From: Pseudomonadota bacterium | GTDB lineage: Bacteria; Chloroflexota; UBA5177 | DNA length: 64,000 nucleotides | Assembly (NCBI GenBank): GCA_021324655.1 | Contig: JAJPIP010000073.1 | Span: forward strand, 1-64,000 | Direction of reading: 5' to 3' | Part shown: one piece after another, positions 1 through 64,000 of the stretch | Numbering within the stretch: position 1 is the first letter of the stretch | Layout: each line of letters opens with the position of its first letter | Position numbers and translations under genes: made by a program | The notes under the pieces: model-generated | What the model was told of the DNA's origin: nothing | Database searches by the model: none | The model's input: the letters and a program-made list of their open reading frames with translations, nothing else

Positions 1-1304
1 CCGACGATGCCCCAATCCGAGACGCCGGTCGTGTTGCTCCAGACCAACCCGTCCTGATTTCGTTGCGAGAGGATGTAGCGCGCGGCCCGCACGGCGTGCG
101 GGTAGACAGTCTCGAGGAAGGAGCGGTCCCCCGTGGCGTGATAGTGGTGCCAGAACGCCATGATCAGGAGAGGGGTGTTGTCGTTGATATTGAGCCCGTA
201 ATCTTCCGTCTTCCCATTGCGGATGTCGTAGTACTCGATCATCATGCCGTTCTGCTCTTGCAGGCGGGAGTATGCGAGGAGCGAGTCACGAGCGAACTCC
301 GGCGTCAGATAATCCGCGCCGAGCGCGAACCAGGCCGTGTCGCGTCCCACGCTGTTGTTGGACCGCGTCGGGTCGTTGGTGAAGCACCAACCGGTGGGCG
401 CCTTGGACTCGACCCGCAGCATGTTCGCCTTGGCCCACAGCACGCCGCGATTGACTGATTCATCCGGGGTCATCACCACAGACTTGGCCAGGACCGAGGC
501 ATAGTACCGCTGGGTTCTGTCCAGCCCCTCGTCTGCACTCGGACACCCTTTGTAATGCGCCTCCGCCTCATCGCGGCCGTTTCCCATGCTCATGAGGTAA
601 TACCAGGAAGCCGATTGTCCGGGCTGGAGCTGATGGCGGTGCTGCAAAACGGCCATGGGCTCGCGTGGTGCCTTGGTGGCATTCGAGAGCGTTCCGGGAG
701 CGCGGTCCCGGACTGCCATGGCGTACGCGAGTGTTGTCTCGACGCTGAGTGGGGCATCCGAGGCGCCGAGGATGCGGACCCAGTCCGGGTGCGACTCGTT
801 CCAGAAGACGAGCGCCTTGAGATTCTGGTCGTACTCGCACAGCACATCCTGCGGCGTCGTGCCGCGCGGCAGGGCGAAGCAGTACGTCTGAACCCCACAC
901 GCCTCGGAACCCTCGTTGGTCAGCTCAACACCGTAATACACGCCGGGCGGATCCACTGACCCGTCCGGCCCCGGGCGGCCGCTGAGGACAAAGATGGTTT
1001 CGCGCACGTGGACGCCGTTGGCGAGATAGTACAGGTGCTCCTGGTGCTCGGCATGCAGGACAAAGGTGCCGATTGCCGCCTGTTCGAGATAGACGCCGGT
1101 CTTGTCGTCATAGTGGCGCACCTCGACGGTATCGAAGAGCGTCTCGCCAATGTCGATGTTGAAGACCTTCTGCAGGGCGCCGGTCGCCTTGATAATGGCG
1201 GCTACCTTCGGACCACCCAGCGTGCTGCCCACCGCGAGTTGATCGTCCGGCACCACATAGGTCGCCGAGCTATAGCTCTTCCCTACCCCCTTGGCGATCG
1301 CCAT
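1..1304 (-). CDS. Six-hairpin glycoside hydrolase (glycogen-debranching/GH15-like), 3' end cut by the window
   Basis: I read one open frame leftward from an ATG at 1304, preceded by a GGGGAG ribosome site, to the window edge; 434 residues are visible and no stop is reached. The N-terminal ~200 residues look like a beta-sandwich. The later part has alpha/alpha-barrel signatures: NNSVGRDTAWFALGADYL near residue 320 and NINDNTPLLIMAFWHHY near 375. These resemble bacterial amylo-alpha-1,6-glucosidase and related six-hairpin glycosidases acting on alpha-glucans or small glucosides. It probably works in the cytoplasm, as no signal peptide is seen. It lies 143 bp downstream of thrB on the same strand. 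The catalytic acids cannot be assigned because the C-terminus is missing, so the substrate is open. Another six-hairpin hydrolase sits at the far end of the window. Confidence 0.7.
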   Translation of the reverse strand, partial: MAIAKGVGKSYSSATYVVPDDQLAVGSTLGGPKVAAIIKATGALQKVFNIDIGETLFDTVEVRHYDDKTGVYLEQAAIGTFVLHAEHQEHLYYLANGVHVRETIFVLSGRPGPDGSVDPPGVYYGVELTNEGSEACGVQTYCFALPRGTTPQDVLCEYDQNLKALVFWNESHPDWVRILGASDAPLSVETTLAYAMAVRDRAPGTLSNATKAPREPMAVLQHRHQLQPGQSASWYYLMSMGNGRDEAEAHYKGCPSADEGLDRTQRYYASVLAKSVVMTPDESVNRGVLWAKANMLRVESKAPTGWCFTNDPTRSNNSVGRDTAWFALGADYLTPEFARDSLLAYSRLQEQNGMMIEYYDIRNGKTEDYGLNINDNTPLLIMAFWHHYHATGDRSFLETVYPHAVRAARYILSQRNQDGLVWSNTTGVSDWGIV

Positions 1305-1447
1305 CCACTGTCTCCCCTTCGACTTTCTGCCCTAGCCTAACGCGGAATAACCTTTTCGCATGACAATCTGAGCATCGTCCGGTCGCGCATCGCGCCGCGC
1401 GCCGAACGAACGGCCGTGCGTTGGAAGAGGCCCAGATCGAGGGTCAA

Positions 1448-2353
1448 TTACCGTTCGGGGGCGTGTTCCAGCGTGTTGACGGTGAGTCCGAAGGGCCGCA
1501 CCGCCGCCACACGCGTCTCGCCCCGACACGGTATTGCGTGCGCGGCCCTGAGCATGGCGGCCGCGATTCTTTCACCGGACGTCAGAGGCGCAAGGGCAAG
1601 CACGGCGGGGCCGGCGCCGGAGAGCGATGCGCCGTAGGCCCCGGCATCCAGCGCCGCCTGCATAATCTCGGTGAGACCGGGGACGAGCGACGCGCGGTAG
1701 GGCTGGTGGAGGCGGTCGGTCATGGCAATGCCCATCTCCTCCCACTTCCCGGCTGTCACAGCCGCTGCCAGATAGCCCAGCCGCCCCAGATTGAAGGCGG
1801 CATCTCGCAAGGGGACTTCGCGCGGCAGAGTATGCCGGGCTGCGGCCGTGGAAAGCGCTTGATCCGGCAGGAACAGGGCGACATCGAGCGGTATCTCACG
1901 TGCCAGGTGCAGGGCACGCACCCCGGCGCCATCGCAGATCGCCGCCGTCAGGCCGCCCATCACCGCGGCCGCCAGGTTGTCGGGGTGGGATTCCAGGCGC
2001 GCCGCCACGTCCAGCACATCGTGCGCCGACCAGGGTCCACTGCAGGCGGCGGCAGCAGTGACTCCAGCGAGGATGCAGGCGGCGCTGCTCCCCAGACCCT
2101 TGCCGAAAGGAATATCCGCCTCCATACGAAACGTCACGCCGGGAAGGTCCACGCCGTGCGCCGCGCGCCAGGCGTGCCACCCATCGCACACCAGATTGCG
2201 ATGTGGATCGACAACGCCCCCCTCGAGGACCGCGTCGTCCCCACCCGGTACTGCCGTCACGACGTTTGTTATGTCCAGCGCCAGGCCCAGCGTGTCGAAG
2301 CCCGGTCCGAGATTGGCACTGGTGGCCGGGACCTCGACACGGACGCTCCTCAC
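1448..2353 (-). CDS. thrB: Homoserine kinase
   Basis: Phosphorylates L-homoserine with ATP, the step before threonine synthase. It is a cytoplasmic GHMP-family kinase of 301 residues, a usual length. The N-terminus has VPATSANLGPGFDTLG (residues 8-23), and the GHMP ATP-binding loop PFGKGLGSSAA sits at residues 82-92. A C-terminal GASLSGAGPAVLAL motif is also typical. The open frame extends 64 codons further upstream, but I chose the GTG at 2353 because the homology starts there and it overlaps the thrC stop in a GTGA arrangement, indicating translational coupling. It is the last gene of the lysC-asd-thrC-thrB run, which covers most of the aspartate-to-threonine pathway; homoserine dehydrogenase is not in the window. 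Confidence 0.95.
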   Translation of the reverse strand: MRSVRVEVPATSANLGPGFDTLGLALDITNVVTAVPGGDDAVLEGGVVDPHRNLVCDGWHAWRAAHGVDLPGVTFRMEADIPFGKGLGSSAACILAGVTAAAACSGPWSAHDVLDVAARLESHPDNLAAAVMGGLTAAICDGAGVRALHLAREIPLDVALFLPDQALSTAAARHTLPREVPLRDAAFNLGRLGYLAAAVTAGKWEEMGIAMTDRLHQPYRASLVPGLTEIMQAALDAGAYGASLSGAGPAVLALAPLTSGERIAAAMLRAAHAIPCRGETRVAAVRPFGLTVNTLEHAPER

Positions 2354-3393
2354 GCCAGAGCCTCGAGCACACAGCCGAGTGACGCCGGGATGGGCTCCGG
2401 GACATGAGCGCGACTGAGCGCTGTCGCCGGATCTTTCAGTCCGTTTCCGGTCAGGACCGCGACCACCACTCGCTCGGACAGATCTTCTCCCTCGGCCGCC
2501 CGGCGCCGCAGACCGGCCAGAGGAGCCGCCGAGGCCGGCTCGCACATCACGCCCTCCAGTGACGCCACCGCCTCGTAGGCCGCCAGGATCTCCTCATCAC
2601 TGACGGCCCGGATCGCGCCTCCGGACTCTCGTGCCGCCGCCAATGCCTGGTCGCCACGGGCGGGTCGTCCGATGCGGATAGCGGTCGCCACCGTCTCGGG
2701 ACTGACCACCGTCTCGCCGCGGACAAGGGGCGCGGCGCCTTCCGCCTGGAACCCCCACATCATCGGCAGCGATGCGATGCGTCCGGCCTGACGATATGCC
2801 TGGAACCCTTCCCAATAGGCCGTGATGTTTCCCGCGTTCCCCACGGGAAGCGCCAGGATGTCCGGAGCACCGCCCAGGACATCACAGATCTCATAGGCGG
2901 CGGTCCGCTGACCCGCCAGACGTAAAGGGTTGACCGAGTTCACCAGTTCGGCCCCGGTGTGCTGAACGGCCTCCTGCGTCAGGGTGAGCGCGTCGTCGAA
3001 GCTTCCCTGCACCGGAATCACCCGCGCGCCATAGGTCAGCGCCTGCGCCAGCTTGCCGTGAGCCACCTGCCCGGCGGGCAGGATGACGCCACAGGTGACG
3101 CCGGCCAGGGCAGCGTAGGCGGCGGCCGAGGCAGCCGTGTTTCCGGTCGAGGCGCAGAGTAAACTCGTCGCTCCGCGCTCGAGGGCCGCCGCCACCGCCA
3201 TCACCATTCCGCGGTCCTTGAAGGATCCCGTGGGGTTCATTCCCTCTACCTTGAGATACAGGGAGGGACACCCGATCGTCGTCCCTAGACGGCGCGCGTG
3301 CAGCAGTGGCGTCGCGCCCTCGCCGAGCGTCAGGCGCGGGGTGGAGTCGGTGACGGGAAGGAAGGAACTGTACCGGTCGAGAAGACAGACCAC
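2350..3393 (-). CDS. thrC: Threonine synthase
   Basis: Converts O-phosphohomoserine to threonine with pyridoxal phosphate. The 347-residue protein has the PLP-lysine motif NPTGSFKDRG with Lys59, the STGNTAASAAAYAA phosphate/substrate loop near residue 90, and a glycine-rich PVGNAGNITAYWEGF segment. I chose the GTG at 3393 because family members begin with a short segment before RYSSFLPVT, and a GGAGA ribosome site lies 7 nt upstream. The frame is open further upstream, but that part is out-of-frame asd sequence. The gene therefore overlaps asd by 64 bp and is coupled to thrB by a GTGA overlap. Fold type II PLP enzymes can be confused with one another, but the thrB neighbour settles the call. 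Confidence 0.95.
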   Translation of the reverse strand: MVCLLDRYSSFLPVTDSTPRLTLGEGATPLLHARRLGTTIGCPSLYLKVEGMNPTGSFKDRGMVMAVAAALERGATSLLCASTGNTAASAAAYAALAGVTCGVILPAGQVAHGKLAQALTYGARVIPVQGSFDDALTLTQEAVQHTGAELVNSVNPLRLAGQRTAAYEICDVLGGAPDILALPVGNAGNITAYWEGFQAYRQAGRIASLPMMWGFQAEGAAPLVRGETVVSPETVATAIRIGRPARGDQALAAARESGGAIRAVSDEEILAAYEAVASLEGVMCEPASAAPLAGLRRRAAEGEDLSERVVVAVLTGNGLKDPATALSRAHVPEPIPASLGCVLEALA

Positions 3394-4379
3394 AGGGCCA
3401 TCTCCGCAATTTGCACGGCGTTCGTCGCCGCGCCTTTTCTTAGATTGTCGGCGGCAATCCACAGCGCCAGGGCATGCGAATCGTTCGGGTCGGGCCGAAG
3501 GCGGCCCACGAACACCTCATCATGGCCTTCGACATCCAGGGAGAGCGGATACACGTCGGCGTGGGGATCGTCGCGCACGATCACTCCGGGCGCATCGGCC
3601 AGGATCCGCCGCGCGCCGGCGGCATCAACCTCGCTGTCGAACCGCGCGTAGACGGCTTCGCCATGCCCCACCCGCACCGGCACGCGCACGGTGGTTGGGA
3701 CAACGTGGAGATCAGGGAGCCGCATGATCTTGCGCGTCTCCGCGATCATTTTTCGCTCCTCACCGGTCCACCCAAGCGGATCGAAAGTGTCGATGTGCGG
3801 GAGCACGTTGAATGCGATGCGGTGTGGGTACGGCGAGTCCGGCGCCCGCCCGGCGCGGTCCAGCTCGGCATCGAGCGTGCGAATCCCTCTGGCACCCGTG
3901 CCCGAGACGGACTGATAGGTGGAGACGATGACCTCGTGCAAGCCGAAGGCGCGGTGCAGCGGCTCGAGGGCCACCACCATCTGAATCGTCGAGCAATTGG
4001 GATTGGCCACGATACGGCGCCGCTCCCGGCCGACCTGATCGCCGTTCACCTCCGGAACCACGAGAGGCACGTCGGGCTCGAGCCGAAATGCCGAGCTGTT
4101 GTCGATCACCAGCGCCTGCTCGGCCGCAACGGGCGCAAACCGCCGGCTTACGCTCGCGCCCGCCGAGAAGAAGGCAATGTCGCAGCCCTCGAAGGAGTTG
4201 ACGTCCAGCACCCGAACCGGCACCGGTTCTCCTCTGAAAGTGACAGCCGTGCCGGCTGACCGCTCCGAGGCCAGCGGGACGAGATGTCGCACCGGGAAGT
4301 CCCGCTCCTCGAGGACGCGCAGGATCGTGCGCCCGACGAGGCCGGTGGCCCCGGCGACTGCTACGCGGTACTCTGCCAC
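3330..4379 (-). CDS. asd: Aspartate-semialdehyde dehydrogenase
   Basis: Reduces beta-aspartyl phosphate to aspartate semialdehyde with NADPH, the branch point toward lysine, threonine and methionine. The 349-residue protein starts with a Rossmann loop GATGLVG (residues 10-16). It has the catalytic cysteine in ANPNCSTIQ (Cys129) and ends with the family motif DNLRKGAATNAVQ. The last ~20 residues after IAEMAL are unusual and are encoded where the downstream thrC start region lies, so the overlap probably extended this C-terminus. The ATG at 4379 overlaps the lysC stop by 19 bp, showing coupled translation in the lysC-asd-thrC-thrB operon. Confidence 0.96.
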   Translation of the reverse strand: MAEYRVAVAGATGLVGRTILRVLEERDFPVRHLVPLASERSAGTAVTFRGEPVPVRVLDVNSFEGCDIAFFSAGASVSRRFAPVAAEQALVIDNSSAFRLEPDVPLVVPEVNGDQVGRERRRIVANPNCSTIQMVVALEPLHRAFGLHEVIVSTYQSVSGTGARGIRTLDAELDRAGRAPDSPYPHRIAFNVLPHIDTFDPLGWTGEERKMIAETRKIMRLPDLHVVPTTVRVPVRVGHGEAVYARFDSEVDAAGARRILADAPGVIVRDDPHADVYPLSLDVEGHDEVFVGRLRPDPNDSHALALWIAADNLRKGAATNAVQIAEMALWSVFSTGTVPSFPSPTPPRA

Positions 4380-5596
4380 CGGTCTTCCCCCTCCAGGCCA
4401 AACGCGGCATGCACGGCCCTGACCGCCTCCTCGACATGGCCGCCGTCGATGACGCAGGTAATCCGTATTCCCGACGTCGAGATGATGTCGATGTTGACGC
4501 CGAGCTCGCTCAGCGCGCTGAACATGGTGGCGGCGTGGTCGAGGCTGGAGAAGAGCCCGGAGCCGACGACCGACACCTTGGCCAGACCGGTCCGCGCCGT
4601 CACATCGCGCGCGCCTACTTCATCCCGCACCGCCGCGATCGTCTCAAGCGCGATGTCAAGGTCATCGGCGGCGACGGTGAAGGAGAGGTCGGTACGCCCC
4701 TCGTGACCGATGTTCTGGACGATGAGATCGGCATGCACATGCCGCGTGGCGAGGGCGCGAAAAACCGCGGCGGCGACCCCCGGCCGGTCCATAAGCGCTA
4801 CGAGGGTCACCTTGGCGACATCCATCTGATGCGCGACTCCCGCGATGCGGTTGGCAAATTCCATGCTTCCTCCAATCGAGGTGCCGGCTCCGGGGGTGAA
4901 GCTCGACGTCACCTCCAGCGGTACTCTCCAGATCTGCGCCAGCTCGACCGAGCGTGGCATCATCACTCGCGCCCCGTATTGCGCCAACTCCAACATTTCC
5001 TCGTAGGTGACGGTGGGAAGACGACGCGCACCCGGCGCCAGACGGGGATCGGCGGAATAGATGCCCTCGACATCGGTGTAGATCCGGCACAGACACCCGA
5101 GGCTGGCTGCCAGGGCGACAGCCGTGGCGTCCGATCCACCCCGTCCCAGCGTCGTCACCTCGTCCCATTCCCCGTCGCCGACCACGCCCTGGAACCCCGT
5201 CACGATGACGACACGTCCCTGCTCCAGCTCACGCCGGATGCGGTCGGGACGTATATCGCGAATACGGGCGGCACGGAAGGTGGATGAGGTCCTGATGCCG
5301 GCCTGCCAGCCCGTCAGGGAAATGGCGTCCCGTCCGCGCTGGTGGAGAGCCATCGAGAGGAGTGAGGCGGACACCTGCTCGCCGGTGGCGAGGAGCATGT
5401 CGATCTCGCGCGCCGGCGGGTGCTCGGTGACCGAGCGCGCCAGGACGATGAGATCATCCGTCGTGTCGCCCATGGCAGACACCACGACGACCACGCGATT
5501 GGTACGCGCGGCCTGCGCCACGAGGTCCGCTACGGCATGAATCCGAGCGGGAGACGCGAGCGAGCTGCCACCAAACTTCTGGACGAGAAGATCCAC
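4361..5596 (-). CDS. lysC: Aspartate kinase (with ACT regulatory domains)
   Basis: Phosphorylates L-aspartate, the first committed step of the aspartate family. The 411-residue protein has an N-terminal amino-acid-kinase domain beginning VQKFGGSSLASP, with a GRGGSDATAVALAA segment near residue 155. Two ACT domains occupy roughly residues 265-400 (KVTLVALMDRPGVAA and KVSVVGSGLFSS), as expected for feedback inhibition by lysine and/or threonine. In related alpha2beta2 enzymes an internal start makes a separate beta (ACT) subunit; I did not confirm one here. It lies 62 bp after folB and overlaps asd by 19 bp, heading the threonine part of the operon. Confidence 0.95.
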   Translation of the reverse strand: MDLLVQKFGGSSLASPARIHAVADLVAQAARTNRVVVVVSAMGDTTDDLIVLARSVTEHPPAREIDMLLATGEQVSASLLSMALHQRGRDAISLTGWQAGIRTSSTFRAARIRDIRPDRIRRELEQGRVVIVTGFQGVVGDGEWDEVTTLGRGGSDATAVALAASLGCLCRIYTDVEGIYSADPRLAPGARRLPTVTYEEMLELAQYGARVMMPRSVELAQIWRVPLEVTSSFTPGAGTSIGGSMEFANRIAGVAHQMDVAKVTLVALMDRPGVAAAVFRALATRHVHADLIVQNIGHEGRTDLSFTVAADDLDIALETIAAVRDEVGARDVTARTGLAKVSVVGSGLFSSLDHAATMFSALSELGVNIDIISTSGIRITCVIDGGHVEEAVRAVHAAFGLEGEDRWQSTA

Positions 5597-5658
5597 CGGC
5601 TGTCCCTAAAGCATGATGGTGCCCCGAGTGAGGGCCCCAGCACAAGTGCCGGTGGCCA

Positions 5659-6021
5659 TCAAGAGGGCGCGGGGCGGGTAATCTCCACGGCTTCTTCGGC
5701 GACCACGCCGGGAAGCGGCGGATACGGTTTGGCGAGGCGGAGCGTCACGGCATTCACAGGAAATCGGTCCAGCAGCCGCTCCGCGAGGCGCGCCGCCATC
5801 GATTCCAGCAGCCGAAACTCCCCTTCGCCGAGTGCCGTGACCACGGTGTCGTAGACGGCAGCGATGTCGACGGCATCGGCAAGGTCGTCGCTCACGGCGG
5901 CACGGCTCACGTCGAGATCCATGGCCACATCGACAGTAAAGCGGTGACCGATCTCCCGCTCCGCCCCCGCCACTCCTCCGTGCGCGAAGACGTCAATACC
6001 ACGCAGGATCAGCTTATCCAT
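5659..6021 (-). CDS. folB: Dihydroneopterin aldolase
   Basis: Cleaves 7,8-dihydroneopterin to 6-hydroxymethyl-dihydropterin and glycolaldehyde in folate synthesis. The 120-residue length is normal. Family features include the start DKLILRGIDVFAHGGV, the conserved Glu in the following EREIG stretch, and the C-terminal LRLAKPYPPLPG motif carrying the catalytic lysine. The other usual folate genes (folP, folK) are not adjacent, so the gene may simply share a transcript with the aspartate-family genes 62 bp downstream. A TATAAT element lies about 30 bp upstream on the same strand. Confidence 0.93.
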   Translation of the reverse strand: MDKLILRGIDVFAHGGVAGAEREIGHRFTVDVAMDLDVSRAAVSDDLADAVDIAAVYDTVVTALGEGEFRLLESMAARLAERLLDRFPVNAVTLRLAKPYPPLPGVVAEEAVEITRPAPS

Positions 6022-6038
6022 CGATCCCCGCTCCCCTG

Positions 6039-6056
6039 TACAATCGGCCCATTATA
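6039..6056. promoter_or_regulatory. Divergent promoter region between folB and dnaG
   Basis: Only 50 bp separate the two divergent starts. On the minus strand a perfect TATAAT sits at 6056-6051, which would start folB transcription near 6044. On the plus strand TACAAT at 6039-6044 could serve dnaG, with a leader of about 20 nt. No good -35 box is seen for either, so these are -10 elements only. The two would overlap and may compete. Confidence 0.4.
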
Positions 6057-6071
6057 GCCGCGGGAGCGCAC

Positions 6072-7916
6072 GTGGACGCAGTCGAAGAGATCAAGAGCCG
6101 CCTCGCCATCGACGAATTGGTGGGACGCTACGTTGATCTCAAGCGCTCCGGCGCCTCCTACAAGGGCCTATGTCCCTTCCATCAGGAGAAAACCCCCTCC
6201 TTCTATGTCACCCCGCAACGGGGCACGTATCACTGCTTCGGCTGCGGGAAGGGCGGCGATGTGTTCTCTTTCCTGATGGAGATGGATCACGTTGCCTTTC
6301 CCGATGCGCTAAAGCAACTGGCCGAGCAGACCGGGGTGGCGCTACCGGAGCGAGAGCGGCGCGACCACTCTCTCAAGACGCAGCTCTACGACGCCAACGA
6401 TGCGGCGCTACGCTACTTCCGGCGCGCACTTGAGGGACGGGCGGGAGACCAGGCGCGGGCCTATCTCGACGAGCGCAACTTCGGCGATGAGGCGATCTCC
6501 CTGTTCGATCTCGGCTTCGCGCCGCGTTCCGGTGACGGGCTCACCGCGGCACTGCGGGAACGCGGCATCCAGGATCGCATCCTGCTCGCCGCGGGCCTGG
6601 CGTCGGCCGATGAATCGGGCAGTACCCTGCGCGACCGGTTTCGCGGGCGCCTCATGTTTCCCATTCGCGATGTATCCGGCAAGATCGTCGGGTTCGGGGG
6701 CCGCATCCTGGGCGAGGGCCAGCCAAAGTACCTCAATTCCCCACAAACCGAGATCTTCGACAAGAGCTCCGTGCTGTTCGGCATCCACCGCACCGGGACG
6801 GCAATGAAGGATGCGGGCTCAGCGGTACTGGTGGAGGGCTATCTGGACGCGGTGAGGGCCCACCTTGGTGGATTTACCAACGTCGTGGCGAGTCTCGGCA
6901 CCGCCGTGACGTCCAAGCAACTGTCTCTCTTGGGCCGGATGACCCAGACCGTCATTCTGGCGCTGGACCCTGATCCGGCCGGCCAAGGTGCGGCCATCCG
7001 GGCCTCGCTGACGGCCCTCCACGAGGCGACTCGTTCGCGCGCGCGCAACGCAGAGACTCTGGACCTCCGGATCGCACGGCTCCCGGACGGTCATGGCGAC
7101 CCCGATGAATTGATTCGCGACCATCCCGATCTCTGGGAGAGCGCGCTACAGGAAGCGGTACCGGCCTTCGAGTTCTTCTTTCGCCAGACGATGGATTCGC
7201 TCGATCACTCGACGCCTGCCTGGCGCCAGGAGGCCATCGATCAGATCCTTCCGGCCATCCAACAGCTGTCGCCGTCACCCGGCTGGCAGGCCGTCTGGAT
7301 CGAGCGGCTCGCCGCGGAGGCGGGCGTGGACGTACGGGCGGTGCAGCGGGCCATGCCGCGCTCGGCGGCTCCCCGCCGTCCTCCCCGGGAGGATGTGGTG
7401 GCGCGCACGACGGCCCGTGCCCTGGCCGGCGACTCGGTGATCGAGGTCGAGCGGGCGCTGCTCGCCCTCCTCCTTCAGATCCTGGTCGTCCCGCGTGATG
7501 CCTCGCACGCCCTCGCGGACGTCACGCTGCGCGACGAAAGGCACCGAAGCATCCTGGCCCGCCTACTCGCCTGGCAGAACTACGACTACGACCTCTTCCG
7601 GGAAGACCTTCCGGAGGACGCCCGGGCGGTGGCCGACGAGCTACGCGGACGCGGGGCGCCGGTGGAGGACGGCAAGATCAGCATCGGGGTGCGTCTCCAC
7701 CTCGCCCAGCTGCGACGTGCTCATCTGCAGGAAGAGCAAAGTCGGGCACGGGCGGCACTCGACGGCATGCCGCTGGAGGACCAGATGGCAGCTGCCGCCT
7801 CCATCGCGCGCATGGAAGGGGAACGGCGCGAGCTCGACCAGGAGATGGAACGGCTCCATGTCCTGGTCATGCAGGGCCGTCAGGGAACGATTGACCAGGA
7901 ATCCGGCAATCGGTAG
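6072..7916 (+). CDS. dnaG: DNA primase
   Basis: Makes RNA primers for replication, working with the replicative helicase at the fork. The 614-residue protein, typical for bacterial DnaG, has an N-terminal CHC2 zinc finger with Cys34, His37, Cys55 and Cys58, and a catalytic TOPRIM core at roughly residues 255-345. Acidic motifs there include VLVEGYLDAV and ILALDPDPAG. The C-terminal ~150 residues form the helicase-binding region and are less conserved. The start is GTG at 6072, giving the standard MDAVEEIKSRL beginning. Unlike many genomes it is not followed by rpoD; a divergent folB precedes it and an unknown convergent gene overlaps its last 37 bp. Confidence 0.97.
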   Translation: MDAVEEIKSRLAIDELVGRYVDLKRSGASYKGLCPFHQEKTPSFYVTPQRGTYHCFGCGKGGDVFSFLMEMDHVAFPDALKQLAEQTGVALPERERRDHSLKTQLYDANDAALRYFRRALEGRAGDQARAYLDERNFGDEAISLFDLGFAPRSGDGLTAALRERGIQDRILLAAGLASADESGSTLRDRFRGRLMFPIRDVSGKIVGFGGRILGEGQPKYLNSPQTEIFDKSSVLFGIHRTGTAMKDAGSAVLVEGYLDAVRAHLGGFTNVVASLGTAVTSKQLSLLGRMTQTVILALDPDPAGQGAAIRASLTALHEATRSRARNAETLDLRIARLPDGHGDPDELIRDHPDLWESALQEAVPAFEFFFRQTMDSLDHSTPAWRQEAIDQILPAIQQLSPSPGWQAVWIERLAAEAGVDVRAVQRAMPRSAAPRRPPREDVVARTTARALAGDSVIEVERALLALLLQILVVPRDASHALADVTLRDERHRSILARLLAWQNYDYDLFREDLPEDARAVADELRGRGAPVEDGKISIGVRLHLAQLRRAHLQEEQSRARAALDGMPLEDQMAAAASIARMEGERRELDQEMERLHVLVMQGRQGTIDQESGNR

Positions 7917-8380
7917 CTGATGGTACGCCGCGAGTAGCGCTCGCCGTTGTGGATATGCACCTCACCCGCGCGCTCGACGGCGTAGAAGTGGTTGAGCACC
8001 TGGATGATGCGCCGATCCTTGAGATTAAAAATGATCAACCCCGTGCGCGTCGGTTCCAGGCTCTTCTCCCGCGTGACGTCGTCGACGACGCGAAAGACGG
8101 GCTCGGCCCGGCGGTCTTCCAGCTCCCGGTGAATCGAGCTGTAATCGCCTTCCACATTGTGCTCGTCGAAGACCAGAAGGCCGCGGCCCACGTGAAAGCG
8201 TAGGCGCCGGTCGATCGCATCAGCCCGCTCGATCATGTCCCGCAGTGACGACGGATTCGAGGCGCAGGCAGCGACGAGCGGCATGAGCAGGAACCCGTCG
8301 CCGACGAAGCTGATCGTCCCCCCGGGGTCCACGATCGTGTACCGCATGTTGTACTCGGGGAAGGTATCTCGGGCGTTCAT
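7880..8380 (-). CDS. Uncharacterised 166-residue protein
   Basis: I do not recognise this family. The frame is open to 8650, but the upstream part is antisense to rsfS, so I place the start at the ATG at 8380 (MNARDTFPEYNMRYT). A second candidate is the ATG eleven codons later (MRYTIVDPGG). The protein is soluble, with no signal peptide or membrane span. It begins with a small beta-rich stretch (YTIVDPGGTISFVGDGFLL), followed by a helical segment and a C-terminal part with GLIIFNLKDRRIIQVLNHF. Its 3' end overlaps the dnaG 3' end by 37 bp on the opposite strand. It is divergent from rsfS with 58 bp between starts. Confidence 0.6.
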   Translation of the reverse strand: MNARDTFPEYNMRYTIVDPGGTISFVGDGFLLMPLVAACASNPSSLRDMIERADAIDRRLRFHVGRGLLVFDEHNVEGDYSSIHRELEDRRAEPVFRVVDDVTREKSLEPTRTGLIIFNLKDRRIIQVLNHFYAVERAGEVHIHNGERYSRRTISYRLPDSWSIVP

Positions 8381-8438
8381 GGTAAGAGGATACACAGCGG
8401 CCAGAGACGGCGGATAGGGCGGGTGGTAAACTGGGGCG

Positions 8439-8819
8439 ATGCAGAGTCCCTCGCCCACGGCCCAGACGGGAGAGTACGACGCCCAGGCCATCGCGCGCGA
8501 AATAGTTGACGTCTGCGTCGACCGCAAGGCTCTCGACGTCACGCTGATCGAGATCGGGCGAGTCACGACCCTGGCCGAGTACTTCGTGATCTGCACCGGA
8601 ACCAGCGACCGGCAGATTGGGGCCATCGCTCGGGCAGTCCGCGATGCCATGAAGGAGCAAGGGATCAGGTTACTCGCCGAGGAAGGTCTCCCGCAGGATG
8701 GATGGGTTTTGTTAGACTACGGCCAAGTTATCGTCCATGTCTTCAGTCCGGAGCAGCGCGCGTACTACGACCTGGAACGTCGCTGGCATGAAGCTCCCAC
8801 CTTGCTCCGCATTCAGTAG
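8439..8819 (+). CDS. rsfS: Ribosome silencing factor RsfS (Iojap family)
   Basis: Binds ribosomal protein L14 on the 50S subunit and blocks joining with 30S, lowering translation in poor nutrient conditions. The 126-residue protein has the family core: ALDVTLIEIGRVTTLAEYFV, then the CTGTSDRQIGAIA motif, and near the end a DYGQVIVHVFSPEQRAYYDL segment typical of RsfS. In many genomes it follows nadD; here nadD is not adjacent. A tiny membrane protein gene starts 9 bp downstream and is probably in the same transcript. Confidence 0.95.
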   Translation: MQSPSPTAQTGEYDAQAIAREIVDVCVDRKALDVTLIEIGRVTTLAEYFVICTGTSDRQIGAIARAVRDAMKEQGIRLLAEEGLPQDGWVLLDYGQVIVHVFSPEQRAYYDLERRWHEAPTLLRIQ

Positions 8820-8828
8820 GGGGTATAC

Positions 8829-9014
8829 GTGAATCCCGTAACGTTCGATCGGGTGCGTTTCTTTGTGCTGGGTCTGGTCGTGGGTGCCGGTGTCGGCTCC
8901 ATCCTCACTGCGCTACTCACGCAGTACATCGAGCACGGAGACGTCCTCTATCCCGCGCGCGTCCGGTTCTCGCACCAGGGCAAGCACGTCAACTTCGAGC
9001 TCCTGCTGCAGTAG
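8829..9014 (+). CDS. Small single-span membrane protein, unknown
   Basis: This 61-residue ORF starts at a GTG 9 bp after the rsfS stop. It has one clear hydrophobic span (RFFVLGLVVGAGVGSILTAL, residues 10-29) followed by a short polar tail that contains a possible beta strand (VRFSHQGKHVNFELLLQ). It resembles the small N-terminally anchored YtxH-like or unannotated proteins often seen next to housekeeping genes, but no family can be assigned. Close spacing with rsfS argues that it is real. It ends 15 bp before the convergent mutS2 stop. Confidence 0.55.
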   Translation: MNPVTFDRVRFFVLGLVVGAGVGSILTALLTQYIEHGDVLYPARVRFSHQGKHVNFELLLQ

Positions 9015-9029
9015 CGAACGTCCCCTGAT

Positions 9030-11363
9030 TTACAGGGCCAGCTTCACGACGGTCACGCCCTCGCCGCCCAGCTTGGTCTCTTCCGACTCGAAGCTCTTGA
9101 CGAGCGGGTTGCTACTCAGCTGCTCGCGGATGGCCCGACGCAGCGCGCCGGTCCCCTTGCCGTGGACGATGCGGACCACACCCTGGCCGTGCATGTAGTT
9201 GTCGTGAATGTACTGGTCGATCTCGTGTAGGGCGTCATCGGCGCGCCACCCCCGGATGTCGATCTCCATCGGCGGCGCTGGACTCGTCGTTTGCACGCGC
9301 GTGCCCGCGTCGGCCTCGCGTCTTTTCCCGGCGACCACTTCCAGGTCATCCGTCGGAATGCGCATCTTGAACTGACCGAGCTGCACCTCGGCCTCTCCGT
9401 CGCCCACGCTCAACACGGTTCCCGTCTGGCCGAGGGAGAGGATCGCCACGGTTGCACCTTCACGGATGGGCTGAAGCCTGGGCGCCGCGTCGACCGCGAC
9501 GCCGGCCGGCTGCAGCGCTTCCGCCGCCTCCCCCTGGAGCTCGTCGAGCCGGGAGCGTAGCTCACGTTGCTCGCGGCGCGACGCCATGCCCCGTGCTTCC
9601 TCTTCCAGCGCGCGTAGCCGCCCCCGCAGCTCACGCACCGTCGCGGCAGCCTCTTCCCGTGCCTCCGCCAGCACCCGCTCACGCTCCTTCCGCAGTTCGC
9701 CGAACTGGGAACGCACCCTCTCTCGGAGCTTCCGGGCATCCTCGTGGAGCGCTATCGTCCGCGTGTGCAGCTCGGCGATCTCCTGGCGTTCCGCCTGTAT
9801 TTGTGCCAGGAGTTGCTCGACGCGCACTGCGCCGGAGGACACGAAGCCGCGAGCTTGTTCCAGAATCGACCCGGGCAGACCGAGACGCTGGGCGATGGCG
9901 AGCGCCTGGCTGCGGCCGGGAAGGCCAATGGTCAGGCGGTAGGTCGGGGAGAGCGTCTCGACATCAAACTCGACGCTGGCGTTCTCGACACCCTCGGCTT
10001 CGTGGGCGAAGGTCTTCAGCTCGCTGTAATGCGTCGTGACCACGGCCCGTGCGCCGCTCGCCAGCAGCGCCTGCAGGATCGTCCGTGCCAGCGCTGCACC
10101 TTCCTGTGGGTCGGTGCCGGCGCCCAGCTCGTCAAGGAGCACCAGCGACTTCGCGTCGATCTGAGGCAGCATGCCGGTGATATTCCGCATGTGGGAGCTG
10201 AAGGTACTCAGACTCTGCTCGATGCTCTGCTCATCTCCAATGTCCGCCCAGATGCGCGGATAGACGGCGATGGTCGACTCGGCGGCAGCAGGCACATGCA
10301 TGCCCGCCTGGGCCATCAGGGTAAGGAGGCCGAATGTCTTGAGAGCCACCGTCTTGCCGCCCGTATTCGGTCCCGTGATGACCAGCACGCGGAAATCCTC
10401 GCCCAGCCACATCGAGATCGGAACGACCTCACCCCGCAGCAGTGGGTGGCGGGCCAGAACCAGATTGGTCATGCCGTCGTCATTGAGCGCCGGCGCGACT
10501 GCCTTGAGACGCTCGGCGTAGCGCGCTTTCGCGAAGGCGAGGTCCACGGCCCCCAGGGCCTCCACCGTCTCGCGAAGCTCCGGGCCATGCTCTGCTACCC
10601 GAGCAGACAGGGCACGCAGGATCCGCTCGATCTCGCGCTGCTCCGCCAGCTCGATCTCCTTGAGCTTATTGTTCATCTCGGTGACGGCGAGAGGCTCGAC
10701 GAAGATCGTCTGGCCGCTGGCGGATTGGTCGTGGACCACGCCGGGGATCTTTGAGCGAGACTCGGCACGAACGGGAATCACGAAGCGGCCGTTGCGCATG
10801 GTAACGATCGGCTCCTGGAGGGAGCTGCGGTAATCGGAGGAGCTGACCATGCTGTTGAGGCGGTCCATTAACCGCCCCTCGTATGTCCGCAGCTCATTGC
10901 GCAGCCGCCGCAACTCGGGACTGGCGCTATCCAGGATTTCGCCACGCTCGCTGAAGGTGTCCTCCAGTGACTTCTGCAGATCACGGTGCTCGGCCATGCG
11001 CTGCGCCTGGGCTCGCAGCCAGGGAATCTCCAGATCAGCGCCCACGGCGTGGCGGAAACGGGCGGATGCACCGAGCGTGGCGGCGACTTCCAACAACTCA
11101 AAGGGCGTGAGAACAGAGCCCACCTCAGCCCGGCGGACCGCCGGGCGCACGTCGTGGGCGCCGCCGAGATGAGTGGCCGGACGCGCCGCCAGAAGCGTCC
11201 GCGCCTCCGCGGTGTATGCAATGCCGGCGCGCGCCGCCGACACATCAGTCGCGGGACGCAGCGCGAGCGCTCGCTCCTTGCCGACCGAGAAGCTCGCCTC
11301 GTCGGCCAGCAGAGCCAGGATCTTGTCGAACTCCAGCGTCTGGAGTGTCTTCTCCGCAATCAT
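9030..11363 (-). CDS. mutS2: Endonuclease MutS2
   Basis: A MutS-family ATPase with a nuclease tail. In other bacteria it suppresses homologous recombination, and the Bacillus protein splits collided ribosomes. The 777 residues show the MutS2 order: an N-terminal core, clamp helices, then the ABC-type ATPase with Walker A GPNTGGKT (331-338) and Walker B/signature DELGAGTDPQEGAAL. A long charged coiled coil follows (about 510-620), then a KOW-like segment, and a C-terminal Smr domain with DIRGWRADDAL and VRIVHGKGTGALR motifs. There is no mismatch-binding domain I, which separates it from MutS1. It is the distal gene of the leftward pheS-pheT-mutS2 group, 48 bp after pheT. Confidence 0.96.
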   Translation of the reverse strand: MIAEKTLQTLEFDKILALLADEASFSVGKERALALRPATDVSAARAGIAYTAEARTLLAARPATHLGGAHDVRPAVRRAEVGSVLTPFELLEVAATLGASARFRHAVGADLEIPWLRAQAQRMAEHRDLQKSLEDTFSERGEILDSASPELRRLRNELRTYEGRLMDRLNSMVSSSDYRSSLQEPIVTMRNGRFVIPVRAESRSKIPGVVHDQSASGQTIFVEPLAVTEMNNKLKEIELAEQREIERILRALSARVAEHGPELRETVEALGAVDLAFAKARYAERLKAVAPALNDDGMTNLVLARHPLLRGEVVPISMWLGEDFRVLVITGPNTGGKTVALKTFGLLTLMAQAGMHVPAAAESTIAVYPRIWADIGDEQSIEQSLSTFSSHMRNITGMLPQIDAKSLVLLDELGAGTDPQEGAALARTILQALLASGARAVVTTHYSELKTFAHEAEGVENASVEFDVETLSPTYRLTIGLPGRSQALAIAQRLGLPGSILEQARGFVSSGAVRVEQLLAQIQAERQEIAELHTRTIALHEDARKLRERVRSQFGELRKERERVLAEAREEAAATVRELRGRLRALEEEARGMASRREQRELRSRLDELQGEAAEALQPAGVAVDAAPRLQPIREGATVAILSLGQTGTVLSVGDGEAEVQLGQFKMRIPTDDLEVVAGKRREADAGTRVQTTSPAPPMEIDIRGWRADDALHEIDQYIHDNYMHGQGVVRIVHGKGTGALRRAIREQLSSNPLVKSFESEETKLGGEGVTVVKLAL

Positions 11364-11411
11364 GACAGGTTCAGTGTGGCACAGGGGGAAGCAGCCAATC
11401 CTGGAACCGAG

Positions 11412-13910
11412 TCAGTCGCGGATCGTTGCTCCCAGCTCCTCTGCCAACGAATGCACGATCGCCTCCATGCGCTCCGCGACTTCCTCCTGGGTGAGGGTGG
11501 AGTTTGGATGGCGGAAATCGAGCGCGACGGCAATGCTCTTGCGATCAGCCGGCAAGGGAGCGCCGATGTAGACGTCGAAGACCGCGGCATGCGCGAGAAG
11601 TTCGCCGGCGGCCTGGCGGACAATACGCAGCACGTGGGCAGCCGGCGTTTCCCTCGCCACCACCACCGCAATGTCGCGGCGCGCCGGCGGGAAGCGCGGG
11701 ATCGGGCGGTACACATGACGATCCGATGCATGCCGGAATACGTTGTCGAGATCGATCTCCGCCACCTGGACGGGGAAGGTGTCGATCTCGAAGGCGCCGG
11801 CGACGTCGGGATGCAATTCGCCGAGATACCCCACCTCACGCCCACCCAACTCGATCGCGGCCGCGCGGCCCGGGTGCAGAAACTCCCGGCTCGTCGGCGC
11901 GACCGGCAGCTCATGGATGCCGAGCGCCTCGAAGACACTCTCCACCATCCCTTTCAGGTCGTAGAAGGAGTACGGAGCAGGGATAGGATCTTGCCAGGAG
12001 GGCGACAGGTGCCGCCCAGAGAGAGCGATGGCCAACGTCCGCCGCTCGTAGGGCAGCTCCTCGGGACGCCTGAAGTAGGTACGTGCGATCTCGAAGAAGG
12101 CGACGCGGCTGTCGCTGTGGCGCAGGTTGCGTGCGATCTCGTCGAGCAGCGAGGGGAGCAACGTGGGCCGGAGCATGGTCCGGTCACGCGTGGGTGGATT
12201 GAGCAACGTCACGAGCAGAGTTAGCGCCTCCTCGGCATAGATCCCCGCCGCACCGGGCACTAGCGCCTCGAACTGAGACTCCGCCGTCTCGATTGACCGG
12301 CGGGGACTCAATCTGTTGACCGACTGGGGCGAGGTGAGGCTGTGGGTGACGAGCTCGTTGACGCCCGCGGCGAGGAGCGCGGACCTCACGGCACCCTCCC
12401 AGCGGAGAGACGGCGCTTGTTCGGGGGGAGGCACGGTGTGGGCAGGAAGCGTGCTGGGGATGGCGTCGTAGCCGATGACCCGCGCGATCTCCTCGACGAG
12501 ATCGGCCGCGAGATTGATATCGACCCGCCGCCAGAAGGGAACCGTGGCCCGCAACTCATCCGGCGTGATCTCGACGCCGAAACCAAGCGCGCTCAGAATT
12601 TCCGCCGAGCGGTCGGTGCCGACCTCGATACCGAGCAAACGCGGAAGATCGCGGAGGGGCATGGCGACGACGCGCGGTGGCGGAAACGGCTCGCCGGCTG
12701 CCGAGAGCCGGGCCGCCGCCAGCGATTGCCTGCTCTCCTGCGCCAGCAACTGGAGGAACCGGCGGGCCGCGATCTCTGTCATCTCAGGCGCCAGCCCCTT
12801 CTCGAACCGGCTAGACGCCTCGCTGCGGAGATCGAGCCGCTTCGCCGTCCGGCGCACGCTCACTGGATCAAAGGTGGCTGACTCCAGAACGATGGCGGTC
12901 GTGTCCGGTCCGATTTCCGAGTTTTCACCACCCATCACGCCGGCCAGGCCGATCGGGCCCTCTTCGTCGGCTATGACGAGATCATCCGGGACTAGCGTCC
13001 GCAGCACGCCGTCCAGTGTCCTCAGCTCCTCATCCGGGCGTGCCCGCCGCACGATGATGCGGCCGCCACGAATCTTCGCCGCATCGAAGGCGTGCATCGG
13101 CTGGCCGTATTCGAGCATGACGTAGTTCGTGAGATCGACCAGGAGGCTGATCGGCCGCATGCCTGCCATCTCGAGGCGACGCCGCAGCCAGAAAGGGGAC
13201 GTGCCGTTAACCACACCCTCAATGCGCAGCGCCGTATAGCGCGAACATCCCTTCAGGTCCTCGATCTCGATGGCAATGCTCGGCTCATCACGGAACTCGA
13301 CCGGACCGGTGACCGTCTTGACGTCCGGCACGGTCAGCGACGTCTCGGTGATGGCGGCCACCTCACGCGCGATGCCGATCATAGAGAGCGTGTCGGGGCG
13401 GTTGGGGTTGGTCTCGATGTCGATGACATCGTCACCCAGCACGCTGCGCAGAGGCGCGCCGACCCGCACATCGGCGGGCAGGATGTAGATGCCGTCGTGC
13501 CCTCCGGCCAGTCCCAATTCGTCTGCCGAGCCAAGCATGCCCTGCGAGGTAATGCCGGCCATGAGACGCGGTTCAATGACGAAGGGATGACCGTCCGGTC
13601 CAACCGGCACCAGCCCACCGACGGGAATCACCGGCACCTTGTCGCCGGCCTCCACGTTCGACGCGCCGGTCACGATCGTCTCAACCTGTCCCCCGCCGAG
13701 GTCGGTCTGAGTCACCCAGAGCGGCTTGCGGGAGGTGGGATGCGGCTCGACTTGCCGCACCTCGCCGACGACAATGTCCCTCCATGCCTCGCCGACGCGC
13801 TCCACGGCCTCGACCTTCAGCCCTGCCATCGTCAGACGATCGGCCAGAGTGTCGACCGTCATCTCCCCCCAATCGACGTAGTCCGCCAGCCAGGTAATAG
13901 GTACACGCAT
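11412..13910 (-). CDS. pheT: Phenylalanyl-tRNA synthetase beta subunit
   Basis: The beta half of the alpha2beta2 enzyme that charges tRNA-Phe. The 832 residues contain the N-terminal segment MRVPITWLADYVDW and an OB-fold tRNA-binding domain (about 40-155). B3/B4 editing regions follow, then a B5 domain near 400-480 (LPRLLGIEVG), a synthetase-like core, and a C-terminal ferredoxin-like anticodon-binding domain (RFPPARRDIAVVV). Length and domain order are standard. It starts 10 bp downstream of pheS, so the two are co-translated from one mRNA under the T-box leader. Confidence 0.97.
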   Translation of the reverse strand: MRVPITWLADYVDWGEMTVDTLADRLTMAGLKVEAVERVGEAWRDIVVGEVRQVEPHPTSRKPLWVTQTDLGGGQVETIVTGASNVEAGDKVPVIPVGGLVPVGPDGHPFVIEPRLMAGITSQGMLGSADELGLAGGHDGIYILPADVRVGAPLRSVLGDDVIDIETNPNRPDTLSMIGIAREVAAITETSLTVPDVKTVTGPVEFRDEPSIAIEIEDLKGCSRYTALRIEGVVNGTSPFWLRRRLEMAGMRPISLLVDLTNYVMLEYGQPMHAFDAAKIRGGRIIVRRARPDEELRTLDGVLRTLVPDDLVIADEEGPIGLAGVMGGENSEIGPDTTAIVLESATFDPVSVRRTAKRLDLRSEASSRFEKGLAPEMTEIAARRFLQLLAQESRQSLAAARLSAAGEPFPPPRVVAMPLRDLPRLLGIEVGTDRSAEILSALGFGVEITPDELRATVPFWRRVDINLAADLVEEIARVIGYDAIPSTLPAHTVPPPEQAPSLRWEGAVRSALLAAGVNELVTHSLTSPQSVNRLSPRRSIETAESQFEALVPGAAGIYAEEALTLLVTLLNPPTRDRTMLRPTLLPSLLDEIARNLRHSDSRVAFFEIARTYFRRPEELPYERRTLAIALSGRHLSPSWQDPIPAPYSFYDLKGMVESVFEALGIHELPVAPTSREFLHPGRAAAIELGGREVGYLGELHPDVAGAFEIDTFPVQVAEIDLDNVFRHASDRHVYRPIPRFPPARRDIAVVVARETPAAHVLRIVRQAAGELLAHAAVFDVYIGAPLPADRKSIAVALDFRHPNSTLTQEEVAERMEAIVHSLAEELGATIRD

Positions 13911-13920
13911 TGCCGGCTCC

Positions 13921-14976
13921 CTAGTTGAACTGCTCGAGGAATCGCACGTCGCCGTGCCGAAGCAAGCGCAGGTCAGTGATGTTCCCGCGCATCATGGTGA
14001 AGCGGTCGGGTCCGAGGCCGAAGGCAAACCCGCTGTACACCTCCGGGTCGACACCTCCGTTCTCCAGCACGATCGGATGCACCATGCCGGCGCCGCCCAA
14101 CTCCAACCAGCCTTCGCCACCGCACGACCGGCAGCCGGCTCCGCCGCACGCGAAGCAGGAGATATCGATCTCCGCGCTCGGTTCGGTGAACGGGAAGTAG
14201 TGCGGCCGGAAGCGCACGCCACGTTCGCGCCCAAAGAAGCGCTGCACGACTTCGGTCAGCGTGCCCTTCAGATCAGCCAGGGTGATGTTGGTATCAACGG
14301 CCAGCCCCTCGATCTGGAAGAACTCCGACAGATGCGTCGCATCCTCTGCTTCGTCCCGATAGACGAGACCGGGCACGATGACGCGAATGGGCGGGCGCTG
14401 CTCGCGCATCACGCGAATCTGGGCCGGCGAGGTCTGCGTGCGCAGCAGCATGTCGTCGGTGACGTAGAACGTGTCCTGCAGGTCGCGCGCCGGGTGGTCC
14501 GGCGGAAAGTTGAGCAGCTGGAAGTTATACAGATCCCACTCGACCTCCGGTCCCTCGACCACCGCGTACCCCATCTGGCGGAAGATGTCGATCAGCTCGC
14601 GCATCGTCTGTAAGGTGGGATGCTGATAGCCGCGCTGGACGGGGGTGCCCGGTAACGTGACGTCCACGCGCTCCGCCTCCAGACGCGCTTCCAGCTCGCG
14701 ACGTCCCAATTGCAGGCGCCGATCTTCCAGCGCCGTCTCGATCTCCACCTTGGCAGCGTTGACAGCCGCTCCCAGTGTCTTCCGCTCGTCGTTACTGCGC
14801 AGGCGCGGCATGATCTGCATCACCGCCGTCAGCACTGACTTCTTTCCCGTGAAGCGGATGCGCGCCTCTTCCAGCCGGCTTGTGTTCTCGGCCGCGCTGA
14901 TCGCCTGCAACGCCTCTGCCCGCAGCTGCTCGACCTGGCGCAGCGCCTCGTCTATCGCACGCTCATCAATCATCAT
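13921..14976 (-). CDS. pheS: Phenylalanyl-tRNA synthetase alpha subunit
   Basis: Catalytic subunit that activates phenylalanine and transfers it to tRNA-Phe. The 351-residue protein has an N-terminal coiled coil (about 1-90) and class II motifs: RVIVPGLVYRDEAEDATH, FFQIEGLAVD, and a final GFAFGLGPDRFTMMRG motif 3. A cysteine cluster CFACGGAGCRSCGG sits in the catalytic domain, as seen in several PheS lineages. The frame is open upstream, but that part is the T-box leader. Two adjacent ATGs (14976 and 14973) follow GGAG; the second has better spacing, and the difference is one residue. The gene is controlled by the upstream T-box and terminator. Confidence 0.97.
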   Translation of the reverse strand: MMIDERAIDEALRQVEQLRAEALQAISAAENTSRLEEARIRFTGKKSVLTAVMQIMPRLRSNDERKTLGAAVNAAKVEIETALEDRRLQLGRRELEARLEAERVDVTLPGTPVQRGYQHPTLQTMRELIDIFRQMGYAVVEGPEVEWDLYNFQLLNFPPDHPARDLQDTFYVTDDMLLRTQTSPAQIRVMREQRPPIRVIVPGLVYRDEAEDATHLSEFFQIEGLAVDTNITLADLKGTLTEVVQRFFGRERGVRFRPHYFPFTEPSAEIDISCFACGGAGCRSCGGEGWLELGGAGMVHPIVLENGGVDPEVYSGFAFGLGPDRFTMMRGNITDLRLLRHGDVRFLEQFN

Positions 14977-14988
14977 CGTTCTCCATAC

Positions 14989-15021
14989 AAAAGGGCCGGT
15001 TCGTCTAGGGACGAACCGGCC
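14989..15021 (-). terminator. T-box regulated intrinsic terminator before pheS
   Basis: A perfect 12-bp stem (14994-15005 with 15010-15021) and a 4-nt loop are followed in the leftward RNA by CTTTT. It lies 12 nt before the pheS start. Its 5' side lies directly after the T-box sequence, so formation of the antiterminator would exclude it. Confidence 0.9.
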
Positions 15022-15220
15022 TGTCCGTGGTACCACCCGATTTGCCACCCGGAGGCGGCCACTCATTGACCCGGTAACGGGGGGATCCGCGAGAACCTAC
15101 CTATCAGCTCTCGGCTCCGGAGTGAACTTCGTCGCTCCCTGCCGTCAAGGGGCTTGCAGTCGGTGACCCCTTCTCCCTGGCCGGCCCGGAACGAGTACTC
15201 TCTCCGTCGTCGCTCTCTAT
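14989..15220 (-). promoter_or_regulatory. T-box riboswitch (tRNA-Phe sensing) controlling pheST
   Basis: The leftward leader carries the hallmark T-box GGGTGGTACCACGG (15038-15025), whose TGGTACC-type core holds the bulge that pairs with the uncharged tRNA NCCA end. An intrinsic terminator follows at once. Upstream, the stretch GAAGTTCACTCC contains TTC followed by A (15126-15124), which fits a Phe (UUC) specifier codon in the expected place for Stem I. Established T-box logic predicts that uncharged tRNA-Phe stabilises the antiterminator and switches pheS-pheT on. The 5' end is set from the promoter; the exact Stem I fold is not worked out. Confidence 0.9.
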
Positions 15221-15226
15221 GGCCCG

Positions 15227-15254
15227 ATTGTACAGGCAGAGTGAAAGAAGTAAA
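15227..15254 (-). promoter_or_regulatory. Promoter of the pheS T-box transcript
   Basis: On the minus strand a -10 TACAAT (15232-15227) follows a -35 TTTACT (15254-15249) with a 16-bp spacer. Transcription would start near 15220 and read into the T-box leader. The distance to pheS (about 245 nt) is the usual length of a T-box leader. Confidence 0.6.
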
Positions 15255-15267
15255 GAGAGCAGACCGG

Positions 15268-15729
15268 CTACCGGACGACCATAAACTGAACACCGGTGCT
15301 GTAGACCTTGCCGCTGTCGGCGACAGAGACCCGGACGGTGCCTGATCCGAGGGGAGCGGTGCCCGGCACACGCCACTTGCGCTGCAGCACTCCTTGGGTG
15401 CCGACCCGCGATCGGACTGTCTGCGGCGCTCCCGCATGGTAGCGCAGGATGACGGTCACTTTGTCGCCGGCCTTCGCCGTGACGCGGAGCGTTGCCGTCT
15501 GTCCACGGTGCACGCGTGCCGGCGAGAAGTGAACGGCGATGTCCACCTTTTGCGCGACGATCGGTGGCGCGAGCGTCGGCACCGGCGTGGGGGGAGGCGG
15601 CGGGCCGGGACACGACTTGCAGCCGGGCGCCGGAGGTGGAGGCGGCGGGACGGCTTCGGCGTGCGCCGGCATGCTGAGAACACCGAGGATGAGACTTCCC
15701 ACCACCGTCACCGCAATGAGATATCTCAC
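15268..15729 (-). CDS. Secreted protein with proline-rich neck and Ig-like domain
   Basis: The 153-residue product has a signal peptide (hydrophobic VTVVGSLILGVLSMPAHA, cleavage near residue 25). A proline-rich segment with a CxxC pair (CKSC) between two poly-Pro runs follows, then a beta-rich C-terminal domain (VHFSPARVHRGQTATLRV onward) resembling a small Ig-like or surface-adhesion module. The function is unknown. Its ATG overlaps the stop of the upstream membrane protein (ATGA), so it is translated with that protein and the ECF sigma factor. The set looks like a small cell-envelope signalling unit. The final strand region ends YSTGVQFMVVR. Confidence 0.7.
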   Translation of the reverse strand: MRYLIAVTVVGSLILGVLSMPAHAEAVPPPPPPAPGCKSCPGPPPPPTPVPTLAPPIVAQKVDIAVHFSPARVHRGQTATLRVTAKAGDKVTVILRYHAGAPQTVRSRVGTQGVLQRKWRVPGTAPLGSGTVRVSVADSGKVYSTGVQFMVVR

Positions 15730-16511
15730 GCCGTCCTCGTGTAGGAGTAGTCAACCACGTCGCGGCGCAGCACATGAGACCCGGACGTCACCAGGCGCGT
15801 CGCCTCCAGCACCAGCCCGGACGAGCGGTCCACCCAGAGCGTGACCGTCACGGTCCGGCGCGCGGCGCTTGCGGCGTAGCGGATGCCCTCCACCCGCTGT
15901 CCATGAAGCGTTCGCGCCGGCAGCAAGGCAAAGGCGCCCCGCGAGAGACGCTCCGGAAGCAGGGCAAAGGCGATCTGGAGTTGTCCCTCGCCACTGCACC
16001 CTCGATAGGTGGCCCAGTTCGTGGCGGACAGCGCATACCACGTGCCGTTCGAGTACATATAGGCGCGGCCATTGCGCACGTAGATGCGCTGCTGCGCGGA
16101 CAGGCGTAGCTCGCATTGCACTGAGTTGGCCGCATTGCCCTCTTGCTGTTGTGCCGTTACCTGCCACGCCGTCACGGTTGGCGCCGAGCGAGCGAGCGCA
16201 TCGGTGATGCGCGCCGCCTCGGCTGCCTGTGCCGACTGGTGGGGAGCGAGCGAGAGGCCGAGAAGAATCGCGACGAGGATACCGCCGAGAGCCGGCGGCG
16301 CCACCAGAGTGAGGCGTCGATGTCCCGTGAGGCGGGACCAGAGCGATCCTGTCGCGCGCTGCGAACTTTCGACAGAATGCTCCTGGTGGCGCCGCAGCAG
16401 CTCTCCGCGAAGCTGGGTCTTGTGGGCAGGGTCAAGGCTGACCCTACCGGCGAGGCGAGCGATGTACTGCGCGGTCTCCTCGATGTCGCTATCAAATTCG
16501 GGCATCATCAA
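15726..16511 (-). CDS. Single-span membrane protein, probable anti-sigma factor
   Basis: This 261-residue protein starts inside the 3' end of the ECF sigma gene (20-bp overlap), the usual position of an anti-sigma factor. The N-terminal ~70 residues are cytoplasmic and charged, one transmembrane span lies near residues 72-92 (APPALGGILVAILLGLSLAP), and the C-terminal ~165 residues are outside the membrane. That outer part is a beta-rich domain with YVRNGRAYMYSNGTWYAL and may resemble a LolA/MucB-like sensor fold. It lacks the zinc HxxxCxxC motif of classical ZAS anti-sigma factors, so the role is inferred from context. It has two adjacent start codons plus a third Met. Confidence 0.65.
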   Translation of the reverse strand: MMMPEFDSDIEETAQYIARLAGRVSLDPAHKTQLRGELLRRHQEHSVESSQRATGSLWSRLTGHRRLTLVAPPALGGILVAILLGLSLAPHQSAQAAEAARITDALARSAPTVTAWQVTAQQQEGNAANSVQCELRLSAQQRIYVRNGRAYMYSNGTWYALSATNWATYRGCSGEGQLQIAFALLPERLSRGAFALLPARTLHGQRVEGIRYAASAARRTVTVTLWVDRSSGLVLEATRLVTSGSHVLRRDVVDYSYTRTA

Positions 16512-17070
16512 TCACCGTCCGTAGTTTGCGGAGCGCACGGTGGAGCAGCATGCGCACCGCCGGCTCGTTCTTCCCGACCGTCGCGGCGATCTCTCCATAG
16601 CTCAGGTCCGCGGCGAAGCGGAGTAGAACTACATCGCGCTGGTCACCGGAGAGAAGAGAGACCAGACGGTTGAGCTCGTCCGTGCGCTCCCCGCGGAGGA
16701 AGTCCGCCACCGGATCGTCCCCCACCGTGTAGTGCTCGTTTCCGTCCAGCGGCTCCGCGCGGCGAACACGCCGATAGTGATCGACCACCGCGTTGCGGGC
16801 GATCCGAAACAGCCAGGGGGCGAATCCGGTCCGCCGGGGCCGGTAGCCGGGAAGACCCTCCAGTGCCTTCATGAACACGACGGCCGTCACGTCTTCCGCC
16901 TCCGTGACGTTTCCCAGCCGGTGATAGACGTAGCGGTAGACACGAGGATAGTACCGCTCATACAGATCACCAAAGGCATGGGCGTCGGTCTTGGCTGCCT
17001 CGGCAATGGCCGCATCATCGGTATCGGTATCGTCTGGAATGAAGGCGCGGGATTGGAACGCGTCTTCCAT
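16492..17070 (-). CDS. ECF-type RNA polymerase sigma factor
   Basis: Directs RNA polymerase to a small regulon. The 192-residue protein has sigma region 2 (FGDLYERYYPRVYRYVYHRLG, then AEDVTAVVFMKALEGL and FAPWLFRIARNAVVDHYRR) at residues 30-110. Region 4 follows with a helix-turn-helix (LSYGEIAATVGKNEPAVRML) near 150-185. I chose the ATG at 17070, which has a GAGGAGAGG ribosome site; the longer frame upstream has no sigma homology. It overlaps the probable anti-sigma gene by 20 bp and lies 67 bp downstream of the SpoU methyltransferase stop. Confidence 0.93.
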   Translation of the reverse strand: MEDAFQSRAFIPDDTDTDDAAIAEAAKTDAHAFGDLYERYYPRVYRYVYHRLGNVTEAEDVTAVVFMKALEGLPGYRPRRTGFAPWLFRIARNAVVDHYRRVRRAEPLDGNEHYTVGDDPVADFLRGERTDELNRLVSLLSGDQRDVVLLRFAADLSYGEIAATVGKNEPAVRMLLHRALRKLRTVIDDARI

Positions 17071-17137
17071 CCTCTCCTCAACGAAAGGTTCAAGTAGTGA
17101 TACGCACGGCGTGCGAATCTGTAACGGCGGCCGCGGG

Positions 17138-17941
17138 TTACCTTGGCCGGCCCAGCGTCGGGCCAAGGGCAGTGTAGATGATGATAGACGTGGCCGCACC
17201 CACGTTGAGAGACTCGATGCCGGGCCGCATAGGAATATGGACGCGCCCGGCCACGTGGCTCTCCGCCGCGGCCGATATCCCGCGCGCCTCGCTACCGACG
17301 ACGAGCGACGTCCGCGGCGGCCAGGTGAACTCGAACAGGTTCTGACCTGCGCCGACATCGGTCACCACCAGCGCGCGATCCGGCAGATCCCGCTCCACCT
17401 CATCCCAGGACACATGCTGGTAGAGGGGCAGGACGAAATGGGCGCCCATCCCGGCACGCACCACTTTGGGGGAGAAGAGATCGACCGATCCGGGCAGTGC
17501 CACCACAAAATCCACACCCGCCGCCGCGGACGTCCGCAGGATCGTTCCCGCATTTCCGGGATCGGCCACACCATCGAGTAGGACACCGAACCGGTCTTGA
17601 GCGTGTACGGCCAGCGGGTCCTGCTCCGGCAGCTCGAGCACCGCCAGCACGCCGGCCGGTGTCTCGGTCTGCGCCGCGGCCGCCAGTACCCGCTCGTCTA
17701 CCTCGTAGACCCGGCGGCCCCAGCCAGGAAGTACCTCCAGCAGGCCCCGGCCTGCTTCCGTCCCCTCGAGACGCTCGGGATTGTAGAGAACGATCGGCGC
17801 CTCCTGCCCCGTCGCCACCGCCTCGCCCACCAGGCGGACGCCCTCTGCCAGGTACACGCCCTCCTCGTGGCGTGTCCGCGCTCGCTCCAGAGAGCGCACG
17901 TATTTTACGAGGGGATTGTGCGGTGACGTGATCGGGGCCAT
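17138..17941 (-). CDS. TrmH/SpoU-family RNA 2'-O-methyltransferase
   Basis: Transfers a methyl group from S-adenosylmethionine to a ribose 2'-OH in rRNA or tRNA. The 267-residue protein has an N-terminal L30e-like substrate-binding domain (about 1-100) and a SPOUT knot domain. The three SpoU motifs are VADPGNAGTILRTSAA, LVVGSEARGIS and IPMRPGIESLNVGAATSII. The order matches the 23S rRNA methyltransferase group that includes TsnR and RlmB; the exact nucleotide cannot be read from sequence. It lies downstream of rplT, separated by an intrinsic terminator. Confidence 0.9.
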   Translation of the reverse strand: MAPITSPHNPLVKYVRSLERARTRHEEGVYLAEGVRLVGEAVATGQEAPIVLYNPERLEGTEAGRGLLEVLPGWGRRVYEVDERVLAAAAQTETPAGVLAVLELPEQDPLAVHAQDRFGVLLDGVADPGNAGTILRTSAAAGVDFVVALPGSVDLFSPKVVRAGMGAHFVLPLYQHVSWDEVERDLPDRALVVTDVGAGQNLFEFTWPPRTSLVVGSEARGISAAAESHVAGRVHIPMRPGIESLNVGAATSIIIYTALGPTLGRPR

Positions 17942-18006
17942 GGATCGGCTATAACGTGCGAGTTGTGAGCCAACTCATGGCTCATGGCTTACTGCCTGCT
18001 GTCCAC

Positions 18007-18040
18007 AAAAAACGGCCCTGTCTAACACCAGACAGGGCCG
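18007..18040 (-). terminator. Intrinsic terminator after rplT
   Basis: An 11-bp perfect stem (18013-18023 with 18030-18040) and a 6-nt loop are followed in the leftward RNA by six T residues. It sits about 27 nt past the rplT stop and should end the infC-rpmI-rplT transcript. Confidence 0.9.
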
Positions 18041-18066
18041 CATCCGTGATGACACGGGAGACGGTC

Positions 18067-18414
18067 TTAGCCTTTGACGTCGCTGACGATCTGATCGAAG
18101 ACGGCAGGCTCTCTCACCGCCAGGTCGGCAAGCATCTTCCGATCCAGTCCGACGTTCTTCTCTTGAAGAAGGTGCATGAACTGGCTGTAGGACAGGCCAT
18201 GCTGCCGTGCCGCGGCGTTGATGCGCGTGATCCAGAGCGCCCGCATATCGCGCTTGCGATTGCGGCGGTCGCGATAGGCATGGGCCAGGGCGTGGGTGAC
18301 TGACTCGTTCGCCGCGCGGAACGTGCGATGGCGCACCCCGCGATGTCCGGCGGCCAGCTTGAGGATCTTCTTGTGACGGCGGCGGGTCTGCGGCCCGCCC
18401 TTCACGCGAGGCAT
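18067..18414 (-). CDS. rplT: 50S ribosomal protein L20
   Basis: An early 23S rRNA-binding protein needed for large-subunit assembly. The 115 residues show the basic N-terminal tail (MPRVKGGPQTRRRHKKILKL) and the conserved WITRINAAARQHGLSYSQFM segment near residues 61-80. In other bacteria L20 represses its own operon by binding the mRNA leader. It lies 40 bp downstream of rpmI in the standard infC-rpmI-rplT order. Confidence 0.98.
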   Translation of the reverse strand: MPRVKGGPQTRRRHKKILKLAAGHRGVRHRTFRAANESVTHALAHAYRDRRNRKRDMRALWITRINAAARQHGLSYSQFMHLLQEKNVGLDRKMLADLAVREPAVFDQIVSDVKG

Positions 18415-18454
18415 GCGGTTCTCCTACCTTCCCCCGGTTCGATCCCTCGAACCG

Positions 18455-18670
18455 CTACTTCTTCTTACGCGCTCGTAGCCCCGGAACCCGGGCACGGACC
18501 CGCCGCTCCACTCCGGGCGAGACGGGAAACATGTCGTGCAGCGTGCGCAGAGTGCGCTTCGACTTGGCGGAGCGCTTCTTGTTCTGGAAACCGTGGCCGA
18601 TCATGATCTTCCCGGTTCCCGTCACCTTGATGCGCTTCGCGGTGGACTTGTGCGTCTTCATCTTCGGCAT
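18455..18670 (-). CDS. rpmI: 50S ribosomal protein L35
   Basis: A small very basic ribosomal protein of 71 residues, starting MPKMKTHKSTAKRIKVTGTG as in the family. It contains the NKKRSAKSKRTLR segment. It sits 14 bp after infC and 40 bp before rplT. The C-terminus (RVRARVPGLRARKKK) is slightly longer than in E. coli. Confidence 0.97.
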   Translation of the reverse strand: MPKMKTHKSTAKRIKVTGTGKIMIGHGFQNKKRSAKSKRTLRTLHDMFPVSPGVERRVRARVPGLRARKKK

Positions 18671-18684
18671 GTGATTCCTCGTTC

Positions 18685-19245
18685 CTAGCCCGCCGGCGCC
18701 GCCGACGGAGCCGCGACCGGCGCGGGACGCGCTTTCTGCGGCGCCGGCGCCATGATCATGTGCATGGAGCGTCCCTCAAGCAGCGGCAGCCGCTCGACGG
18801 TGCCGATCCCCTGGAGCCGCTGAGCGACATCCAGCAGGACTTCACGTCCCAACTCGGGATGGGCATTCTCGCGTCCTCGGAAGTTTACCGTGACTTTGAC
18901 CTTATCCCCATCTTGCAGAAACCCGGCGATGGCGCGTGTCTTGAACTCCAGATCGTGCTCGCCGATCTTCGGTTTCAGCCGCATCTCCTTGAGTGTCTGC
19001 GTCTTCTGCGACTTCTTGGCCTCCCGCTCCTTCCGCGACTGCTCGTACTTGTACTTCCCGTAATCGAGAATGCGGCAGACGGGGGGAACTGCGTTCGGCT
19101 GAACCTCGACCAGGTCGAGGTTATCGCTCCGGGCTATATCGACAGCGCGCATGATGGGCATCACACCCAGTTGATCGCCGTTGGGGCCGATAACACGGAC
19201 CTCACGCGCCCGGATTTGATTGTTGGTTCGAAGCTCTCTGGGGAT
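18685..19245 (-). CDS. infC: Translation initiation factor IF-3 (AUC start)
   Basis: Binds the 30S subunit, keeps subunits apart and checks the start codon. The protein of 186 residues has the N-terminal domain (RTNNQIRAREVRVIGPNGDQ), a lysine-rich linker (KYEQSRKEREAKKSQKTQ) and the C-terminal domain ending in GRSMHMIM with an Ala/Pro tail. An ATG/GTG-only search would start at 19164 and lose 27 conserved residues. The only fitting start is ATC at 19245: a TGA lies two codons upstream in frame, and a perfect AGGAGG lies 7 nt upstream. Non-AUG starts (AUU, AUC, AUA) are a known feature of infC, allowing IF-3 to repress itself. Confidence 0.95.
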   Translation of the reverse strand: MPRELRTNNQIRAREVRVIGPNGDQLGVMPIMRAVDIARSDNLDLVEVQPNAVPPVCRILDYGKYKYEQSRKEREAKKSQKTQTLKEMRLKPKIGEHDLEFKTRAIAGFLQDGDKVKVTVNFRGRENAHPELGREVLLDVAQRLQGIGTVERLPLLEGRSMHMIMAPAPQKARPAPVAAPSAAPAG

Positions 19246-19252
19246 CTGTCAA

Positions 19253-19299
19253 CCTCCTATAAAAATCGAGATGCAGCGGTCCATCCCCGCTGCAATCGA
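19253..19299 (-). promoter_or_regulatory. infC leader: 5' hairpin plus T-run next to the Shine-Dalgarno
   Basis: In the leftward RNA an 8-bp stem (19294-19287 with 19279-19272, loop of 7) is extended by a second 4-bp TCGA pairing across a small internal loop (19299-19296 with 19269-19266). Five T residues (19265-19261) and AGGAGG follow directly. The shape is that of an intrinsic terminator or a 5' stabilising hairpin. With the start site near 19297 it would form almost at the 5' end, so classical attenuation is uncertain. Confidence 0.5.
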
Positions 19300-19303
19300 G
19301 ACA

Positions 19304-19333
19304 ATCTTACCACCGATTCGCGAAATTCGTCAA
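19304..19333 (-). promoter_or_regulatory. Promoter of infC-rpmI-rplT
   Basis: Minus-strand -35 TTGACG (19333-19328) and -10 TAAGAT (19309-19304) are separated by 18 bp. Transcription would begin near 19297, giving a leader of about 50 nt before the AUC start. It lies between tRNA-Leu(TAA) and infC. Confidence 0.6.
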
Positions 19334-19384
19334 CGCGTCGCGGCGACGCGATCTACCGGCTTGGACCCGATTTCGAGCCGTCTG

Positions 19385-19468
<84 letters not shown>

Positions 19469-19552
19469 CGGCTTCGGCGCGCCATTCTATCAGGCTCCAG
19501 GCCGCCGATTATCTGGTATCCTCACTACAGGGGATCCGAGACACAGTCCTCC

Positions 19553-19637
19553 GGGGATGTGCTGGAACTGGCAGACAGGCATGACTTAGGATCATGTGCC
19601 TTGTGGCGTGAGGGTTCGAGCCCCTCCATCCCCACCA
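19553..19637 (+). tRNA. tRNA-Leu (anticodon TAG)
   Basis: An 85-nt plus-strand cloverleaf with encoded CCA. The acceptor stem GGGGATG pairs with CATCCCC. The anticodon stem CATGA/TCATG encloses loop CTTAGGA, giving anticodon TAG. There is a long variable arm, and the T arm reads AGGGTTCGAGCCCCT. The tig start is 39 bp downstream, so the two may share a transcript. It is divergent from tRNA-Leu(TAA), with 84 bp between them. Confidence 0.96.
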
Positions 19638-19676
19638 CCACCTTGGGCCGGCAGTCCGGTCCCAGCAAGGCACTGT

Positions 19677-21077
19677 ATGAACGTAGAAGTTACCCGGCTC
19701 CCCGAGAGCCGCGTCACCCTCAAGATCGAGCTCACCCCGGCTGAGGTCGAGAAATCGCTTGACCGTACCTACAAGCGCCTCGTCCAGCGCGTCTCCATTC
19801 CGGGCTTTCGGAAGGGAAAGGCGCCACGGCCTGTGCTCGAGCGCGCCGTCGGGGAGGATGTCTTCCTTCACGAGGCGACCGACGACGCTCTGGAGTGGGG
19901 ATATGAGCAGGCGGTCGACCAGGAGAACCTCGTCCCGCTGGAGCGGGCGGAGGTCAGCGCGGCGGACGGCCACGATCACCTCCACCCCGGCGAGCCGTTC
20001 CGCTATGAGATCACCGTCTCCGTTCGGCCCCAGGTCGAGCTACCGGATTATCACGCGATCCACGTTGATGTCCCCACCGTCACCGTCGAGGGCACCGAGG
20101 TCCAGGTGATCCTCCACGACCTGCAGGAGCGTCAGGCAATGCTCGAACCGGTCCAGCGGCCGGCGCAGATCGGCGATGTGGTAACGATGAACCTCAACGC
20201 CCGGGTGGGCGGCGAAGAGGTGATCAAGCAGGAGAACGCCGACGTCGAGCTGACCGCCGAGGCCGATCGCGGCATCGACGAGATCCTGCCGGGTCTCTCA
20301 CAGCAATTGGTCGGCACAACCCCGGCCGATATCCGCGAGCTTAGCATCCCCCTTCCGGAGGACTACGCGAACCCGGAGTGGGCGGGAAAGACGGCTTTCG
20401 TCACGGCGCTGACCAAAGAGGTCAAGCGGAAAGTCCTGCCCGAGCTCAACGACGAGCTGGCGCAGAGTGTGAGCCGGTACGAAACGCTCGACGATCTAAA
20501 GTCGGCCCTCGAGCGTAACGTGGAGCTCGAGAAGCGCAATCAGGCCAACGAGCAGCTGGTGCGGGAGGCGATCGAGGCGCTCGTCTCACGCACCTTTGTC
20601 GATATCCCGCCGGTTCTCGTCGAGGAGGAGCTGGATCGCATGATGAACGATCTGAGCCAGGCCTTCTCGGGGCAGGGCCAGAGTTTCGAGATGTATCTCC
20701 AGTCCGTAGACAAAACCGTGAACGACATGCGGGAGGAGATGCGTGAGGGGGCAATCGAAAACGTCAAGACCTCTCTCGTCCTCGCCGCGCTGGCGGACGC
20801 CGAGAGCATCGAGATCAGCAATGACCAGATCTCAGCCGAACTGGAGGCGATGGTCCAGGGTCTCCGTCTCAGCAATCAGGAGCGCAAGCGCCTGCACGCC
20901 AACCGCGAGCTGCGGTCCAGCATTCGGACCCGCCTCCGCCGCCAGGCCGCCATCCGCCGGTTGGTCGCGGTCGTCAGCGGTGAGGATCTGTCCGAGCCGG
21001 CCGTGGACGCTACCGAGGCAGAGCCGGCCGAGCAAGAGCACGTAGAGGACAGCGCCGCTGTCGAGATCGGCAGCTAG
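19677..21077 (+). CDS. tig: Trigger factor (ribosome-bound chaperone / peptidyl-prolyl isomerase)
   Basis: Binds L23 at the ribosome exit and shelters nascent chains. The 466 residues begin with the ribosome-binding domain containing the signature [13 protein letters not shown] (about residues 43-55). An FKBP-like PPIase domain follows (about 155-245, [15 protein letters not shown]), then the helical C-terminal arms. An acidic C-terminal tail ([17 protein letters not shown]) ends the protein. The frame is open further upstream across the tRNA; I chose the ATG at 19677, where homology starts. Followed 13 bp later by clpP, then clpX, the conserved tig-clpP-clpX order. Confidence 0.96.
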
Positions 21078-21090
21078 CGAGGAGCCACCA

Positions 21091-21708
21091 ATGGAAAGTT
21101 ATCTCGTTCCCACCGTTATTGAGCAGACGAACCGCGGCGAGCGGGCGTTCGATATTTATTCGCGCCTCCTCAAAGAGCGGATTGTCTTTGTCACCACGCC
21201 CATCGACGACGCCGTCGCCTCGCTGGCAACCGCGCAACTCCTCTTCCTGGAGAGCGAAGACGCCGACCGCGACATCTACATGTACATCAACAGCCCGGGC
21301 GGTGTGGTGTACGCCGGCCTGGCCATCTACGACACGATGCAGCACATCCGGCCCGATGTCGTCACGATGTGCATGGGATTCTGCGGCAGCATGGCGACGG
21401 TTATCCTGGCGGGCGGCACCGCCGGCAAGCGCATCGCCCTGCCCAACGCAACCGTCCACATGCATCCTGCCGGCATGCAGAATCTCGGCGGGTACGCGCC
21501 GGATGTCGAAATTCATGCCCGCGAATTACTCCGCCTGCACGAGCGCAACTTTGCTATACTTGCCCACCATACGGGACAGCCGGTGGACAAAATACGGGAA
21601 GACTTCAGCCGCGACCGTTTCTTCACGGCGGAGCAGGCAAAGGAGTACGGCCTGGTGGATGAGATCCTGACGGCCGAAGAGATGCCGATGGCACAGGCGG
21701 GGAGTTAG
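21091..21708 (+). CDS. clpP: ATP-dependent Clp protease proteolytic subunit
   Basis: Forms the barrel-shaped serine protease that degrades proteins unfolded by ClpX. The 205-residue length and fold signatures ([20 protein letters not shown]) are normal. The catalytic triad can be placed at Ser100, His125 and Asp175 ([19 protein letters not shown]). The active-site surroundings are less usual: [14 protein letters not shown] instead of the common GQAASMGA-type motif, and HMHPAG instead of HQP. This suggests a divergent ClpP paralog type, although the neighbouring clpX indicates a working pair. It lies 13 bp after tig and 6 bp before clpX. Confidence 0.95.
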
Positions 21709-21714
21709 GGGCGC

Positions 21715-22998
21715 ATGGCAGGAACGAAAAATCCGCGCGTCCAGTACCGCTGCTCTTTCTGTGGGAAGAGCCAGGAACAAGTACACCGCCTGATCGCCGG
21801 GCCGGGTGGCGTGTACATCTGCGACGAGTGCATTGATCTCTGTCAGGAGATCATCGCCGAGGAGCAAGCGCAGCCGGCCACGACCCGGCTGCCCCTCAGC
21901 AAGATTCCGACGCCCAAGCGGATCATGGAGCAGCTCAACCAGTACGTGATCGGTCAGGACCGTGCCAAGAAGGTCCTCTCCGTCGCCGTGTACAACCACT
22001 ACAAGCGCGTCGCCGCCGGCATGCAGATCGACGATGTCGAGCTCGGCAAGAGCAACATCCTGATGATCGGCCCCACCGGCTGCGGCAAGACGCTTCTCGC
22101 ACAAACACTGGCGAAGATCCTCGACGTGCCGTTCTGCATTGCCGACGCCACGGCACTGACCGAGGCCGGCTATGTCGGAGAGGATGTCGAGAACATTCTC
22201 CTCCGCCTCATCCAGGCCGCCGACTTCGATATCAGCCGGGCCGAGAAGGGCATCGTCTACATCGACGAGATCGACAAGATCGCTCGCAAGTCGGACAATC
22301 CGTCCATTACCCGCGATGTCTCCGGTGAAGGCGTGCAGCAAGCACTCCTCAAGATCATCGAGGGGACGGTCGCCAACGTGCCGCCGCAGGGCGGCCGCAA
22401 GCACCCCCATCAGGACTTCATCCAGATCAATACCGCCAACATTCTCTTCATCTGCGGCGGTGCCTTCGAGGGGTTGGACGCCATCATCGAGAAGCGCGTC
22501 GGCCGCAACCACCGCATCGGCTACCGCGCTCTTCCTGAAGAGACTGATGAGACGGCCTCGCCGAGCGCCATCACGCCGGAAGACCTCTTGCAGTACGGTC
22601 TGATTCCCGAGTTCGTCGGACGTCTGCCCGTCATCGTCGGCCTCGAGCCGCTCGACAAGGAGACGATGATCCGCATCCTGACCGAGCCGAAGAACGCGAT
22701 CATCAAGCAGTACAAGAAATTCTTCGAACTGGACAAGGTCGAGCTGATCTTCACTCAGGAGGCGTTGGAGCAGACTGCCGTGGCGGCCCTCGCCCAGAAG
22801 ACTGGAGCCCGCGGCCTGCGCACCATCGTCGAGGACACCCTGCTCGATATCATGTACGACATCCCGTCTCGTCAGGACATCAAGTCGTGCACGGTGACCG
22901 ACCGCGTCATCCTCAAGCATGAGGGGCCGATCCTCGAACCCTCGACTCTCCCGACCGTCCGTGACGAGGACGAGTACATCGAGGGAGAGTCCGCCTAA
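21715..22998 (+). CDS. clpX: ATP-dependent Clp protease ATP-binding subunit ClpX
   Basis: A AAA+ unfoldase that feeds substrates to ClpP. The 427 residues have an N-terminal zinc-binding domain with Cys13, Cys16, Cys36 and Cys39. Walker A GPTGCGKT is at 119-126, Walker B reads [11 protein letters not shown], and a [11 protein letters not shown] pore segment and an RKHPHQDF region follow. The C-terminal small domain contains [21 protein letters not shown]. Length is standard. It lies 6 bp downstream of clpP, and a strong hairpin follows 28 bp after the stop. Confidence 0.97.
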
Positions 22999-23026
22999 AT
23001 CCCTGGTTCCAGCAATGACCATGTGG

Positions 23027-23055
23027 GAGAGCCGGTCTCAGGACCGGCTCTCTTC
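23027..23055 (+). terminator. Probable intrinsic terminator after clpX
   Basis: An 11-bp perfect stem (23027-23037 with 23042-23052) with a TCAG loop is followed by TTCGATTT. The T run is broken, so termination may be partial. The remaining ~220 bp to 23273 show no supportable gene. Confidence 0.65.
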
Positions 23056-23273
23056 GATTTCGGCCGGCCCATGACCCTTCGCTTGGGACGATTCGATTGC
23101 GCGCCCTGGGCGGCGACTCTGGTTGCCGCTGTCCTGGCGGCGTCCGTTTCTGTCTCCTGAGACCGGCCCGAGCGGTAGATCACGGTCTACCAGGAAGCGG
23201 GAGGCGGGCCTCGTCGAGGAAGACGAAGGTGGCGTCCGACATGCCCGGCGGCGTGGCCTACCATACCAGGATG

Positions 23274-24944
23274 CTAGGTCTGCGTGCCCTCCGGGGTACT
23301 CCCTTTCCCGCGCCGACGCTCCCTCCAGTTCAACAGGAGATCCAGTGCGGGAACCGTCGATCCGTACCCACGGCGGTCGTTACGACGCAGAGCTGTCTGA
23401 TACTCCTGGGCCAATCCTGTCTCACCCGACTCGTGATACACCTCGAGTTGCATGGCGGACCAGTCCCGCGGGCATGATCGCAGCAGCGGCAGATGACGGC
23501 GAGTGCGGTACAGCACGTAGAACACGAGTCCGGCGACAACCCACAAGGGGCCGGCGACCCGGCCGATCGCGTTGGTAATCACAACCATGACCAGGACGGC
23601 GACCAGGAACAGAAGACCCACAACTCCGCTGATCGGGATGTCGTATGTCCGGTCTGGACGGCGTAGAGCGACGTTCCAGGGCATACGGAACGTGCGCGGC
23701 GTTGCCGTGTCGGTAAAGCGGAGAACCAGCAGAGACACGAAAACCAGCAGATAGTTGACGGCCGCGCTGAACGCATACATCTGCGCCAGCGACTCCAGGG
23801 CATTGGACGTAAAGCCGGCAGCGATCAGCTCTCCGACCGCCACCAAACAAAAGACGACGAGCGCCACCAGCGGGGTGCGGAACTTGGGCTGCACGTAGGT
23901 GAAAAACTTCGGCATCAGATCGTTGTGGGCCATCGAGTAGACAATGCGCGACGAGCCATAGACGCCGGAATTGGAGGAGATCATAAGCAGGGTCGTGCCG
24001 AGGACGGCGACCACGGGCGCAAGATAGGCTCCGATCAAGGGAAGATGCTCGGCCAGCCAGATCATCGGCGCGTTCTCGTGCGCGAGATGTGACGCGGAGC
24101 ACGCGGCCACCGAGAGGCCGTGGCAATAGACATGGGAGGTCGGATCGTAGGTCTGCCAGGGCACGACGCCGAGCGCCAGGTTGCTGAGACCGATCGCGTA
24201 GGCAAGAATCGTCAGGATCAGGGCAAGCGACGTGCGAGGGATGATCGTCGTCGGCCGCTCCGTCTCCTGCGCTGCCTGCGAGATGGACTCCAGACCCACA
24301 AAGGAGATGATGGCGAGCGACGTCCCGAACATCAGGCGGTTGGCCTGGAAGTGCCCCCAGAAGTGGGAGATCTGGCTCCAGTAGAGGTATGGCCAGAAGG
24401 CGAACGCGAAGCCGATGACGATGATGGTGCTCTCGGCAAAGATATCGAGCGCTCCGGCCATCTCGTTCAGCTTGGATGACTCACGGACTCCAATGGTGTT
24501 CAGAGTCAAGAGGAGCCCGACCATCACGATCGACTCGACAATGTTGTAGGGAGGATGGTTGAGCGCGGGAAAGAAGCGATCCAGATAACTGATCGAGATA
24601 TAGGCGAAGAGAGCGATATCGACGGTGAAGGCGAGCAGGACGGACCACCCGGCCGTGAAGCCGAAGATATCCCCCAGGCCACGCATCACCCAGAGCTGCC
24701 CGCCCCCGGAGAGAGGGTACATGGCGGCAAGCTCGGTGTAGGCAAGTCCGATGCTGGCGTAGATCAGGCCGGCAAAGAGGAAGGCGACATTGGAGGATCC
24801 TCCGGCAGTCGCGATAACCAGGCCGAGAGCGACATAGATATCGGCGCCGACATCGGCGTAGCCCCAGGTATACGAGCCCCAGGGGCCGACGGCCCGACGC
24901 AGGCCGCCCTCGTCTCCCGGTCCCGCGGTGGCAGCCTCTGCCAT
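23274..24944 (-). CDS. APC-superfamily amino acid permease
   Basis: A 556-residue integral membrane transporter with about 12 hydrophobic spans between residues 30 and 495, typical of amino acid-polyamine-organocation carriers. The first span carries GSYTWGYADVGADIYVALG, matching the broken TM1 substrate site. The later segment SFVGLESISQAAQETERPTTIIPR is the classic TM6/loop region. A polar tail of about 60 residues ends the protein. I chose the ATG at 24944 because a GGAGGG site precedes it; the GTG five codons upstream is less likely. The substrate cannot be stated. It stands alone between clpX and the DedA gene. Confidence 0.88.
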   Translation of the reverse strand: MAEAATAGPGDEGGLRRAVGPWGSYTWGYADVGADIYVALGLVIATAGGSSNVAFLFAGLIYASIGLAYTELAAMYPLSGGGQLWVMRGLGDIFGFTAGWSVLLAFTVDIALFAYISISYLDRFFPALNHPPYNIVESIVMVGLLLTLNTIGVRESSKLNEMAGALDIFAESTIIVIGFAFAFWPYLYWSQISHFWGHFQANRLMFGTSLAIISFVGLESISQAAQETERPTTIIPRTSLALILTILAYAIGLSNLALGVVPWQTYDPTSHVYCHGLSVAACSASHLAHENAPMIWLAEHLPLIGAYLAPVVAVLGTTLLMISSNSGVYGSSRIVYSMAHNDLMPKFFTYVQPKFRTPLVALVVFCLVAVGELIAAGFTSNALESLAQMYAFSAAVNYLLVFVSLLVLRFTDTATPRTFRMPWNVALRRPDRTYDIPISGVVGLLFLVAVLVMVVITNAIGRVAGPLWVVAGLVFYVLYRTRRHLPLLRSCPRDWSAMQLEVYHESGETGLAQEYQTALRRNDRRGYGSTVPALDLLLNWRERRRGKGSTPEGTQT

Positions 24945-25059
24945 ACGCCCTCCCTCCACGCGGCAGTCTCGTATCTCACGCTACCAAATCAAGGTCCGGA
25001 CCACGCCCCTGCCCCGAGCCGGAAACAGGGCGGACCTGCCGCGGTGCCGACGACTCTCG

Positions 25060-25722
25060 CTACGGCTTCCGAGCGGAGACGGACGTGGCGCGGTCGCGGC
25101 GCAGACCGCCGGCGGCCAGTCTCTTGTAGACAGCGAAAGCGATCAGCGCGACGAGGACAAGCAGCAAAATCACGTTGTAGCGGCTCGCGCCGCTGCTGAC
25201 CTGTTGCCAGTGCTGGCCGAGAGCATTCCCGATCAGCGCCAGGACGGCGCACCACACGACCGACCCGATAGTTCCGTACACCAAGAAGCGCCAGAAGGGC
25301 ATGCGGACGACCCCAGCCGGGAGGGCAATGAAGCTCCGAATCGCGGGCAGCAGGCGGGTGACCAGAACGACCCAATCACCATAGCGCGCGAACCACCGCT
25401 CGGCGCTCAGCAGATCTTCCGGCGAGAGGAAGACCACCCGTCCGTAGTTGTCGAGAATGGGACGCCCGCCGTAGTACCCCAGCGCGTAGGCAATGATCCC
25501 GCCCGTGATCTCGCCGGCAGCGCCGATGGCGACGACGACCGGCAAGATGAACTTATGGCCGCCGGCCGCGGACGAGAGAAAGCCGCTGAAGGGCATGGTG
25601 AGCTCGCTGGGGATCGGGATCCCAAAGCCCTCGATCGTCATGAGGACAAAGACACCGGGATACCCGATGGCGGTGAGGAGATGCTTGATAAGGGTCAGGA
25701 AGTGTGCTTCTAAACCTGTCAT
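25060..25722 (-). CDS. DedA-family membrane protein
   Basis: A 220-residue polytopic inner-membrane protein of the DedA/VTT family. Several members recycle undecaprenyl phosphate or other lipids across the membrane. It has the re-entrant motif EGFGIPIPSELTMPFSGFL near residues 31-49 and the family signature RYGDWVVLVTRLLPAIRSFI near 114-133, with the conserved arginine. Hydrophobic spans occur near the N-terminus, at 60-80 and at 140-205. It is divergent from the csbD gene. The specific lipid is unknown. Confidence 0.9.
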   Translation of the reverse strand: MTGLEAHFLTLIKHLLTAIGYPGVFVLMTIEGFGIPIPSELTMPFSGFLSSAAGGHKFILPVVVAIGAAGEITGGIIAYALGYYGGRPILDNYGRVVFLSPEDLLSAERWFARYGDWVVLVTRLLPAIRSFIALPAGVVRMPFWRFLVYGTIGSVVWCAVLALIGNALGQHWQQVSSGASRYNVILLLVLVALIAFAVYKRLAAGGLRRDRATSVSARKP

Positions 25723-25834
25723 GGCGCGGGATTATAGGTGAGCCTTTCCGGGCGGCGCGAACGAGCCCACACCGCGGTCCACTTCTTGCCAATCTTGCCG
25801 GCAGGAGTAGTCGTCGTTAGTAAGGAGCACGACA

Positions 25835-26020
25835 ATGAGTGGAATGGGTAAGCAGATCTCGGGCGCGATCGAGTACCTCAAGGGCAAGCTGCAGAACTCG
25901 GTGGGCGGCACCACGGGCGACCGCAGTATGCAGGCCAAGGGCGTCGGCAACCAGGCCAAAGGCGGCGCTAAGTACGAGACCGGCAAGGCCGAGCGCAAGG
26001 CGAAAGACCTGGTCGACTAG
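25835..26020 (+). CDS. CsbD-family small stress protein
   Basis: A 61-residue hydrophilic protein rich in Gly, Lys and Ala. It matches the CsbD-like family (GAIEYLKGKLQNSVGGTTGDRSMQAKG), whose Bacillus member belongs to the general stress regulon. An AAGGAG ribosome site lies 7 nt before the ATG. The molecular function of the family is not known; members are often disordered and abundant under stress. The gene stands alone between a divergent DedA gene and a Na+/H+ antiporter. Confidence 0.88.
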   Translation: MSGMGKQISGAIEYLKGKLQNSVGGTTGDRSMQAKGVGNQAKGGAKYETGKAERKAKDLVD

Positions 26021-26054
26021 CAGGACAGACATAAGGCCGGAGGAAGGCAACTCC

Positions 26055-26094
26055 CTCACCCCTGCGGATTCTTCTAGGATTCTGCAGGGGTGAG
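26055..26094 (+). terminator. Inverted repeat after csbD (terminator-like)
   Basis: An 11-bp perfect stem (26055-26065 with 26084-26094) closes an 18-nt loop that holds two direct copies of GGATTCT. No T run follows, so it may be a stem that stabilises or separates transcripts rather than a strong terminator. Its right arm overlaps the ribosome-site region of the antiporter gene. Confidence 0.5.
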
Positions 26095-26141
26095 CCATAC
26101 CGAACACCGAGCTGATTCTGGGTCTCCTCCTGGCCGTCGCC

Positions 26142-27680
26142 GTGCTGACGACGCTGGCACGGCAGCTTCACGTCGCCTTTCCCATCCTGCTCGTTCTCGG
26201 CGGTTTGGTGCTGGGGTTTGTTCCCGGCGTTCCGAGCGTCGCGCTACCACCGAACCTGGTCCTTCTCCTCTTTCTCCCGCCTCTCCTCTTCGTCGAGTCG
26301 CTGAGCCTCTCCTTTCGCGACCTCCTTCATAGCATCCGGACCATCGTGAGCCTGGCCGGTGGTTTGGTCGTGGCCACCATCGGCGCCGTGGCCGTTATCA
26401 TCCACACCCTGGTTCCCGGGTTCTCCTGGGCGACAGCCTTCGTCCTGGGCGCTATCGTCGGGCCAACCGACGAGGTGGCTGCGACGGCGATTGCGGAGCG
26501 TCTCGAGGTGCCGGCGCGCCTGATCGCCGTCATCGAAGACGAGAGTCTGCTCAACGACGCCTTCTCCCTGGTCGCCTATTCGGTGGCGGTGACCGCGGTC
26601 GTGAGCGGGAGGTTCTCCCCGCCCGTCGCCGGCGTCGATGTCATCGTGGCCGCCGTCGGCGGTATTGCAGTTGGACTTGCCGTCGGCTGGGTCGTGGCAC
26701 AGGTGCGACGCCGCCTCAACGACCCGCCGGTGGAACTCACTTTCTCGCTGCTCACGGGGTACGCGGCGTATTTGCCTGCCAACGCGCTCCACTGGTCGGG
26801 CGTGCTCGCGGTGGTGGCCTGCGGCATCTATTTAGCGCGGCGCGGAGCGCCCCACCTCTCGGCCCAGGTACGTCTCCAGTCCCAGGTCATGTGGGAGCTG
26901 GTGACGTTCCTCCTCAACGGCATCCTGTTCATCCTCGTCGGCCTGCAGCTTCACCGCATCTTGAACGCGATCTCAACCTCCCTTCCGGTGTCGCAACTCT
27001 TGCTGTACGCTCTCGTGGTCGTCCTGACCGTCGTCGTGTTGCGCGTTCTCTGGGTTTTCGCCACCGAGTCCGCCTGGTTGCGGCCGGCCCGCCGCGGATC
27101 GCGTTTGTCGGTGAACGAGACAGCTGTCGTCGCCTGGACCGGCATGCGGGGGGCGGTCTCTCTGGCCGCCGCCCTGGCGATTCCGCTGGCCGCCGGCGGT
27201 GGCGGACACTTCCCCGACCGAGAGCTCATCATCTTCCTCACCTATGCCGTCATCCTCTCCACGCTTGCGGTGCAGGGCCTGACATTGCCCGTGTTCATTC
27301 AGTGGCTCGGATTGGCTGCTGATCCCCGCGAGCAGCGGGAGGAAGTCGCCGCACGGCTCGCCGCGCTGCAAGCCGGGCTTGAACGTCTGAACTCGGCATC
27401 GCGGGATGGCGTCCCCGAGGAGATGATCGGCGCTTTACGGGCACGCCTGGAGAACACAGCGCGGCAGGTCGGGATCTTCGCGACCGGCGAACCGACTCGG
27501 GTCCAGCGGGCCGAACAGGCCCGCTATCGGCAGATCGTCCGGGAGGTGATCGACGCGGAGCGCCAGGCAGTCGTGTCGTTGCGCGACGAAGGGATCATCA
27601 GTGATGACGTCATGCGCCGTGTCGCGCGTGAGCTCGATCTCGAACAGGTGCGACTGGAGTCAGTGGGGGTAGAGTCATAG
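26142..27680 (+). CDS. Na+/H+ antiporter (CPA1/NhaP type)
   Basis: A 512-residue antiporter with about 11-12 spans that exchanges Na+ or K+ for H+. Signatures are the TM5 region AFVLGAIVGPTDEVAATAIAE and the following EDESLLNDAFSLVAY with its conserved acidic residues, plus the WTGMRGAVSLAAALAIPL arginine motif. The C-terminal ~120 residues form a soluble helical tail. The GTG at 26142 cuts the first span; the same frame upstream encodes IPNTELILGLLLAVA, which relatives have. The frame reaches a TGA at 26091 without ATG, GTG or TTG. The true start may be AUA at 26097, behind a GGGGTGAG site, or another near-cognate codon. Confidence 0.88.
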   Translation: MLTTLARQLHVAFPILLVLGGLVLGFVPGVPSVALPPNLVLLLFLPPLLFVESLSLSFRDLLHSIRTIVSLAGGLVVATIGAVAVIIHTLVPGFSWATAFVLGAIVGPTDEVAATAIAERLEVPARLIAVIEDESLLNDAFSLVAYSVAVTAVVSGRFSPPVAGVDVIVAAVGGIAVGLAVGWVVAQVRRRLNDPPVELTFSLLTGYAAYLPANALHWSGVLAVVACGIYLARRGAPHLSAQVRLQSQVMWELVTFLLNGILFILVGLQLHRILNAISTSLPVSQLLLYALVVVLTVVVLRVLWVFATESAWLRPARRGSRLSVNETAVVAWTGMRGAVSLAAALAIPLAAGGGGHFPDRELIIFLTYAVILSTLAVQGLTLPVFIQWLGLAADPREQREEVAARLAALQAGLERLNSASRDGVPEEMIGALRARLENTARQVGIFATGEPTRVQRAEQARYRQIVREVIDAERQAVVSLRDEGIISDDVMRRVARELDLEQVRLESVGVES

Positions 27681-27712
27681 CAGCGGAGGCGTGTGCGCGG
27701 AGGACGTGATCA

Positions 27713-28093
27713 ATGCGGCTGTTCGGGCAGAAACCGACAAGGCAAAACGCACTGCCGGGGGTTCCCACTCTCACGGCTCGGGAGCTGAAACACCAGCTGG
27801 ACGAGGGGCGGAAGGTCGTCCTGGTCGACGTGCGGCAGCCGACCGGCTTCGACGTCTATCCGGGAACGATTCCCGGATCCATCCGCATTCCGCCGTCCGA
27901 ATTGCCCGACCAGTACGGCGAGCTGCCACGCGACCAACCGATTGTGCTGTTCTGTACCTGACTTCATGAACAGACGAGCACCCGTGCGGCGCTCTATCTG
28001 CGCAGTAAGGGGTTCCCGCAGGTGTATGCCCTCAAGGGCGGATACGGTGCGTGGATTGCAGCCGGCTACCCTATCCAGGAGACACAGCAATGA
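27713..28093 (+). CDS. Rhodanese-like protein with in-frame TGA, candidate selenoprotein
   Basis: The frame from ATG 27713 encodes a single rhodanese domain: ELKHQLDEGRKVVLVDVRQP, then PGTIPGSIRIP, then IVLFCT at residues 77-82. A TGA follows at codon 83 (27959-27961). The same frame then reads LHEQTSTRAALYLRSKGF and a typical domain end with ALKGGYGAWIAAGYPI, stopping at a TGA that overlaps the ATG of the next gene. Relatives I know carry Cys at this position in a C-x-C-P-x-E-x-T-S loop. If TGA is read as selenocysteine, the protein is 126 residues with Cys81-Thr-Sec83. If not, only 82 residues without the active-site helix are made, which would not fold as a rhodanese. A nonsense mutation or sequencing error is possible. 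Confidence 0.7.
27971..28000 (+). promoter_or_regulatory. Candidate bacterial SECIS element
   Basis: Starting 9 nt after the in-frame TGA, the RNA can fold into a hairpin of three short stems: CAGA with TCTG, GAGC with GCTC, and CC with GG. Small internal loops separate them, and the tetraloop GTGC lies 23-26 nt after the TGA. A G at the first loop position and this distance fit the known loose rules for bacterial SECIS elements. It lies wholly inside the coding frame, as bacterial SECIS elements do. A competing smaller hairpin exists. Confidence 0.5.
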
Positions 28094-28653
28094 CCTTCGA
28101 TTGGGCCACGATCGCCGCGATCGCCTCCACCGCATATGCGGTGGCATTCATCATCAGTATCGGACTGGTGTTACGCCAATTAGGGGAGCAGCGCCGGGAT
28201 CGCTTCGTGACGGCGACCGCGCCAACTTTCCAGCTCTGGGAAGAGGATAACTTCCAGCAGGCGCAGCAGTGGATCCTGTACAGCCTCACGGAAACGACCT
28301 GGAAAGACTTCACCGCCGCACACCGCGGCGACTACGGGGAACGGGCCTTCCTGCGCGTCGGCGCTCTCTACAACCGTATCGGCTATCTCGTCAATTACGG
28401 TTTCCTTGGCAACAACGACCGGATCCTGCTCGATACCCTCGCCGGCCCCGCGATCGCCGTCTGGGAGAAGATCGCCCCTCTTGTCCTGGAAGCTCGTCTC
28501 ATTGAGAACTCCACCCTCTTCCAGGACTTCGAGCGCATGCTGCCGCGCTGCTACGAATGCTTTGTCCCAACGCAGCCGATTCCGGCGTCGGTGCAAGAGG
28601 GCGCCGGCGAGGCGGCACGCCTCCAGGAGGCATCCGCGCGAGAGGGCAGCTGA
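28090..28653 (+). CDS. Membrane-anchored protein of unknown function (DUF4760-like)
   Basis: A 187-residue protein with one N-terminal transmembrane span (WATIAAIASTAYAVAFIISI, residues 5-24) and a cytoplasmic helical domain containing QLGEQRRDRFVTATAPTFQLW and VGALYNRIGYLVNYGFLG. The layout resembles DUF4760-type proteins, a tentative match. The ATG overlaps the read-through stop of the rhodanese gene (ATGA), so its translation appears coupled to full-length rhodanese. The frame is open 13 codons further upstream inside the rhodanese gene. Confidence 0.7.
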   Translation: MTFDWATIAAIASTAYAVAFIISIGLVLRQLGEQRRDRFVTATAPTFQLWEEDNFQQAQQWILYSLTETTWKDFTAAHRGDYGERAFLRVGALYNRIGYLVNYGFLGNNDRILLDTLAGPAIAVWEKIAPLVLEARLIENSTLFQDFERMLPRCYECFVPTQPIPASVQEGAGEAARLQEASAREGS

Positions 28654-28676
28654 GCCGTGCCCTCAGCCGGTTCCGC

Positions 28677-30338
28677 TCAGCCTCCCGCGGCCCTCTCCGC
28701 TCTTGCTTCCGCCCGCAGGGCGTTCACCGTCTGGTACAGACGCGGACCAAGCGTCGCGGCCACATCACGTGCCGCGTAGGGAGGGTTGGACAGAGCTGCT
28801 GCCAGCGGCGTCCCATCCATGCCCGTATAGGAGGCGCCCAGCAGCGTCAATAACGTTGGGGCCAGGTCGATGAGCCGCGCCGGGTAGCCCGTCACCACGC
28901 CGCGGCGAATGCCGGGACCGGCCATGATGAGCGGGATGTGCTGCGACTCCCAATCCAGACCGCCGTGATCGCCCTTCCAGCTCTGCTGGCCGCCGGCCGT
29001 CCCCACGTACCCTTCTCGCAGGGCGACGACGATATCGGGACTGTTGGCGTCGGCAAAACTCTGCAGCAGCATCTGATTCGCCTGCTCCATCTTCGGCACG
29101 TCGAAGAGACCGGGTCCGGTGGCCCGCACGTAGTTGTACCCGCCGGGGATCTCTTCCTTGAAATAGACAGCCTGAATGCCCGGATTCTGCAGGGCGCTCA
29201 GGGAGGCTGCCGCCAGATTGGCCCTGGTGGGATCATTCACCCAGAGATACACGCCGGAGTGATAGTCGGCGTGCGTCACGGTCAACCCCGCCTTCTCGAC
29301 CGCATCGGTGAAGACCGACGTCGGCAGCTGGTGATCGAAGGCGGCGAAGCCGTGATCGGCGGTGATCACGAAGATCGTTCGGCTCAGGACACCGGCCTTG
29401 CGGTACGCGTCTTCGAGCGTCCCGAGGTCGTGGTCATAGCCCTGCATGAGGGTTCGCACGACGCGGGGATCCCGGTTCGCGCCGTCGACGTGACCGAGCG
29501 GCCAATCGAACTCGGGGACGTTGAGCATGATAACGCGGGCGCGCGTCCGAACGAAGGTGTCGGTCGCCAGCTTCATGGCGTAGTGATCGTTGACGCCCAG
29601 TGCCAGGTTCCTGGACGACTTGAGGATGAGATCCTTGTCATGCAGCAGGGCGGGCGGCGGCTCATGCCCCTGAACGGCCACCGGCGCGTAGGTGCCGTTG
29701 CTCTGCGAGCTGTAGTACATCGTGATATTGGAATCGGGACCGCCCAGTGCATCGTTGGCGTAGTACTTGTAGCTGCCGACCGCCGCCACGACGGCGGATC
29801 GATCGTGCCGGTGCAATTGACCGGCGAGCGTGGGCGTGTGGGACATGAGGTTCTCCAGGACATGGCTCTGGATCGCCTGGGTATTGAACACGCTGATCCA
29901 ACGATCGTTGAGGTCCGGCCAGCCGAAGGCGATGATGCCGTTATGTCGAGGGAGTGATCCGGTCCCAATCGTGGCATGACCAACCGGCGTCTCGGACTCC
30001 AGGATGCCGTCGAAGGCGTTGCTGAAGACCGTGCCACGGTGCATCAATGCGCGGATGTGCGGGATGCCGGAGACGCTGAAGTAATCGGGGCGGGCGCCGT
30101 CCAACACCATGAGCACCGCGTAGTACGGGCCTGCCGGCAAGCGGCGATGCGGCACGATATGCCGCCGCACTCGGGCGACCGGCGAGGGGAGGGGCCAGAG
30201 GGGAGCGCGGACGGTCACGTCGGTCGTGGGCGACGGCGGGACGGCAGATGCCACCATCACCATCACGGGCCCGCGCACAAGGAGGGCACCAATCACCACG
30301 ATCGCAAAGATCGCTAGCCGGAAGATTCCTCTATACAT
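28677..30338 (-). CDS. Secreted or anchored alkaline-phosphatase-superfamily phosphodiesterase
   Basis: A 553-residue protein with an N-terminal hydrophobic signal/anchor (FRLAIFAIVVIGALLV) and the type I phosphodiesterase/nucleotide pyrophosphatase fold. Two-metal ligands are visible in order: MVLDGARPDY near 76-85, the nucleophile segment ESETPVGHATIGTG, FDWPLGHVDG, VITADHGFAAFDH, and GDHGGLDWESQHIPLIMAG. It should hydrolyse phosphate mono- or diesters outside the cytoplasm; the natural substrate is unknown. It is convergent with the DUF4760-like gene and divergent from the MarR remnant. Confidence 0.88.
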   Translation of the reverse strand: MYRGIFRLAIFAIVVIGALLVRGPVMVMVASAVPPSPTTDVTVRAPLWPLPSPVARVRRHIVPHRRLPAGPYYAVLMVLDGARPDYFSVSGIPHIRALMHRGTVFSNAFDGILESETPVGHATIGTGSLPRHNGIIAFGWPDLNDRWISVFNTQAIQSHVLENLMSHTPTLAGQLHRHDRSAVVAAVGSYKYYANDALGGPDSNITMYYSSQSNGTYAPVAVQGHEPPPALLHDKDLILKSSRNLALGVNDHYAMKLATDTFVRTRARVIMLNVPEFDWPLGHVDGANRDPRVVRTLMQGYDHDLGTLEDAYRKAGVLSRTIFVITADHGFAAFDHQLPTSVFTDAVEKAGLTVTHADYHSGVYLWVNDPTRANLAAASLSALQNPGIQAVYFKEEIPGGYNYVRATGPGLFDVPKMEQANQMLLQSFADANSPDIVVALREGYVGTAGGQQSWKGDHGGLDWESQHIPLIMAGPGIRRGVVTGYPARLIDLAPTLLTLLGASYTGMDGTPLAAALSNPPYAARDVAATLGPRLYQTVNALRAEARAERAAGG

Positions 30339-30405
30339 CGTGCCCTCGTACTCGATTCACGCACACGAGGCAACTTGTGTACCAGGAACAATTACATGGC
30401 TATGA

Positions 30406-30618
30406 ACTCGTCTTTCTGCCGCTGGCCAACAAAATGACCCCCAAGACGCCCGCAGTTTCCGTGCACTGCTGACTGATCCAGGGGCGCAGCGGTTGGATGA
30501 GGCCCGGACAACCCATAATGCCGTCATCCGCGGCCATTTCACCGACCATCTCAGCCCAGCGGAATTACAGGGGCTCGGAGCTGTCTGGAGAAAAGTGCTT
30601 TCCGTGCAAGACCCCTGA
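30406..30618 (+). pseudogene. Remnant of a MarR-family regulator (C-terminal half)
   Basis: Between the phosphodiesterase and dinB genes lie 326 bp without an intact gene. One plus-strand frame from just after a stop at 30405 reads DPQDARSFRALLTDPGAQRL, then a helix DEARTTHNAVIRGHF and LSPAELQGLGAVWRKVL, ending at TGA 30618. This matches the wing and C-terminal dimerisation helices of MarR proteins. The helix-turn-helix half and a start codon are missing, so it is a decayed copy. An intact MarR gene is at 40.9 kb, but its C-terminus differs. Confidence 0.55.
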
Positions 30619-30664
30619 GTCCGTTTCGGCCCCCGCTCTTCTCTCGCGGCCGGACAGAGTCCTG

Positions 30665-31741
30665 CTAGGGACCGGACCGTGATGCGAGATCGGTGTCGAA
30701 GAGCGAGAGCTGCCCGGCGGCCGCGGGGATGAAGTTGGAAATCCCCAGCCCCAGGAGCCGGAGGGGTCGGCCGTCCCAGCTCTTGTCGAAGAGGTCGAGA
30801 GCTCCGGCCCTCAGGACATCGGCTGTCACCACCCTGCCTGGTGTGCGCCGGCGCGTGACCGTCGCGAGGTCCGCATAGCGCAGCTTGAGCGTGAAGGTTC
30901 GGGCCGGCGGCGCATCCCTCAGCAACGGGCCGAGCTCGGCGACGAGTGTATCCAGAGCGGCGTGCAACTCGGCTCGGGCGGAGATGTCCCGGGGAAACGT
31001 GCGCTCCCGGCTGATCTGCTGGAGCTCCCGGTCCGGTGTCACCGGTCGCTCGTCGATGCCGCGCGCCAGACGCTGCCACTCCAGTCCTGACTGACCGAAA
31101 CGGGCGAGCAGCCAGGCGGGATCCGCTTCCGCCAGTTGGGACACACGCTCGATCCCGGAAGCGCGCAGCCGATCTTCCGTCCGCGGCCCGATGCCGAACA
31201 AATGCCGCACCGGCAGGGGCGCGAGAAACCCCCGTTCCTCACCCGGCGGCACGATCGTGAGTCCATCCGGCTTCTGCCGATCCGATGCCACCTTGGCGAC
31301 CAGCTTGTTCGCGGCGACTCCAATGCTCGCCGTGAGACCCGTCTCCTCCTGAATCTGCCGTTTCAGCGCGCGCGCTGAGTCTCCGGCCTCGACGGGAGAC
31401 GAAAGCAAGGACGACAGGTCGAGGAACGCCTCGTCAAAAGCAATCGGCTCGACGAGCGGCGTGAGGGCGAGGAAGAGCGCGTGCAGCTGCTCCGATACCT
31501 GGCGATACACGCCGAACCGTGGCGGCACGAGGACCGCCGAGGGACAGAGCCGGAGCGCGGTCCTGGTCGGCATGGCGGAGTGGACGCCGAAGCGGCGGGC
31601 CTCGTAGCTGGCGGTCGCCACCACGCCGCGCGAAGCCGGATCCCCACCCACGATGACCGGCTTGCCACGCAACGCAGGGTTGTCACGCTGCTCGATAGAG
31701 CTGTAAAAGGCATCAAGATCGACGTGCATGATGGTGCGCAT
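30665..31741 (-). CDS. dinB: DNA polymerase IV (Y family)
   Basis: An error-prone translesion polymerase of 358 residues. Catalytic palm motifs are MHVDLDAFYSSIEQ (metal-binding Asp) and PIAFDEAFLDLSS (the paired acidic residues). The steric and finger region YEARRFGVHSAMP and two helix-hairpin-helix turns (HLFGIGPRTEDRLRASGI) follow. The little-finger domain is C-terminal, and QLSLFDTD near the end is a beta-clamp-binding motif. I chose the ATG at 31741; the alternative ATG at 31816 would add 25 residues. A longer open frame runs antisense through fhaA. No SOS operator is obvious. Confidence 0.93.
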   Translation of the reverse strand: MRTIMHVDLDAFYSSIEQRDNPALRGKPVIVGGDPASRGVVATASYEARRFGVHSAMPTRTALRLCPSAVLVPPRFGVYRQVSEQLHALFLALTPLVEPIAFDEAFLDLSSLLSSPVEAGDSARALKRQIQEETGLTASIGVAANKLVAKVASDRQKPDGLTIVPPGEERGFLAPLPVRHLFGIGPRTEDRLRASGIERVSQLAEADPAWLLARFGQSGLEWQRLARGIDERPVTPDRELQQISRERTFPRDISARAELHAALDTLVAELGPLLRDAPPARTFTLKLRYADLATVTRRRTPGRVVTADVLRAGALDLFDKSWDGRPLRLLGLGISNFIPAAAGQLSLFDTDLASRSGP

Positions 31742-31849
31742 GCGGAAGTCCGGCTCATCATACCGGCGCGAGCCGGCGAGGATGCGATCGATGCTGGCGA
31801 CTACCAGCCGGGTCATAGCAGCGATATCCACCCTCGCGCATAATGGCGT

Positions 31850-32569
31850 GTGAATCCGGTCGCCAAATTCGAGAACTTCGTCGAGCGCTTGATGGAGCGC
31901 ACCTTTACCCGGGTCTCCCGTAGTGAGTTGCAACCGGTCGAGATCGGGAAGCGCCTGGTGCGGGCGATGGAGAGCGAGCAATCGGTCGGCGTCGAAGGCG
32001 TGCTCGTCCCGAACGTGTTCGACGTCTATCTGAGCACCCCGGACTACCAGCACTTTCAGCCGATGCGCCGCTCATTGGCCGAAAAGCTGGAAGCGCACGT
32101 GGCGCGCATCGCCCGGCAGCGCCGCTACGGCATGGTCAGCCGGCCGCTGGTCACCTTCCGGGAAGACGCCAAGCTCGACCGGGGAGATGTCATAGTGCGC
32201 GCAGGTCTCCAGGACGTGGAGGCGCCCGAGGCAGAGCCGCAGCACACCGCTGTCCTGCCCGCCGTGGACATGGACCTCGGCATGCCGGCGCGGCCCGCGC
32301 CCCCGGTGTTGGCGCACGACGGGAAGACGCACGCCGTGCTGCGATCCCCTACCACCATCGGCCGCATGCCGGACAACGACATCGTGTTCGACGATCGCCG
32401 GGTTTCGCGTCATCATGCCCGCATCCTCCAGCAAGGGGGCCGCTGGGTGCTGCAGGATGCCGGGAGCACCAACGGCACGGCGGTGAACGGCAAGGTCGTG
32501 CGGGAGGCGCCGCTGCGTCCCGGCGACACGATCTCTCTCGGCGGTTTCGAGGTGACGTGGGAGCAATAG
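31850..32569 (+). CDS. fhaA: FhaA-type protein: DUF3662 plus FHA domain
   Basis: A 239-residue cytoplasmic protein. The N-terminal ~115 residues are the FhaA N-terminal domain (VAKFENFVERLMERTFTRVS and VEIGKRLVRAMESEQ), and the C-terminal ~90 residues are an FHA phosphothreonine-binding domain with IGRMPDNDIVFDDRRVSRHH and GSTNGTAVNG. Actinobacterial homologues bind phosphorylated proteins at the site of wall synthesis. The start is GTG at 31850. It heads the fhaA-fhaB-rodA-pbpA cluster with 6 bp to fhaB. Confidence 0.9.
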   Translation: MNPVAKFENFVERLMERTFTRVSRSELQPVEIGKRLVRAMESEQSVGVEGVLVPNVFDVYLSTPDYQHFQPMRRSLAEKLEAHVARIARQRRYGMVSRPLVTFREDAKLDRGDVIVRAGLQDVEAPEAEPQHTAVLPAVDMDLGMPARPAPPVLAHDGKTHAVLRSPTTIGRMPDNDIVFDDRRVSRHHARILQQGGRWVLQDAGSTNGTAVNGKVVREAPLRPGDTISLGGFEVTWEQ

Positions 32570-32575
32570 AGTCGC

Positions 32576-33007
32576 TTGCCGGTTGATCTGATCCTCCTGC
32601 TCGGGCGCATCGCTCTCCTGGCCGCCCTGTACGTGTTCCTGGTCGTTCTCGCGATTCTGCTCCGCCGCGAGCTGGCGTCGCGCGCCTCCGGGCCCTCCGA
32701 ACGCGCCCCGGCCGACCTCCTGATCATGGAGCCGGAGGAAACCGGCTACGACGTCGGCGAGCGCATCCCGCTCCTGGCCGTCTCGCCGATCGGACGCAGC
32801 GACGACAACGCGGTCGTCCTCGAGGACACGTTCATCTCCGGTCAGCACGCGATCCTCCGCTGGAACGGGCGCGGATGGGTACTGGAGGATCTGGGCAGCA
32901 CCAACGGCACACAGATCAACGGACGGCGCGTCAAGAAGACAGCGGCCGTGCGGCCCGGCGACATCATTCAACTGGGCCGGGTGAAGGTCAAGCTGGTGCC
33001 GGCATGA
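32576..33007 (+). CDS. fhaB: FhaB-type membrane FHA protein
   Basis: A 143-residue protein starting at TTG 32576. It has one N-terminal membrane span (IALLAALYVFLVVLAILL) and a C-terminal FHA domain with IGRSDDNAVVLEDTFISGQH and GSTNGTQINGRRV. In Mycobacterium the equivalent FhaB/FipA links Ser/Thr kinase signalling to the cell-division and elongation machinery. Its stop overlaps the rodA ATG (ATGA). Confidence 0.9.
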   Translation: MPVDLILLLGRIALLAALYVFLVVLAILLRRELASRASGPSERAPADLLIMEPEETGYDVGERIPLLAVSPIGRSDDNAVVLEDTFISGQHAILRWNGRGWVLEDLGSTNGTQINGRRVKKTAAVRPGDIIQLGRVKVKLVPA

Positions 33008-34269
33008 CCGAGAGGTTGCGTCTGCAGGAGTGGTTGTTGCTGGTGCTGGCCAATGCCATCATGCTGGGCGGCTTTGCTCTCCTCAGCGAGGTTCGCTACC
33101 ACCACGTGCTGCTCGGCCAGCTGACGTACCCCATTGTCTTCGCCCTCAGCACCTTCCTCTTCAGTGTCGGGCTGAGCGTGTTGCAGCCGGCGGCCGATCA
33201 ATTCATCTGGCCGGTTGTCTCGCTCCTGGCGGGCATGGGCATCCTGGTCGTGTCGCGCCTCGATGCCGGCCTCGGTCACCGTCAGGTGGTCTGGACCATC
33301 CTCGGCGAAGCGTTGGCTCTGCTGGCGCTGTCGGTGCCGCGTGATCTGACCGTCCTGCGCCGTTACAAATACACCATCGCCTTCGCCGGGCTCTTCCTGA
33401 TCATCCTGACGATCGTGGCCGGCACCGACATCAACGGCAGCGGGTACAAGCGCTGGATCGGCTTCCACGGCATCTACTTTCAGCCGGTGGAGATCCTCAA
33501 GCCCATGATCGCCGTCTTCTTCGCCGCGTACCTCGACGAGAAACGCGAATTGCTCTCGGCGGCTCGACTGCAGATCGGTCCCATCCGTCTTCCGCCGTTC
33601 CAGTACCTGGCGCCCCTGGTCGCCGTGTGGGGCCTCTCACTCCTGCTGTTGGTCAAGCAGAACGACCTGGGGAGCGCGCTCCTCTTTCTCGGCATCTTCC
33701 TCGCCATGATCTACGTCGGCACCGCGCGGGCCGTCTACCCGATCGGCGGTTTCGTCATGTTCGTGGTCGGCGCCTTTCTCGCCTTCCATCTCTTTCCGCA
33801 TGTCCGCGACCGCACCGAGATCTGGCTCGATCCCTGGGTGCATGCGGCCGGTTCGGGCTTCCAGCTCATTCAGGGCTTGATCGCCCTGTCCACCGGGGGC
33901 ATCGGCGGGCAAGGATTGGGACAAGGTCAGCCCTATCTCGTGCCGGTTGTTACCACCGACTTCATCCTGGCGGCCATCGGGGAAGAGCTGGGGCTGCTGG
34001 GGGTGGTGGCTCTCCTGGCGCTCCTCCTGTTCGTCGTCTTTCGCGGCCTGGCCATCGCGATCGCCTCGACCAACAACTTTCACAAACTGCTCGCCGCCGG
34101 CCTCGTGGCGATCGTCGGGATTCAAACCATCGTCATCGTGGGCGGGACCACACGGCTCATGCCGTTGACCGGCGTGCCGTTGCCCTACCTCAGCTACGGC
34201 GGCTCCGCGGCGCTCGCCAACTACGTCATCGCCGGACTGCTCTTGCGCATCTCCGGAGCCAGGGCATGA
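33004..34269 (+). CDS. rodA: SEDS peptidoglycan polymerase RodA/FtsW family
   Basis: A 421-residue membrane glycosyltransferase that extends glycan chains of peptidoglycan from lipid II, paired with a class B PBP. It has about ten spans; conserved pieces are GSGYKRWIGFHGIYFQPVEILKP, KQNDLGSALLFLGIFLAM, and the C-terminal LTGVPLPYLSYGGSA loop. I chose the ATG at 33004 overlapping the fhaB stop; the open frame upstream is a shadow of fhaB. Its stop overlaps the pbpA ATG. RodA rather than FtsW is inferred from the pbpA partner. Confidence 0.92.
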   Translation: MTERLRLQEWLLLVLANAIMLGGFALLSEVRYHHVLLGQLTYPIVFALSTFLFSVGLSVLQPAADQFIWPVVSLLAGMGILVVSRLDAGLGHRQVVWTILGEALALLALSVPRDLTVLRRYKYTIAFAGLFLIILTIVAGTDINGSGYKRWIGFHGIYFQPVEILKPMIAVFFAAYLDEKRELLSAARLQIGPIRLPPFQYLAPLVAVWGLSLLLLVKQNDLGSALLFLGIFLAMIYVGTARAVYPIGGFVMFVVGAFLAFHLFPHVRDRTEIWLDPWVHAAGSGFQLIQGLIALSTGGIGGQGLGQGQPYLVPVVTTDFILAAIGEELGLLGVVALLALLLFVVFRGLAIAIASTNNFHKLLAAGLVAIVGIQTIVIVGGTTRLMPLTGVPLPYLSYGGSAALANYVIAGLLLRISGARA

Positions 34270-35711
34270 ACGCCAATATCCGCCGCCTCGGCATCTTCTT
34301 CCTGATTGCGTTCGGGGTGATCGTCGCCGATCTCACGTACTGGCAAGTCCTCGACGCGTCCAACATGGTCGGGCGGCCGGACAATCCGCGGCTCCGGCTT
34401 CAGGCCGACCAAGTACGCCGAGGGCGCATCTACGACCGCAACGGCGTCCTGCTCGCCGGCCGCACCATCGACAGCCAGGGCTTCGTGCACCGGTACTACA
34501 CCGACCCCTCTCTCTCCACCGTCATCGGGTACGACTCACCCCGCTACGGGATGTCCGAGCTGGAGCAGTCGTACAACGACTACCTCACGGGACAGGTCGC
34601 CGGCGCCAGCTGGACGCAGGTCGTGAACTCCTGGGAGCACAGGCCGGTGACGGGGGACGACATCACGCTCACCATCGACGACCGGCTGCAACGCGACATC
34701 GACGCCCTGATGCCGCCGAACCCGAGTGCCGCCGTCGTCATGGATCCGCGGAACGGACAGGTTCTGGCCATGGTGAGCCATCCGAACTTTGACGCCAACC
34801 AGATCAAGAACCCCGCGTACTGGCAGTCACTTCTGACCGATCCGGGCCGGCCCCTCATCAACCGGGTCGCCGACGGCTACTATCCGCCCGGATCGACTTT
34901 CAAGATCGTGACCCTCTCGGCCGCTCTCGACAGCGGCGTCTCGTCCCTCAACGACATCTATGCCGGCACGCAGGCGCTGGGCCCGATCACGGTGGACGGC
35001 CACGTGTTCCCCAACACCATCAACAACCTCAACGACTGCGGGGGACGCGTCATACCCCCACCCATCACGCTCGAGGAAGGGCTGGTGTGCAGCGACAACA
35101 TCGTGTTCATTCAGGTGGGACTGAAGCTGGGAGGGACCCGCTTCCTGGAGTACGCCCACCGCTTTGGGATCGGCAGCGCGCCCCCGTTCCCCATCCCCGT
35201 GCTGGCCAGCCACGTCCACACTCCCGGCACGCCATTCGGGCAGCTCGAGTTGGCGCAGAGCGCATTCGGCCAGGGAGATCTGCACGTGACGCCGCTGGCG
35301 ATGGTGATGGCCACCGCGGCGATCGGCAACGGCGGCGTCATGGAGACGCCACAGCTCATCAAGACCATCACCGCTCCCAACGGCTCCGCCGTCACCAGCC
35401 CCTCGCCCAGCACCTACAGCACGCCAATTTCGCCGACGACGGCATCCGAGGTAACGTCCGCGATGAAGCAGGTCGTCGCCGTCGGCACCGGTGTCCTGGC
35501 GCGGAGCCAGGGCATCTCGATCGCCGGCAAGACCGGCACGGCCGAGACCGGGGGAACGCAGCTGCCGCACGCCTGGTTCGTCTGCTTCGCCCCCGCCGAT
35601 CACCCCCGCATCGCCGTTGCCGTCATCGTCGAGCACGGCGGCGAGGGCGCCACCACGGCCGCTCCCCTCGCCGGCCAGATCGTCCGGGATGCGGTTGCCC
35701 TCGGGTATTGA
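34266..35711 (+). CDS. pbpA: Class B penicillin-binding protein (transpeptidase)
   Basis: Cross-links peptidoglycan stems; the partner of the adjacent SEDS protein. The 481 residues have an N-terminal anchor span (LGIFFLIAFGVIVADLT), a pedestal domain starting RGRIYDRNGVLLA, and a transpeptidase domain. Its motifs are STFK (Ser210-Lys213), SDN (276-278) and KTG (422-424). The ATG at 34266 overlaps the rodA stop. The same frame is open for a further 213 codons upstream, antiphase to rodA, and this is not a real extension. No Ser/Thr kinase or phosphatase gene follows, unlike the actinobacterial cluster. Confidence 0.93.
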   Translation: MNANIRRLGIFFLIAFGVIVADLTYWQVLDASNMVGRPDNPRLRLQADQVRRGRIYDRNGVLLAGRTIDSQGFVHRYYTDPSLSTVIGYDSPRYGMSELEQSYNDYLTGQVAGASWTQVVNSWEHRPVTGDDITLTIDDRLQRDIDALMPPNPSAAVVMDPRNGQVLAMVSHPNFDANQIKNPAYWQSLLTDPGRPLINRVADGYYPPGSTFKIVTLSAALDSGVSSLNDIYAGTQALGPITVDGHVFPNTINNLNDCGGRVIPPPITLEEGLVCSDNIVFIQVGLKLGGTRFLEYAHRFGIGSAPPFPIPVLASHVHTPGTPFGQLELAQSAFGQGDLHVTPLAMVMATAAIGNGGVMETPQLIKTITAPNGSAVTSPSPSTYSTPISPTTASEVTSAMKQVVAVGTGVLARSQGISIAGKTGTAETGGTQLPHAWFVCFAPADHPRIAVAVIVEHGGEGATTAAPLAGQIVRDAVALGY

Positions 35712-35875
35712 GCCGGGCACCCCGGCAGAGGGCAGTGTTTTCCGACCCACCCGCGCTGCAGCCGGGCCGGGGCCGAGCGCCGGCCGGCTCCCGCCGGCAG
35801 GACAGAGATTCGTCCGACAACGAATAGAAACGCCATCATGAGGCCGACGTGCCGCCACCATGAAGGGAGACGTGT

Positions 35876-36979
35876 ATGGATCCACGTGTCGAGAAGCTGG
35901 CTGATGTCCTGGTGAACTACTGCGTGGCCGTGCAGCCGGGAAACTGGGTCATCATTCAAAGCGGGTTCCCGGGGGAGCCGCTGGTCGATGCCTGTGTCGC
36001 GAAAGTCCTCAAGGCCGGCGGTCATCCGTCGCCGCAGTTCGCGTCGCAGATGGTCGGAGAGACGTTCATGCGAGAAGCCGGGGAGGAGCAGCTCACCTTC
36101 ATCAGCCCGATGACCCGGGCGTCGAACGAACAGGCCGACGTGAGCATCACCATCATGGCGCCGCGTAACACCCGGGCCATGTCCGGCATCGACCCCGCGA
36201 AGATGGCGGCGCAGAGCCGGGCGATCGAACCTTTGATGGCCACCATGATGCAACGCGAGGCCGAGGGGAAGTTTCGGTGGACGGGCACGGCGTATCCCAC
36301 CGAGGCCGGAGCGCAGGATGCGGGCATGTCGTTGCGCGCGTACGAGGATTTTGTCTACGGGGCGGGGCTTCTTGACGAAGATGACCCGGTCGCGGCATGG
36401 AAGGCGGTGGGAGAGCGTCAGCAGCGCGTCGCCGACTGGCTCTCTGATAAGAAGACAATTCACATCACGGGACCGGGTACCGACCTGACGGTGGGGGTGG
36501 CAGGGCGCACCTGGGTGAATGACGACGGGCATGCCAACTTCCCCGGCGGTGAGGTCTTCACCGGCCCGCTGGAAGACGCGACCGAAGGCGTGATCGAGTT
36601 CAACTACCCCGGCTTTTACCGGGGCCGCGAAGTGACCGGCATCCGCCTGGTCTTTGAGAAAGGCAAAGTGACCGACGCCCGTGCCGCCACCGATGAAGCA
36701 TTCCTGATGGAGATGCTGAACCTGGACGAGGGCGCGCGCCGCCTGGGCGAATTCGCCTTCGGCCTCAACCCGGGCGTGCAGCGCTTCACCAAGAACACCC
36801 TCTTCGATGAAAAGATCGGCGGCACTCTGCATATGGCGCTGGGCCGGTCGATTCCCGAAACCGAGGGGCAGAATGTCTCGGCGCTGCACTGGGATATCGT
36901 CTACGACCTGCGCAGCAACGGGGCTGTCGTGACGGTCGACGGCCAGGTCTTCATCAAGGACGGACGTCTTCAGGTCTAA
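35876..36979 (+). CDS. M29-family metal aminopeptidase
   Basis: A cytoplasmic exopeptidase of 367 residues related to AmpS, PepS and aminopeptidase T. Expected two-metal ligands appear in order in the C-terminal half: GGEVFTGPLED, EGVIEFNYPGF, the GGTLHMALGRS histidine, and ALHWDIVYDL. The length is slightly below the usual ~410. A GGGAGA ribosome site precedes the ATG. It stands alone, 164 bp after pbpA, with several GC-rich inverted stretches between. Confidence 0.92.
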   Translation: MDPRVEKLADVLVNYCVAVQPGNWVIIQSGFPGEPLVDACVAKVLKAGGHPSPQFASQMVGETFMREAGEEQLTFISPMTRASNEQADVSITIMAPRNTRAMSGIDPAKMAAQSRAIEPLMATMMQREAEGKFRWTGTAYPTEAGAQDAGMSLRAYEDFVYGAGLLDEDDPVAAWKAVGERQQRVADWLSDKKTIHITGPGTDLTVGVAGRTWVNDDGHANFPGGEVFTGPLEDATEGVIEFNYPGFYRGREVTGIRLVFEKGKVTDARAATDEAFLMEMLNLDEGARRLGEFAFGLNPGVQRFTKNTLFDEKIGGTLHMALGRSIPETEGQNVSALHWDIVYDLRSNGAVVTVDGQVFIKDGRLQV

Positions 36980-37091
36980 CCCCTGAAGCGACCCTGACTC
37001 CGAAGCGAACTCCCACGCCGGCGGTAGGCGTGCCGGCAGCGATTCCTCATAATTGATCGGGTGCACCACGCGATCCGGAGGGAACAGTGAC

Positions 37092-38294
37092 ATGGGACGG
37101 CACCTCGAGCAGCTAGGCGAGCCCGAGCCGATGCCGCCTCCCGGCACGTCGAATCGCGCGATGGTGGCGGCGCTCCAGCAGAACTATGCAGCCGAGATCG
37201 AGGGAGCACACACCTACCGCGCCCTCGCGGAGCACGAGACGGAGTCGACGCGGCGCGAGATCCTGCTGGAGATGGCGGAGGCCGAGGAGCGGCACGCCGA
37301 GAAATGGGCAAATCGCCTGCGTGCTCTCGGCGCGGATCCACCCGTGCCGCACGGCTCACTGGCCCAGGCCACGCGGGACCGGGTGATCAAGGGCGGCGGA
37401 ACGATGGCCGTCATCCGCAAGATGGAGGCGGACGAGGACCGCGACATCGCTCGCTACCGCCGGCAGCTCGGCGAGCTCAGCGATCCCGAATCGCTCCAGA
37501 TCATCGAGGAAGCGCTGCACGACGAGGAGCAGCACCGGCGGCGTCTCGGCGCCGTCACGGCCCAGCAGCCGGAAACCCCCGAGAGTGCCGTTGACCGCAT
37601 CCTGAAACGAGAGAAGTGGCACCGCACCGGCGCGGGATGGATCGGCGACGCCATCTACGGCGTGAACGACGGGCTGGGTGCTATCTTCGGCATCGTCTCC
37701 GGCGTCTCGGGCGCCACGGCCGGATCGTCGCACTACGTGGTCATCGCCGGACTGGCCGGCATGCTCGCCTCTGCCCTCTCTATGGGCTCCGGCGCCTATC
37801 TCGCCACCAAGTCCGAAAACGAGATGCATGAGGCGCAGCTGGCGCGCGAGCGGCAGGAGATCGAAGAGGATCCCGAAGAGGAGAAGCACGAGCTCGAGCT
37901 GATTTACCGTCTCAAGGGCTTCACTCCGGAGGAAGCGCAGTTGCTGGTCAACCGCATCAGCCAGAACCAGGAACTTTTCCTCGATACGCTCGCCCAGGCC
38001 GAGCTGGGCATCTCCTCTGAGGCGCCCGGCAATCCTGTCACCTCGGCCGTTTCTGGCGGTATCTCGACGGCCGTCGGCGCCATCATTCCCGTCATCCCCT
38101 TTTTCTTCCTCTCCGGGTACGCCGCCATCATCGTGGCCGCGATCATCAGTCTCGTGGCCCACTTCGCCGTGGGTGCCGCCAAAACGTTGGTGACGATTCG
38201 GTCATGGTGGACCAGCGGGTTGGAGATGACCGCCGTGGGAGCGATAGAGGGCGTGATTACCTACGCCGTTGGCCTCGGGTTTGCACATCTATAG
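37092..38294 (+). CDS. Ferritin-like/VIT1 fusion, MbfA-type iron exporter
   Basis: A 400-residue fusion. Residues ~20-150 form a rubrerythrin-like di-iron domain (NYAAEIEGAHTYRALAEHE, MAEAEERHAEKWA, and a second EEALHDEEQHRRR with the EExxH-type ligand). Residues ~175-400 form the VIT1/CCC1 transporter domain (GDAIYGVNDGLGAIFGIVSG and later spans). MbfA, the studied example, exports iron and protects against peroxide and iron stress. I chose the ATG at 37092 with GGAGGG upstream. It stands alone, and its regulation is not visible. Confidence 0.9.
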   Translation: MGRHLEQLGEPEPMPPPGTSNRAMVAALQQNYAAEIEGAHTYRALAEHETESTRREILLEMAEAEERHAEKWANRLRALGADPPVPHGSLAQATRDRVIKGGGTMAVIRKMEADEDRDIARYRRQLGELSDPESLQIIEEALHDEEQHRRRLGAVTAQQPETPESAVDRILKREKWHRTGAGWIGDAIYGVNDGLGAIFGIVSGVSGATAGSSHYVVIAGLAGMLASALSMGSGAYLATKSENEMHEAQLARERQEIEEDPEEEKHELELIYRLKGFTPEEAQLLVNRISQNQELFLDTLAQAELGISSEAPGNPVTSAVSGGISTAVGAIIPVIPFFFLSGYAAIIVAAIISLVAHFAVGAAKTLVTIRSWWTSGLEMTAVGAIEGVITYAVGLGFAHL

Positions 38295-38369
38295 CGAGGT
38301 GACGAGACAACACCGTCGGACGCATGACCGGCTGAGCCTGGCGCTTATCCTTCCCGCGCGCGCCGGCTC

Positions 38370-38429
38370 TGTAGGCGCAGGGCTTGTCCCTGCCCGAATA
38401 CACACGCAGGGACAAGCCCTGCGCCTACA
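38370..38429. repeat. Perfect 24-bp inverted repeat with 12-nt loop (REP/MITE-like)
   Basis: Arms at 38370-38393 and 38406-38429 are perfect reverse complements, and the loop is CCGAATACACAC. The element lies in the 193-bp gap between the VIT1 fusion and the AI-2E gene. No T run follows either arm. Near-identical palindromes of the form TGTAGG...GCAGGG recur in many Chloroflexota and cyanobacterial intergenic regions in my experience, so this is probably one copy of a dispersed family. Confidence 0.8.
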
Positions 38430-38487
38430 CGAGATGCGGCAGGCTGGGCCAAAATCCTGCGTCCCTTGCCTGCGGCGGGCCTAGCCG

Positions 38488-39642
38488 ATGAGCGGGACGC
38501 GAGGCGAGGACACCCGACGCCCCATTCAGATCGTCATCGAGCCGCGCTCGATCTGGACCGCGGCGGGGATCGTCATCGGCCTGCTCTTGCTCTGGATCGT
38601 CGTCACGCGGGGCCTGACCGTCCTGATTCTTCTCTTCATCGGCATCATCGTCGCCGAGGGACTACGGCCGCTCGTCGCATGGCTCGCTGCCCACCATATT
38701 CCCCGGCCGATCGCCGTCCTGGTGATCGTCGCCGTGACGCTGGCGCTTCTCGCCTTTCTCCTCTGGCTGCTCCTGGCGCCGCTTGTCAGCCAGGCGACAC
38801 AGCTGGCGGTCCATCTCCCGCAGTACCTAACGCGCCTCCAGACCGAACTGGATCACCTGGCCCGCGGCTTCGCCTCACACTCCCAGATTCAGGCTGTCTC
38901 GAAGCAAGCCCGCAGCCGAGCCCTGGGAGCTCTCAACGGGCTCGTCGGCGTGGCCATCCACACGCCGCTCTACCTGGTTGGCCTCCTCTTCGAAGGGCTG
39001 ACCCTGCTGTTCATCGTCTTCTTCTGGCTCACCGCGATTGACGGACTGCGCGACTTCGCGCTCGGTCTCGTTGCCGGCCATCATCGTGACACCGCAGCGG
39101 CCATCCTCGACGAATTGCAGGAGAGCCTGGGCGGCTACGCGCGCGGTGTGGGCGTGAACATGCTGATCGCGGGCGTGGTGGCCGGCGGGGGTCTCGAGTT
39201 ACTGGGCGTCCCGTACGCCGTTCTGCTGGGAGTTGTCGCCGGCCTGGTCCAGATGATCCCGATAGTCGGCACCTACATCTCCGCGGCCGCCGGCATCGGC
39301 GTTGCTCTCCTCTCGCTGGGGCCGCTCAAAGCAGCCGAGGTCTGGATCTTCTTCGTCGTGGTGCAGGAAGTGCAGGGCGGTGTGATCCTGCCTCTCGTCA
39401 TGAACCGCATCATCTCCCTCAATCCACTTACCGTGCTGGTCGCCACGTTGCTGGGCGGCGCTATTCTGGGGGTGGCCGGGGCGGTGATCGCGGTGCCGGT
39501 GGCCGTCATCGTCCGCATCCTGCTCCTCTCCCTCGGCGTCCCGGCTTTGCAGGGCACCCCTCCCCGTCCTCCGCGCCTGGGGTCGGAAAGCTCGTCGGCG
39601 GCGGAGCACAAGGGAGCCGAAAACGACCAGACACAGGAATAG
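38488..39642 (+). CDS. AI-2E-family transporter (UPF0118)
   Basis: A 384-residue polytopic membrane protein of the AI-2E/PerM family. It has about eight spans arranged as an N-terminal group (IWTAAGIVIGLLLLWIVV), a periplasmic loop near 100-150, and a C-terminal group containing GVPYAVLLGVVAGLVQMIPI and LVATLLGGAILGVAGAVIAV. Members transport small molecules or ions (autoinducer-2, Na+/H+), so the substrate is open. A charged tail ends the protein. The M50 gene follows 44 bp downstream on the same strand. Confidence 0.88.
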   Translation: MSGTRGEDTRRPIQIVIEPRSIWTAAGIVIGLLLLWIVVTRGLTVLILLFIGIIVAEGLRPLVAWLAAHHIPRPIAVLVIVAVTLALLAFLLWLLLAPLVSQATQLAVHLPQYLTRLQTELDHLARGFASHSQIQAVSKQARSRALGALNGLVGVAIHTPLYLVGLLFEGLTLLFIVFFWLTAIDGLRDFALGLVAGHHRDTAAAILDELQESLGGYARGVGVNMLIAGVVAGGGLELLGVPYAVLLGVVAGLVQMIPIVGTYISAAAGIGVALLSLGPLKAAEVWIFFVVVQEVQGGVILPLVMNRIISLNPLTVLVATLLGGAILGVAGAVIAVPVAVIVRILLLSLGVPALQGTPPRPPRLGSESSSAAEHKGAENDQTQE

Positions 39643-39686
39643 TTCTTGCCTGTGACGGAGCGGCGCCACGGCGCCGGAGGAAACGT

Positions 39687-40865
39687 ATGACCGGCGGATC
39701 ACTCAAGGTCGCCACGATCGGCGGCATCAAGATTTATGTCCACTGGAGCTGGCTGCTCATCTTCGTCCTGCTGACCTGGTCGCTGGGCGCCGGCTTTTTC
39801 CCCACGCACTTCCACGGCTGGAGTACCGGCACCGACTACATCGTGGCGGCCATCGCCGCCATTCTTCTCTTTGTCACCGTCCTCATCCACGAGCTGTCGC
39901 ACTCGTTCACGGCCCGAGCGCGTGGACTGCCGGTGGAGAGCATCACCCTCTTTATCTTCGGCGGCGTCTCCAACCTGAGCGAGGAGCCGCGCAGCGCGCC
40001 GACCGAGCTGCTGGTTGCTTTCGCCGGGCCTCTTGCCAGCTTGATCCTGGCGGGCATCTTCTACCTGCTCTACCTCGCCCTGCATTCCGGTCCGTCGGAG
40101 GTCTGGGCGATCTTCGGGTATCTCTGGCTCGTCAACCTGCTGCTCGCCGTCTTCAACCTCATTCCCGGCTACCCGCTCGATGGCGGACGCGTTCTCCACT
40201 CGCTGATCTGGATGGCGACGGGAAGCCTGCGCCGGGCCACGCGCATCGCCACGACGGTTGGTGAGATCGTGGCCTGGATCTTCATCCTGGGTGGCCTGTG
40301 GATCGCCTTCTTCCGCGGCGACATCATCGACGGCATCTGGCTGGCCTTCATCGGGTGGTTCCTGCACAACGCCGCCGGCGCCACGTATCAGCAGTCCGTT
40401 CTGCAGCGCACCCTGGCCGGCATGGACGTGCGCAATCTGATGGACCCGCCCCCGCCGTCGGTGGGAGGGGCTCTCTCGGTCGCCGACGTGATCTATGACC
40501 ACATGCTGGGACAGAGCAGGAGCTTCGTCGCCGTCCAGAATCCGGACGGCACGTTCGCCGGCATCGTCACGCTCGGGGACGTGCAGCATGTCGGGCGCGA
40601 CGATTGGACCACGACCCCGGTTCGCCAGATCATGCAGCCGGCCGAAGGACTTGTCACGGTGACGCCGGACGAGGATCTCACGCAGGCAATGACCTTACTG
40701 GCCTCGCATGGGTACGATCAGCTCCCGGTTGTCCAGAACGGAGACCTGGTCGGCGTGCTGAGCCGTGCCCACGTGCTGGCGTATCTCCATACCCGCCAGG
40801 CGCTGGGCTTGACGCAGCAGGGCTCCGGGCCACGGGGCGGGACTCCCGCTCAACCTGTTGGGTAA
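39687..40865 (+). CDS. Site-2 (M50) membrane protease with CBS domains
   Basis: An intramembrane zinc protease of 392 residues. The zinc site HELSH is at residues 68-72 within a span, and the third ligand lies in NLIPGYPLDGGRVLHSL near 155. About six spans occupy residues 15-230. Two CBS domains follow (MDVRNLMDPPPPSV and RQIMQPAEGLVTV), which may sense adenylate ligands. This is the class related to S2P/SpoIVFB with a C-terminal CBS pair; the target is unknown. It lies 44 bp after the AI-2E gene. Confidence 0.92.
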   Translation: MTGGSLKVATIGGIKIYVHWSWLLIFVLLTWSLGAGFFPTHFHGWSTGTDYIVAAIAAILLFVTVLIHELSHSFTARARGLPVESITLFIFGGVSNLSEEPRSAPTELLVAFAGPLASLILAGIFYLLYLALHSGPSEVWAIFGYLWLVNLLLAVFNLIPGYPLDGGRVLHSLIWMATGSLRRATRIATTVGEIVAWIFILGGLWIAFFRGDIIDGIWLAFIGWFLHNAAGATYQQSVLQRTLAGMDVRNLMDPPPPSVGGALSVADVIYDHMLGQSRSFVAVQNPDGTFAGIVTLGDVQHVGRDDWTTTPVRQIMQPAEGLVTVTPDEDLTQAMTLLASHGYDQLPVVQNGDLVGVLSRAHVLAYLHTRQALGLTQQGSGPRGGTPAQPVG

Positions 40866-40926
40866 CTGAGGGCTGCCGGCCGCCGCCACGACCCCGCGGG
40901 CGCCGGCGTCATCGAACCGATCGGAT

Positions 40927-41382
40927 CTAGTGCGACGTGTTCTCCACGGCGGCGTGGTGCTCGCGGAGGACGCGCAGCAGGGACTCGTTGAAGAGACCGC
41001 CACTCAGCGCCTCCAGCTCTTTGCGATTGGCGTCCATGATCTCGTCAAGCAGCTGCTGGCCTTCCGGGGTGAGGCTAATCTCGACTCGCCGCCGATCGCT
41101 GGCGCTCTCCAGGCGATGCAGGAGGCCACGCCGCACGGCGCGGTCGACCAGCAGAGACACCGTTGACTGCTGGAGCTTGAGGGCGTCGGCGAGCTCGCCC
41201 ACCATGACGGACGGATACGACCGGTGCCCGCGCGTCATGAGCAAGAGCAGGTACTGCTGCGGGGTCAGGCCGACGCGGCGCGCCTCCGCTTCCGACTCAT
41301 GAAGAAAGCTCCGTAGGGCACGACGAAAATCAGCCTGCGTGCGATAGTCGTCATCGTTGAAGCGCCCGTTGTCAACTCCCAT
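40927..41382 (-). CDS. MarR-family transcriptional regulator
   Basis: A 151-residue winged-helix DNA-binding protein. The HTH lies at SVMVGELADALKLQQSTVSLL (about residues 58-78), and the wing at RLESASDRRRVEISLTPEG. Dimerisation helices flank it. The N-terminus is divergent from the 3-hydroxyacyl-CoA dehydrogenase gene, with 84 bp between the starts, so it may control the fatty-acid genes there. No ligand can be named. Confidence 0.9.
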   Translation of the reverse strand: MGVDNGRFNDDDYRTQADFRRALRSFLHESEAEARRVGLTPQQYLLLLMTRGHRSYPSVMVGELADALKLQQSTVSLLVDRAVRRGLLHRLESASDRRRVEISLTPEGQQLLDEIMDANRKELEALSGGLFNESLLRVLREHHAAVENTSH

Positions 41383-41466
41383 CTCCCTATCCTAACCGGC
41401 TCCAGAGTACCGGTGCCTATACTGGTGTGGCTTTGCGCCGTATATCGAAGGGGCGAGGGGATGTGA

Positions 41467-42324
41467 ATGGAGATCAAGACAGTCGGCGTGGTCGGATCGG
41501 GACTGATGGGGTCCGGCATTATCGAGACGGTCGCCCGCTGTGGGTATAACGTCGTCGCGCGCGAGGTCAACGACGAGGCGGTGCAGGGTGGCCGGAAGCG
41601 CGTCCAGACGTCGATGGGCCGCGGCGTGGAGCGCGGCAAGCTGAGCGACGCCGAACGGCAGCAAGCAGAAAGCCGGATTACGTGGACCACCAGCCTCGGC
41701 GATCTGAGCGGCGCCGACCTCGTCATCGAAGCCATCATCGAGAACCTCGACGCCAAGAAGGATCTCTTCCAGGAACTCTCCCGCATCACGCGGCCGGACG
41801 TCATCATCGCCAGCAACACCTCGTCGGTCAGCATCACCGAGCTGGCCGCCGTGACGTCCAGGCCGGATAAGGTCGCCGGCGCCCATTTCTTCAATCCGGT
41901 TCCGGTCATGAAGCTGCTGGAGCTGGTGCGTGCTCTCCAGACATCGGAGGAGACGATTGCGGAACTGCGCCGCTTCGGCGAGGGCCTGGGCAAGACGGTC
42001 GTGGTGGCACAGGACACGCCCGGCTTCATCGTCAATTACCTGCTGGTGCCGTATCTGCTGGACGCGGTGCGGATGGTGGAGAACGGCGTCGCCTCCAAGG
42101 AGGACATCGACGCCGCCATTCATCTCGGCCTCAACCACCCGATGGGTCCGCTGACCTTGCTCGACTTCGTCGGTATCGACACCACGCTCTACATCGCCGA
42201 CGTCATGTACGAGGTCTTCCGTGACTCGAAGTATGCGGCGCCACCGCTGCTGCGGAAGATGGTGGCGGCGGGGTATATGGGTCGCAAGAGCGGGCGCGGC
42301 TTCTATGACTACTCAAAGTCCTAG
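41467..42324 (+). CDS. 3-hydroxyacyl-CoA / 3-hydroxybutyryl-CoA dehydrogenase
   Basis: Oxidises L-3-hydroxyacyl-CoA with NAD+ in beta-oxidation, or the reverse in butyrate or PHB-type routes. The 285 residues have a Rossmann loop GVVGSGLMGSGI, the catalytic region KVAGAHFFNPVPVMKLLELV (with the His), and NHPMGPLTLLDFVGID. The length is standard for the single-domain enzyme. The enoyl-CoA hydratase gene starts 20 bp downstream, so both form an operon. Divergent from marR. Confidence 0.92.
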   Translation: MEIKTVGVVGSGLMGSGIIETVARCGYNVVAREVNDEAVQGGRKRVQTSMGRGVERGKLSDAERQQAESRITWTTSLGDLSGADLVIEAIIENLDAKKDLFQELSRITRPDVIIASNTSSVSITELAAVTSRPDKVAGAHFFNPVPVMKLLELVRALQTSEETIAELRRFGEGLGKTVVVAQDTPGFIVNYLLVPYLLDAVRMVENGVASKEDIDAAIHLGLNHPMGPLTLLDFVGIDTTLYIADVMYEVFRDSKYAAPPLLRKMVAAGYMGRKSGRGFYDYSKS

Positions 42325-42343
42325 TGCCCGGGAAGCGCGAGCC

Positions 42344-43129
42344 ATGACGTACGACAATATCCTGGTCGATCACGCCCCGCCGGTGACCACGATCACGATC
42401 AACCGGCCGCGGCAGCTCAACGCGCTCAGCACCCGGACCCTGCAGGAAATTCACGACGCGGTGCAGGCTGCCGGGAACGATGAGACCGTCCGCGCCGTCA
42501 TCATCACGGGATCCGGCGAGCGCGCCTTCTGTGCCGGCGCCGATATCGGCGAGCTGCAGGCGCTGGAAACGGCCCAGGAAGGCTATGCCCATTCGCGTTC
42601 CTCCCACCAGGTGCTGTTTGCCATGGAGCAGCTGGACAAGCCGATCATCATGGCCGTCAACGGCTATGCGCTCGGCGGCGGCATGGAGCTGGCGATGGCG
42701 GGAGATATCATTCTCGCGTCGGAGAATGCCGCCTTTGGCCAGCCGGAGGTCAATCTGGGCATCATCCCGGGTTTCGGCGGCACGCAGCGGCTGCCGCGTC
42801 TGATCGGCCGGACCCGTGCCCTGGAGTTGCTGCTGACCGGAGACCGGATCGATGCCGCGGAGGCCTTCCGGCTCGGTCTGGTCAATCGCGTCGTCCCGCT
42901 CGCGCAGCTCCTGCCGGCGGCGCGGCAAATCGCTGAGACCATTGCGCAGAAAGCCCCCCTGGCGATCGCGCTGACCAAGCGGTCGGTGTACGAGGGACTG
43001 GAAGCGGGTCCGCGCGCCGGCAACGAAGCCGAGATGGCGTACTTCGGATTGGCGGTCGGCACGGCCGACCGCAAGGAGGGAACCACCGCCTTCCTGGAGA
43101 AACGGCAACCCGAGTGGCAAGGGAAGTAA
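42344..43129 (+). CDS. Enoyl-CoA hydratase
   Basis: A 261-residue crotonase-fold enzyme that hydrates trans-2-enoyl-CoA. Key parts are the oxyanion-hole segments AFCAGADIGEL and YALGGGMELAMAGD, and the catalytic glutamates in FGQPEVNLGIIPGFGG. It is the substrate-linked partner of the dehydrogenase upstream. The first ATG of the family start is at 42344; the open frame upstream overlaps the dehydrogenase gene and is spurious. Its end overlaps the cinA start by 16 bp. Confidence 0.93.
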   Translation: MTYDNILVDHAPPVTTITINRPRQLNALSTRTLQEIHDAVQAAGNDETVRAVIITGSGERAFCAGADIGELQALETAQEGYAHSRSSHQVLFAMEQLDKPIIMAVNGYALGGGMELAMAGDIILASENAAFGQPEVNLGIIPGFGGTQRLPRLIGRTRALELLLTGDRIDAAEAFRLGLVNRVVPLAQLLPAARQIAETIAQKAPLAIALTKRSVYEGLEAGPRAGNEAEMAYFGLAVGTADRKEGTTAFLEKRQPEWQGK

Positions 43130-44364
43130 TCGGGGCAGCCGTCCTCTCGGTAGGCGATGAGCTTCTGCGCGGCGATATCACCGACACCAACGCCGTCTTC
43201 CTGAGCCGTGCGCTGAGCGACCTGGGATTCGACGTCAGGCGTCTCGGCGCCGTCGGCGACGATCTAGACAGCATCGCAACGGTCTTGCGGCAGACCTTGA
43301 ACGTGGCGCGCGTCGTCATCATCACTGGTGGACTGGGTCCAACCGAGGACGACTTGACGCGTCAGGGTATCGCCGCCGTGCTCGGCGAGACGCCGGAGGT
43401 GGACGAAACTCTCCTGGCGGGCATCCGCGCGCGCTTCACGGCTATGGGCCGCCCCATGACGGCCAACAACGCGCAACAGGCTCTTCTCATCCCCTCCGCG
43501 ACGGCGATTCCGAATCCAGATGGGACAGCGCCCGGCTGGCTCATCCAGGGAGATCACGCCATCGCGGCGCTGCCGGGTCCGCCCAGCGAGATGCGGCCGA
43601 TGTGGGCAGACACCGTCCGTCCCGCCCTGGAGGGGTTGCTGCCCACGCGCGTGGCCATGATCGCCCTCATGACGTTTGGCGTCGGCGAATCAGTCGTGGC
43701 CGAGCGCATCGCGGAGATCATTCATGCCGATCCCGATGTCACGGTGGCGACGTACGCCAGGGCGGCCGGAGTCGAAGTTCACATCACGGCGCGCGGCGCA
43801 ACGGATGCCGAGGCGGATCGACGTGCCGGCGAGGCAGCGCAGGCCGTGCGGCAAGCGCTGGGCGAGGCTGTCTACGGCGAGGGAAATGTCACGCTCGCGG
43901 ATGTCATCGGCGGCTGCCTTGCCAAAGACAGGGCAAGTGTGGCCACGATGGAATCGGCAACGGGCGGTATGCTCAGCAATCTGATAACTAACACCGACGG
44001 CAGCTCGCAGTATTTCCGTGGTGGCATCGTGGCATACTCGCGGGAAGCCAAGGCTGCCCACGGTGTCCCTGCAGAAATCATGGACGCCCATGGCTTGATC
44101 AGCCCCGAAACGGCGGTCGCGATGGCCGGAGCGGCCCGCCGCCGGTTTGGCGCCGAGATCGGGCTGGCGACCACCGGCATTGCCGGGTCCGATGCGGTGG
44201 AAAGTCATCCGCCGGGCACGGCATTTGTGGCAGTCGATTGTGGCGGCCGGATTCGCACGCGGGAGCTGCATCGTCCCGGATCCCGCGAGACGGCGAAGAT
44301 GTACTTCGCCCAGTCCGCCCTCGACCTCCTCCGTCTCGAACTTCACCGAAAGGCGTCCCCGTGA
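43114..44364 (+). CDS. cinA: CinA-family protein (NMN deamidase / ADP-ribose pyrophosphatase)
   Basis: A 416-residue two-domain protein. The N-terminal molybdopterin-binding-like COG1058 domain has SVGDELLRGDITDTN and ITGGLGPTEDDLT. The C-terminal PncC-type nicotinamide-mononucleotide amidohydrolase domain (about 265-410) has ATMESATGGMLSNLIT and GLATTGIAGSD. It recycles pyridine nucleotides, and the name comes from competence genes. The start is GTG at 43114, inside the end of the hydratase gene. Its stop overlaps the next gene's GTG. Confidence 0.93.
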   Translation: MAREVIGAAVLSVGDELLRGDITDTNAVFLSRALSDLGFDVRRLGAVGDDLDSIATVLRQTLNVARVVIITGGLGPTEDDLTRQGIAAVLGETPEVDETLLAGIRARFTAMGRPMTANNAQQALLIPSATAIPNPDGTAPGWLIQGDHAIAALPGPPSEMRPMWADTVRPALEGLLPTRVAMIALMTFGVGESVVAERIAEIIHADPDVTVATYARAAGVEVHITARGATDAEADRRAGEAAQAVRQALGEAVYGEGNVTLADVIGGCLAKDRASVATMESATGGMLSNLITNTDGSSQYFRGGIVAYSREAKAAHGVPAEIMDAHGLISPETAVAMAGAARRRFGAEIGLATTGIAGSDAVESHPPGTAFVAVDCGGRIRTRELHRPGSRETAKMYFAQSALDLLRLELHRKASP

Positions 44365-44699
44365 AACTCTGGAAGGACTTCCGCACCAATATGATGTACT
44401 GGCGGTTCCGCTACGTTACCCGGAATCGCCTGCGCTTCCAGGCATGGCGTAACAACCGAGCGCGCACCCGGCGCACGCCGGTTGCCGTCTCCTACCGTGA
44501 GCGCGGCATGGCCGCCGGCTACCGGCCGTACCGTTCCAGTGCGCGACGCCTGTGGCTGATTCTGATCGTCATGGTCGTGCTGCTGACGGCATTGCAGGCA
44601 GTCGCCCAGCAGATCGTGATCGCGCCCGGTCTGGTGTACGCGGTCGGCACCCTTATCGTGGTCCTGTCGGTCTATGCGGCCCTGAAGTACGGCACGTAG
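44361..44699 (+). CDS. Small membrane protein of unknown function
   Basis: A 112-residue protein starting at the GTG (44361) that overlaps the cinA stop (GTGA). The frame is open further upstream, but that part is out-of-frame cinA. The N-terminal ~60 residues are very basic (YWRFRYVTRNRLRFQAWRNN), followed by two spans (LWLILIVMVVLLTALQAVAQ and YAVGTLIVVLSVYAALKYG). No family is recognised. The coupling to cinA suggests that it is real. Confidence 0.6.
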   Translation: MKLWKDFRTNMMYWRFRYVTRNRLRFQAWRNNRARTRRTPVAVSYRERGMAAGYRPYRSSARRLWLILIVMVVLLTALQAVAQQIVIAPGLVYAVGTLIVVLSVYAALKYGT

Positions 44700-44776
44700 C
44701 ACCCTGGGGTGCGGCGAATGTAACCGGCTGCCCTTGCTGAGCGTTCTCCCAGCAACACCAGTTGAGGAGTACGCCC

Positions 44777-45370
44777 GTGCGCCGCTATCTCGCGCTGCTC
44801 GTCCTTGTCGTCACGGCCCGTCCGCCGGCCCATGCAAACGCCGAATCGCTCGCCGGCCGCTGGCACCTCGTGTTTTACGGAAAGTGCGTGCTGACGGCCA
44901 CCAACGCGCACGCCTGCGGCGTCCTGCAGGCACCGGCCTGGTTTGCCGTCTATTCTCATCCCGGCGCCACCCTGGTGGTGCGCGGCCTCGGCGATTACCG
45001 GGCCGACAGCCGCGGGCGGTATACCGTGCGGTTCGTTACCACGATCACCGAACACGTCCCCGGCGCGCGGCCGATCTCGTGCGCGAACAGCACCGTCTTC
45101 GACGAGGTCTGGAACGGCACCTGCCGCGAGATCGGCACCGGCCACGGCCGCATCGCGCCCGGCGCGACGGGCATGGACGACTTCTGGCAAACGGACACGC
45201 AAGGGTACTGGACCGGGTCTCATGAGCCCTTCGCCACCAGTGGCGCGACCGATACCTTCAACCCGGCGTGTCCCGGCCGGCTGGGCACGGCCGCCTTCCT
45301 GCGTCTCTTCGGCATTCGCCATGTCCCCTCCGGCATCGAAGCGCAGTTGGTCCTCACCCACCACCCTTGA
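44777..45370 (+). CDS. Secreted protein of unknown function
   Basis: A 197-residue protein with a signal peptide (RRYLALLVLVVTARPPAHANA, cleavage near residue 22). The mature part is rich in aromatic and Gly residues and includes three or four Cys (KCVLTATNAHACG and SCANS/GTCRE), so disulfides are possible. I chose the GTG at 44777 because GAGGAG is 8 nt upstream; a TTG at 44762 would add five residues. No family is recognised. The middle holds VRGLGDYRADSRGRYTV and TVFDEVWNGTCREIG. Confidence 0.7.
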   Translation: MRRYLALLVLVVTARPPAHANAESLAGRWHLVFYGKCVLTATNAHACGVLQAPAWFAVYSHPGATLVVRGLGDYRADSRGRYTVRFVTTITEHVPGARPISCANSTVFDEVWNGTCREIGTGHGRIAPGATGMDDFWQTDTQGYWTGSHEPFATSGATDTFNPACPGRLGTAAFLRLFGIRHVPSGIEAQLVLTHHP

Positions 45371-45630
45371 CCCCTGCCCTGATGTCAGGACGCGGTGTCG
45401 GTCCCTCCATGCTCCGCAGCCCGTTTCATAACAGCCCCACCCCGTTCGGAACCATGTGGCGACTCGTCGTCCAGGCGCGATAGGTAGGGACTGAAGCCGG
45501 TCTCTGTCCGCCCGGCCACAATCCTCGGATCAGGCGGGTCAAGGCCTGCGTCTATCGGACACAGGACCGTATCATTGTTCGGCGCGCAGGCCCGCGCGCC
45601 CTAACTCAGACCTTTCCGGATCGGAGTCAG

Positions 45631-46428
45631 ATGCAGTCACGTTTCGCCGCTTCTCCCACCACTCGCCGCCTGCTGCTGAAAGTACCCGAGATCACGGTGT
45701 ACTTCTGGATCATCAAACTGCTGACGACGGCGATGGGAGAATCCACGTCCGACTATCTGGTCTTCCACATCAACCCGTACGTGGCCGTGGTCTTCGGGTG
45801 CGTGGGGCTGGTCGTCGCGCTGATCATCCAGTTCCTGGCCACGCGGTACATCCCGTGGATCTACTGGCTCGCCGTGGTGATGGTCGCCGTCTTCGGGACC
45901 ATGGCGGCGGATGTCGCGCATGTCGTGCTCCACATCCCGTACATCATCACATCCATCACCTTCGCGGCGGCGCTCGCGGTCGTCTTCTTTACGTGGCACC
46001 GGGTCGAGAGGACGCTGTCCATCCACAGCATCTACACGCGGCCGCGCGAGATGTTCTACTGGGCAACGGTCATCGCGACGTTCGCGCTCGGCACGGCGCT
46101 CGGAGACCTGACCGCGGCCACCCTCGGGCTGGGCTACTTCCCCTCCGTCCTGCTGTTTGCGGTGCTCTTCATCATCCCCGGCGTGTTGTATCGGTTCGCC
46201 GGCTTGAATTCGGTGGCGGCGTTCTGGTCCGCCTATGTCGTCACGCGCCCGCTGGGCGCCTCGGTGGCTGACTGGCTGGGCAAACCGTTCCTGGGCGGCC
46301 TCGGCTATGGCGACGGTAAGGTGGCTCTGGTGCTGACGGCGCTAATCGTTATCTTCGTCGCCTATGTCACCGTGACGCACGTGGACGAGCCGAATGAGGC
46401 AGCGCAACCGAGCGAGGTGGAGACATAG
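45631..46428 (+). CDS. COG4705-type polytopic membrane protein
   Basis: A 265-residue protein with about seven spans. The N-terminal KVPEITVYFWIIKLLTTAMG followed by ESTSDYLVFHIN is the hallmark of the COG4705 family of uncharacterised membrane proteins. A second repeat-like segment TRPREMFYWATVIATFALGTALGDL suggests internal duplication. The function is unknown. It stands alone; the 260 bp upstream (45371-45630) hold no gene I can support. It is convergent with the cyclase gene. Confidence 0.8.
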   Translation: MQSRFAASPTTRRLLLKVPEITVYFWIIKLLTTAMGESTSDYLVFHINPYVAVVFGCVGLVVALIIQFLATRYIPWIYWLAVVMVAVFGTMAADVAHVVLHIPYIITSITFAAALAVVFFTWHRVERTLSIHSIYTRPREMFYWATVIATFALGTALGDLTAATLGLGYFPSVLLFAVLFIIPGVLYRFAGLNSVAAFWSAYVVTRPLGASVADWLGKPFLGGLGYGDGKVALVLTALIVIFVAYVTVTHVDEPNEAAQPSEVET

Positions 46429-46440
46429 TCTCGCTTCGTA

Positions 46441-49400
46441 TCAGACAGCGAGGAGTTCAGCGAGTGCACGCTGTGTCCTTTCAACGTACGGCTGGGCTCC
46501 CAGACGCGTTGCGAGAGTGCGGGCCGTTTCGAAACAACTCCGAGCCTCGATCGCCTCTCCGCACAGAGCGTGCAACTTGCCATACTCGAAAAGGATTCGA
46601 ACCTCCCCATACGGGTGTCTCATCTCACGAGCGAGTGCGAGAGACTGGTCGAGAGCTTCACGGGCTGCCGACCAATTTCCTCGTGCCGCCTCAGCCGCAC
46701 CCACAACCCGCAGTAGTGTCATAACTTCGAGAGTCGCCTGCTCTTCCTTGGCTCTCTGCACTCCCAGCCTCGCCAGCGCAACTCCACGCTCTGCATCGCC
46801 GGACTCGATCAATGCCGAGGCTGCGATTGGCAATACTCCCGTCAGGTTCGTGTCTTCCTCATCAATATCAGAGAAGTCCATGATCTCCTCGAGGCGGGCG
46901 ATCGCTGCAACAGGATCGCCGCGCAGCAGTTCCGCTTCGGCCAGAAAGGCAACTGATACTAGTAGCAGTAGCCGGTTGCCGCCTTCCCGAGCAATGGTAA
47001 GTGGCTCTTCGAGATAGGACTGAGCCTTATCAAACTCTCCGCGAGCGGCATGCAGTTGAGCCAGAAAGACCGGACCGTGCGGAGAGAACCAAGAGGGCCC
47101 AAGGGGACGCACGATTTCCATCGCCCTTTCTAGTTGCAACTGGGCCTCCTCCCACTCACCAAGACAGAAGAGCAATTCGCCCAGATTGCTAAGGGCCGCT
47201 GCATACCAGCCAATGTCGCCGATGCGCTCGGCGATATTGGCTGACCGCTCTCGATAAGCGCGGCTTCGCTCGAACTCACCAGCATCGCGCGAAATCATAG
47301 CGGTGTTGGCGAGCATATTCGACAGCGACTCGAAATCGCCGGCTTCTTCGGCCACGGGAATAGCGGCATCCATGGCCTGCAGCGCATCCTCTGTCCGTCG
47401 CAAGTGATAAAGCCCAACACTGCGCGACATTTCTGCTTCGGCCAGCACTCGCCGGTTGCCGAGTACCGCCGCCATCTCCGATCCCCTGCCGGCCGCACGC
47501 AGCTGCTCTTGATACCTGCCCGCGTTGTAGTAGAGCCGGGCAAGTGCCACGTAAAGCTCGGCCAGGCCGCTCGTTGGGGGGCCGTCGGCCTCCTCGTTGA
47601 GCAGTTCCTCAATGCGCACGATTCCTAGGCCGGGCTTCCCCTGGGCCCGGAAGAGCCGGCCCGTTTCAGCCGTCACTCGCCGAACGCCCTCGATGTCGCC
47701 CACCGAGCGGTACAGTTCAGCGGCAGACTCTAAAGCAGTGAGAGCCTCCTCGAATTGCAGAGCTACACGCAGAATATGTCCCAGTTTCTCGTCGACCCGT
47801 GCACGGTCATCAGACGACGCTCTCGCTAGATCTTGCCGCCTGCGAGCCTCTCGATACTGATCGATTGCAAGCGCGTTGGCAAAGATGCCCGCTGCGTGGT
47901 CTCCGGATCGTTCAAGCCAGACCCATGCGTCGGCATGCTCTCGTGTCTGGCTGAAATGATAGGCAATGACGTCGACATACTCATCCGGAGAATACAGACG
48001 AATGATCGCCCGGGCGGTCGCCGCGTGGAGGGCACGACGTCTGCGCAGAAGCAGCGTGTTGTAGGCAACATCCCGGATGGTGACATGCTTGAACACGTAC
48101 TCCTGCTCTGGATTCCTCCGCGGCAACGCGATCTCGGCGCGTTCCAGCGAGTCGAGAGGGCTCATTAGATCGTCTGCCCGCCGTTCCGTCACAAGCGAGA
48201 GCACGGGCACGGCGAAAGTGCGGCCGATCACGCTGCCATACTGAGCGGCAGATCGAGCCGGCCTCTCGAGTTGATCCAGGCGGGCGAGCAATAGCTCTGT
48301 AAGCGTCGGAGGAATTTTGTCGGCCGCGCCCGCTGTGAGGCCGAGCCGCCCTTCGCGTTCGACAAATGCGTCCGTCTCACGCATGCTACGCAGCAGTTCT
48401 TCGATGAAGAAGGGGTTGCCACCCGCCCTATCCGCGATCACTTGTTCGACCTCCGGTTCCAACTCCGTGCCGGCCAGGAACCTAACCAACTCCGTCGCAC
48501 AGCGATCGTCCAGTGGGTGCAGCATGATTACGTCGCTATTGGCCCGATCCTCCCATGATGCCGCCTTACTAGGGCGACGAGTTACGAGCATGAGTGCCTG
48601 GCACTCCTCAAGACCGGGAATCACACTATCCAGCACTTCGAGACTCGCTGCATCGGACCAGTGAAGGTCTTCCAGGAGCACGATGAGAGGACGATAATTC
48701 GATAGAGCCGACAACAAGAGCTGGAGACTGCGGACGAGCACCTGCCGCCGGACCTGGGGAGAAGCATCGCCGACGGGCGAAGGACTTGACGGAAGTCCGA
48801 GAACGGATCCGAGGACGTCGTCCGCCGAACGCCTCGTATCGACATCCCAGCGCGCGAGCAGGGAGTCCACCGTGATCCGCAGGGTTGTCCGTACCTGCTC
48901 GATAGGCTCCCCTTCGCGTATCTGACAGATGTTGCGCAACAGATCCGCGATGAGGTGCAGGCTCATCGTGTCACCGTAGCTGACAGCCCGCCCACGCACG
49001 ATTACGGTTCCCGCCACCGAAGCCATACTCTCCGTCGCTTCGGCAACGAGGCGGCTCTTGCCCACTCCGGCATCGGCCACCAAGGTGACGATCCGGCCAT
49101 GGCCCGCCCGGACACGCCTCCAAACCTCTGACATTCGCGCCAGTTCCGGCTCTCGTCCGACCAACGGCGTGCGCTGGCCTGCTGTCTCCCAACGTTCGGC
49201 CAATTGGGCGCGTAGGCCTATTACTGGGTAGGCAGGGAAGAGGTCCGACTTACCCTTTAGTGTCAGATCCTGACGCGGGCCGAAGACGATAGCACGGCGC
49301 GCCATAAGCATCGTCTCTTGCCCAACAATGACGCCACCAGGTTCGCACGCGGTCTGGAGTCGTGCTGCTGTATTTAGTGCATCACCCGTCGCAGAGTAGT

Positions 49401-50118
49401 CGATACGCCCGTTGATGTCCCACGAGCCACTGACAAGCTCCCCCGAATTGACACCGATGCGGAGAGCTACTTTCTTGCCGGCGCGTTCCATGGCGAAGTC
49501 GACGACTTCCTGGAACGCCTCCTGCATGGCCAGGGCACACCGCACCGCACGCTCGGGATCGTCTTCGTGTGCAACAGGGGTTCCGAAGAGGGCGAGCACG
49601 GCGTCGCCTGCATACTTCTCGACGGACCCGCCAAAGCGCTGCAGCTCGCGACTCATAGCGTTGAAGTACAGGGTCTGGATCTCGCGGACTTCCTCCGGAT
49701 CCAGCGACTCGGTGAGGGGCGTAAAGCCGACTAGATCACAGAAGAGCGCCGTTAGCCACCGCCGCTCCTCTTCTACCGGAGCCGTAGCCGTTGGAGGCTC
49801 TGATTCCTGCTCTGTGACAGCACGTGCTGTCACCTCTGCGACGATGCCTGCAGAAACGGAAACGACAAGGCCCAATCCGCACGATCCACATATTCGCTGC
49901 CCCACGGGAGCCGTTGCCTGGCACTGACCGCACGTGACAAGGAGTGACGCGCTACAGACGACACAGAAACGCGTGCCGGCCTCGTTGTTGGAAGCGCACG
50001 TGGGACACCGTGCCGCCAGAGCCTCCCCACATCCCCCGCAGTACTTGTAGGCCGCAGGATTAAGGCGCGCGCATGTGCCGCACGGGACTCCCAACGGCTC
50101 GTTCAAACCAGGCCTCAT
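46441..50118 (-). CDS. Zinc-ribbon / class III nucleotidyl cyclase / AAA ATPase / TPR protein
   Basis: A 1225-residue signalling protein. N-terminal: six CxxC pairs (Cys13 to Cys80) forming three zinc ribbons. Then comes a class III adenylate/guanylate cyclase domain with RRWLTALFCDLVGFTPL (Asp128), KYAGDAVLALFG (Asp172) and SATGDALNTAARLQ. A signal-transduction ATPase follows with GREPE, Walker A GVGKS (351-355) and Walker B LIVLLEDLHWSDA. The C-terminal ~500 residues are helical TPR-type repeats. This MalT/AfsR-like layout makes a cyclic nucleotide in response to an ATP-dependent sensor. It is transcribed leftward and convergent with the COG4705 gene. Whether cAMP or cGMP is made cannot be read. 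Confidence 0.9.
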   Translation of the reverse strand: MRPGLNEPLGVPCGTCARLNPAAYKYCGGCGEALAARCPTCASNNEAGTRFCVVCSASLLVTCGQCQATAPVGQRICGSCGLGLVVSVSAGIVAEVTARAVTEQESEPPTATAPVEEERRWLTALFCDLVGFTPLTESLDPEEVREIQTLYFNAMSRELQRFGGSVEKYAGDAVLALFGTPVAHEDDPERAVRCALAMQEAFQEVVDFAMERAGKKVALRIGVNSGELVSGSWDINGRIDYSATGDALNTAARLQTACEPGGVIVGQETMLMARRAIVFGPRQDLTLKGKSDLFPAYPVIGLRAQLAERWETAGQRTPLVGREPELARMSEVWRRVRAGHGRIVTLVADAGVGKSRLVAEATESMASVAGTVIVRGRAVSYGDTMSLHLIADLLRNICQIREGEPIEQVRTTLRITVDSLLARWDVDTRRSADDVLGSVLGLPSSPSPVGDASPQVRRQVLVRSLQLLLSALSNYRPLIVLLEDLHWSDAASLEVLDSVIPGLEECQALMLVTRRPSKAASWEDRANSDVIMLHPLDDRCATELVRFLAGTELEPEVEQVIADRAGGNPFFIEELLRSMRETDAFVEREGRLGLTAGAADKIPPTLTELLLARLDQLERPARSAAQYGSVIGRTFAVPVLSLVTERRADDLMSPLDSLERAEIALPRRNPEQEYVFKHVTIRDVAYNTLLLRRRRALHAATARAIIRLYSPDEYVDVIAYHFSQTREHADAWVWLERSGDHAAGIFANALAIDQYREARRRQDLARASSDDRARVDEKLGHILRVALQFEEALTALESAAELYRSVGDIEGVRRVTAETGRLFRAQGKPGLGIVRIEELLNEEADGPPTSGLAELYVALARLYYNAGRYQEQLRAAGRGSEMAAVLGNRRVLAEAEMSRSVGLYHLRRTEDALQAMDAAIPVAEEAGDFESLSNMLANTAMISRDAGEFERSRAYRERSANIAERIGDIGWYAAALSNLGELLFCLGEWEEAQLQLERAMEIVRPLGPSWFSPHGPVFLAQLHAARGEFDKAQSYLEEPLTIAREGGNRLLLLVSVAFLAEAELLRGDPVAAIARLEEIMDFSDIDEEDTNLTGVLPIAASALIESGDAERGVALARLGVQRAKEEQATLEVMTLLRVVGAAEAARGNWSAAREALDQSLALAREMRHPYGEVRILFEYGKLHALCGEAIEARSCFETARTLATRLGAQPYVERTQRALAELLAV

Positions 50119-50211
50119 GACTCAGCGGCTATCGCCTGAACCTTACGCGCAACGGCGAGAACTGTCAAGGTCAGGCAGTGCGGCTCCTGTAAGTGATCGG
50201 CGATGCGCGAG

Positions 50212-50239
50212 GGAGGGCAGGCCACAAAACCTGCCCTCC
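50212..50239 (-). terminator. Hairpin after the metalloprotease gene
   Basis: A 10-bp perfect stem (50212-50221 with 50230-50239) with an 8-nt loop, 15 nt after the stop codon of the leftward metalloprotease gene. No T run follows, so it may act with Rho or as an mRNA 3'-end stem. Confidence 0.5.
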
Positions 50240-50254
50240 GAAACTCCATTTGTC

Positions 50255-53200
50255 TCAGGACAGCTTGAACTGCGCGTAGCGCGTCGAGCCATCACTAAGC
50301 GCAACCTTCAGCAGGTAGCAGTTCGGCGCTGATGGTGTCTGCCAGTTGTAAACGAACTGGTTTGCCGTCGAATCGTAGTGCAAGCCCGCTGTGGATGTTG
50401 TTGAGTAATCGATCGCATCGGATGTTCCCGTTGCGCAGTTCATTGTCGAGTAGGTGATGGACGTGACCGCATTCAACCAACCTATGTAGTTATTGCTACT
50501 GTCTTGAAGCTGGAACTTGACAGGGTACGTCTTACCTGCCTTTCCTGTATTGATGACCGTACCCGTCGTGTCGGAATTGATCGGTGCCAACCACCCCGTG
50601 AACTTGAAGGGCACGATCGCCTTAGGTTCGATGGATGAAGCGCTATCAAGTCCGCCGCTCGCGCTCGGGTTCACATCTACCTGCGTGATATCGGGCGGGG
50701 GTGGACTAGCTCCTTCGCCGATGACCCCCCCGGTGTACCTGAGATTCAGCCAGTCGTTGTATCCCGCGAGGGTCTCGGCAGTGTCGAGATCTCCATTGAT
50801 GTCCGCGGAAGTCGTCCCGCTCACGGGGCCTGAAGAATTGCATCCCCAGTTAATCGGTCCGGCAGCATTGGCAACGCTCTGCGATACGAAAGTCCCGGGA
50901 CTTGCCAGGCTGGGACAGAAGAACACCGTCCCGAACCCCGACGCGCCTGATCCCAGGCCCACCGAATCGTTGAGCATGCTCTTGGGCAGGTCCGGCAGCG
51001 CACTCCGGGAGTAGTCCAGGCCGTAGGGAGCAGTGCCGCCGGGAACGCCTGAGAACTGGAACGAGTAGTTCATCACACTTAAGTAGTTAGGCTTGTAGTT
51101 GATGTCGTCGATACCGCCGTGGAACAGGCCAAGGTTGTGACCAAGCTCATGCATGACGGTTCCCTGCTGCTCCAACAGACTGCCGACGCCTGACGAGGTC
51201 GTCCCGAGAGCTATGACGGAATCACTGGATGGGATATCGCGCGATGAGCCACTTACACGGGTATTGCCGATGTTGCGGGCAATGATCGAGTAGTGGCAGA
51301 ACTGCGAGATCCCGGTCGGGACAAAGTACTGGTTCCGAATCGAGTCGTAAGTCTGCGTCGTGCCGGGATATAGAGAGCCAAACTCGAAGCCGGCCTGGTC
51401 AATCACACCCAGGGGATCCGTCATCGGAATCTGGCCGCCATAGTATGGGCCGGAGTAGCCGGCCGGCAATCCCGCGCTGTAGTTCGGCCCCTCCCAGATC
51501 ACCAGATGGATGCCGGTCGTGCCGTCAGGATTTGTTACCGGCGCGTTGGCGAACGCATTGACGATGTCCTGATTGGCTTGCTGCGAGATGTGCATGTCGT
51601 GGTAGTTGCCATCCGATCCCGTACCGGCCATGTAGTTTTCCACGACGCACACATCGTGGTGGTTCTGGTTGAATCCCCACGCGCCGGTGTTGATCGTCGT
51701 GGTGCCAACGGTGAAGGTCGTGCCGTCCCACCCGTTGGGGATGCCGTCCCCGTCCGTGTCCTGGGCAGCCGTACCGGTGAGAGGCGAACTGGCCGCCGTC
51801 GTGAAGGTGAAGGTCGTCGTCACGGCGGGATTTCCCGCCAGGTCGGTGACGGGTGAGGCCGCAGTGCTGGGATTAATGGTGAGCGTGTAGACGGTCGAGG
51901 GCTGGAGCCCGGACAGATTGACCACCTCACATTGCGATGCTGTGGCAGTCGGCGACGCCGTGCACTGCGGGGTGATCCCCGTCGCCGTGGGAGGCGTACC
52001 AGCGCTCAGTACGATGGAACTCGCCGACACGGTGGACTGCTGCATCACCTCGCCAAACTGGATGTGGACAGTCGAGGCGGGATCGATGTTGACAGCGCCG
52101 CTCATTGTCTGTCCGTTCACCGTGACTGAGCCTTGAGGTGGATTGGTATCAATCTGGAAAGTTTCCGCGTTACAGCTTCCGCTGCCACCCGCCGAGAAGG
52201 TGAGACCGCCGCCCGCCGAGAAGGTGAGACCGCCGCCCGCTGACAGGGTCAATCCACCGCCTGCACAACCACCGCCGGCCGAGATCGTCAGACCGCCGCC
52301 CGCCGAGAAGGTGAGACCGCCGCCCGCCGAGAAGGTGAGACCGCCGCCCGCTGACAGGGTCAATCCACCGCCTGCGCTCAAAGTTAAGCCTCCGCTTGCC
52401 GGGCAGGTAGTGTTGCTTGTCCCTGAGCCGCCAGCCGAGAAAGTCAGACCCCCGCCTGCCGAGAAAGTGAGACCGCCGCTACCCGCGCCGCAGTTGGTCA
52501 TCGTGTCAGCCAGTTGGGCCTCGGCGTTGCCGGCATTATCGACGGCCGCGCTCATCGCGATGTACTGACCATCGCCCAGCGGCAAGCTGCCATCGGCGTT
52601 TTGAGGTAGGGCCAGGTTCCAATTAGCCTGTCCACCTGTGCTCGAGGGCGTCACCCTGGCCGACAGCCACACACCGGTGGCACTGTTGAAACCGTGCCCA
52701 TCGAAGTACTTGTTGCTGACGAGCGAGTAGATAGACACGAATACGGCTGCGACGCCGGAACTCACGCTTGTGGTTGGATCCGCCGGATCTGACGCAGTAC
52801 CGCACACACCGACGGGCGCGCAGCCCGCGAGATAGCTAGCTTTGTCGCTGTCGCTATAGACAGCGGGATACGTGATGGAAGAGGTCGGCGATGTCCGGTC
52901 CACCGTCAATGTGAGGGGAGCAGAACACGAGGAGAGAGAGTAGTTGGCACCGCTTGCCTGCACCGTGTACGTATGCATACCTCCAGCTACGTCTGACGAC
53001 GCTAACGCGTTTGGCAGGGTAATACTCCAGTTCCCGGACGCACTCGCAGTCGCGCTCCCTAGCGACGTCCCCACGCACGAGTTGGACTCGAACAGATTCA
53101 CGGTGTCACCCGCATCGGTGGTGCCGTAGAGCGTCAGCGGGTTCGCTGACGTCCCCTGGTTCGTGTAGAGGGGCGTAGACTGCAGGGTTAGGTTTGCAGC

Positions 53201-54340
53201 AACACCGACAGGGTTACACGAAGGACTCGTGCAATTAGGAGCGTTAGCTGTGTAGTCGGCGGCTGTGATCGTGATTGTGTTCTGGCCTGTCTGTAAAGCC
53301 TTGGTCACGTCATATGAGGTGACAGAGTCAAAGAAACCGGAGTTACTCTGCGCCGACTGCGAGAAGACTTGATTCCCGTTCACGACTACTGTCGCATAGT
53401 TATCCACGGCAACCTGGAGGGTCGCTGCCGTCGGAACCGCCTTGAGATTGAACACTTTGGTAAAGGAGTGCGGCTTGGAAATATCTCCCGCGCACCCCCC
53501 AGCCCAGATCCATGACGCCCCGGCGAGAGTGGTCCACGCGGGACTCGCGCACGTCGACATATCAGCGGCCTGCGCTGTGCCACCATCAACCGTCCAGGAT
53601 GAATCGGTAGCGATAGAAGTCGTGTCGGATGAACTAGTGGTGCTCGCGCCCAGCGACGCGGGAGAGTACGACGGAGTCGCGGCATAGACCTGTACGTTGT
53701 CGAGCAGATCGCCGCAGCGACAGGGATTCGCAGAATTGTTGGTGTAGTCCGGAGATCCGACGTCGGTGAACTGGATCTGAGTCATGCCCGATGTCGCGGT
53801 GACCGTATACGTGTACTCGGTCCACTGCAGTGCCGTTGTCTGCTCCAATGTTCCGTCTGCCTGAATAGGGGTCGGGGTCAGGTTAGCTCCACCCCAGCTA
53901 ACGTTCATTTGGTTGGCGACCAGTGGAGTATTCGGGCGGGGAGCAAACCAGAAATGCAATTGGTAGGTCTGACCCACAACGGTGCTGATTGTCTGGCAGA
54001 TGCCGATCGGACCATAGGAGTTCAACTCGGTGTACTGACTCCCTTGCGCGGCCGGTGTGCCGAGCCAACCGTTCCCTACCTCCATCTGGGTTACACCCAA
54101 TTGCGCGACGTCGGCGCAAACCGACCAGCCAGGTTCCGATCCGTCGGTCGCATTCGGCACGAAATGGGCGAGGTTGTCAGTGAAAGCAGGCTGCTCGAAG
54201 CTACCGTTCTGTACAAGGTTGACCGGCCCAGATGAGGTCACTGTCTGCGCATGCACAGGGCGCACCCCAACCATCGGTCCAACGCATGCAAGCGACGCGA
54301 GCACGACGATCATTAGGCTCCGCGCCAATACCGTTCTCAC
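50255..54340 (-). CDS. Large secreted multidomain metalloprotease
   Basis: A 1361-residue exported protein. A signal peptide (LARSLMIVVLASLACVGPMV, cleavage after VHAQ) is followed by a DUF642-like beta domain beginning NLVQNGSFEQPAF. Further carbohydrate-binding-like and Ig-like parts precede a Gly-rich repeat region at about residues 614-718 (unit GGLTFSAG). A bacterial Ig-like domain follows (DTNPPQGSVTVNGQTM). The catalytic metzincin motif HELGHNLGLFH is at 1064-1074 with a Met-turn SVMNY near 1090. A C-terminal PxKF-type domain (YPVKFQLQD to YAQFKLS) completes the protein. I chose the GTG at 54340, preceded by GAGAGGAG, because the signal peptide follows. It is controlled by a leader with a terminator. 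Matrix or surface protein degradation is a reasonable guess. Confidence 0.9.
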   Translation of the reverse strand: MRTVLARSLMIVVLASLACVGPMVGVRPVHAQTVTSSGPVNLVQNGSFEQPAFTDNLAHFVPNATDGSEPGWSVCADVAQLGVTQMEVGNGWLGTPAAQGSQYTELNSYGPIGICQTISTVVGQTYQLHFWFAPRPNTPLVANQMNVSWGGANLTPTPIQADGTLEQTTALQWTEYTYTVTATSGMTQIQFTDVGSPDYTNNSANPCRCGDLLDNVQVYAATPSYSPASLGASTTSSSDTTSIATDSSWTVDGGTAQAADMSTCASPAWTTLAGASWIWAGGCAGDISKPHSFTKVFNLKAVPTAATLQVAVDNYATVVVNGNQVFSQSAQSNSGFFDSVTSYDVTKALQTGQNTITITAADYTANAPNCTSPSCNPVGVAANLTLQSTPLYTNQGTSANPLTLYGTTDAGDTVNLFESNSCVGTSLGSATASASGNWSITLPNALASSDVAGGMHTYTVQASGANYSLSSCSAPLTLTVDRTSPTSSITYPAVYSDSDKASYLAGCAPVGVCGTASDPADPTTSVSSGVAAVFVSIYSLVSNKYFDGHGFNSATGVWLSARVTPSSTGGQANWNLALPQNADGSLPLGDGQYIAMSAAVDNAGNAEAQLADTMTNCGAGSGGLTFSAGGGLTFSAGGSGTSNTTCPASGGLTLSAGGGLTLSAGGGLTFSAGGGLTFSAGGGLTISAGGGCAGGGLTLSAGGGLTFSAGGGLTFSAGGSGSCNAETFQIDTNPPQGSVTVNGQTMSGAVNIDPASTVHIQFGEVMQQSTVSASSIVLSAGTPPTATGITPQCTASPTATASQCEVVNLSGLQPSTVYTLTINPSTAASPVTDLAGNPAVTTTFTFTTAASSPLTGTAAQDTDGDGIPNGWDGTTFTVGTTTINTGAWGFNQNHHDVCVVENYMAGTGSDGNYHDMHISQQANQDIVNAFANAPVTNPDGTTGIHLVIWEGPNYSAGLPAGYSGPYYGGQIPMTDPLGVIDQAGFEFGSLYPGTTQTYDSIRNQYFVPTGISQFCHYSIIARNIGNTRVSGSSRDIPSSDSVIALGTTSSGVGSLLEQQGTVMHELGHNLGLFHGGIDDINYKPNYLSVMNYSFQFSGVPGGTAPYGLDYSRSALPDLPKSMLNDSVGLGSGASGFGTVFFCPSLASPGTFVSQSVANAAGPINWGCNSSGPVSGTTSADINGDLDTAETLAGYNDWLNLRYTGGVIGEGASPPPPDITQVDVNPSASGGLDSASSIEPKAIVPFKFTGWLAPINSDTTGTVINTGKAGKTYPVKFQLQDSSNNYIGWLNAVTSITYSTMNCATGTSDAIDYSTTSTAGLHYDSTANQFVYNWQTPSAPNCYLLKVALSDGSTRYAQFKLS
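52187..52500 (-). repeat. Tandem 24-bp repeat encoding GGLTFSAG units
   Basis: In the metalloprotease gene about ten copies of a 24-bp unit run in tandem, with variants (GGLTLSAG, GGLTISAG) and interruptions by SGTSNT and GGCAGG stretches. The frame is kept. It lies within the Ig-like segment just before QIDTNPP, so it forms a flexible or beta-roll-like insert. Copy number may vary between strains. Confidence 0.85.
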
Positions 54341-54411
54341 TGATAGACTCCTCTCACCTCGTCCGTCATGTCGCTTGGCTCCGATTCCTGCTCGCGACAG
54401 TTGAAATACAC

Positions 54412-54439
54412 AAAAACCCGATCCATCACGGATCGGGTT
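54412..54439 (-). terminator. Intrinsic terminator in the metalloprotease leader
   Basis: A 10-bp perfect stem (54415-54424 with 54430-54439) with loop ATCAC, followed by a short T run in the leftward RNA (GGGTTTTTG). It sits 72 nt before the GTG start, in the 5' untranslated region, and would stop transcription before the gene unless antitermination occurs. Confidence 0.75.
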
Positions 54440-54545
54440 CACCAGTGGCTCGACACAGTCCAGGTGGCCAAATACAGACCGTGCGTCGGCGCCTTCCGTC
54501 CCTAGTAGCCCGCTCTCCCACTACTGCCGGCAGGCCACTAATGGG
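54412..54545 (-). ncRNA. Structured 5' leader of the metalloprotease gene, candidate riboswitch
   Basis: The 419-bp gap between the metalloprotease and the cNMP-binding gene holds this leader. The RNA segment AGTGGCC (54539-54533) can pair with GGCCAC (54469-54464), or partly with GCCACT (54449-54444) next to the terminator stem; the two pairings exclude each other. A GTAG...CTAC hairpin and a self-pairing TGCCGGCA lie between. It fits no riboswitch consensus I can recall. The ligand and exact fold are unknown. Confidence 0.45.
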
Positions 54546-54548
54546 CAT

Positions 54549-54578
54549 AGCCTAGTGGTCTCTTGACAATTAGTCAAG
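54549..54578. promoter_or_regulatory. Divergent promoter with palindromic operator
   Basis: A palindrome CTTGAC-AATTA-GTCAAG (54562-54578) contains TTGACA on the plus strand and TTGACT on the minus strand. On the minus strand it is the -35 of a promoter with -10 TAGGCT (54554-54549) and a 17-bp spacer, driving the metalloprotease leader. On the plus strand TTGACA has no good -10. A dimeric regulator bound here could control both directions. Confidence 0.5.
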
Positions 54579-54759
54579 ATGCGACCATGTGGTGACAAAA
54601 GTGTGGCCTCGTTTACAGTGCAATGGACAGACGCTCGGCTCCATGCTCTCGTGGGTGTGCGAGACCTTGGACGTCCACGTTTGACCGGCCGGTTAGAGCC
54701 TCGTACTGTTGATGTGTTCCGCTACGGCGTCATCCAACGATGGAGGAGGGGGTACGGGG

Positions 54760-55179
54760 ATGGCAACCAGCAAGATCGACGACCTCAAGCGGGTGCCTAT
54801 CTTTGCGCGGGTCTCACGCGCCGAGCTGGAGTCGCTGGCACGCAACACCGACGAGATCGACTTCCCGGCCGGGAAAACCCTCATCACTCAAGGGCGATCG
54901 AACGATACGTTCTTTGTCCTCCTGCAGGGTCAGGTCGAGGTCGCGGTGGACGGTAAGGTCATTTCCCATCTCGGCCCCGGCGATGTCTTCGGCGAGATCA
55001 GCATGCTCGACCGTGGCCCCGCGACGGCGACAGTCACGACGACCGCCCCCAGCGTCTTCCTCGTCATGAGCCACGCCCAATTTCGTGACGCCGTGAAGGC
55101 GCACGAGGATCTCGCACTGCGCGTGATCGCCGTCATGGCCGAGCGGTTGCGCGGGACGGAGCGGGCCGGCATCTCCTAG
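54760..55179 (+). CDS. Stand-alone cyclic-nucleotide-binding (cNMP) domain protein
   Basis: A 139-residue protein that is almost only a cNMP-binding domain: FARVSRAELESLARNTDEID, the TLITQGRSNDTFFVLLQGQV strand, and the phosphate cassette GDVFGEISMLDRGPATATV with Glu and Arg. There is no helix-turn-helix, so it is not a normal Crp regulator. It may act as a subunit or a buffer of cAMP/cGMP. I chose ATG 54760 in GGGGATGG; the open frame upstream adds 17 residues. It is the only gene here besides the cyclase that points to cyclic nucleotides. Confidence 0.85.
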   Translation: MATSKIDDLKRVPIFARVSRAELESLARNTDEIDFPAGKTLITQGRSNDTFFVLLQGQVEVAVDGKVISHLGPGDVFGEISMLDRGPATATVTTTAPSVFLVMSHAQFRDAVKAHEDLALRVIAVMAERLRGTERAGIS

Positions 55180-55233
55180 ATCCGGCGTTTCGTCCGCCCC
55201 GGCCACGCCGGCCGGCCGGTGCTACGCTGAGTC

Positions 55234-55734
55234 ATGTTGGCGCCGGCCACCCACCTCGTCGCCCGGTTCGTCGCGCAGGCCGAAGCCGTCGGCGCGCGCG
55301 TCATGATGGTGGCGGCGGGTGAGCTCGTCGGCGCGCTGGAGGATGCCGCCGAGGGCGCTCACGGGCTGGGTGTCACCACGGAGGTGCGCCGGCACTGGCC
55401 GCTGTCGCGCGCGATCGAGCGGCGGGGCGGGGAGTGGCCGGAGGTCGCCGTCTCACTCTCACCCCTCGGCATCGCCGCGGCCGGCTCGGTCGTCGTCGCC
55501 GAACGCACGTACCGCGACCGTCTCCTGTGCCTGCTCTGCGTGCGTCACATTGTGATCCTCCATCACGTCGATCTGGTGGAGGACACGGCAGCGGCGATGC
55601 CCTGGCTCGGCGCCCACCCTGAGCACCGCTACGTCACTTTCGTCACCGGCCCCAGCCGCACCTCGGACATCGAGCGCATCCTCTCCGTCGGCGTCCACGG
55701 TCCGCGTGAGCTGGTCATCCTGCTGACCGAGTGA
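55234..55734 (+). CDS. lutC: LUD-domain protein LutC/YkgG
   Basis: A 166-residue protein with the LUD fold, used with LutA and LutB for L-lactate oxidation. It ends with the conserved SRTSDIERILSVGVHGPREL motif, and a central YRDRLLCLLCVRHIVIL strand region is typical. It overlaps the LutB-LutA fusion by one base in a TGATG arrangement, so the two are translated together. The N-terminal part is shorter than in Bacillus LutC. Confidence 0.85.
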   Translation: MLAPATHLVARFVAQAEAVGARVMMVAAGELVGALEDAAEGAHGLGVTTEVRRHWPLSRAIERRGGEWPEVAVSLSPLGIAAAGSVVVAERTYRDRLLCLLCVRHIVILHHVDLVEDTAAAMPWLGAHPEHRYVTFVTGPSRTSDIERILSVGVHGPRELVILLTE

Positions 55735-57884
55735 TGGACATCCCGCCATTCGAGGAGCGCTACCAGGCGTCGATCGCCGACGCGCAATTGCGCCGCAACC
55801 TCGTCGCATTTCAGCGCCGCTGGGAGCAGCAGCGCACGCTGGATCTGGAGCGCTCGGACATCGACTTCGCGGCGGAACGGGACCACCTCGCCGAGGTCAA
55901 GAATGCCGTGGTCGCCGGCCTCCCGACGTACGTCGATCGCTTCACGGAGGCGCTCCAGACCGCCGGTGGAACGGTGCATCGTGCTGCCGACGCCGCCGAG
56001 GCGATCGGCATTGTCGTGCGGCTGGCGCGCGGGCGCGGCATTGATCGTGTCATCAAGTCCAAGTCCATGGTCAGCGAGGAGATCGGACTCAACGCCGGCC
56101 TGGAAGCGGCCGGCTTGCATGTCGTCGAAACCGACCTCGGCGAATGGCTGGTCCAGCTGGCCGGCGAGCGGCCGTCGCACATCATCGGGCCGGCGCTTCA
56201 CATGAATCGGTACCAGACGGCCGAGATCATCGCCCGCCAGGCCGGACAAGCCGTCAGCGGGGACGATATCGCGGCCCAGGTTGGTGTGGTGCGCGGTCTG
56301 TTGCGTGCCCAGTTTCTCGCCGGGCAGATGGGCATCTCGGGAGCCAACGTGCTGGTGGCCGATACCGGCACGATCGGGCTGGTCACCAACGAGGGGAACG
56401 CCGAGTTAGTCACCACCATTCCTCGCATCCACGTCGTGCTCGCCGGCGTCGAGAAGCTGGTCCCGACACTGGACGATGCCGCCGCCGTCATTCGCCTGCT
56501 GGTCCCGTCGGCAACCGGACAACTGGTCACCAGCTATGTGAGCTGGATTACGGGCCCGCCCGACCCCGACAGCGAGCTGCACGTCATCCTGCTCGACAAC
56601 GGCCGGACCCTGATGCGAGAGACGCCGCTCATCAACGAGGCGCTGCGCTGCATTCGCTGCGGCGCCTGCTCCAACATTTGTCCGTCGTACGGCGTCGTGG
56701 GCGGCCACGTGTTCGGGTATGTCTACAGCGGAGCGATTGGGTTGGTCAACACGCCATTCCACCATGGCCTCGAGGCCGACGCCGGACCGCAAAGTCTGTG
56801 TGTGCAGTGCAACGCCTGTCAGACGGTCTGTCCCGTCGATATCCCGCTGCCCGCCCAGATCCTCGACAATCGAGCGCGCGTGGCACGGGAGATCGGCCAC
56901 TCCCTCCCCGAACGCCTGGCCCTCGAGATCTGGTCGCGGCCGTCCGTCTTTCGCGCGCTGGCGCGTGCGACGTCGGTCGCGCAGCGTCCCTTTAAAGTAG
57001 GAGAGTTCCTGCGGCCGCCGCGCCTCGACGCACAGACCTCCTGGCGCCTGCCGCCGGCGCTCGCCGGCCGTCCCTTCCGCGATCGCGCCGTGCGCTCCGG
57101 ACCCGTCTCCGGCCCTCTCGGGAAGATCCTCGCCGGCATGCGCATCGCCTACTTCGTGCAGTGCCTCACCGACTGGCTGTATCCGGAGATGGGTGAGGCC
57201 ATCGTGGCAACCCTTCAGGCTTTAGGGGCCGAGGTGGTCTTCCCTCGCGTCCAGCACTGCTGCGGGTTGCCGGCGTCGGATGGCGGGGAGCCGGCGATGG
57301 CGCGGCGCATGGCGCGGCAGACGATTGCCGCGCTGGAAGGATTTGATTGGATCGTGAGTGGCGCCACCAGCTGTGTGATCGCCATCAAGGGCTACCCCGA
57401 CCTCTTCGAGGCCGGTCCCGGCTGGCACGAGCGGGCCCGCCAGGTGGCCTCTCACACCTATGACTTCACGACGTTTCTCCTGGAGATTGCACAGCTTCCC
57501 GCCGGCACGCTGGCGATGAGTGGCGAGGCGACGTACCACTACTTCTGCCAGTCATATAACGTCCTGGGCTTCCGGGAGGGACCGCTGCGCCTTCTCTCCG
57601 AGGTCTGCGGTCTGACGCTGACACCTCTTCCCGAGGCCAACTGGTGCTGCGGGTTCGGCGGCGTGGTGTCGTTCGAGCACCCCGAGCTGTCGGCCGGCAT
57701 TCTGGAGCGCAAGCTCCGCAACCTCGACGAGACCGGTGCATCCCTGTTGGTCACGGACAATCCCGGCTGCATCATGCAACTTCGGGGCGGCATCGCTGCC
57801 TCGCGCCGCCGCGTCCAGGTCAAGCACACAGCAGAGATCGTGGCCGAGCGCGTGCGCCGCCTGAGAGACGGTCAGCCGCGCTAA
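55734..57884 (+). CDS. LutB-LutA fusion: LUD / 4Fe-4S / CCG-domain oxidoreductase
   Basis: A 716-residue protein that joins two lactate-utilisation subunits. Residues ~1-290 are the LUD domain of LutB (SKSMVSEEIGLNAGLE). Two [4Fe-4S] sites follow: CIRCGACSNICPSYG and CVQCNACQTVCPVDI (about 303-370). Residues ~465-716 are LutA with two CCG repeats: VQHCCGLPASDGG and EANWCCGFGGVVSFEHPELS, plus the DNPGCIMQLRGG end. Bacillus makes LutA and LutB separately. The predicted role is electron transfer from lactate or a similar 2-hydroxy acid. The start could also be GTG 55731. Confidence 0.9.
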   Translation: MDIPPFEERYQASIADAQLRRNLVAFQRRWEQQRTLDLERSDIDFAAERDHLAEVKNAVVAGLPTYVDRFTEALQTAGGTVHRAADAAEAIGIVVRLARGRGIDRVIKSKSMVSEEIGLNAGLEAAGLHVVETDLGEWLVQLAGERPSHIIGPALHMNRYQTAEIIARQAGQAVSGDDIAAQVGVVRGLLRAQFLAGQMGISGANVLVADTGTIGLVTNEGNAELVTTIPRIHVVLAGVEKLVPTLDDAAAVIRLLVPSATGQLVTSYVSWITGPPDPDSELHVILLDNGRTLMRETPLINEALRCIRCGACSNICPSYGVVGGHVFGYVYSGAIGLVNTPFHHGLEADAGPQSLCVQCNACQTVCPVDIPLPAQILDNRARVAREIGHSLPERLALEIWSRPSVFRALARATSVAQRPFKVGEFLRPPRLDAQTSWRLPPALAGRPFRDRAVRSGPVSGPLGKILAGMRIAYFVQCLTDWLYPEMGEAIVATLQALGAEVVFPRVQHCCGLPASDGGEPAMARRMARQTIAALEGFDWIVSGATSCVIAIKGYPDLFEAGPGWHERARQVASHTYDFTTFLLEIAQLPAGTLAMSGEATYHYFCQSYNVLGFREGPLRLLSEVCGLTLTPLPEANWCCGFGGVVSFEHPELSAGILERKLRNLDETGASLLVTDNPGCIMQLRGGIAASRRRVQVKHTAEIVAERVRRLRDGQPR

Positions 57885-58423
57885 CTCTGTACCGGCACCT
57901 GGTCGCGGGTCTCCTCTTGGTTCAGCGCGTCCTCGACCTCCCCGAGCTGCACCTCGACAGTCTCCATCTCCTCCTCCAGCTTGCGGGCGTAGGACTCCAG
58001 ATCGTCCAGATCGATACACAGATGCCGGGCGATGGCGACGGTTGTGCGGCTGTTGCGGAGGACTTCGCTCATGACGCCTTCGATCAGCTGCTCGGCGCGC
58101 TGGTTGGTGACATAGTCGTGCTCGGCCATGGCGCGGTCGCGCTCCGCCTGCCGGTTCTGTGAGAGCAACAGCACCGGACCGGTGTAGGCGGCCTGCACGC
58201 TAAAGAGCAGGTTCAGAAGGATGAAGGGATAGGGATCCCAACGGCCGAAAAAGGCCAGGAGATTGAGGAGCACCCAGGCCGACACGGCGAGTGTCTGGAC
58301 GATGAGGAAGCGCCAGGATCCGATCTCGGTCGCCGCCCGATCGGCCAGCCGTTCGCCGAAGGTGCGCTCCTCATGAAAGCGGAGCGTCACCGGGTGTTGC
58401 GGATTCTCGTCCGGCTCTTGCAT
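57881..58423 (-). CDS. DUF1003-family membrane protein
   Basis: A 180-residue protein with two close spans (SWRFLIVQTLAVSAWVLLNL and PFILLNLLFSVQAAYTGPVL) and a soluble helical C-terminus with EHDYVTNQRAEQLIEGV. The N-terminal ERTFGERLADRAATEIGSW is typical of DUF1003 (YeeA-like) proteins. The function is unknown. It ends 4 bp inside the convergent LutBA gene and begins 54 bp before the GH5-like stop. Confidence 0.88.
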   Translation of the reverse strand: MQEPDENPQHPVTLRFHEERTFGERLADRAATEIGSWRFLIVQTLAVSAWVLLNLLAFFGRWDPYPFILLNLLFSVQAAYTGPVLLLSQNRQAERDRAMAEHDYVTNQRAEQLIEGVMSEVLRNSRTTVAIARHLCIDLDDLESYARKLEEEMETVEVQLGEVEDALNQEETRDQVPVQS

Positions 58424-58476
58424 AGCACCTCAATGGGTCGCAAGGCAATTGTCGTGCCACCGTCGCGAACGAGTCG

Positions 58477-59703
58477 TCACTGTGGGGTCGCGATGCGTTC
58501 GAGATAGCTCCGGTAGGCGGCGGCGTACGCCGGCCGCGGATCGGTATAGTACGCCTCGGGGTCGACGCGGAGGTCCACCCGACCGGCTCCCTGAGGGCCC
58601 AGTCGCTCCGCCAGTCCCCCGCCGCGGAGCTCGCGGGCGAACGACCGAACGCGGTCCGCTGCCGGTTTGGCAGTTCCGTCGGCGCGGAATAGTCCGAAGT
58701 ACCGCTCACGGTGTGCGCGGTCGAACGGCGGGCGATCGTCGAGCGCGGGCACATAGTCGGCGTAGTCCCAGAGGAGGCCGCCCAGCGCTCCCACCTGCCA
58801 GAGCCGATCCAGCACGGCGGCGATATAGGCAGCCCCTTCCTCTTCCCCGGCCAGATAGGTCCGCATGGGGCGGCCCAGAAAGTCATCGTCGATCCAGCGG
58901 CCCGACTCTCCCGGCCCTACCGTCGCGACCCCGAACTCCTGCATCAGACACGGCTTGCCGCCGAGCTGGGCGGTCAAGACGGTGACAAAGGGAGCGATCT
59001 CGGGATCCAGCGTGGTGCGCGCGATGTCAGAGTACTGCGGATAGCCGTGCATGCTCAGGTACGTGAGAGACGGAGCGATCGCCGGAATGGTCAGCCCACG
59101 CGTGGTCAGCGAGATGGGATGCGCGCCATACGTGACGGTTGGCGTGGTGAGAGCGTCGGCGAGCGTGACGGTCCACCGCCGGCCGTCCGCCGGATTGGCC
59201 GGCCCGCGGACCTGATCGATCTCGTTGGCCAGATCCCAACCGGCCAGTGCCGGGTGGCCGGCGACGGCCCGTGAGGCCACCCGGGCAAAGAGAGACTCGC
59301 CCTGCAGCAGTCCCGGATCGGCGTAGAGATCACCAACGCGCCGGCGCACCACCTGTCCACCGGTGAACTGCCGCGCCGTCGATTCCTCCGGCTGGTTGCT
59401 ATAGACCCATCGCGGCCACCACATGGCATCGCTCATGTTGCCCACGAGGAGCGTGGGGTAGGCACGCAAGCCGTGACGCTGAGCGATGTCCAGAACCCTG
59501 CGGAGGTTCTCCAGCTGCGCGGCGACAACCGTATCCGGTTCCGGCTGAAAGTCTTCCCAGAGCAGGAAAAACCGCACGTAGGCGAGTCCGAGGTCGGCAA
59601 TGCGAGCAAAGTCGTCCTCAACCTCCGCCGCATCGAACTCCTTCCACCAGTACATGGCTGTCCGGCGCGGCCAGTAGTTGACGCCAAGCTGAAATTCCGC
59701 CAT
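58477..59703 (-). CDS. TIM-barrel glycoside hydrolase (GH5/mannanase-like)
   Basis: A 408-residue protein of the (beta/alpha)8 type. The N-terminus has FQLGVNYWPRRTAMYWWKEF and the barrel strand YVRFFLLWEDFQPEPD. The acid/base site is WDLANEIDQVRG, and the nucleophile site is CLMQEFGVATVG. These fit clan GH-A enzymes acting on beta-mannan or beta-glucan, but also on glycosides with other linkages; the substrate is uncertain. There is no signal peptide, so it works in the cytoplasm. It lies 7 bp after the FAD/FeS oxidase stop on the same strand, probably co-transcribed. Confidence 0.8.
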   Translation of the reverse strand: MAEFQLGVNYWPRRTAMYWWKEFDAAEVEDDFARIADLGLAYVRFFLLWEDFQPEPDTVVAAQLENLRRVLDIAQRHGLRAYPTLLVGNMSDAMWWPRWVYSNQPEESTARQFTGGQVVRRRVGDLYADPGLLQGESLFARVASRAVAGHPALAGWDLANEIDQVRGPANPADGRRWTVTLADALTTPTVTYGAHPISLTTRGLTIPAIAPSLTYLSMHGYPQYSDIARTTLDPEIAPFVTVLTAQLGGKPCLMQEFGVATVGPGESGRWIDDDFLGRPMRTYLAGEEEGAAYIAAVLDRLWQVGALGGLLWDYADYVPALDDRPPFDRAHRERYFGLFRADGTAKPAADRVRSFARELRGGGLAERLGPQGAGRVDLRVDPEAYYTDPRPAYAAAYRSYLERIATPQ

Positions 59704-59710
59704 CGTCCCG

Positions 59711-62569
59711 TCAGCCCCGCCGTGCCTTGACGGCCTCGTCCACCACCTGCGCCAGGTGAACGGCCCGCCGCCCGGTCATCTGTCCGATCTGCTCGCGGCA
59801 GCTGAAGCCGTCGGCGACGATCAGGGTCGAGGGCGGTGCGGATCGGACGGCCGGCAACAGGTGCCGCTCGCCGACGGCAACCGAGATGTCGTAATGGTCC
59901 GCCTCGAAGCCGAAGGAACCGGCCATCCCACAGCACCCCGGGTTGGGCTGCGTGTAGTCGAGGTCAAGAGCACGCAGCACCGTCTCCTCGGCGGCCATCC
60001 CAAAGATTGCCTTGTGATGGCAATGCCCCTGCAAGATGGCCCGGCCGCCAATGGCCGGAACGTCGATCCCCTCCCGGACGAGAAACTCACTAAAGAGGAC
60101 GGTCTGGCCGGCCAGACGGACGGCATCCTTGTGGTCCGGCAGCATCTCGATCAGCTCGTCACGGAAGGTCGCGGCGCAACTTGGCTCGAGAACGATCACC
60201 GGAGTCCCGGCCGCGATGTCTTCCCTCAGAGTGTCGAGAATCGTCAAGAGAGAGGAGCGTGCCTGGTCGAGGAACCCGTAATCGTAGAGTGGCCGTCCGC
60301 AGCAGAGATCGCGCGCCGGAACCTTCACCTGGTATCCCGCCGCCTCGAGGACCTCGACGGCGGCCATCCCAATCTCCGGATTGAAGTAGTTCGTGAAGGT
60401 GTCGGGAAAGAGGACGACCGGTTTCCCGGCCCCGGCGGACCGGCGCTGCGCGATCCATGTGGTGAAGGGACATGATGCGAAGCGAGGGAGGCTGCGATGC
60501 GGCGAGACGCCGGCCGCCACTTTCGTCACGCGCATCGCGCCCGGCAGGTCGAGCAGCGCATTGACGGCAACGGGCAGCCGCGAGGCCAGCCGCGCCCACG
60601 TATGGATGAAGCCCATGGCGTAGCCGGAGCGCGGCCGCGGCCGTCCCTGGTAATAGTGCGACAGAAACTCCGCCTTGTAGGTCGCCACGTCGACGCGCAC
60701 GGGACAGTCGTGCTTGCAGCCCTTGCACGACAGGCAGAGGTCGAGGGCCTCCTTCACCTCCTCGCTGCGCCACAGCCCGCGCACGTCCTTCCCTTCCAGC
60801 ATCTCGAAGAGCAGGTGGGCGCGGCCGCGCGTTGTATGCTTCTCCTCACGGGTGACCTGGAACGACGGGCACATCACCCCGCCGTCGGTCCGGCGGCAGA
60901 TGCCGACACCCACGCAGCGGCGGGTGGCAGCGGCAAACGACCCGCCATCCTGCGGAAAGCGAAAGTGCGTCGTCACGGGGGCCGGGCGATAGTCCGTCCC
61001 TAACCGGAGGTCGGCATCCAGAGCGGCGGGACGTACGATGTTGCCGGGGTTCATGCGGTCATCCGGATCCCAGATCGCTTTGAACTCTCCGAACGCCTGC
61101 ATCAGCGGCGGTGAGAACATCCGTGGCAGCAGCTCTGAGCGTGCCCGCCCGTCCCCGTGCTCGCCGGAGAGGGAACCACCAAACGAGACGCACAGGTCGG
61201 CGGCATCATTCATGAACGCTCTGAACTGAGCGATGCCGGCCCGGGTCATGAGATCGAAGTCGATCCGCATGTGGGTACAGCCCTGGCCGAAGTGTCCGTA
61301 AAAAGTGACGCCCTCGTAGCCGTAGCGGCGCAGGAGGGCACGCATGTCCCGCAGATAGGCGCCGAGTTGATCGGGCGGCACGGCTGAATCTTCCCAGCCC
61401 GGCCAGTATTCCCCCCTCCCCGGCACGAGCGCAGCGGCGCCGAGTGCCGTTTCCCGCATGCGCCACAGCTCCGCCTGGGGCTGGGGATCGGTATACAGGA
61501 CCCGCTTCGGCCCGGACGGCAGACCGCGCATCAGTCGCTCCGCTTTGCTCGCCGCCTCCTCGGGCGTATCGCCGCCGAACTCGGCGAGCAGGAAGCCCTC
61601 ACCATCCGGGAGCAAGGGCGGAGCGTCGGGATCGAGATGCTCGCGGCGCATGTCGGCGACGAGATGCTCGTCGAAGCCCTCCAGCGCAATCGGCCCGTAG
61701 GTCATGATCTCGGGGACGTCGTCGGTGGCGACGTACACGTCGGGATAGCCGAGCACAACCAACGCGCGGTGCGCCGGCCAGGGGACCAGATTGACGGTTG
61801 CCTCGAGGACGGTGACGCACGTTCCCTCTGAGCCGACGAGCGCCCGCGCCACGTTACTGCCCCGCTCGGGGAGAAGATCGGTCAGGTTGTAGCCGCTGAC
61901 GCGCCGCGGAATGTGCGGGTAGCCACGCCGGATCTCATCGGCGTATCGCGTTATGAGGGCATCCAGCCGCCGGAAAATCTCACCGGGGCGGCCGTTACGC
62001 GCCGCCAGATCTGCCATTTCCTCCGGCTCAGCCGGGCCGACCGTCAGCCGCGTGCCGTCGTACAGCAGGACATCCATCTCCTGCACGTTGTCGGAAGTCA
62101 GACCGGCCAGCACGGAGTGAGCGCCGCAGGAGTTATTGCCGATCATGCCACCCAGGGTGCATCGGTCGTGGGTCGCCGGATCCGGACCAAAGGTCAGGCC
62201 GAAGCGATTGGCGGCAGTACGGAGATCGTCAAGGATGACACCCGGCTGCACACGGGCCACGCGGCGGTCGGGATCGATCTCCAGCACCCGATTCAGGTAC
62301 CTGGAGAGATCCAGCACCACGGCGGCGTTGCAACACTGCCCGGCGAGGCTTGTGCCGCACCCGCGGGGCAGAATGGGTACCTGGTGGTCGCGGCAGACGG
62401 CGACCGCCGCCACCACGTCGTCCACATCGAGCGGAACAATCACCCCGATCGGGGAGACGCGGTAGTTGGAGGCATCGGTGGCGTAGAGCGCCCGGGTGCC
62501 GGCGTCGAAGCGCACCTCACCGCGCACGCGGCGTTCCAACTCCTCCACCAGCGTCTCGACCACCACCAT
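59711..62569 (-). CDS. Fused FAD-binding oxidase / Fe-S protein (GlcD-GlcF or YdiJ type)
   Basis: A 952-residue 2-hydroxy-acid dehydrogenase. Residues ~35-215 are a PCMH-type FAD-binding domain (VPILPRGCGTSLAGQ and RCTLGGMIGNNSCGAHS). An FAD-linked oxidase C-terminal domain extends to ~530 with GHFGQGCTHMRIDF and SGEHGDGRARSELL. Then come iron-sulfur ligands CLSCKGCKHDCP (about 640-651) and two CCG repeats (RDLCCGRPLYDYG and NPGCCGMAGSFGFE). In relatives this oxidises D-lactate, glycolate or D-2-hydroxyglutarate. It is divergent from the GH63-type gene with 75 bp between starts. The substrate cannot be fixed. Confidence 0.92.
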   Translation of the reverse strand: MVVVETLVEELERRVRGEVRFDAGTRALYATDASNYRVSPIGVIVPLDVDDVVAAVAVCRDHQVPILPRGCGTSLAGQCCNAAVVLDLSRYLNRVLEIDPDRRVARVQPGVILDDLRTAANRFGLTFGPDPATHDRCTLGGMIGNNSCGAHSVLAGLTSDNVQEMDVLLYDGTRLTVGPAEPEEMADLAARNGRPGEIFRRLDALITRYADEIRRGYPHIPRRVSGYNLTDLLPERGSNVARALVGSEGTCVTVLEATVNLVPWPAHRALVVLGYPDVYVATDDVPEIMTYGPIALEGFDEHLVADMRREHLDPDAPPLLPDGEGFLLAEFGGDTPEEAASKAERLMRGLPSGPKRVLYTDPQPQAELWRMRETALGAAALVPGRGEYWPGWEDSAVPPDQLGAYLRDMRALLRRYGYEGVTFYGHFGQGCTHMRIDFDLMTRAGIAQFRAFMNDAADLCVSFGGSLSGEHGDGRARSELLPRMFSPPLMQAFGEFKAIWDPDDRMNPGNIVRPAALDADLRLGTDYRPAPVTTHFRFPQDGGSFAAATRRCVGVGICRRTDGGVMCPSFQVTREEKHTTRGRAHLLFEMLEGKDVRGLWRSEEVKEALDLCLSCKGCKHDCPVRVDVATYKAEFLSHYYQGRPRPRSGYAMGFIHTWARLASRLPVAVNALLDLPGAMRVTKVAAGVSPHRSLPRFASCPFTTWIAQRRSAGAGKPVVLFPDTFTNYFNPEIGMAAVEVLEAAGYQVKVPARDLCCGRPLYDYGFLDQARSSLLTILDTLREDIAAGTPVIVLEPSCAATFRDELIEMLPDHKDAVRLAGQTVLFSEFLVREGIDVPAIGGRAILQGHCHHKAIFGMAAEETVLRALDLDYTQPNPGCCGMAGSFGFEADHYDISVAVGERHLLPAVRSAPPSTLIVADGFSCREQIGQMTGRRAVHLAQVVDEAVKARRG

Positions 62570-62644
62570 CGCCGCCCTCCCGTCTGTCCGATTCTATCGG
62601 CCTGCAAAGGGTCTCCCTCCGTAGAATGGGCCGGAGGTCGTGCG

Positions 62645-63967
62645 ATGACGGTCGGCGCTGAGATGGAGCAATTGCTGGAGGGCGCGAAGCGAGTCCTCCA
62701 CGGCAATGATCTGGGCGGATGGACGAAGCCGGCGCCCAATCTTTATCCCCACCAGTGGAACTGGGATTCCTGCTTCATCGCCATCGGCCTCTCGCACCTC
62801 GACACCGCCCGTGCCGTCACCGAGATACACTCCCTGCTGCGCGGGCAGTGGGCAAATGGGATGGTTCCGCAGATCGTGTTCAATCCGGCCGGGCAGGGCT
62901 ACTTCCCCGGGCCGGACGTCTGGCAGAGTACGCGCTCGCCGGATGCGCCCCATGACGTCATGACGTCGGGCATCTCCCAGCCGCCCGTCCTCGCCATCGC
63001 CTGCCGCGCCATTTTCGAGAACGCTCCGCCTGAGCACCGTGACGAAGCGCAGCGGTTCCTGGAGTGGGTCTACCCCCGCGTCATGGCGTATCACCGCTGG
63101 CTCTATCGCGAACGCAACCCGGACGGCAACGGGTTGGTCGTCGTGCTGCATCCCTGGGAGGGAGGACTCGACAACTCGCCCGTCTATCTCGATGCCGGGA
63201 GCCGCGTGCACCTGACCTACAAGCCCGTGTATCACCGGGAGGACACGGCGCACGTCTCAGCCCAGTACCGCCCCACCAACAAGGACTACGACCTCTACGT
63301 CTATCTACTGGAACAGATGCGAGCGGACGACTGGGATCAGAGCCGGTACCTCGCCCACGCGCCGCTCCAGGTGCAAGACATTCTCTTCAACGCCATCCTC
63401 TGCCGGGCCGATAGCGACCTGGCTGCCATCGCCGAGATCATCGGCGAGAACCCGTCCGAGGCACAGCGCATGGGCGAGGAAACCCGCGCGGCGATCAACT
63501 CTCAGCTTTGGGACGCGGACAGAGGCATGTACCTGAGCCGTGACCGGGTGGCGGACCGCCTGCTGACGGACGCGACCATCGAGGGCTTCATGGCTCTCTA
63601 CGGGAACGTGGCGCCGGAGGATCGAGTCCGCATCCTGGTCGACGTGCACCTCACCAATCCGCGCCAGTTCTGGCCGGCTTTTCCCGTCCCCACCACCGCG
63701 CTGGATTCCCCCTCGTTCAATCCACAGAACTACTGGCTGGGTCCCGTCTGGGTCAATACCAACTGGATGATCATCCGCGGCCTGGTCGACACGGGGCGGA
63801 CGGACCGGGCAGCGCAGCTCACCGCGGACACGCTGGAGCTGGTCCGCCGCAGCGGATATCGGGAGTACTACAACCCGTACGACGGGGCGGGCTACGGAAC
63901 GGACAACTTCAGCTGGACGGCGGCTCTGACCGTGGATCTGGTCACGGCCGTCAACGCGTCCGGCTAA
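62645..63967 (+). CDS. GH63-type glucosylglycerate/mannosylglycerate hydrolase-like enzyme
   Basis: A 440-residue alpha/alpha-barrel glycosidase. The segments HGNDLGGWTKPAPNLYPHQW, NWDSCFIAIGLSHLDTARAV, WANGMVPQIVFNPAG and GYFPGP closely follow the mycobacterial glucosylglycerate hydrolase layout. Further shared features are HPWEGGLDNSP (aspartate site) and EYYNPYDGAGYGTDNFSWTA near the end. This enzyme type releases glucose and glycerate from the compatible solute glucosylglycerate. The ATG at 62645 has GGAGG 8 nt upstream. The frame is open 244 codons upstream antisense to the oxidase. The stop lies 34 bp before the window edge. Confidence 0.85.
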   Translation: MTVGAEMEQLLEGAKRVLHGNDLGGWTKPAPNLYPHQWNWDSCFIAIGLSHLDTARAVTEIHSLLRGQWANGMVPQIVFNPAGQGYFPGPDVWQSTRSPDAPHDVMTSGISQPPVLAIACRAIFENAPPEHRDEAQRFLEWVYPRVMAYHRWLYRERNPDGNGLVVVLHPWEGGLDNSPVYLDAGSRVHLTYKPVYHREDTAHVSAQYRPTNKDYDLYVYLLEQMRADDWDQSRYLAHAPLQVQDILFNAILCRADSDLAAIAEIIGENPSEAQRMGEETRAAINSQLWDADRGMYLSRDRVADRLLTDATIEGFMALYGNVAPEDRVRILVDVHLTNPRQFWPAFPVPTTALDSPSFNPQNYWLGPVWVNTNWMIIRGLVDTGRTDRAAQLTADTLELVRRSGYREYYNPYDGAGYGTDNFSWTAALTVDLVTAVNASG

Positions 63968-64000
63968 GCCACATCCAGGCCGACGTAGCTGGGCTCGCGG

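Follow-up and report, generated by a model that had tools for sequence, protein, structure and literature searches.

A diverged CxU rhodanese gene with an in-frame TGA predicted to encode selenocysteine

In a 64,000-nucleotide stretch of genomic DNA (the window), we found a rhodanese gene whose in-frame TGA, at codon 83, is most probably decoded as selenocysteine (Sec), with a probability of about 0.9. Judged by its sequence, the gene is a new, diverged member of the already catalogued CxU selenoprotein family NF041203. Ordinary annotation would cut it short at residue 82; it would then look broken, although it very probably works and encodes a selenoprotein. A Cys-x-Sec rhodanese had been proposed in an earlier note on this DNA, and that proposal is now supported by the Sec machinery of the genome, by homologues carrying TGA or Cys at the same position, and by a conserved SECIS hairpin. 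The features on which the analysis rests are collected in Table 1.

Table 1. Features of the rhodanese locus, of the Sec machinery, and of relatives in the same phylum
Feature	Location	Strand	Basis or remark
Na+/H+ antiporter gene (CPA1, NhaP type)	26142..27680	+	Pfam Na_H_Exchanger, E=8e-58; TIGR00831, E=6e-113, over cut-off
Likely ribosome binding site GGAGGA	27699..27704	+	5' of ATG at 27713; sequence inspection
Rhodanese gene, predicted to contain Sec	27713..28093	+	126 aa with U83; translation, Pfam Rhodanese, NCBIfam NF041203
Cys81 codon, partner in C-x-U motif	27953..27955	+	Near-invariant in the alignment; TGA in six relatives
In-frame TGA, codon 83, read as Sec	27959..27961	+	Column shared by 58 aligned genes (54 genomes); Cys in homologues from other phyla
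Extended SECIS stem	27971..28000	+	27971-27974/27997-28000 and 27976-27979/27991-27994; minimum-energy fold of 27959-28006
SECIS core hairpin	27978..27992	+	Arms 27978-27982/27988-27992; covariation in the 58-sequence alignment
SECIS loop CGUGC, 5 nt	27983-27987	+	21 nt past the TGA; core stem starts 16 nt past the UGA
Rhodanese gene's own stop, TGA	28091-28093	+	Overlaps next ATG (28090-28092) in an ATGA junction
DUF4760 gene, N-terminal hydrophobic stretch	28090..28653	+	ATG overlaps the rhodanese stop
selB pieces	L001 90-1037 and L008 436-819 (G000:C44 and C28)		N-terminal and C-terminal parts, each at a contig end
selD	L019 1501-2421 (G000:C36)		In-frame TGA, RCAG-U-ASK
Cation/proton antiporter-CxU rhodanese fusions	L057, L060, L065, L067, L068, L079		Same phylum
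UxU genes	L083 1501-1824; L085 495-818; L087 567-863; L089 526-852
UxU genes	L086 513-845; L088 579-896	-

An in-frame TGA within a complete rhodanese domain

The frame comprises 126 codons and a stop, with a single internal TGA, and reads locally ...IVLFCT-TGA-LHEQTSTRAALYL.... Translation confirmed that codon 83 lies two residues past Cys81, giving C81-T82-U83, the C-x-U motif required for NF041203. The observation that the domain reads cleanly on both sides of the TGA was borne out: the read-through product matches Pfam Rhodanese (PF00581) at residues 21-116 (E=1.1e-15; 58.3 bits against a gathering threshold of 22.2), and its predicted fold is that of a rhodanese. Since the match covers this range, the domain spans the TGA, with homology on either side, and the downstream half retains the rhodanese core in the alignment (TSTRAA, GG, AW, GYP). 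The normal composition noted earlier past the TGA also held, with G+C at codon positions 1, 2 and 3 of 0.70, 0.44 and 0.78 before it and 0.65, 0.49 and 0.67 after it, both coding-like. The 42 codons past the TGA would stay open by chance in approximately 46% of cases at this composition and are unremarkable alone; chance as the origin of the open frame is ruled out by the homology and by the conservation of both TGA and hairpin. The frame ends on the ATG of the next gene, as the earlier note had stated. That note gave C-x-C-P-x-E as the motif of the relatives; most relatives have C-x-U-P-x-E, and the window gene itself has Leu after Sec (Sec-Leu-His-Glu).

We considered a change of the genetic code or near-cognate suppression, either of which might place Trp or Cys at the UGA. 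The frame would be open under such codes, but the rhodanese gene's own stop is TGA, and only one TGA occurs across the seven coding frames for which it was counted. Routine use of TGA as a sense codon is thus not seen in the neighbouring genes, and on this ground we rejected a code change. With the position aligning with Cys rather than Trp, and with tRNA-Sec, selA and selB present in the genome, decoding as a standard amino acid is extremely improbable.

The genome encodes selenocysteine machinery

Profile searches of the window's genome (3.8 Mb, 96% complete) recovered selA (488 bits, cut-off 268), selD (378 bits) and tRNA-Sec (75.4 bits, gathering threshold 47) with anticodon UCA. The selB gene came in two parts, an N-terminal one over the cut-off and, on a second contig, a C-terminal one; both lie at contig ends and are probably one gene split by an assembly gap. 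Thus selA, selB, selC and selD, whose absence would have spoken against a selenoprotein, are all present, and from these genes we infer that the genome can make and use Sec. The SelD of this genome is itself a candidate selenoprotein, given its in-frame TGA, which is followed by a 7-bp hairpin with the loop UGCCC, including a G in the loop.

The TGA is conserved among relatives

We searched 400 genomes of the same phylum with NF041203 and read the matches. In 58 genes from 54 genomes, the window's included, TGA occurs at the identical alignment column, in the motif [CU]-[TA]-U. Homologues of Granulicella, Paraburkholderia and Pseudomonas, as well as one gene of the same phylum, have Cys at this site. 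The column thus holds either TGA or Cys, the exchange that a selenoprotein should show, with its direction unrooted. Cys81 is nearly invariant in the alignment in which TGA is read as C. Matching the lists of TGA-gene and tRNA-Sec genomes by eye placed Sec machinery in all 54 genomes: 46 have tRNA-Sec at E<=1e-10, and the other eight have selA. As tRNA-Sec occurs in at least 295 of the 400 genomes, this co-occurrence is a matter of consistency, not proof.

The conservation also bears on a possible sequencing or assembly error, by which the true codon would be TGC or TGT. A single base separates these from TGA, and Cys homologues do exist. However, the same TGA is present in 53 other, separately assembled genomes, along with the co-conserved hairpin, which makes a base error very unlikely. 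Moreover, the window retains this hairpin, whereas it is absent from the Cys homologues of Granulicella and Paraburkholderia, the two for which the following DNA was examined. We regard such an error as scarcely credible.

A conserved SECIS hairpin follows the TGA

The earlier note had assumed that a SECIS element lies just past the UGA, within the coding region, and a conserved hairpin is indeed found there. The 45 nt past the TGA align without gaps across the 58 genes and contain the hairpin, whose consensus is GCGCC-CGUGY-GGYGC, a 5-bp stem around the loop CGUGY. Pairing is kept in 99.3% of the alignment cells, compared with at most 60% in slid-partner controls, and each of the five stem pairs shows compensatory changes, in which both sides are altered and the pair is kept. 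The signal is also visible in codon usage. The hairpin codons (Ser, Ala, Arg, Ala/Val, Ala) have third positions that are 93-98% fixed (C in 56/58, C in 57/58, T in 54/58, G in 57/58 and G in 55/58), whereas third positions outside the hairpin are far freer (e.g., 17/16/13/12). The hairpin Arg is encoded by CGT in 53 of 57 cases, whereas CGT makes up 16% of the remaining Arg codons in these domains and 17% of the Arg codons in the genes neighbouring the rhodanese in the window. Overall, these patterns support selection on the hairpin at the RNA level. Synonymous recoding was less telling: the z-scores of the 58 sequences average -0.96, which is weak compared with the codon fixation and covariation.

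Bacterial SECIS elements are modelled with an apical loop of 3-9 nt, an upper stem of 4-16 bp, a distance of 16-37 nt from the UGA, and a G within the first two loop positions (quoted in PMC13188914). The hairpin agrees with this model in its loop size, its loop G-U, its 21-nt spacing and its covarying stem, with one A.C mismatch in the window. This mismatch, at the third pair (27980/27990), is the sole case among the 58 sequences; when the window's sequence is folded, the loop is closed by two C-G pairs lying above the mismatch, and the stem resumes below. Folded alone, the window's element was not better than shuffles (z of -0.5 to -1.3), with a weak lower stem (z of -0.5); significance comes only from the family alignment.

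The mismatch could be taken as a sign that the TGA is a true stop or that the gene is decaying, such that an 82-residue product would end before the active-site helix and the rest would be a relic. The Leu where relatives mostly have Pro, and the gene's long branch in the tree (0.75), point the same way. Yet loop CGUGC and codon CGT are both kept in the window, the rhodanese core and coding-like composition persist downstream, and the genome has complete Sec machinery; furthermore, decay would leave the conserved TGA in 53 other genomes unexplained. We therefore consider a true stop or a decaying gene very unlikely.

To look for further recoded TGAs, we ran a generic bacterial SECIS scan over the window, which yielded 79 matches, none gene-like by eye; the scan was unspecific and failed to pick up the codon-83 rhodanese gene itself. 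A pattern scan of the genome's contigs returned nothing beyond an ordinary rhodanese, whose active site has a single Cys. The family alignment, by comparison, defines a sharply delimited coding-region SECIS that can be used to find further members.

A diverged branch of a catalogued family

NF041203 is named rhodanese_LYCAU, "rhodanese-related (seleno)protein", in NCBIfam. Its members have been listed as predicted selenoproteins under the names "rhodanese-like form 3, CxU" (PMC13188914) and "COG0607 form 2, CxU" (PMC9312934), a listing of which the earlier note was unaware. The window protein matches the model at positions 19-125 of 126 (E=8.5e-27) and scores 93.3 bits with Cys scored for Sec, missing the cut-off of 115 bits. 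No match in the 400 phylum genomes passes this cut-off, the best one (L055) reaching 114.3 bits when scanned as a protein. Being below the cut-off, like all matches in the 400 genomes, the window protein belongs to a related or diverged branch and is not a strict equivalog by NCBI's rule. It shares with the family the single rhodanese domain over nearly the whole model, the CxU motif and Sec at the same site, and differs in its score, in Sec-Leu-His-Glu and in the A.C mismatch of its SECIS stem; it thereby adds a diverged member without the Pro motif. Our literature search found no function reported for the NF041203 family, which is biochemically unstudied.

L055 is also the nearest relative in the tree, at 50% identity and with the motif CTUPHE, and falls together with the window gene in a starred group of four whose two other genes have no Sec codon. 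By eye, a frame upstream of the rhodanese in L055 (58-1407) resembles a phosphoadenylyl-sulfate reductase (CysH-like), a sulfur-assimilation context.

Single-domain thiosulfate sulfurtransferases of the GlpE/PspE type have one catalytic Cys in a six-residue loop. They resemble the window protein in fold and size (GlpE 1gmx, Foldseek E=4e-6), but are without Sec and without the two-residue loop insertion. Sec within a rhodanese domain is common to selenorhodanese forms 1, 2 and 4 (UxxS, UxxG) and to TsoB (UxxxxU); these, however, have other Sec motifs and belong to other family models, that of TsoB being much longer (572 positions).

Structure and proposed mechanism

The protein is a single-domain and probably cytoplasmic rhodanese, in which UGA 83 is most probably decoded as Sec by SelB and tRNA-Sec, directed by the SECIS hairpin. 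An AlphaFold model, built on a 55-row alignment with Sec as Cys, shows a confident rhodanese fold (pLDDT 90, pTM 0.82) that matches many PDB rhodaneses. Residues 81-86 connect a strand (77-80) to a helix that starts at 87, and the active loop is two residues longer than the usual C-x-x-G-x-R. The catalytic position can accordingly be counted in two ways: from the helix, it is Sec83 (MAFFT; alignment with PDB 3gk5), and from the strand, it is Cys81 (alignment with PDB 5ve3).

We favour Sec83 as the nucleophile and Cys81 as the resolving residue, since it was position 83 that changed to Sec. The roles could be swapped, with Cys81 accepting sulfur and Sec83 being resolving or structural. In the model, Cys81 comes straight after strand 77-80, like the catalytic Cys of ordinary rhodaneses with which one PDB alignment pairs it, and its site is also Sec in six relatives. 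Nevertheless, when measured back from the helix, U-L-H-E-Q-T spans six residues like the usual C-x-x-G-x-R/T loop, MAFFT pairs Sec83 with the catalytic position, and almost every member has its Sec at 83 rather than at 81. Swapped roles are a real, though lesser, possibility.

With Sec83 as the nucleophile, rhodanese and selenoprotein chemistry suggest the following scheme. Sec83 would take sulfane sulfur from a persulfide or thiosulfate (Se-SH), or be oxidised directly. Attack by Cys81 would form a C81-S-Se-U83 selenenylsulfide bond and release sulfide, and thioredoxin or a low-molecular thiol would reset the bond. With this chemistry, to which we assign about even odds, the protein would act as a fast redox enzyme or sensor for persulfides and thiols, and not simply carry sulfur.

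Association with cation/proton antiporters

The Na+/H+ antiporter gene ends 32 bp before the rhodanese ATG, and the two genes are probably in the same operon. If the DUF4760 gene is also part of it, its translation may, speculatively, hinge on UGA read-through via ATGA coupling.

Among the 400 genomes, approximately 20 TGA-bearing NF041203 matches have frames of more than 500 residues. All six of the long relatives that were scanned are antiporter-rhodanese fusions, with the rhodanese C-terminal. Our literature search found no description of an antiporter-rhodanese fusion as a selenoprotein, and neither "antiporter" nor "exchanger" appears anywhere in the 2026 selenoprotein review. The antiporter-fused CxU rhodaneses, as predicted from the assemblies, are a new observation. 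They end in a CxU rhodanese with the same hairpin as the window gene, which is likewise preceded by an antiporter. In the window, however, the genes are separate, and the antiporter is of the NhaP type (TIGR00831), compared with PRK05326-like in the two fusions scanned for this. Similarity between the window antiporter and the fused ones was weak or absent in BLASTP, and the window gene pair is thus not simply a split fusion. As the window antiporter belongs to another subfamily, the link may be coincidence.

Gene position and the fusions of the relatives hint that the rhodanese might serve or regulate the Na+/H+ antiporter, a suggestion that we hold to be rather unlikely. We are similarly doubtful of its wider form, in which the CxU rhodaneses of the phylum would be selenium-dependent redox modules of monovalent cation/proton antiporters, joined to one antiporter subfamily in many species and encoded beside a member of another in the window. 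If this is true, reaction of the Sec with persulfides or oxidants would serve as a gate on ion and pH homeostasis.

Another tie to membrane proteins is seen in the DedA/VTT-rhodanese fusions of Pseudomonas and Paraburkholderia, which have the C-x-[C/U]-P-x-E loop in common with this family. These fusions differ in having Cys (C-x-C-P) and a fused VTT domain, and in Paraburkholderia, where the following DNA was examined, the hairpin block is absent. A DedA/VTT membrane protein gene also lies near the rhodanese in the window (25060-25722, minus strand), VTT being fused to the Cys form in the two genera named.

Relatives with two candidate Sec codons

In six relatives, the Cys81 site is also TGA as read from the assemblies, giving U-[TA]-U with two candidate Sec residues. 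The two TGAs are 6 nt apart, 27 and 21 nt from the loop of a single hairpin, which they apparently share. On the tree, the UxU trait requires at least three changes. Reviews give only CxU for this rhodanese family (PMC9312934, PMC13188914), and the candidate UxU relatives are a new observation alongside it. Together with the antiporter fusions, they suggest where the role of the family should be sought. Two close relatives without the C-x-U motif, L071 (FCEGPPG; genome G208) and L096 (VGEGPPD; genome G104), come from genomes that each also carry a UxU copy (L087 and L088).
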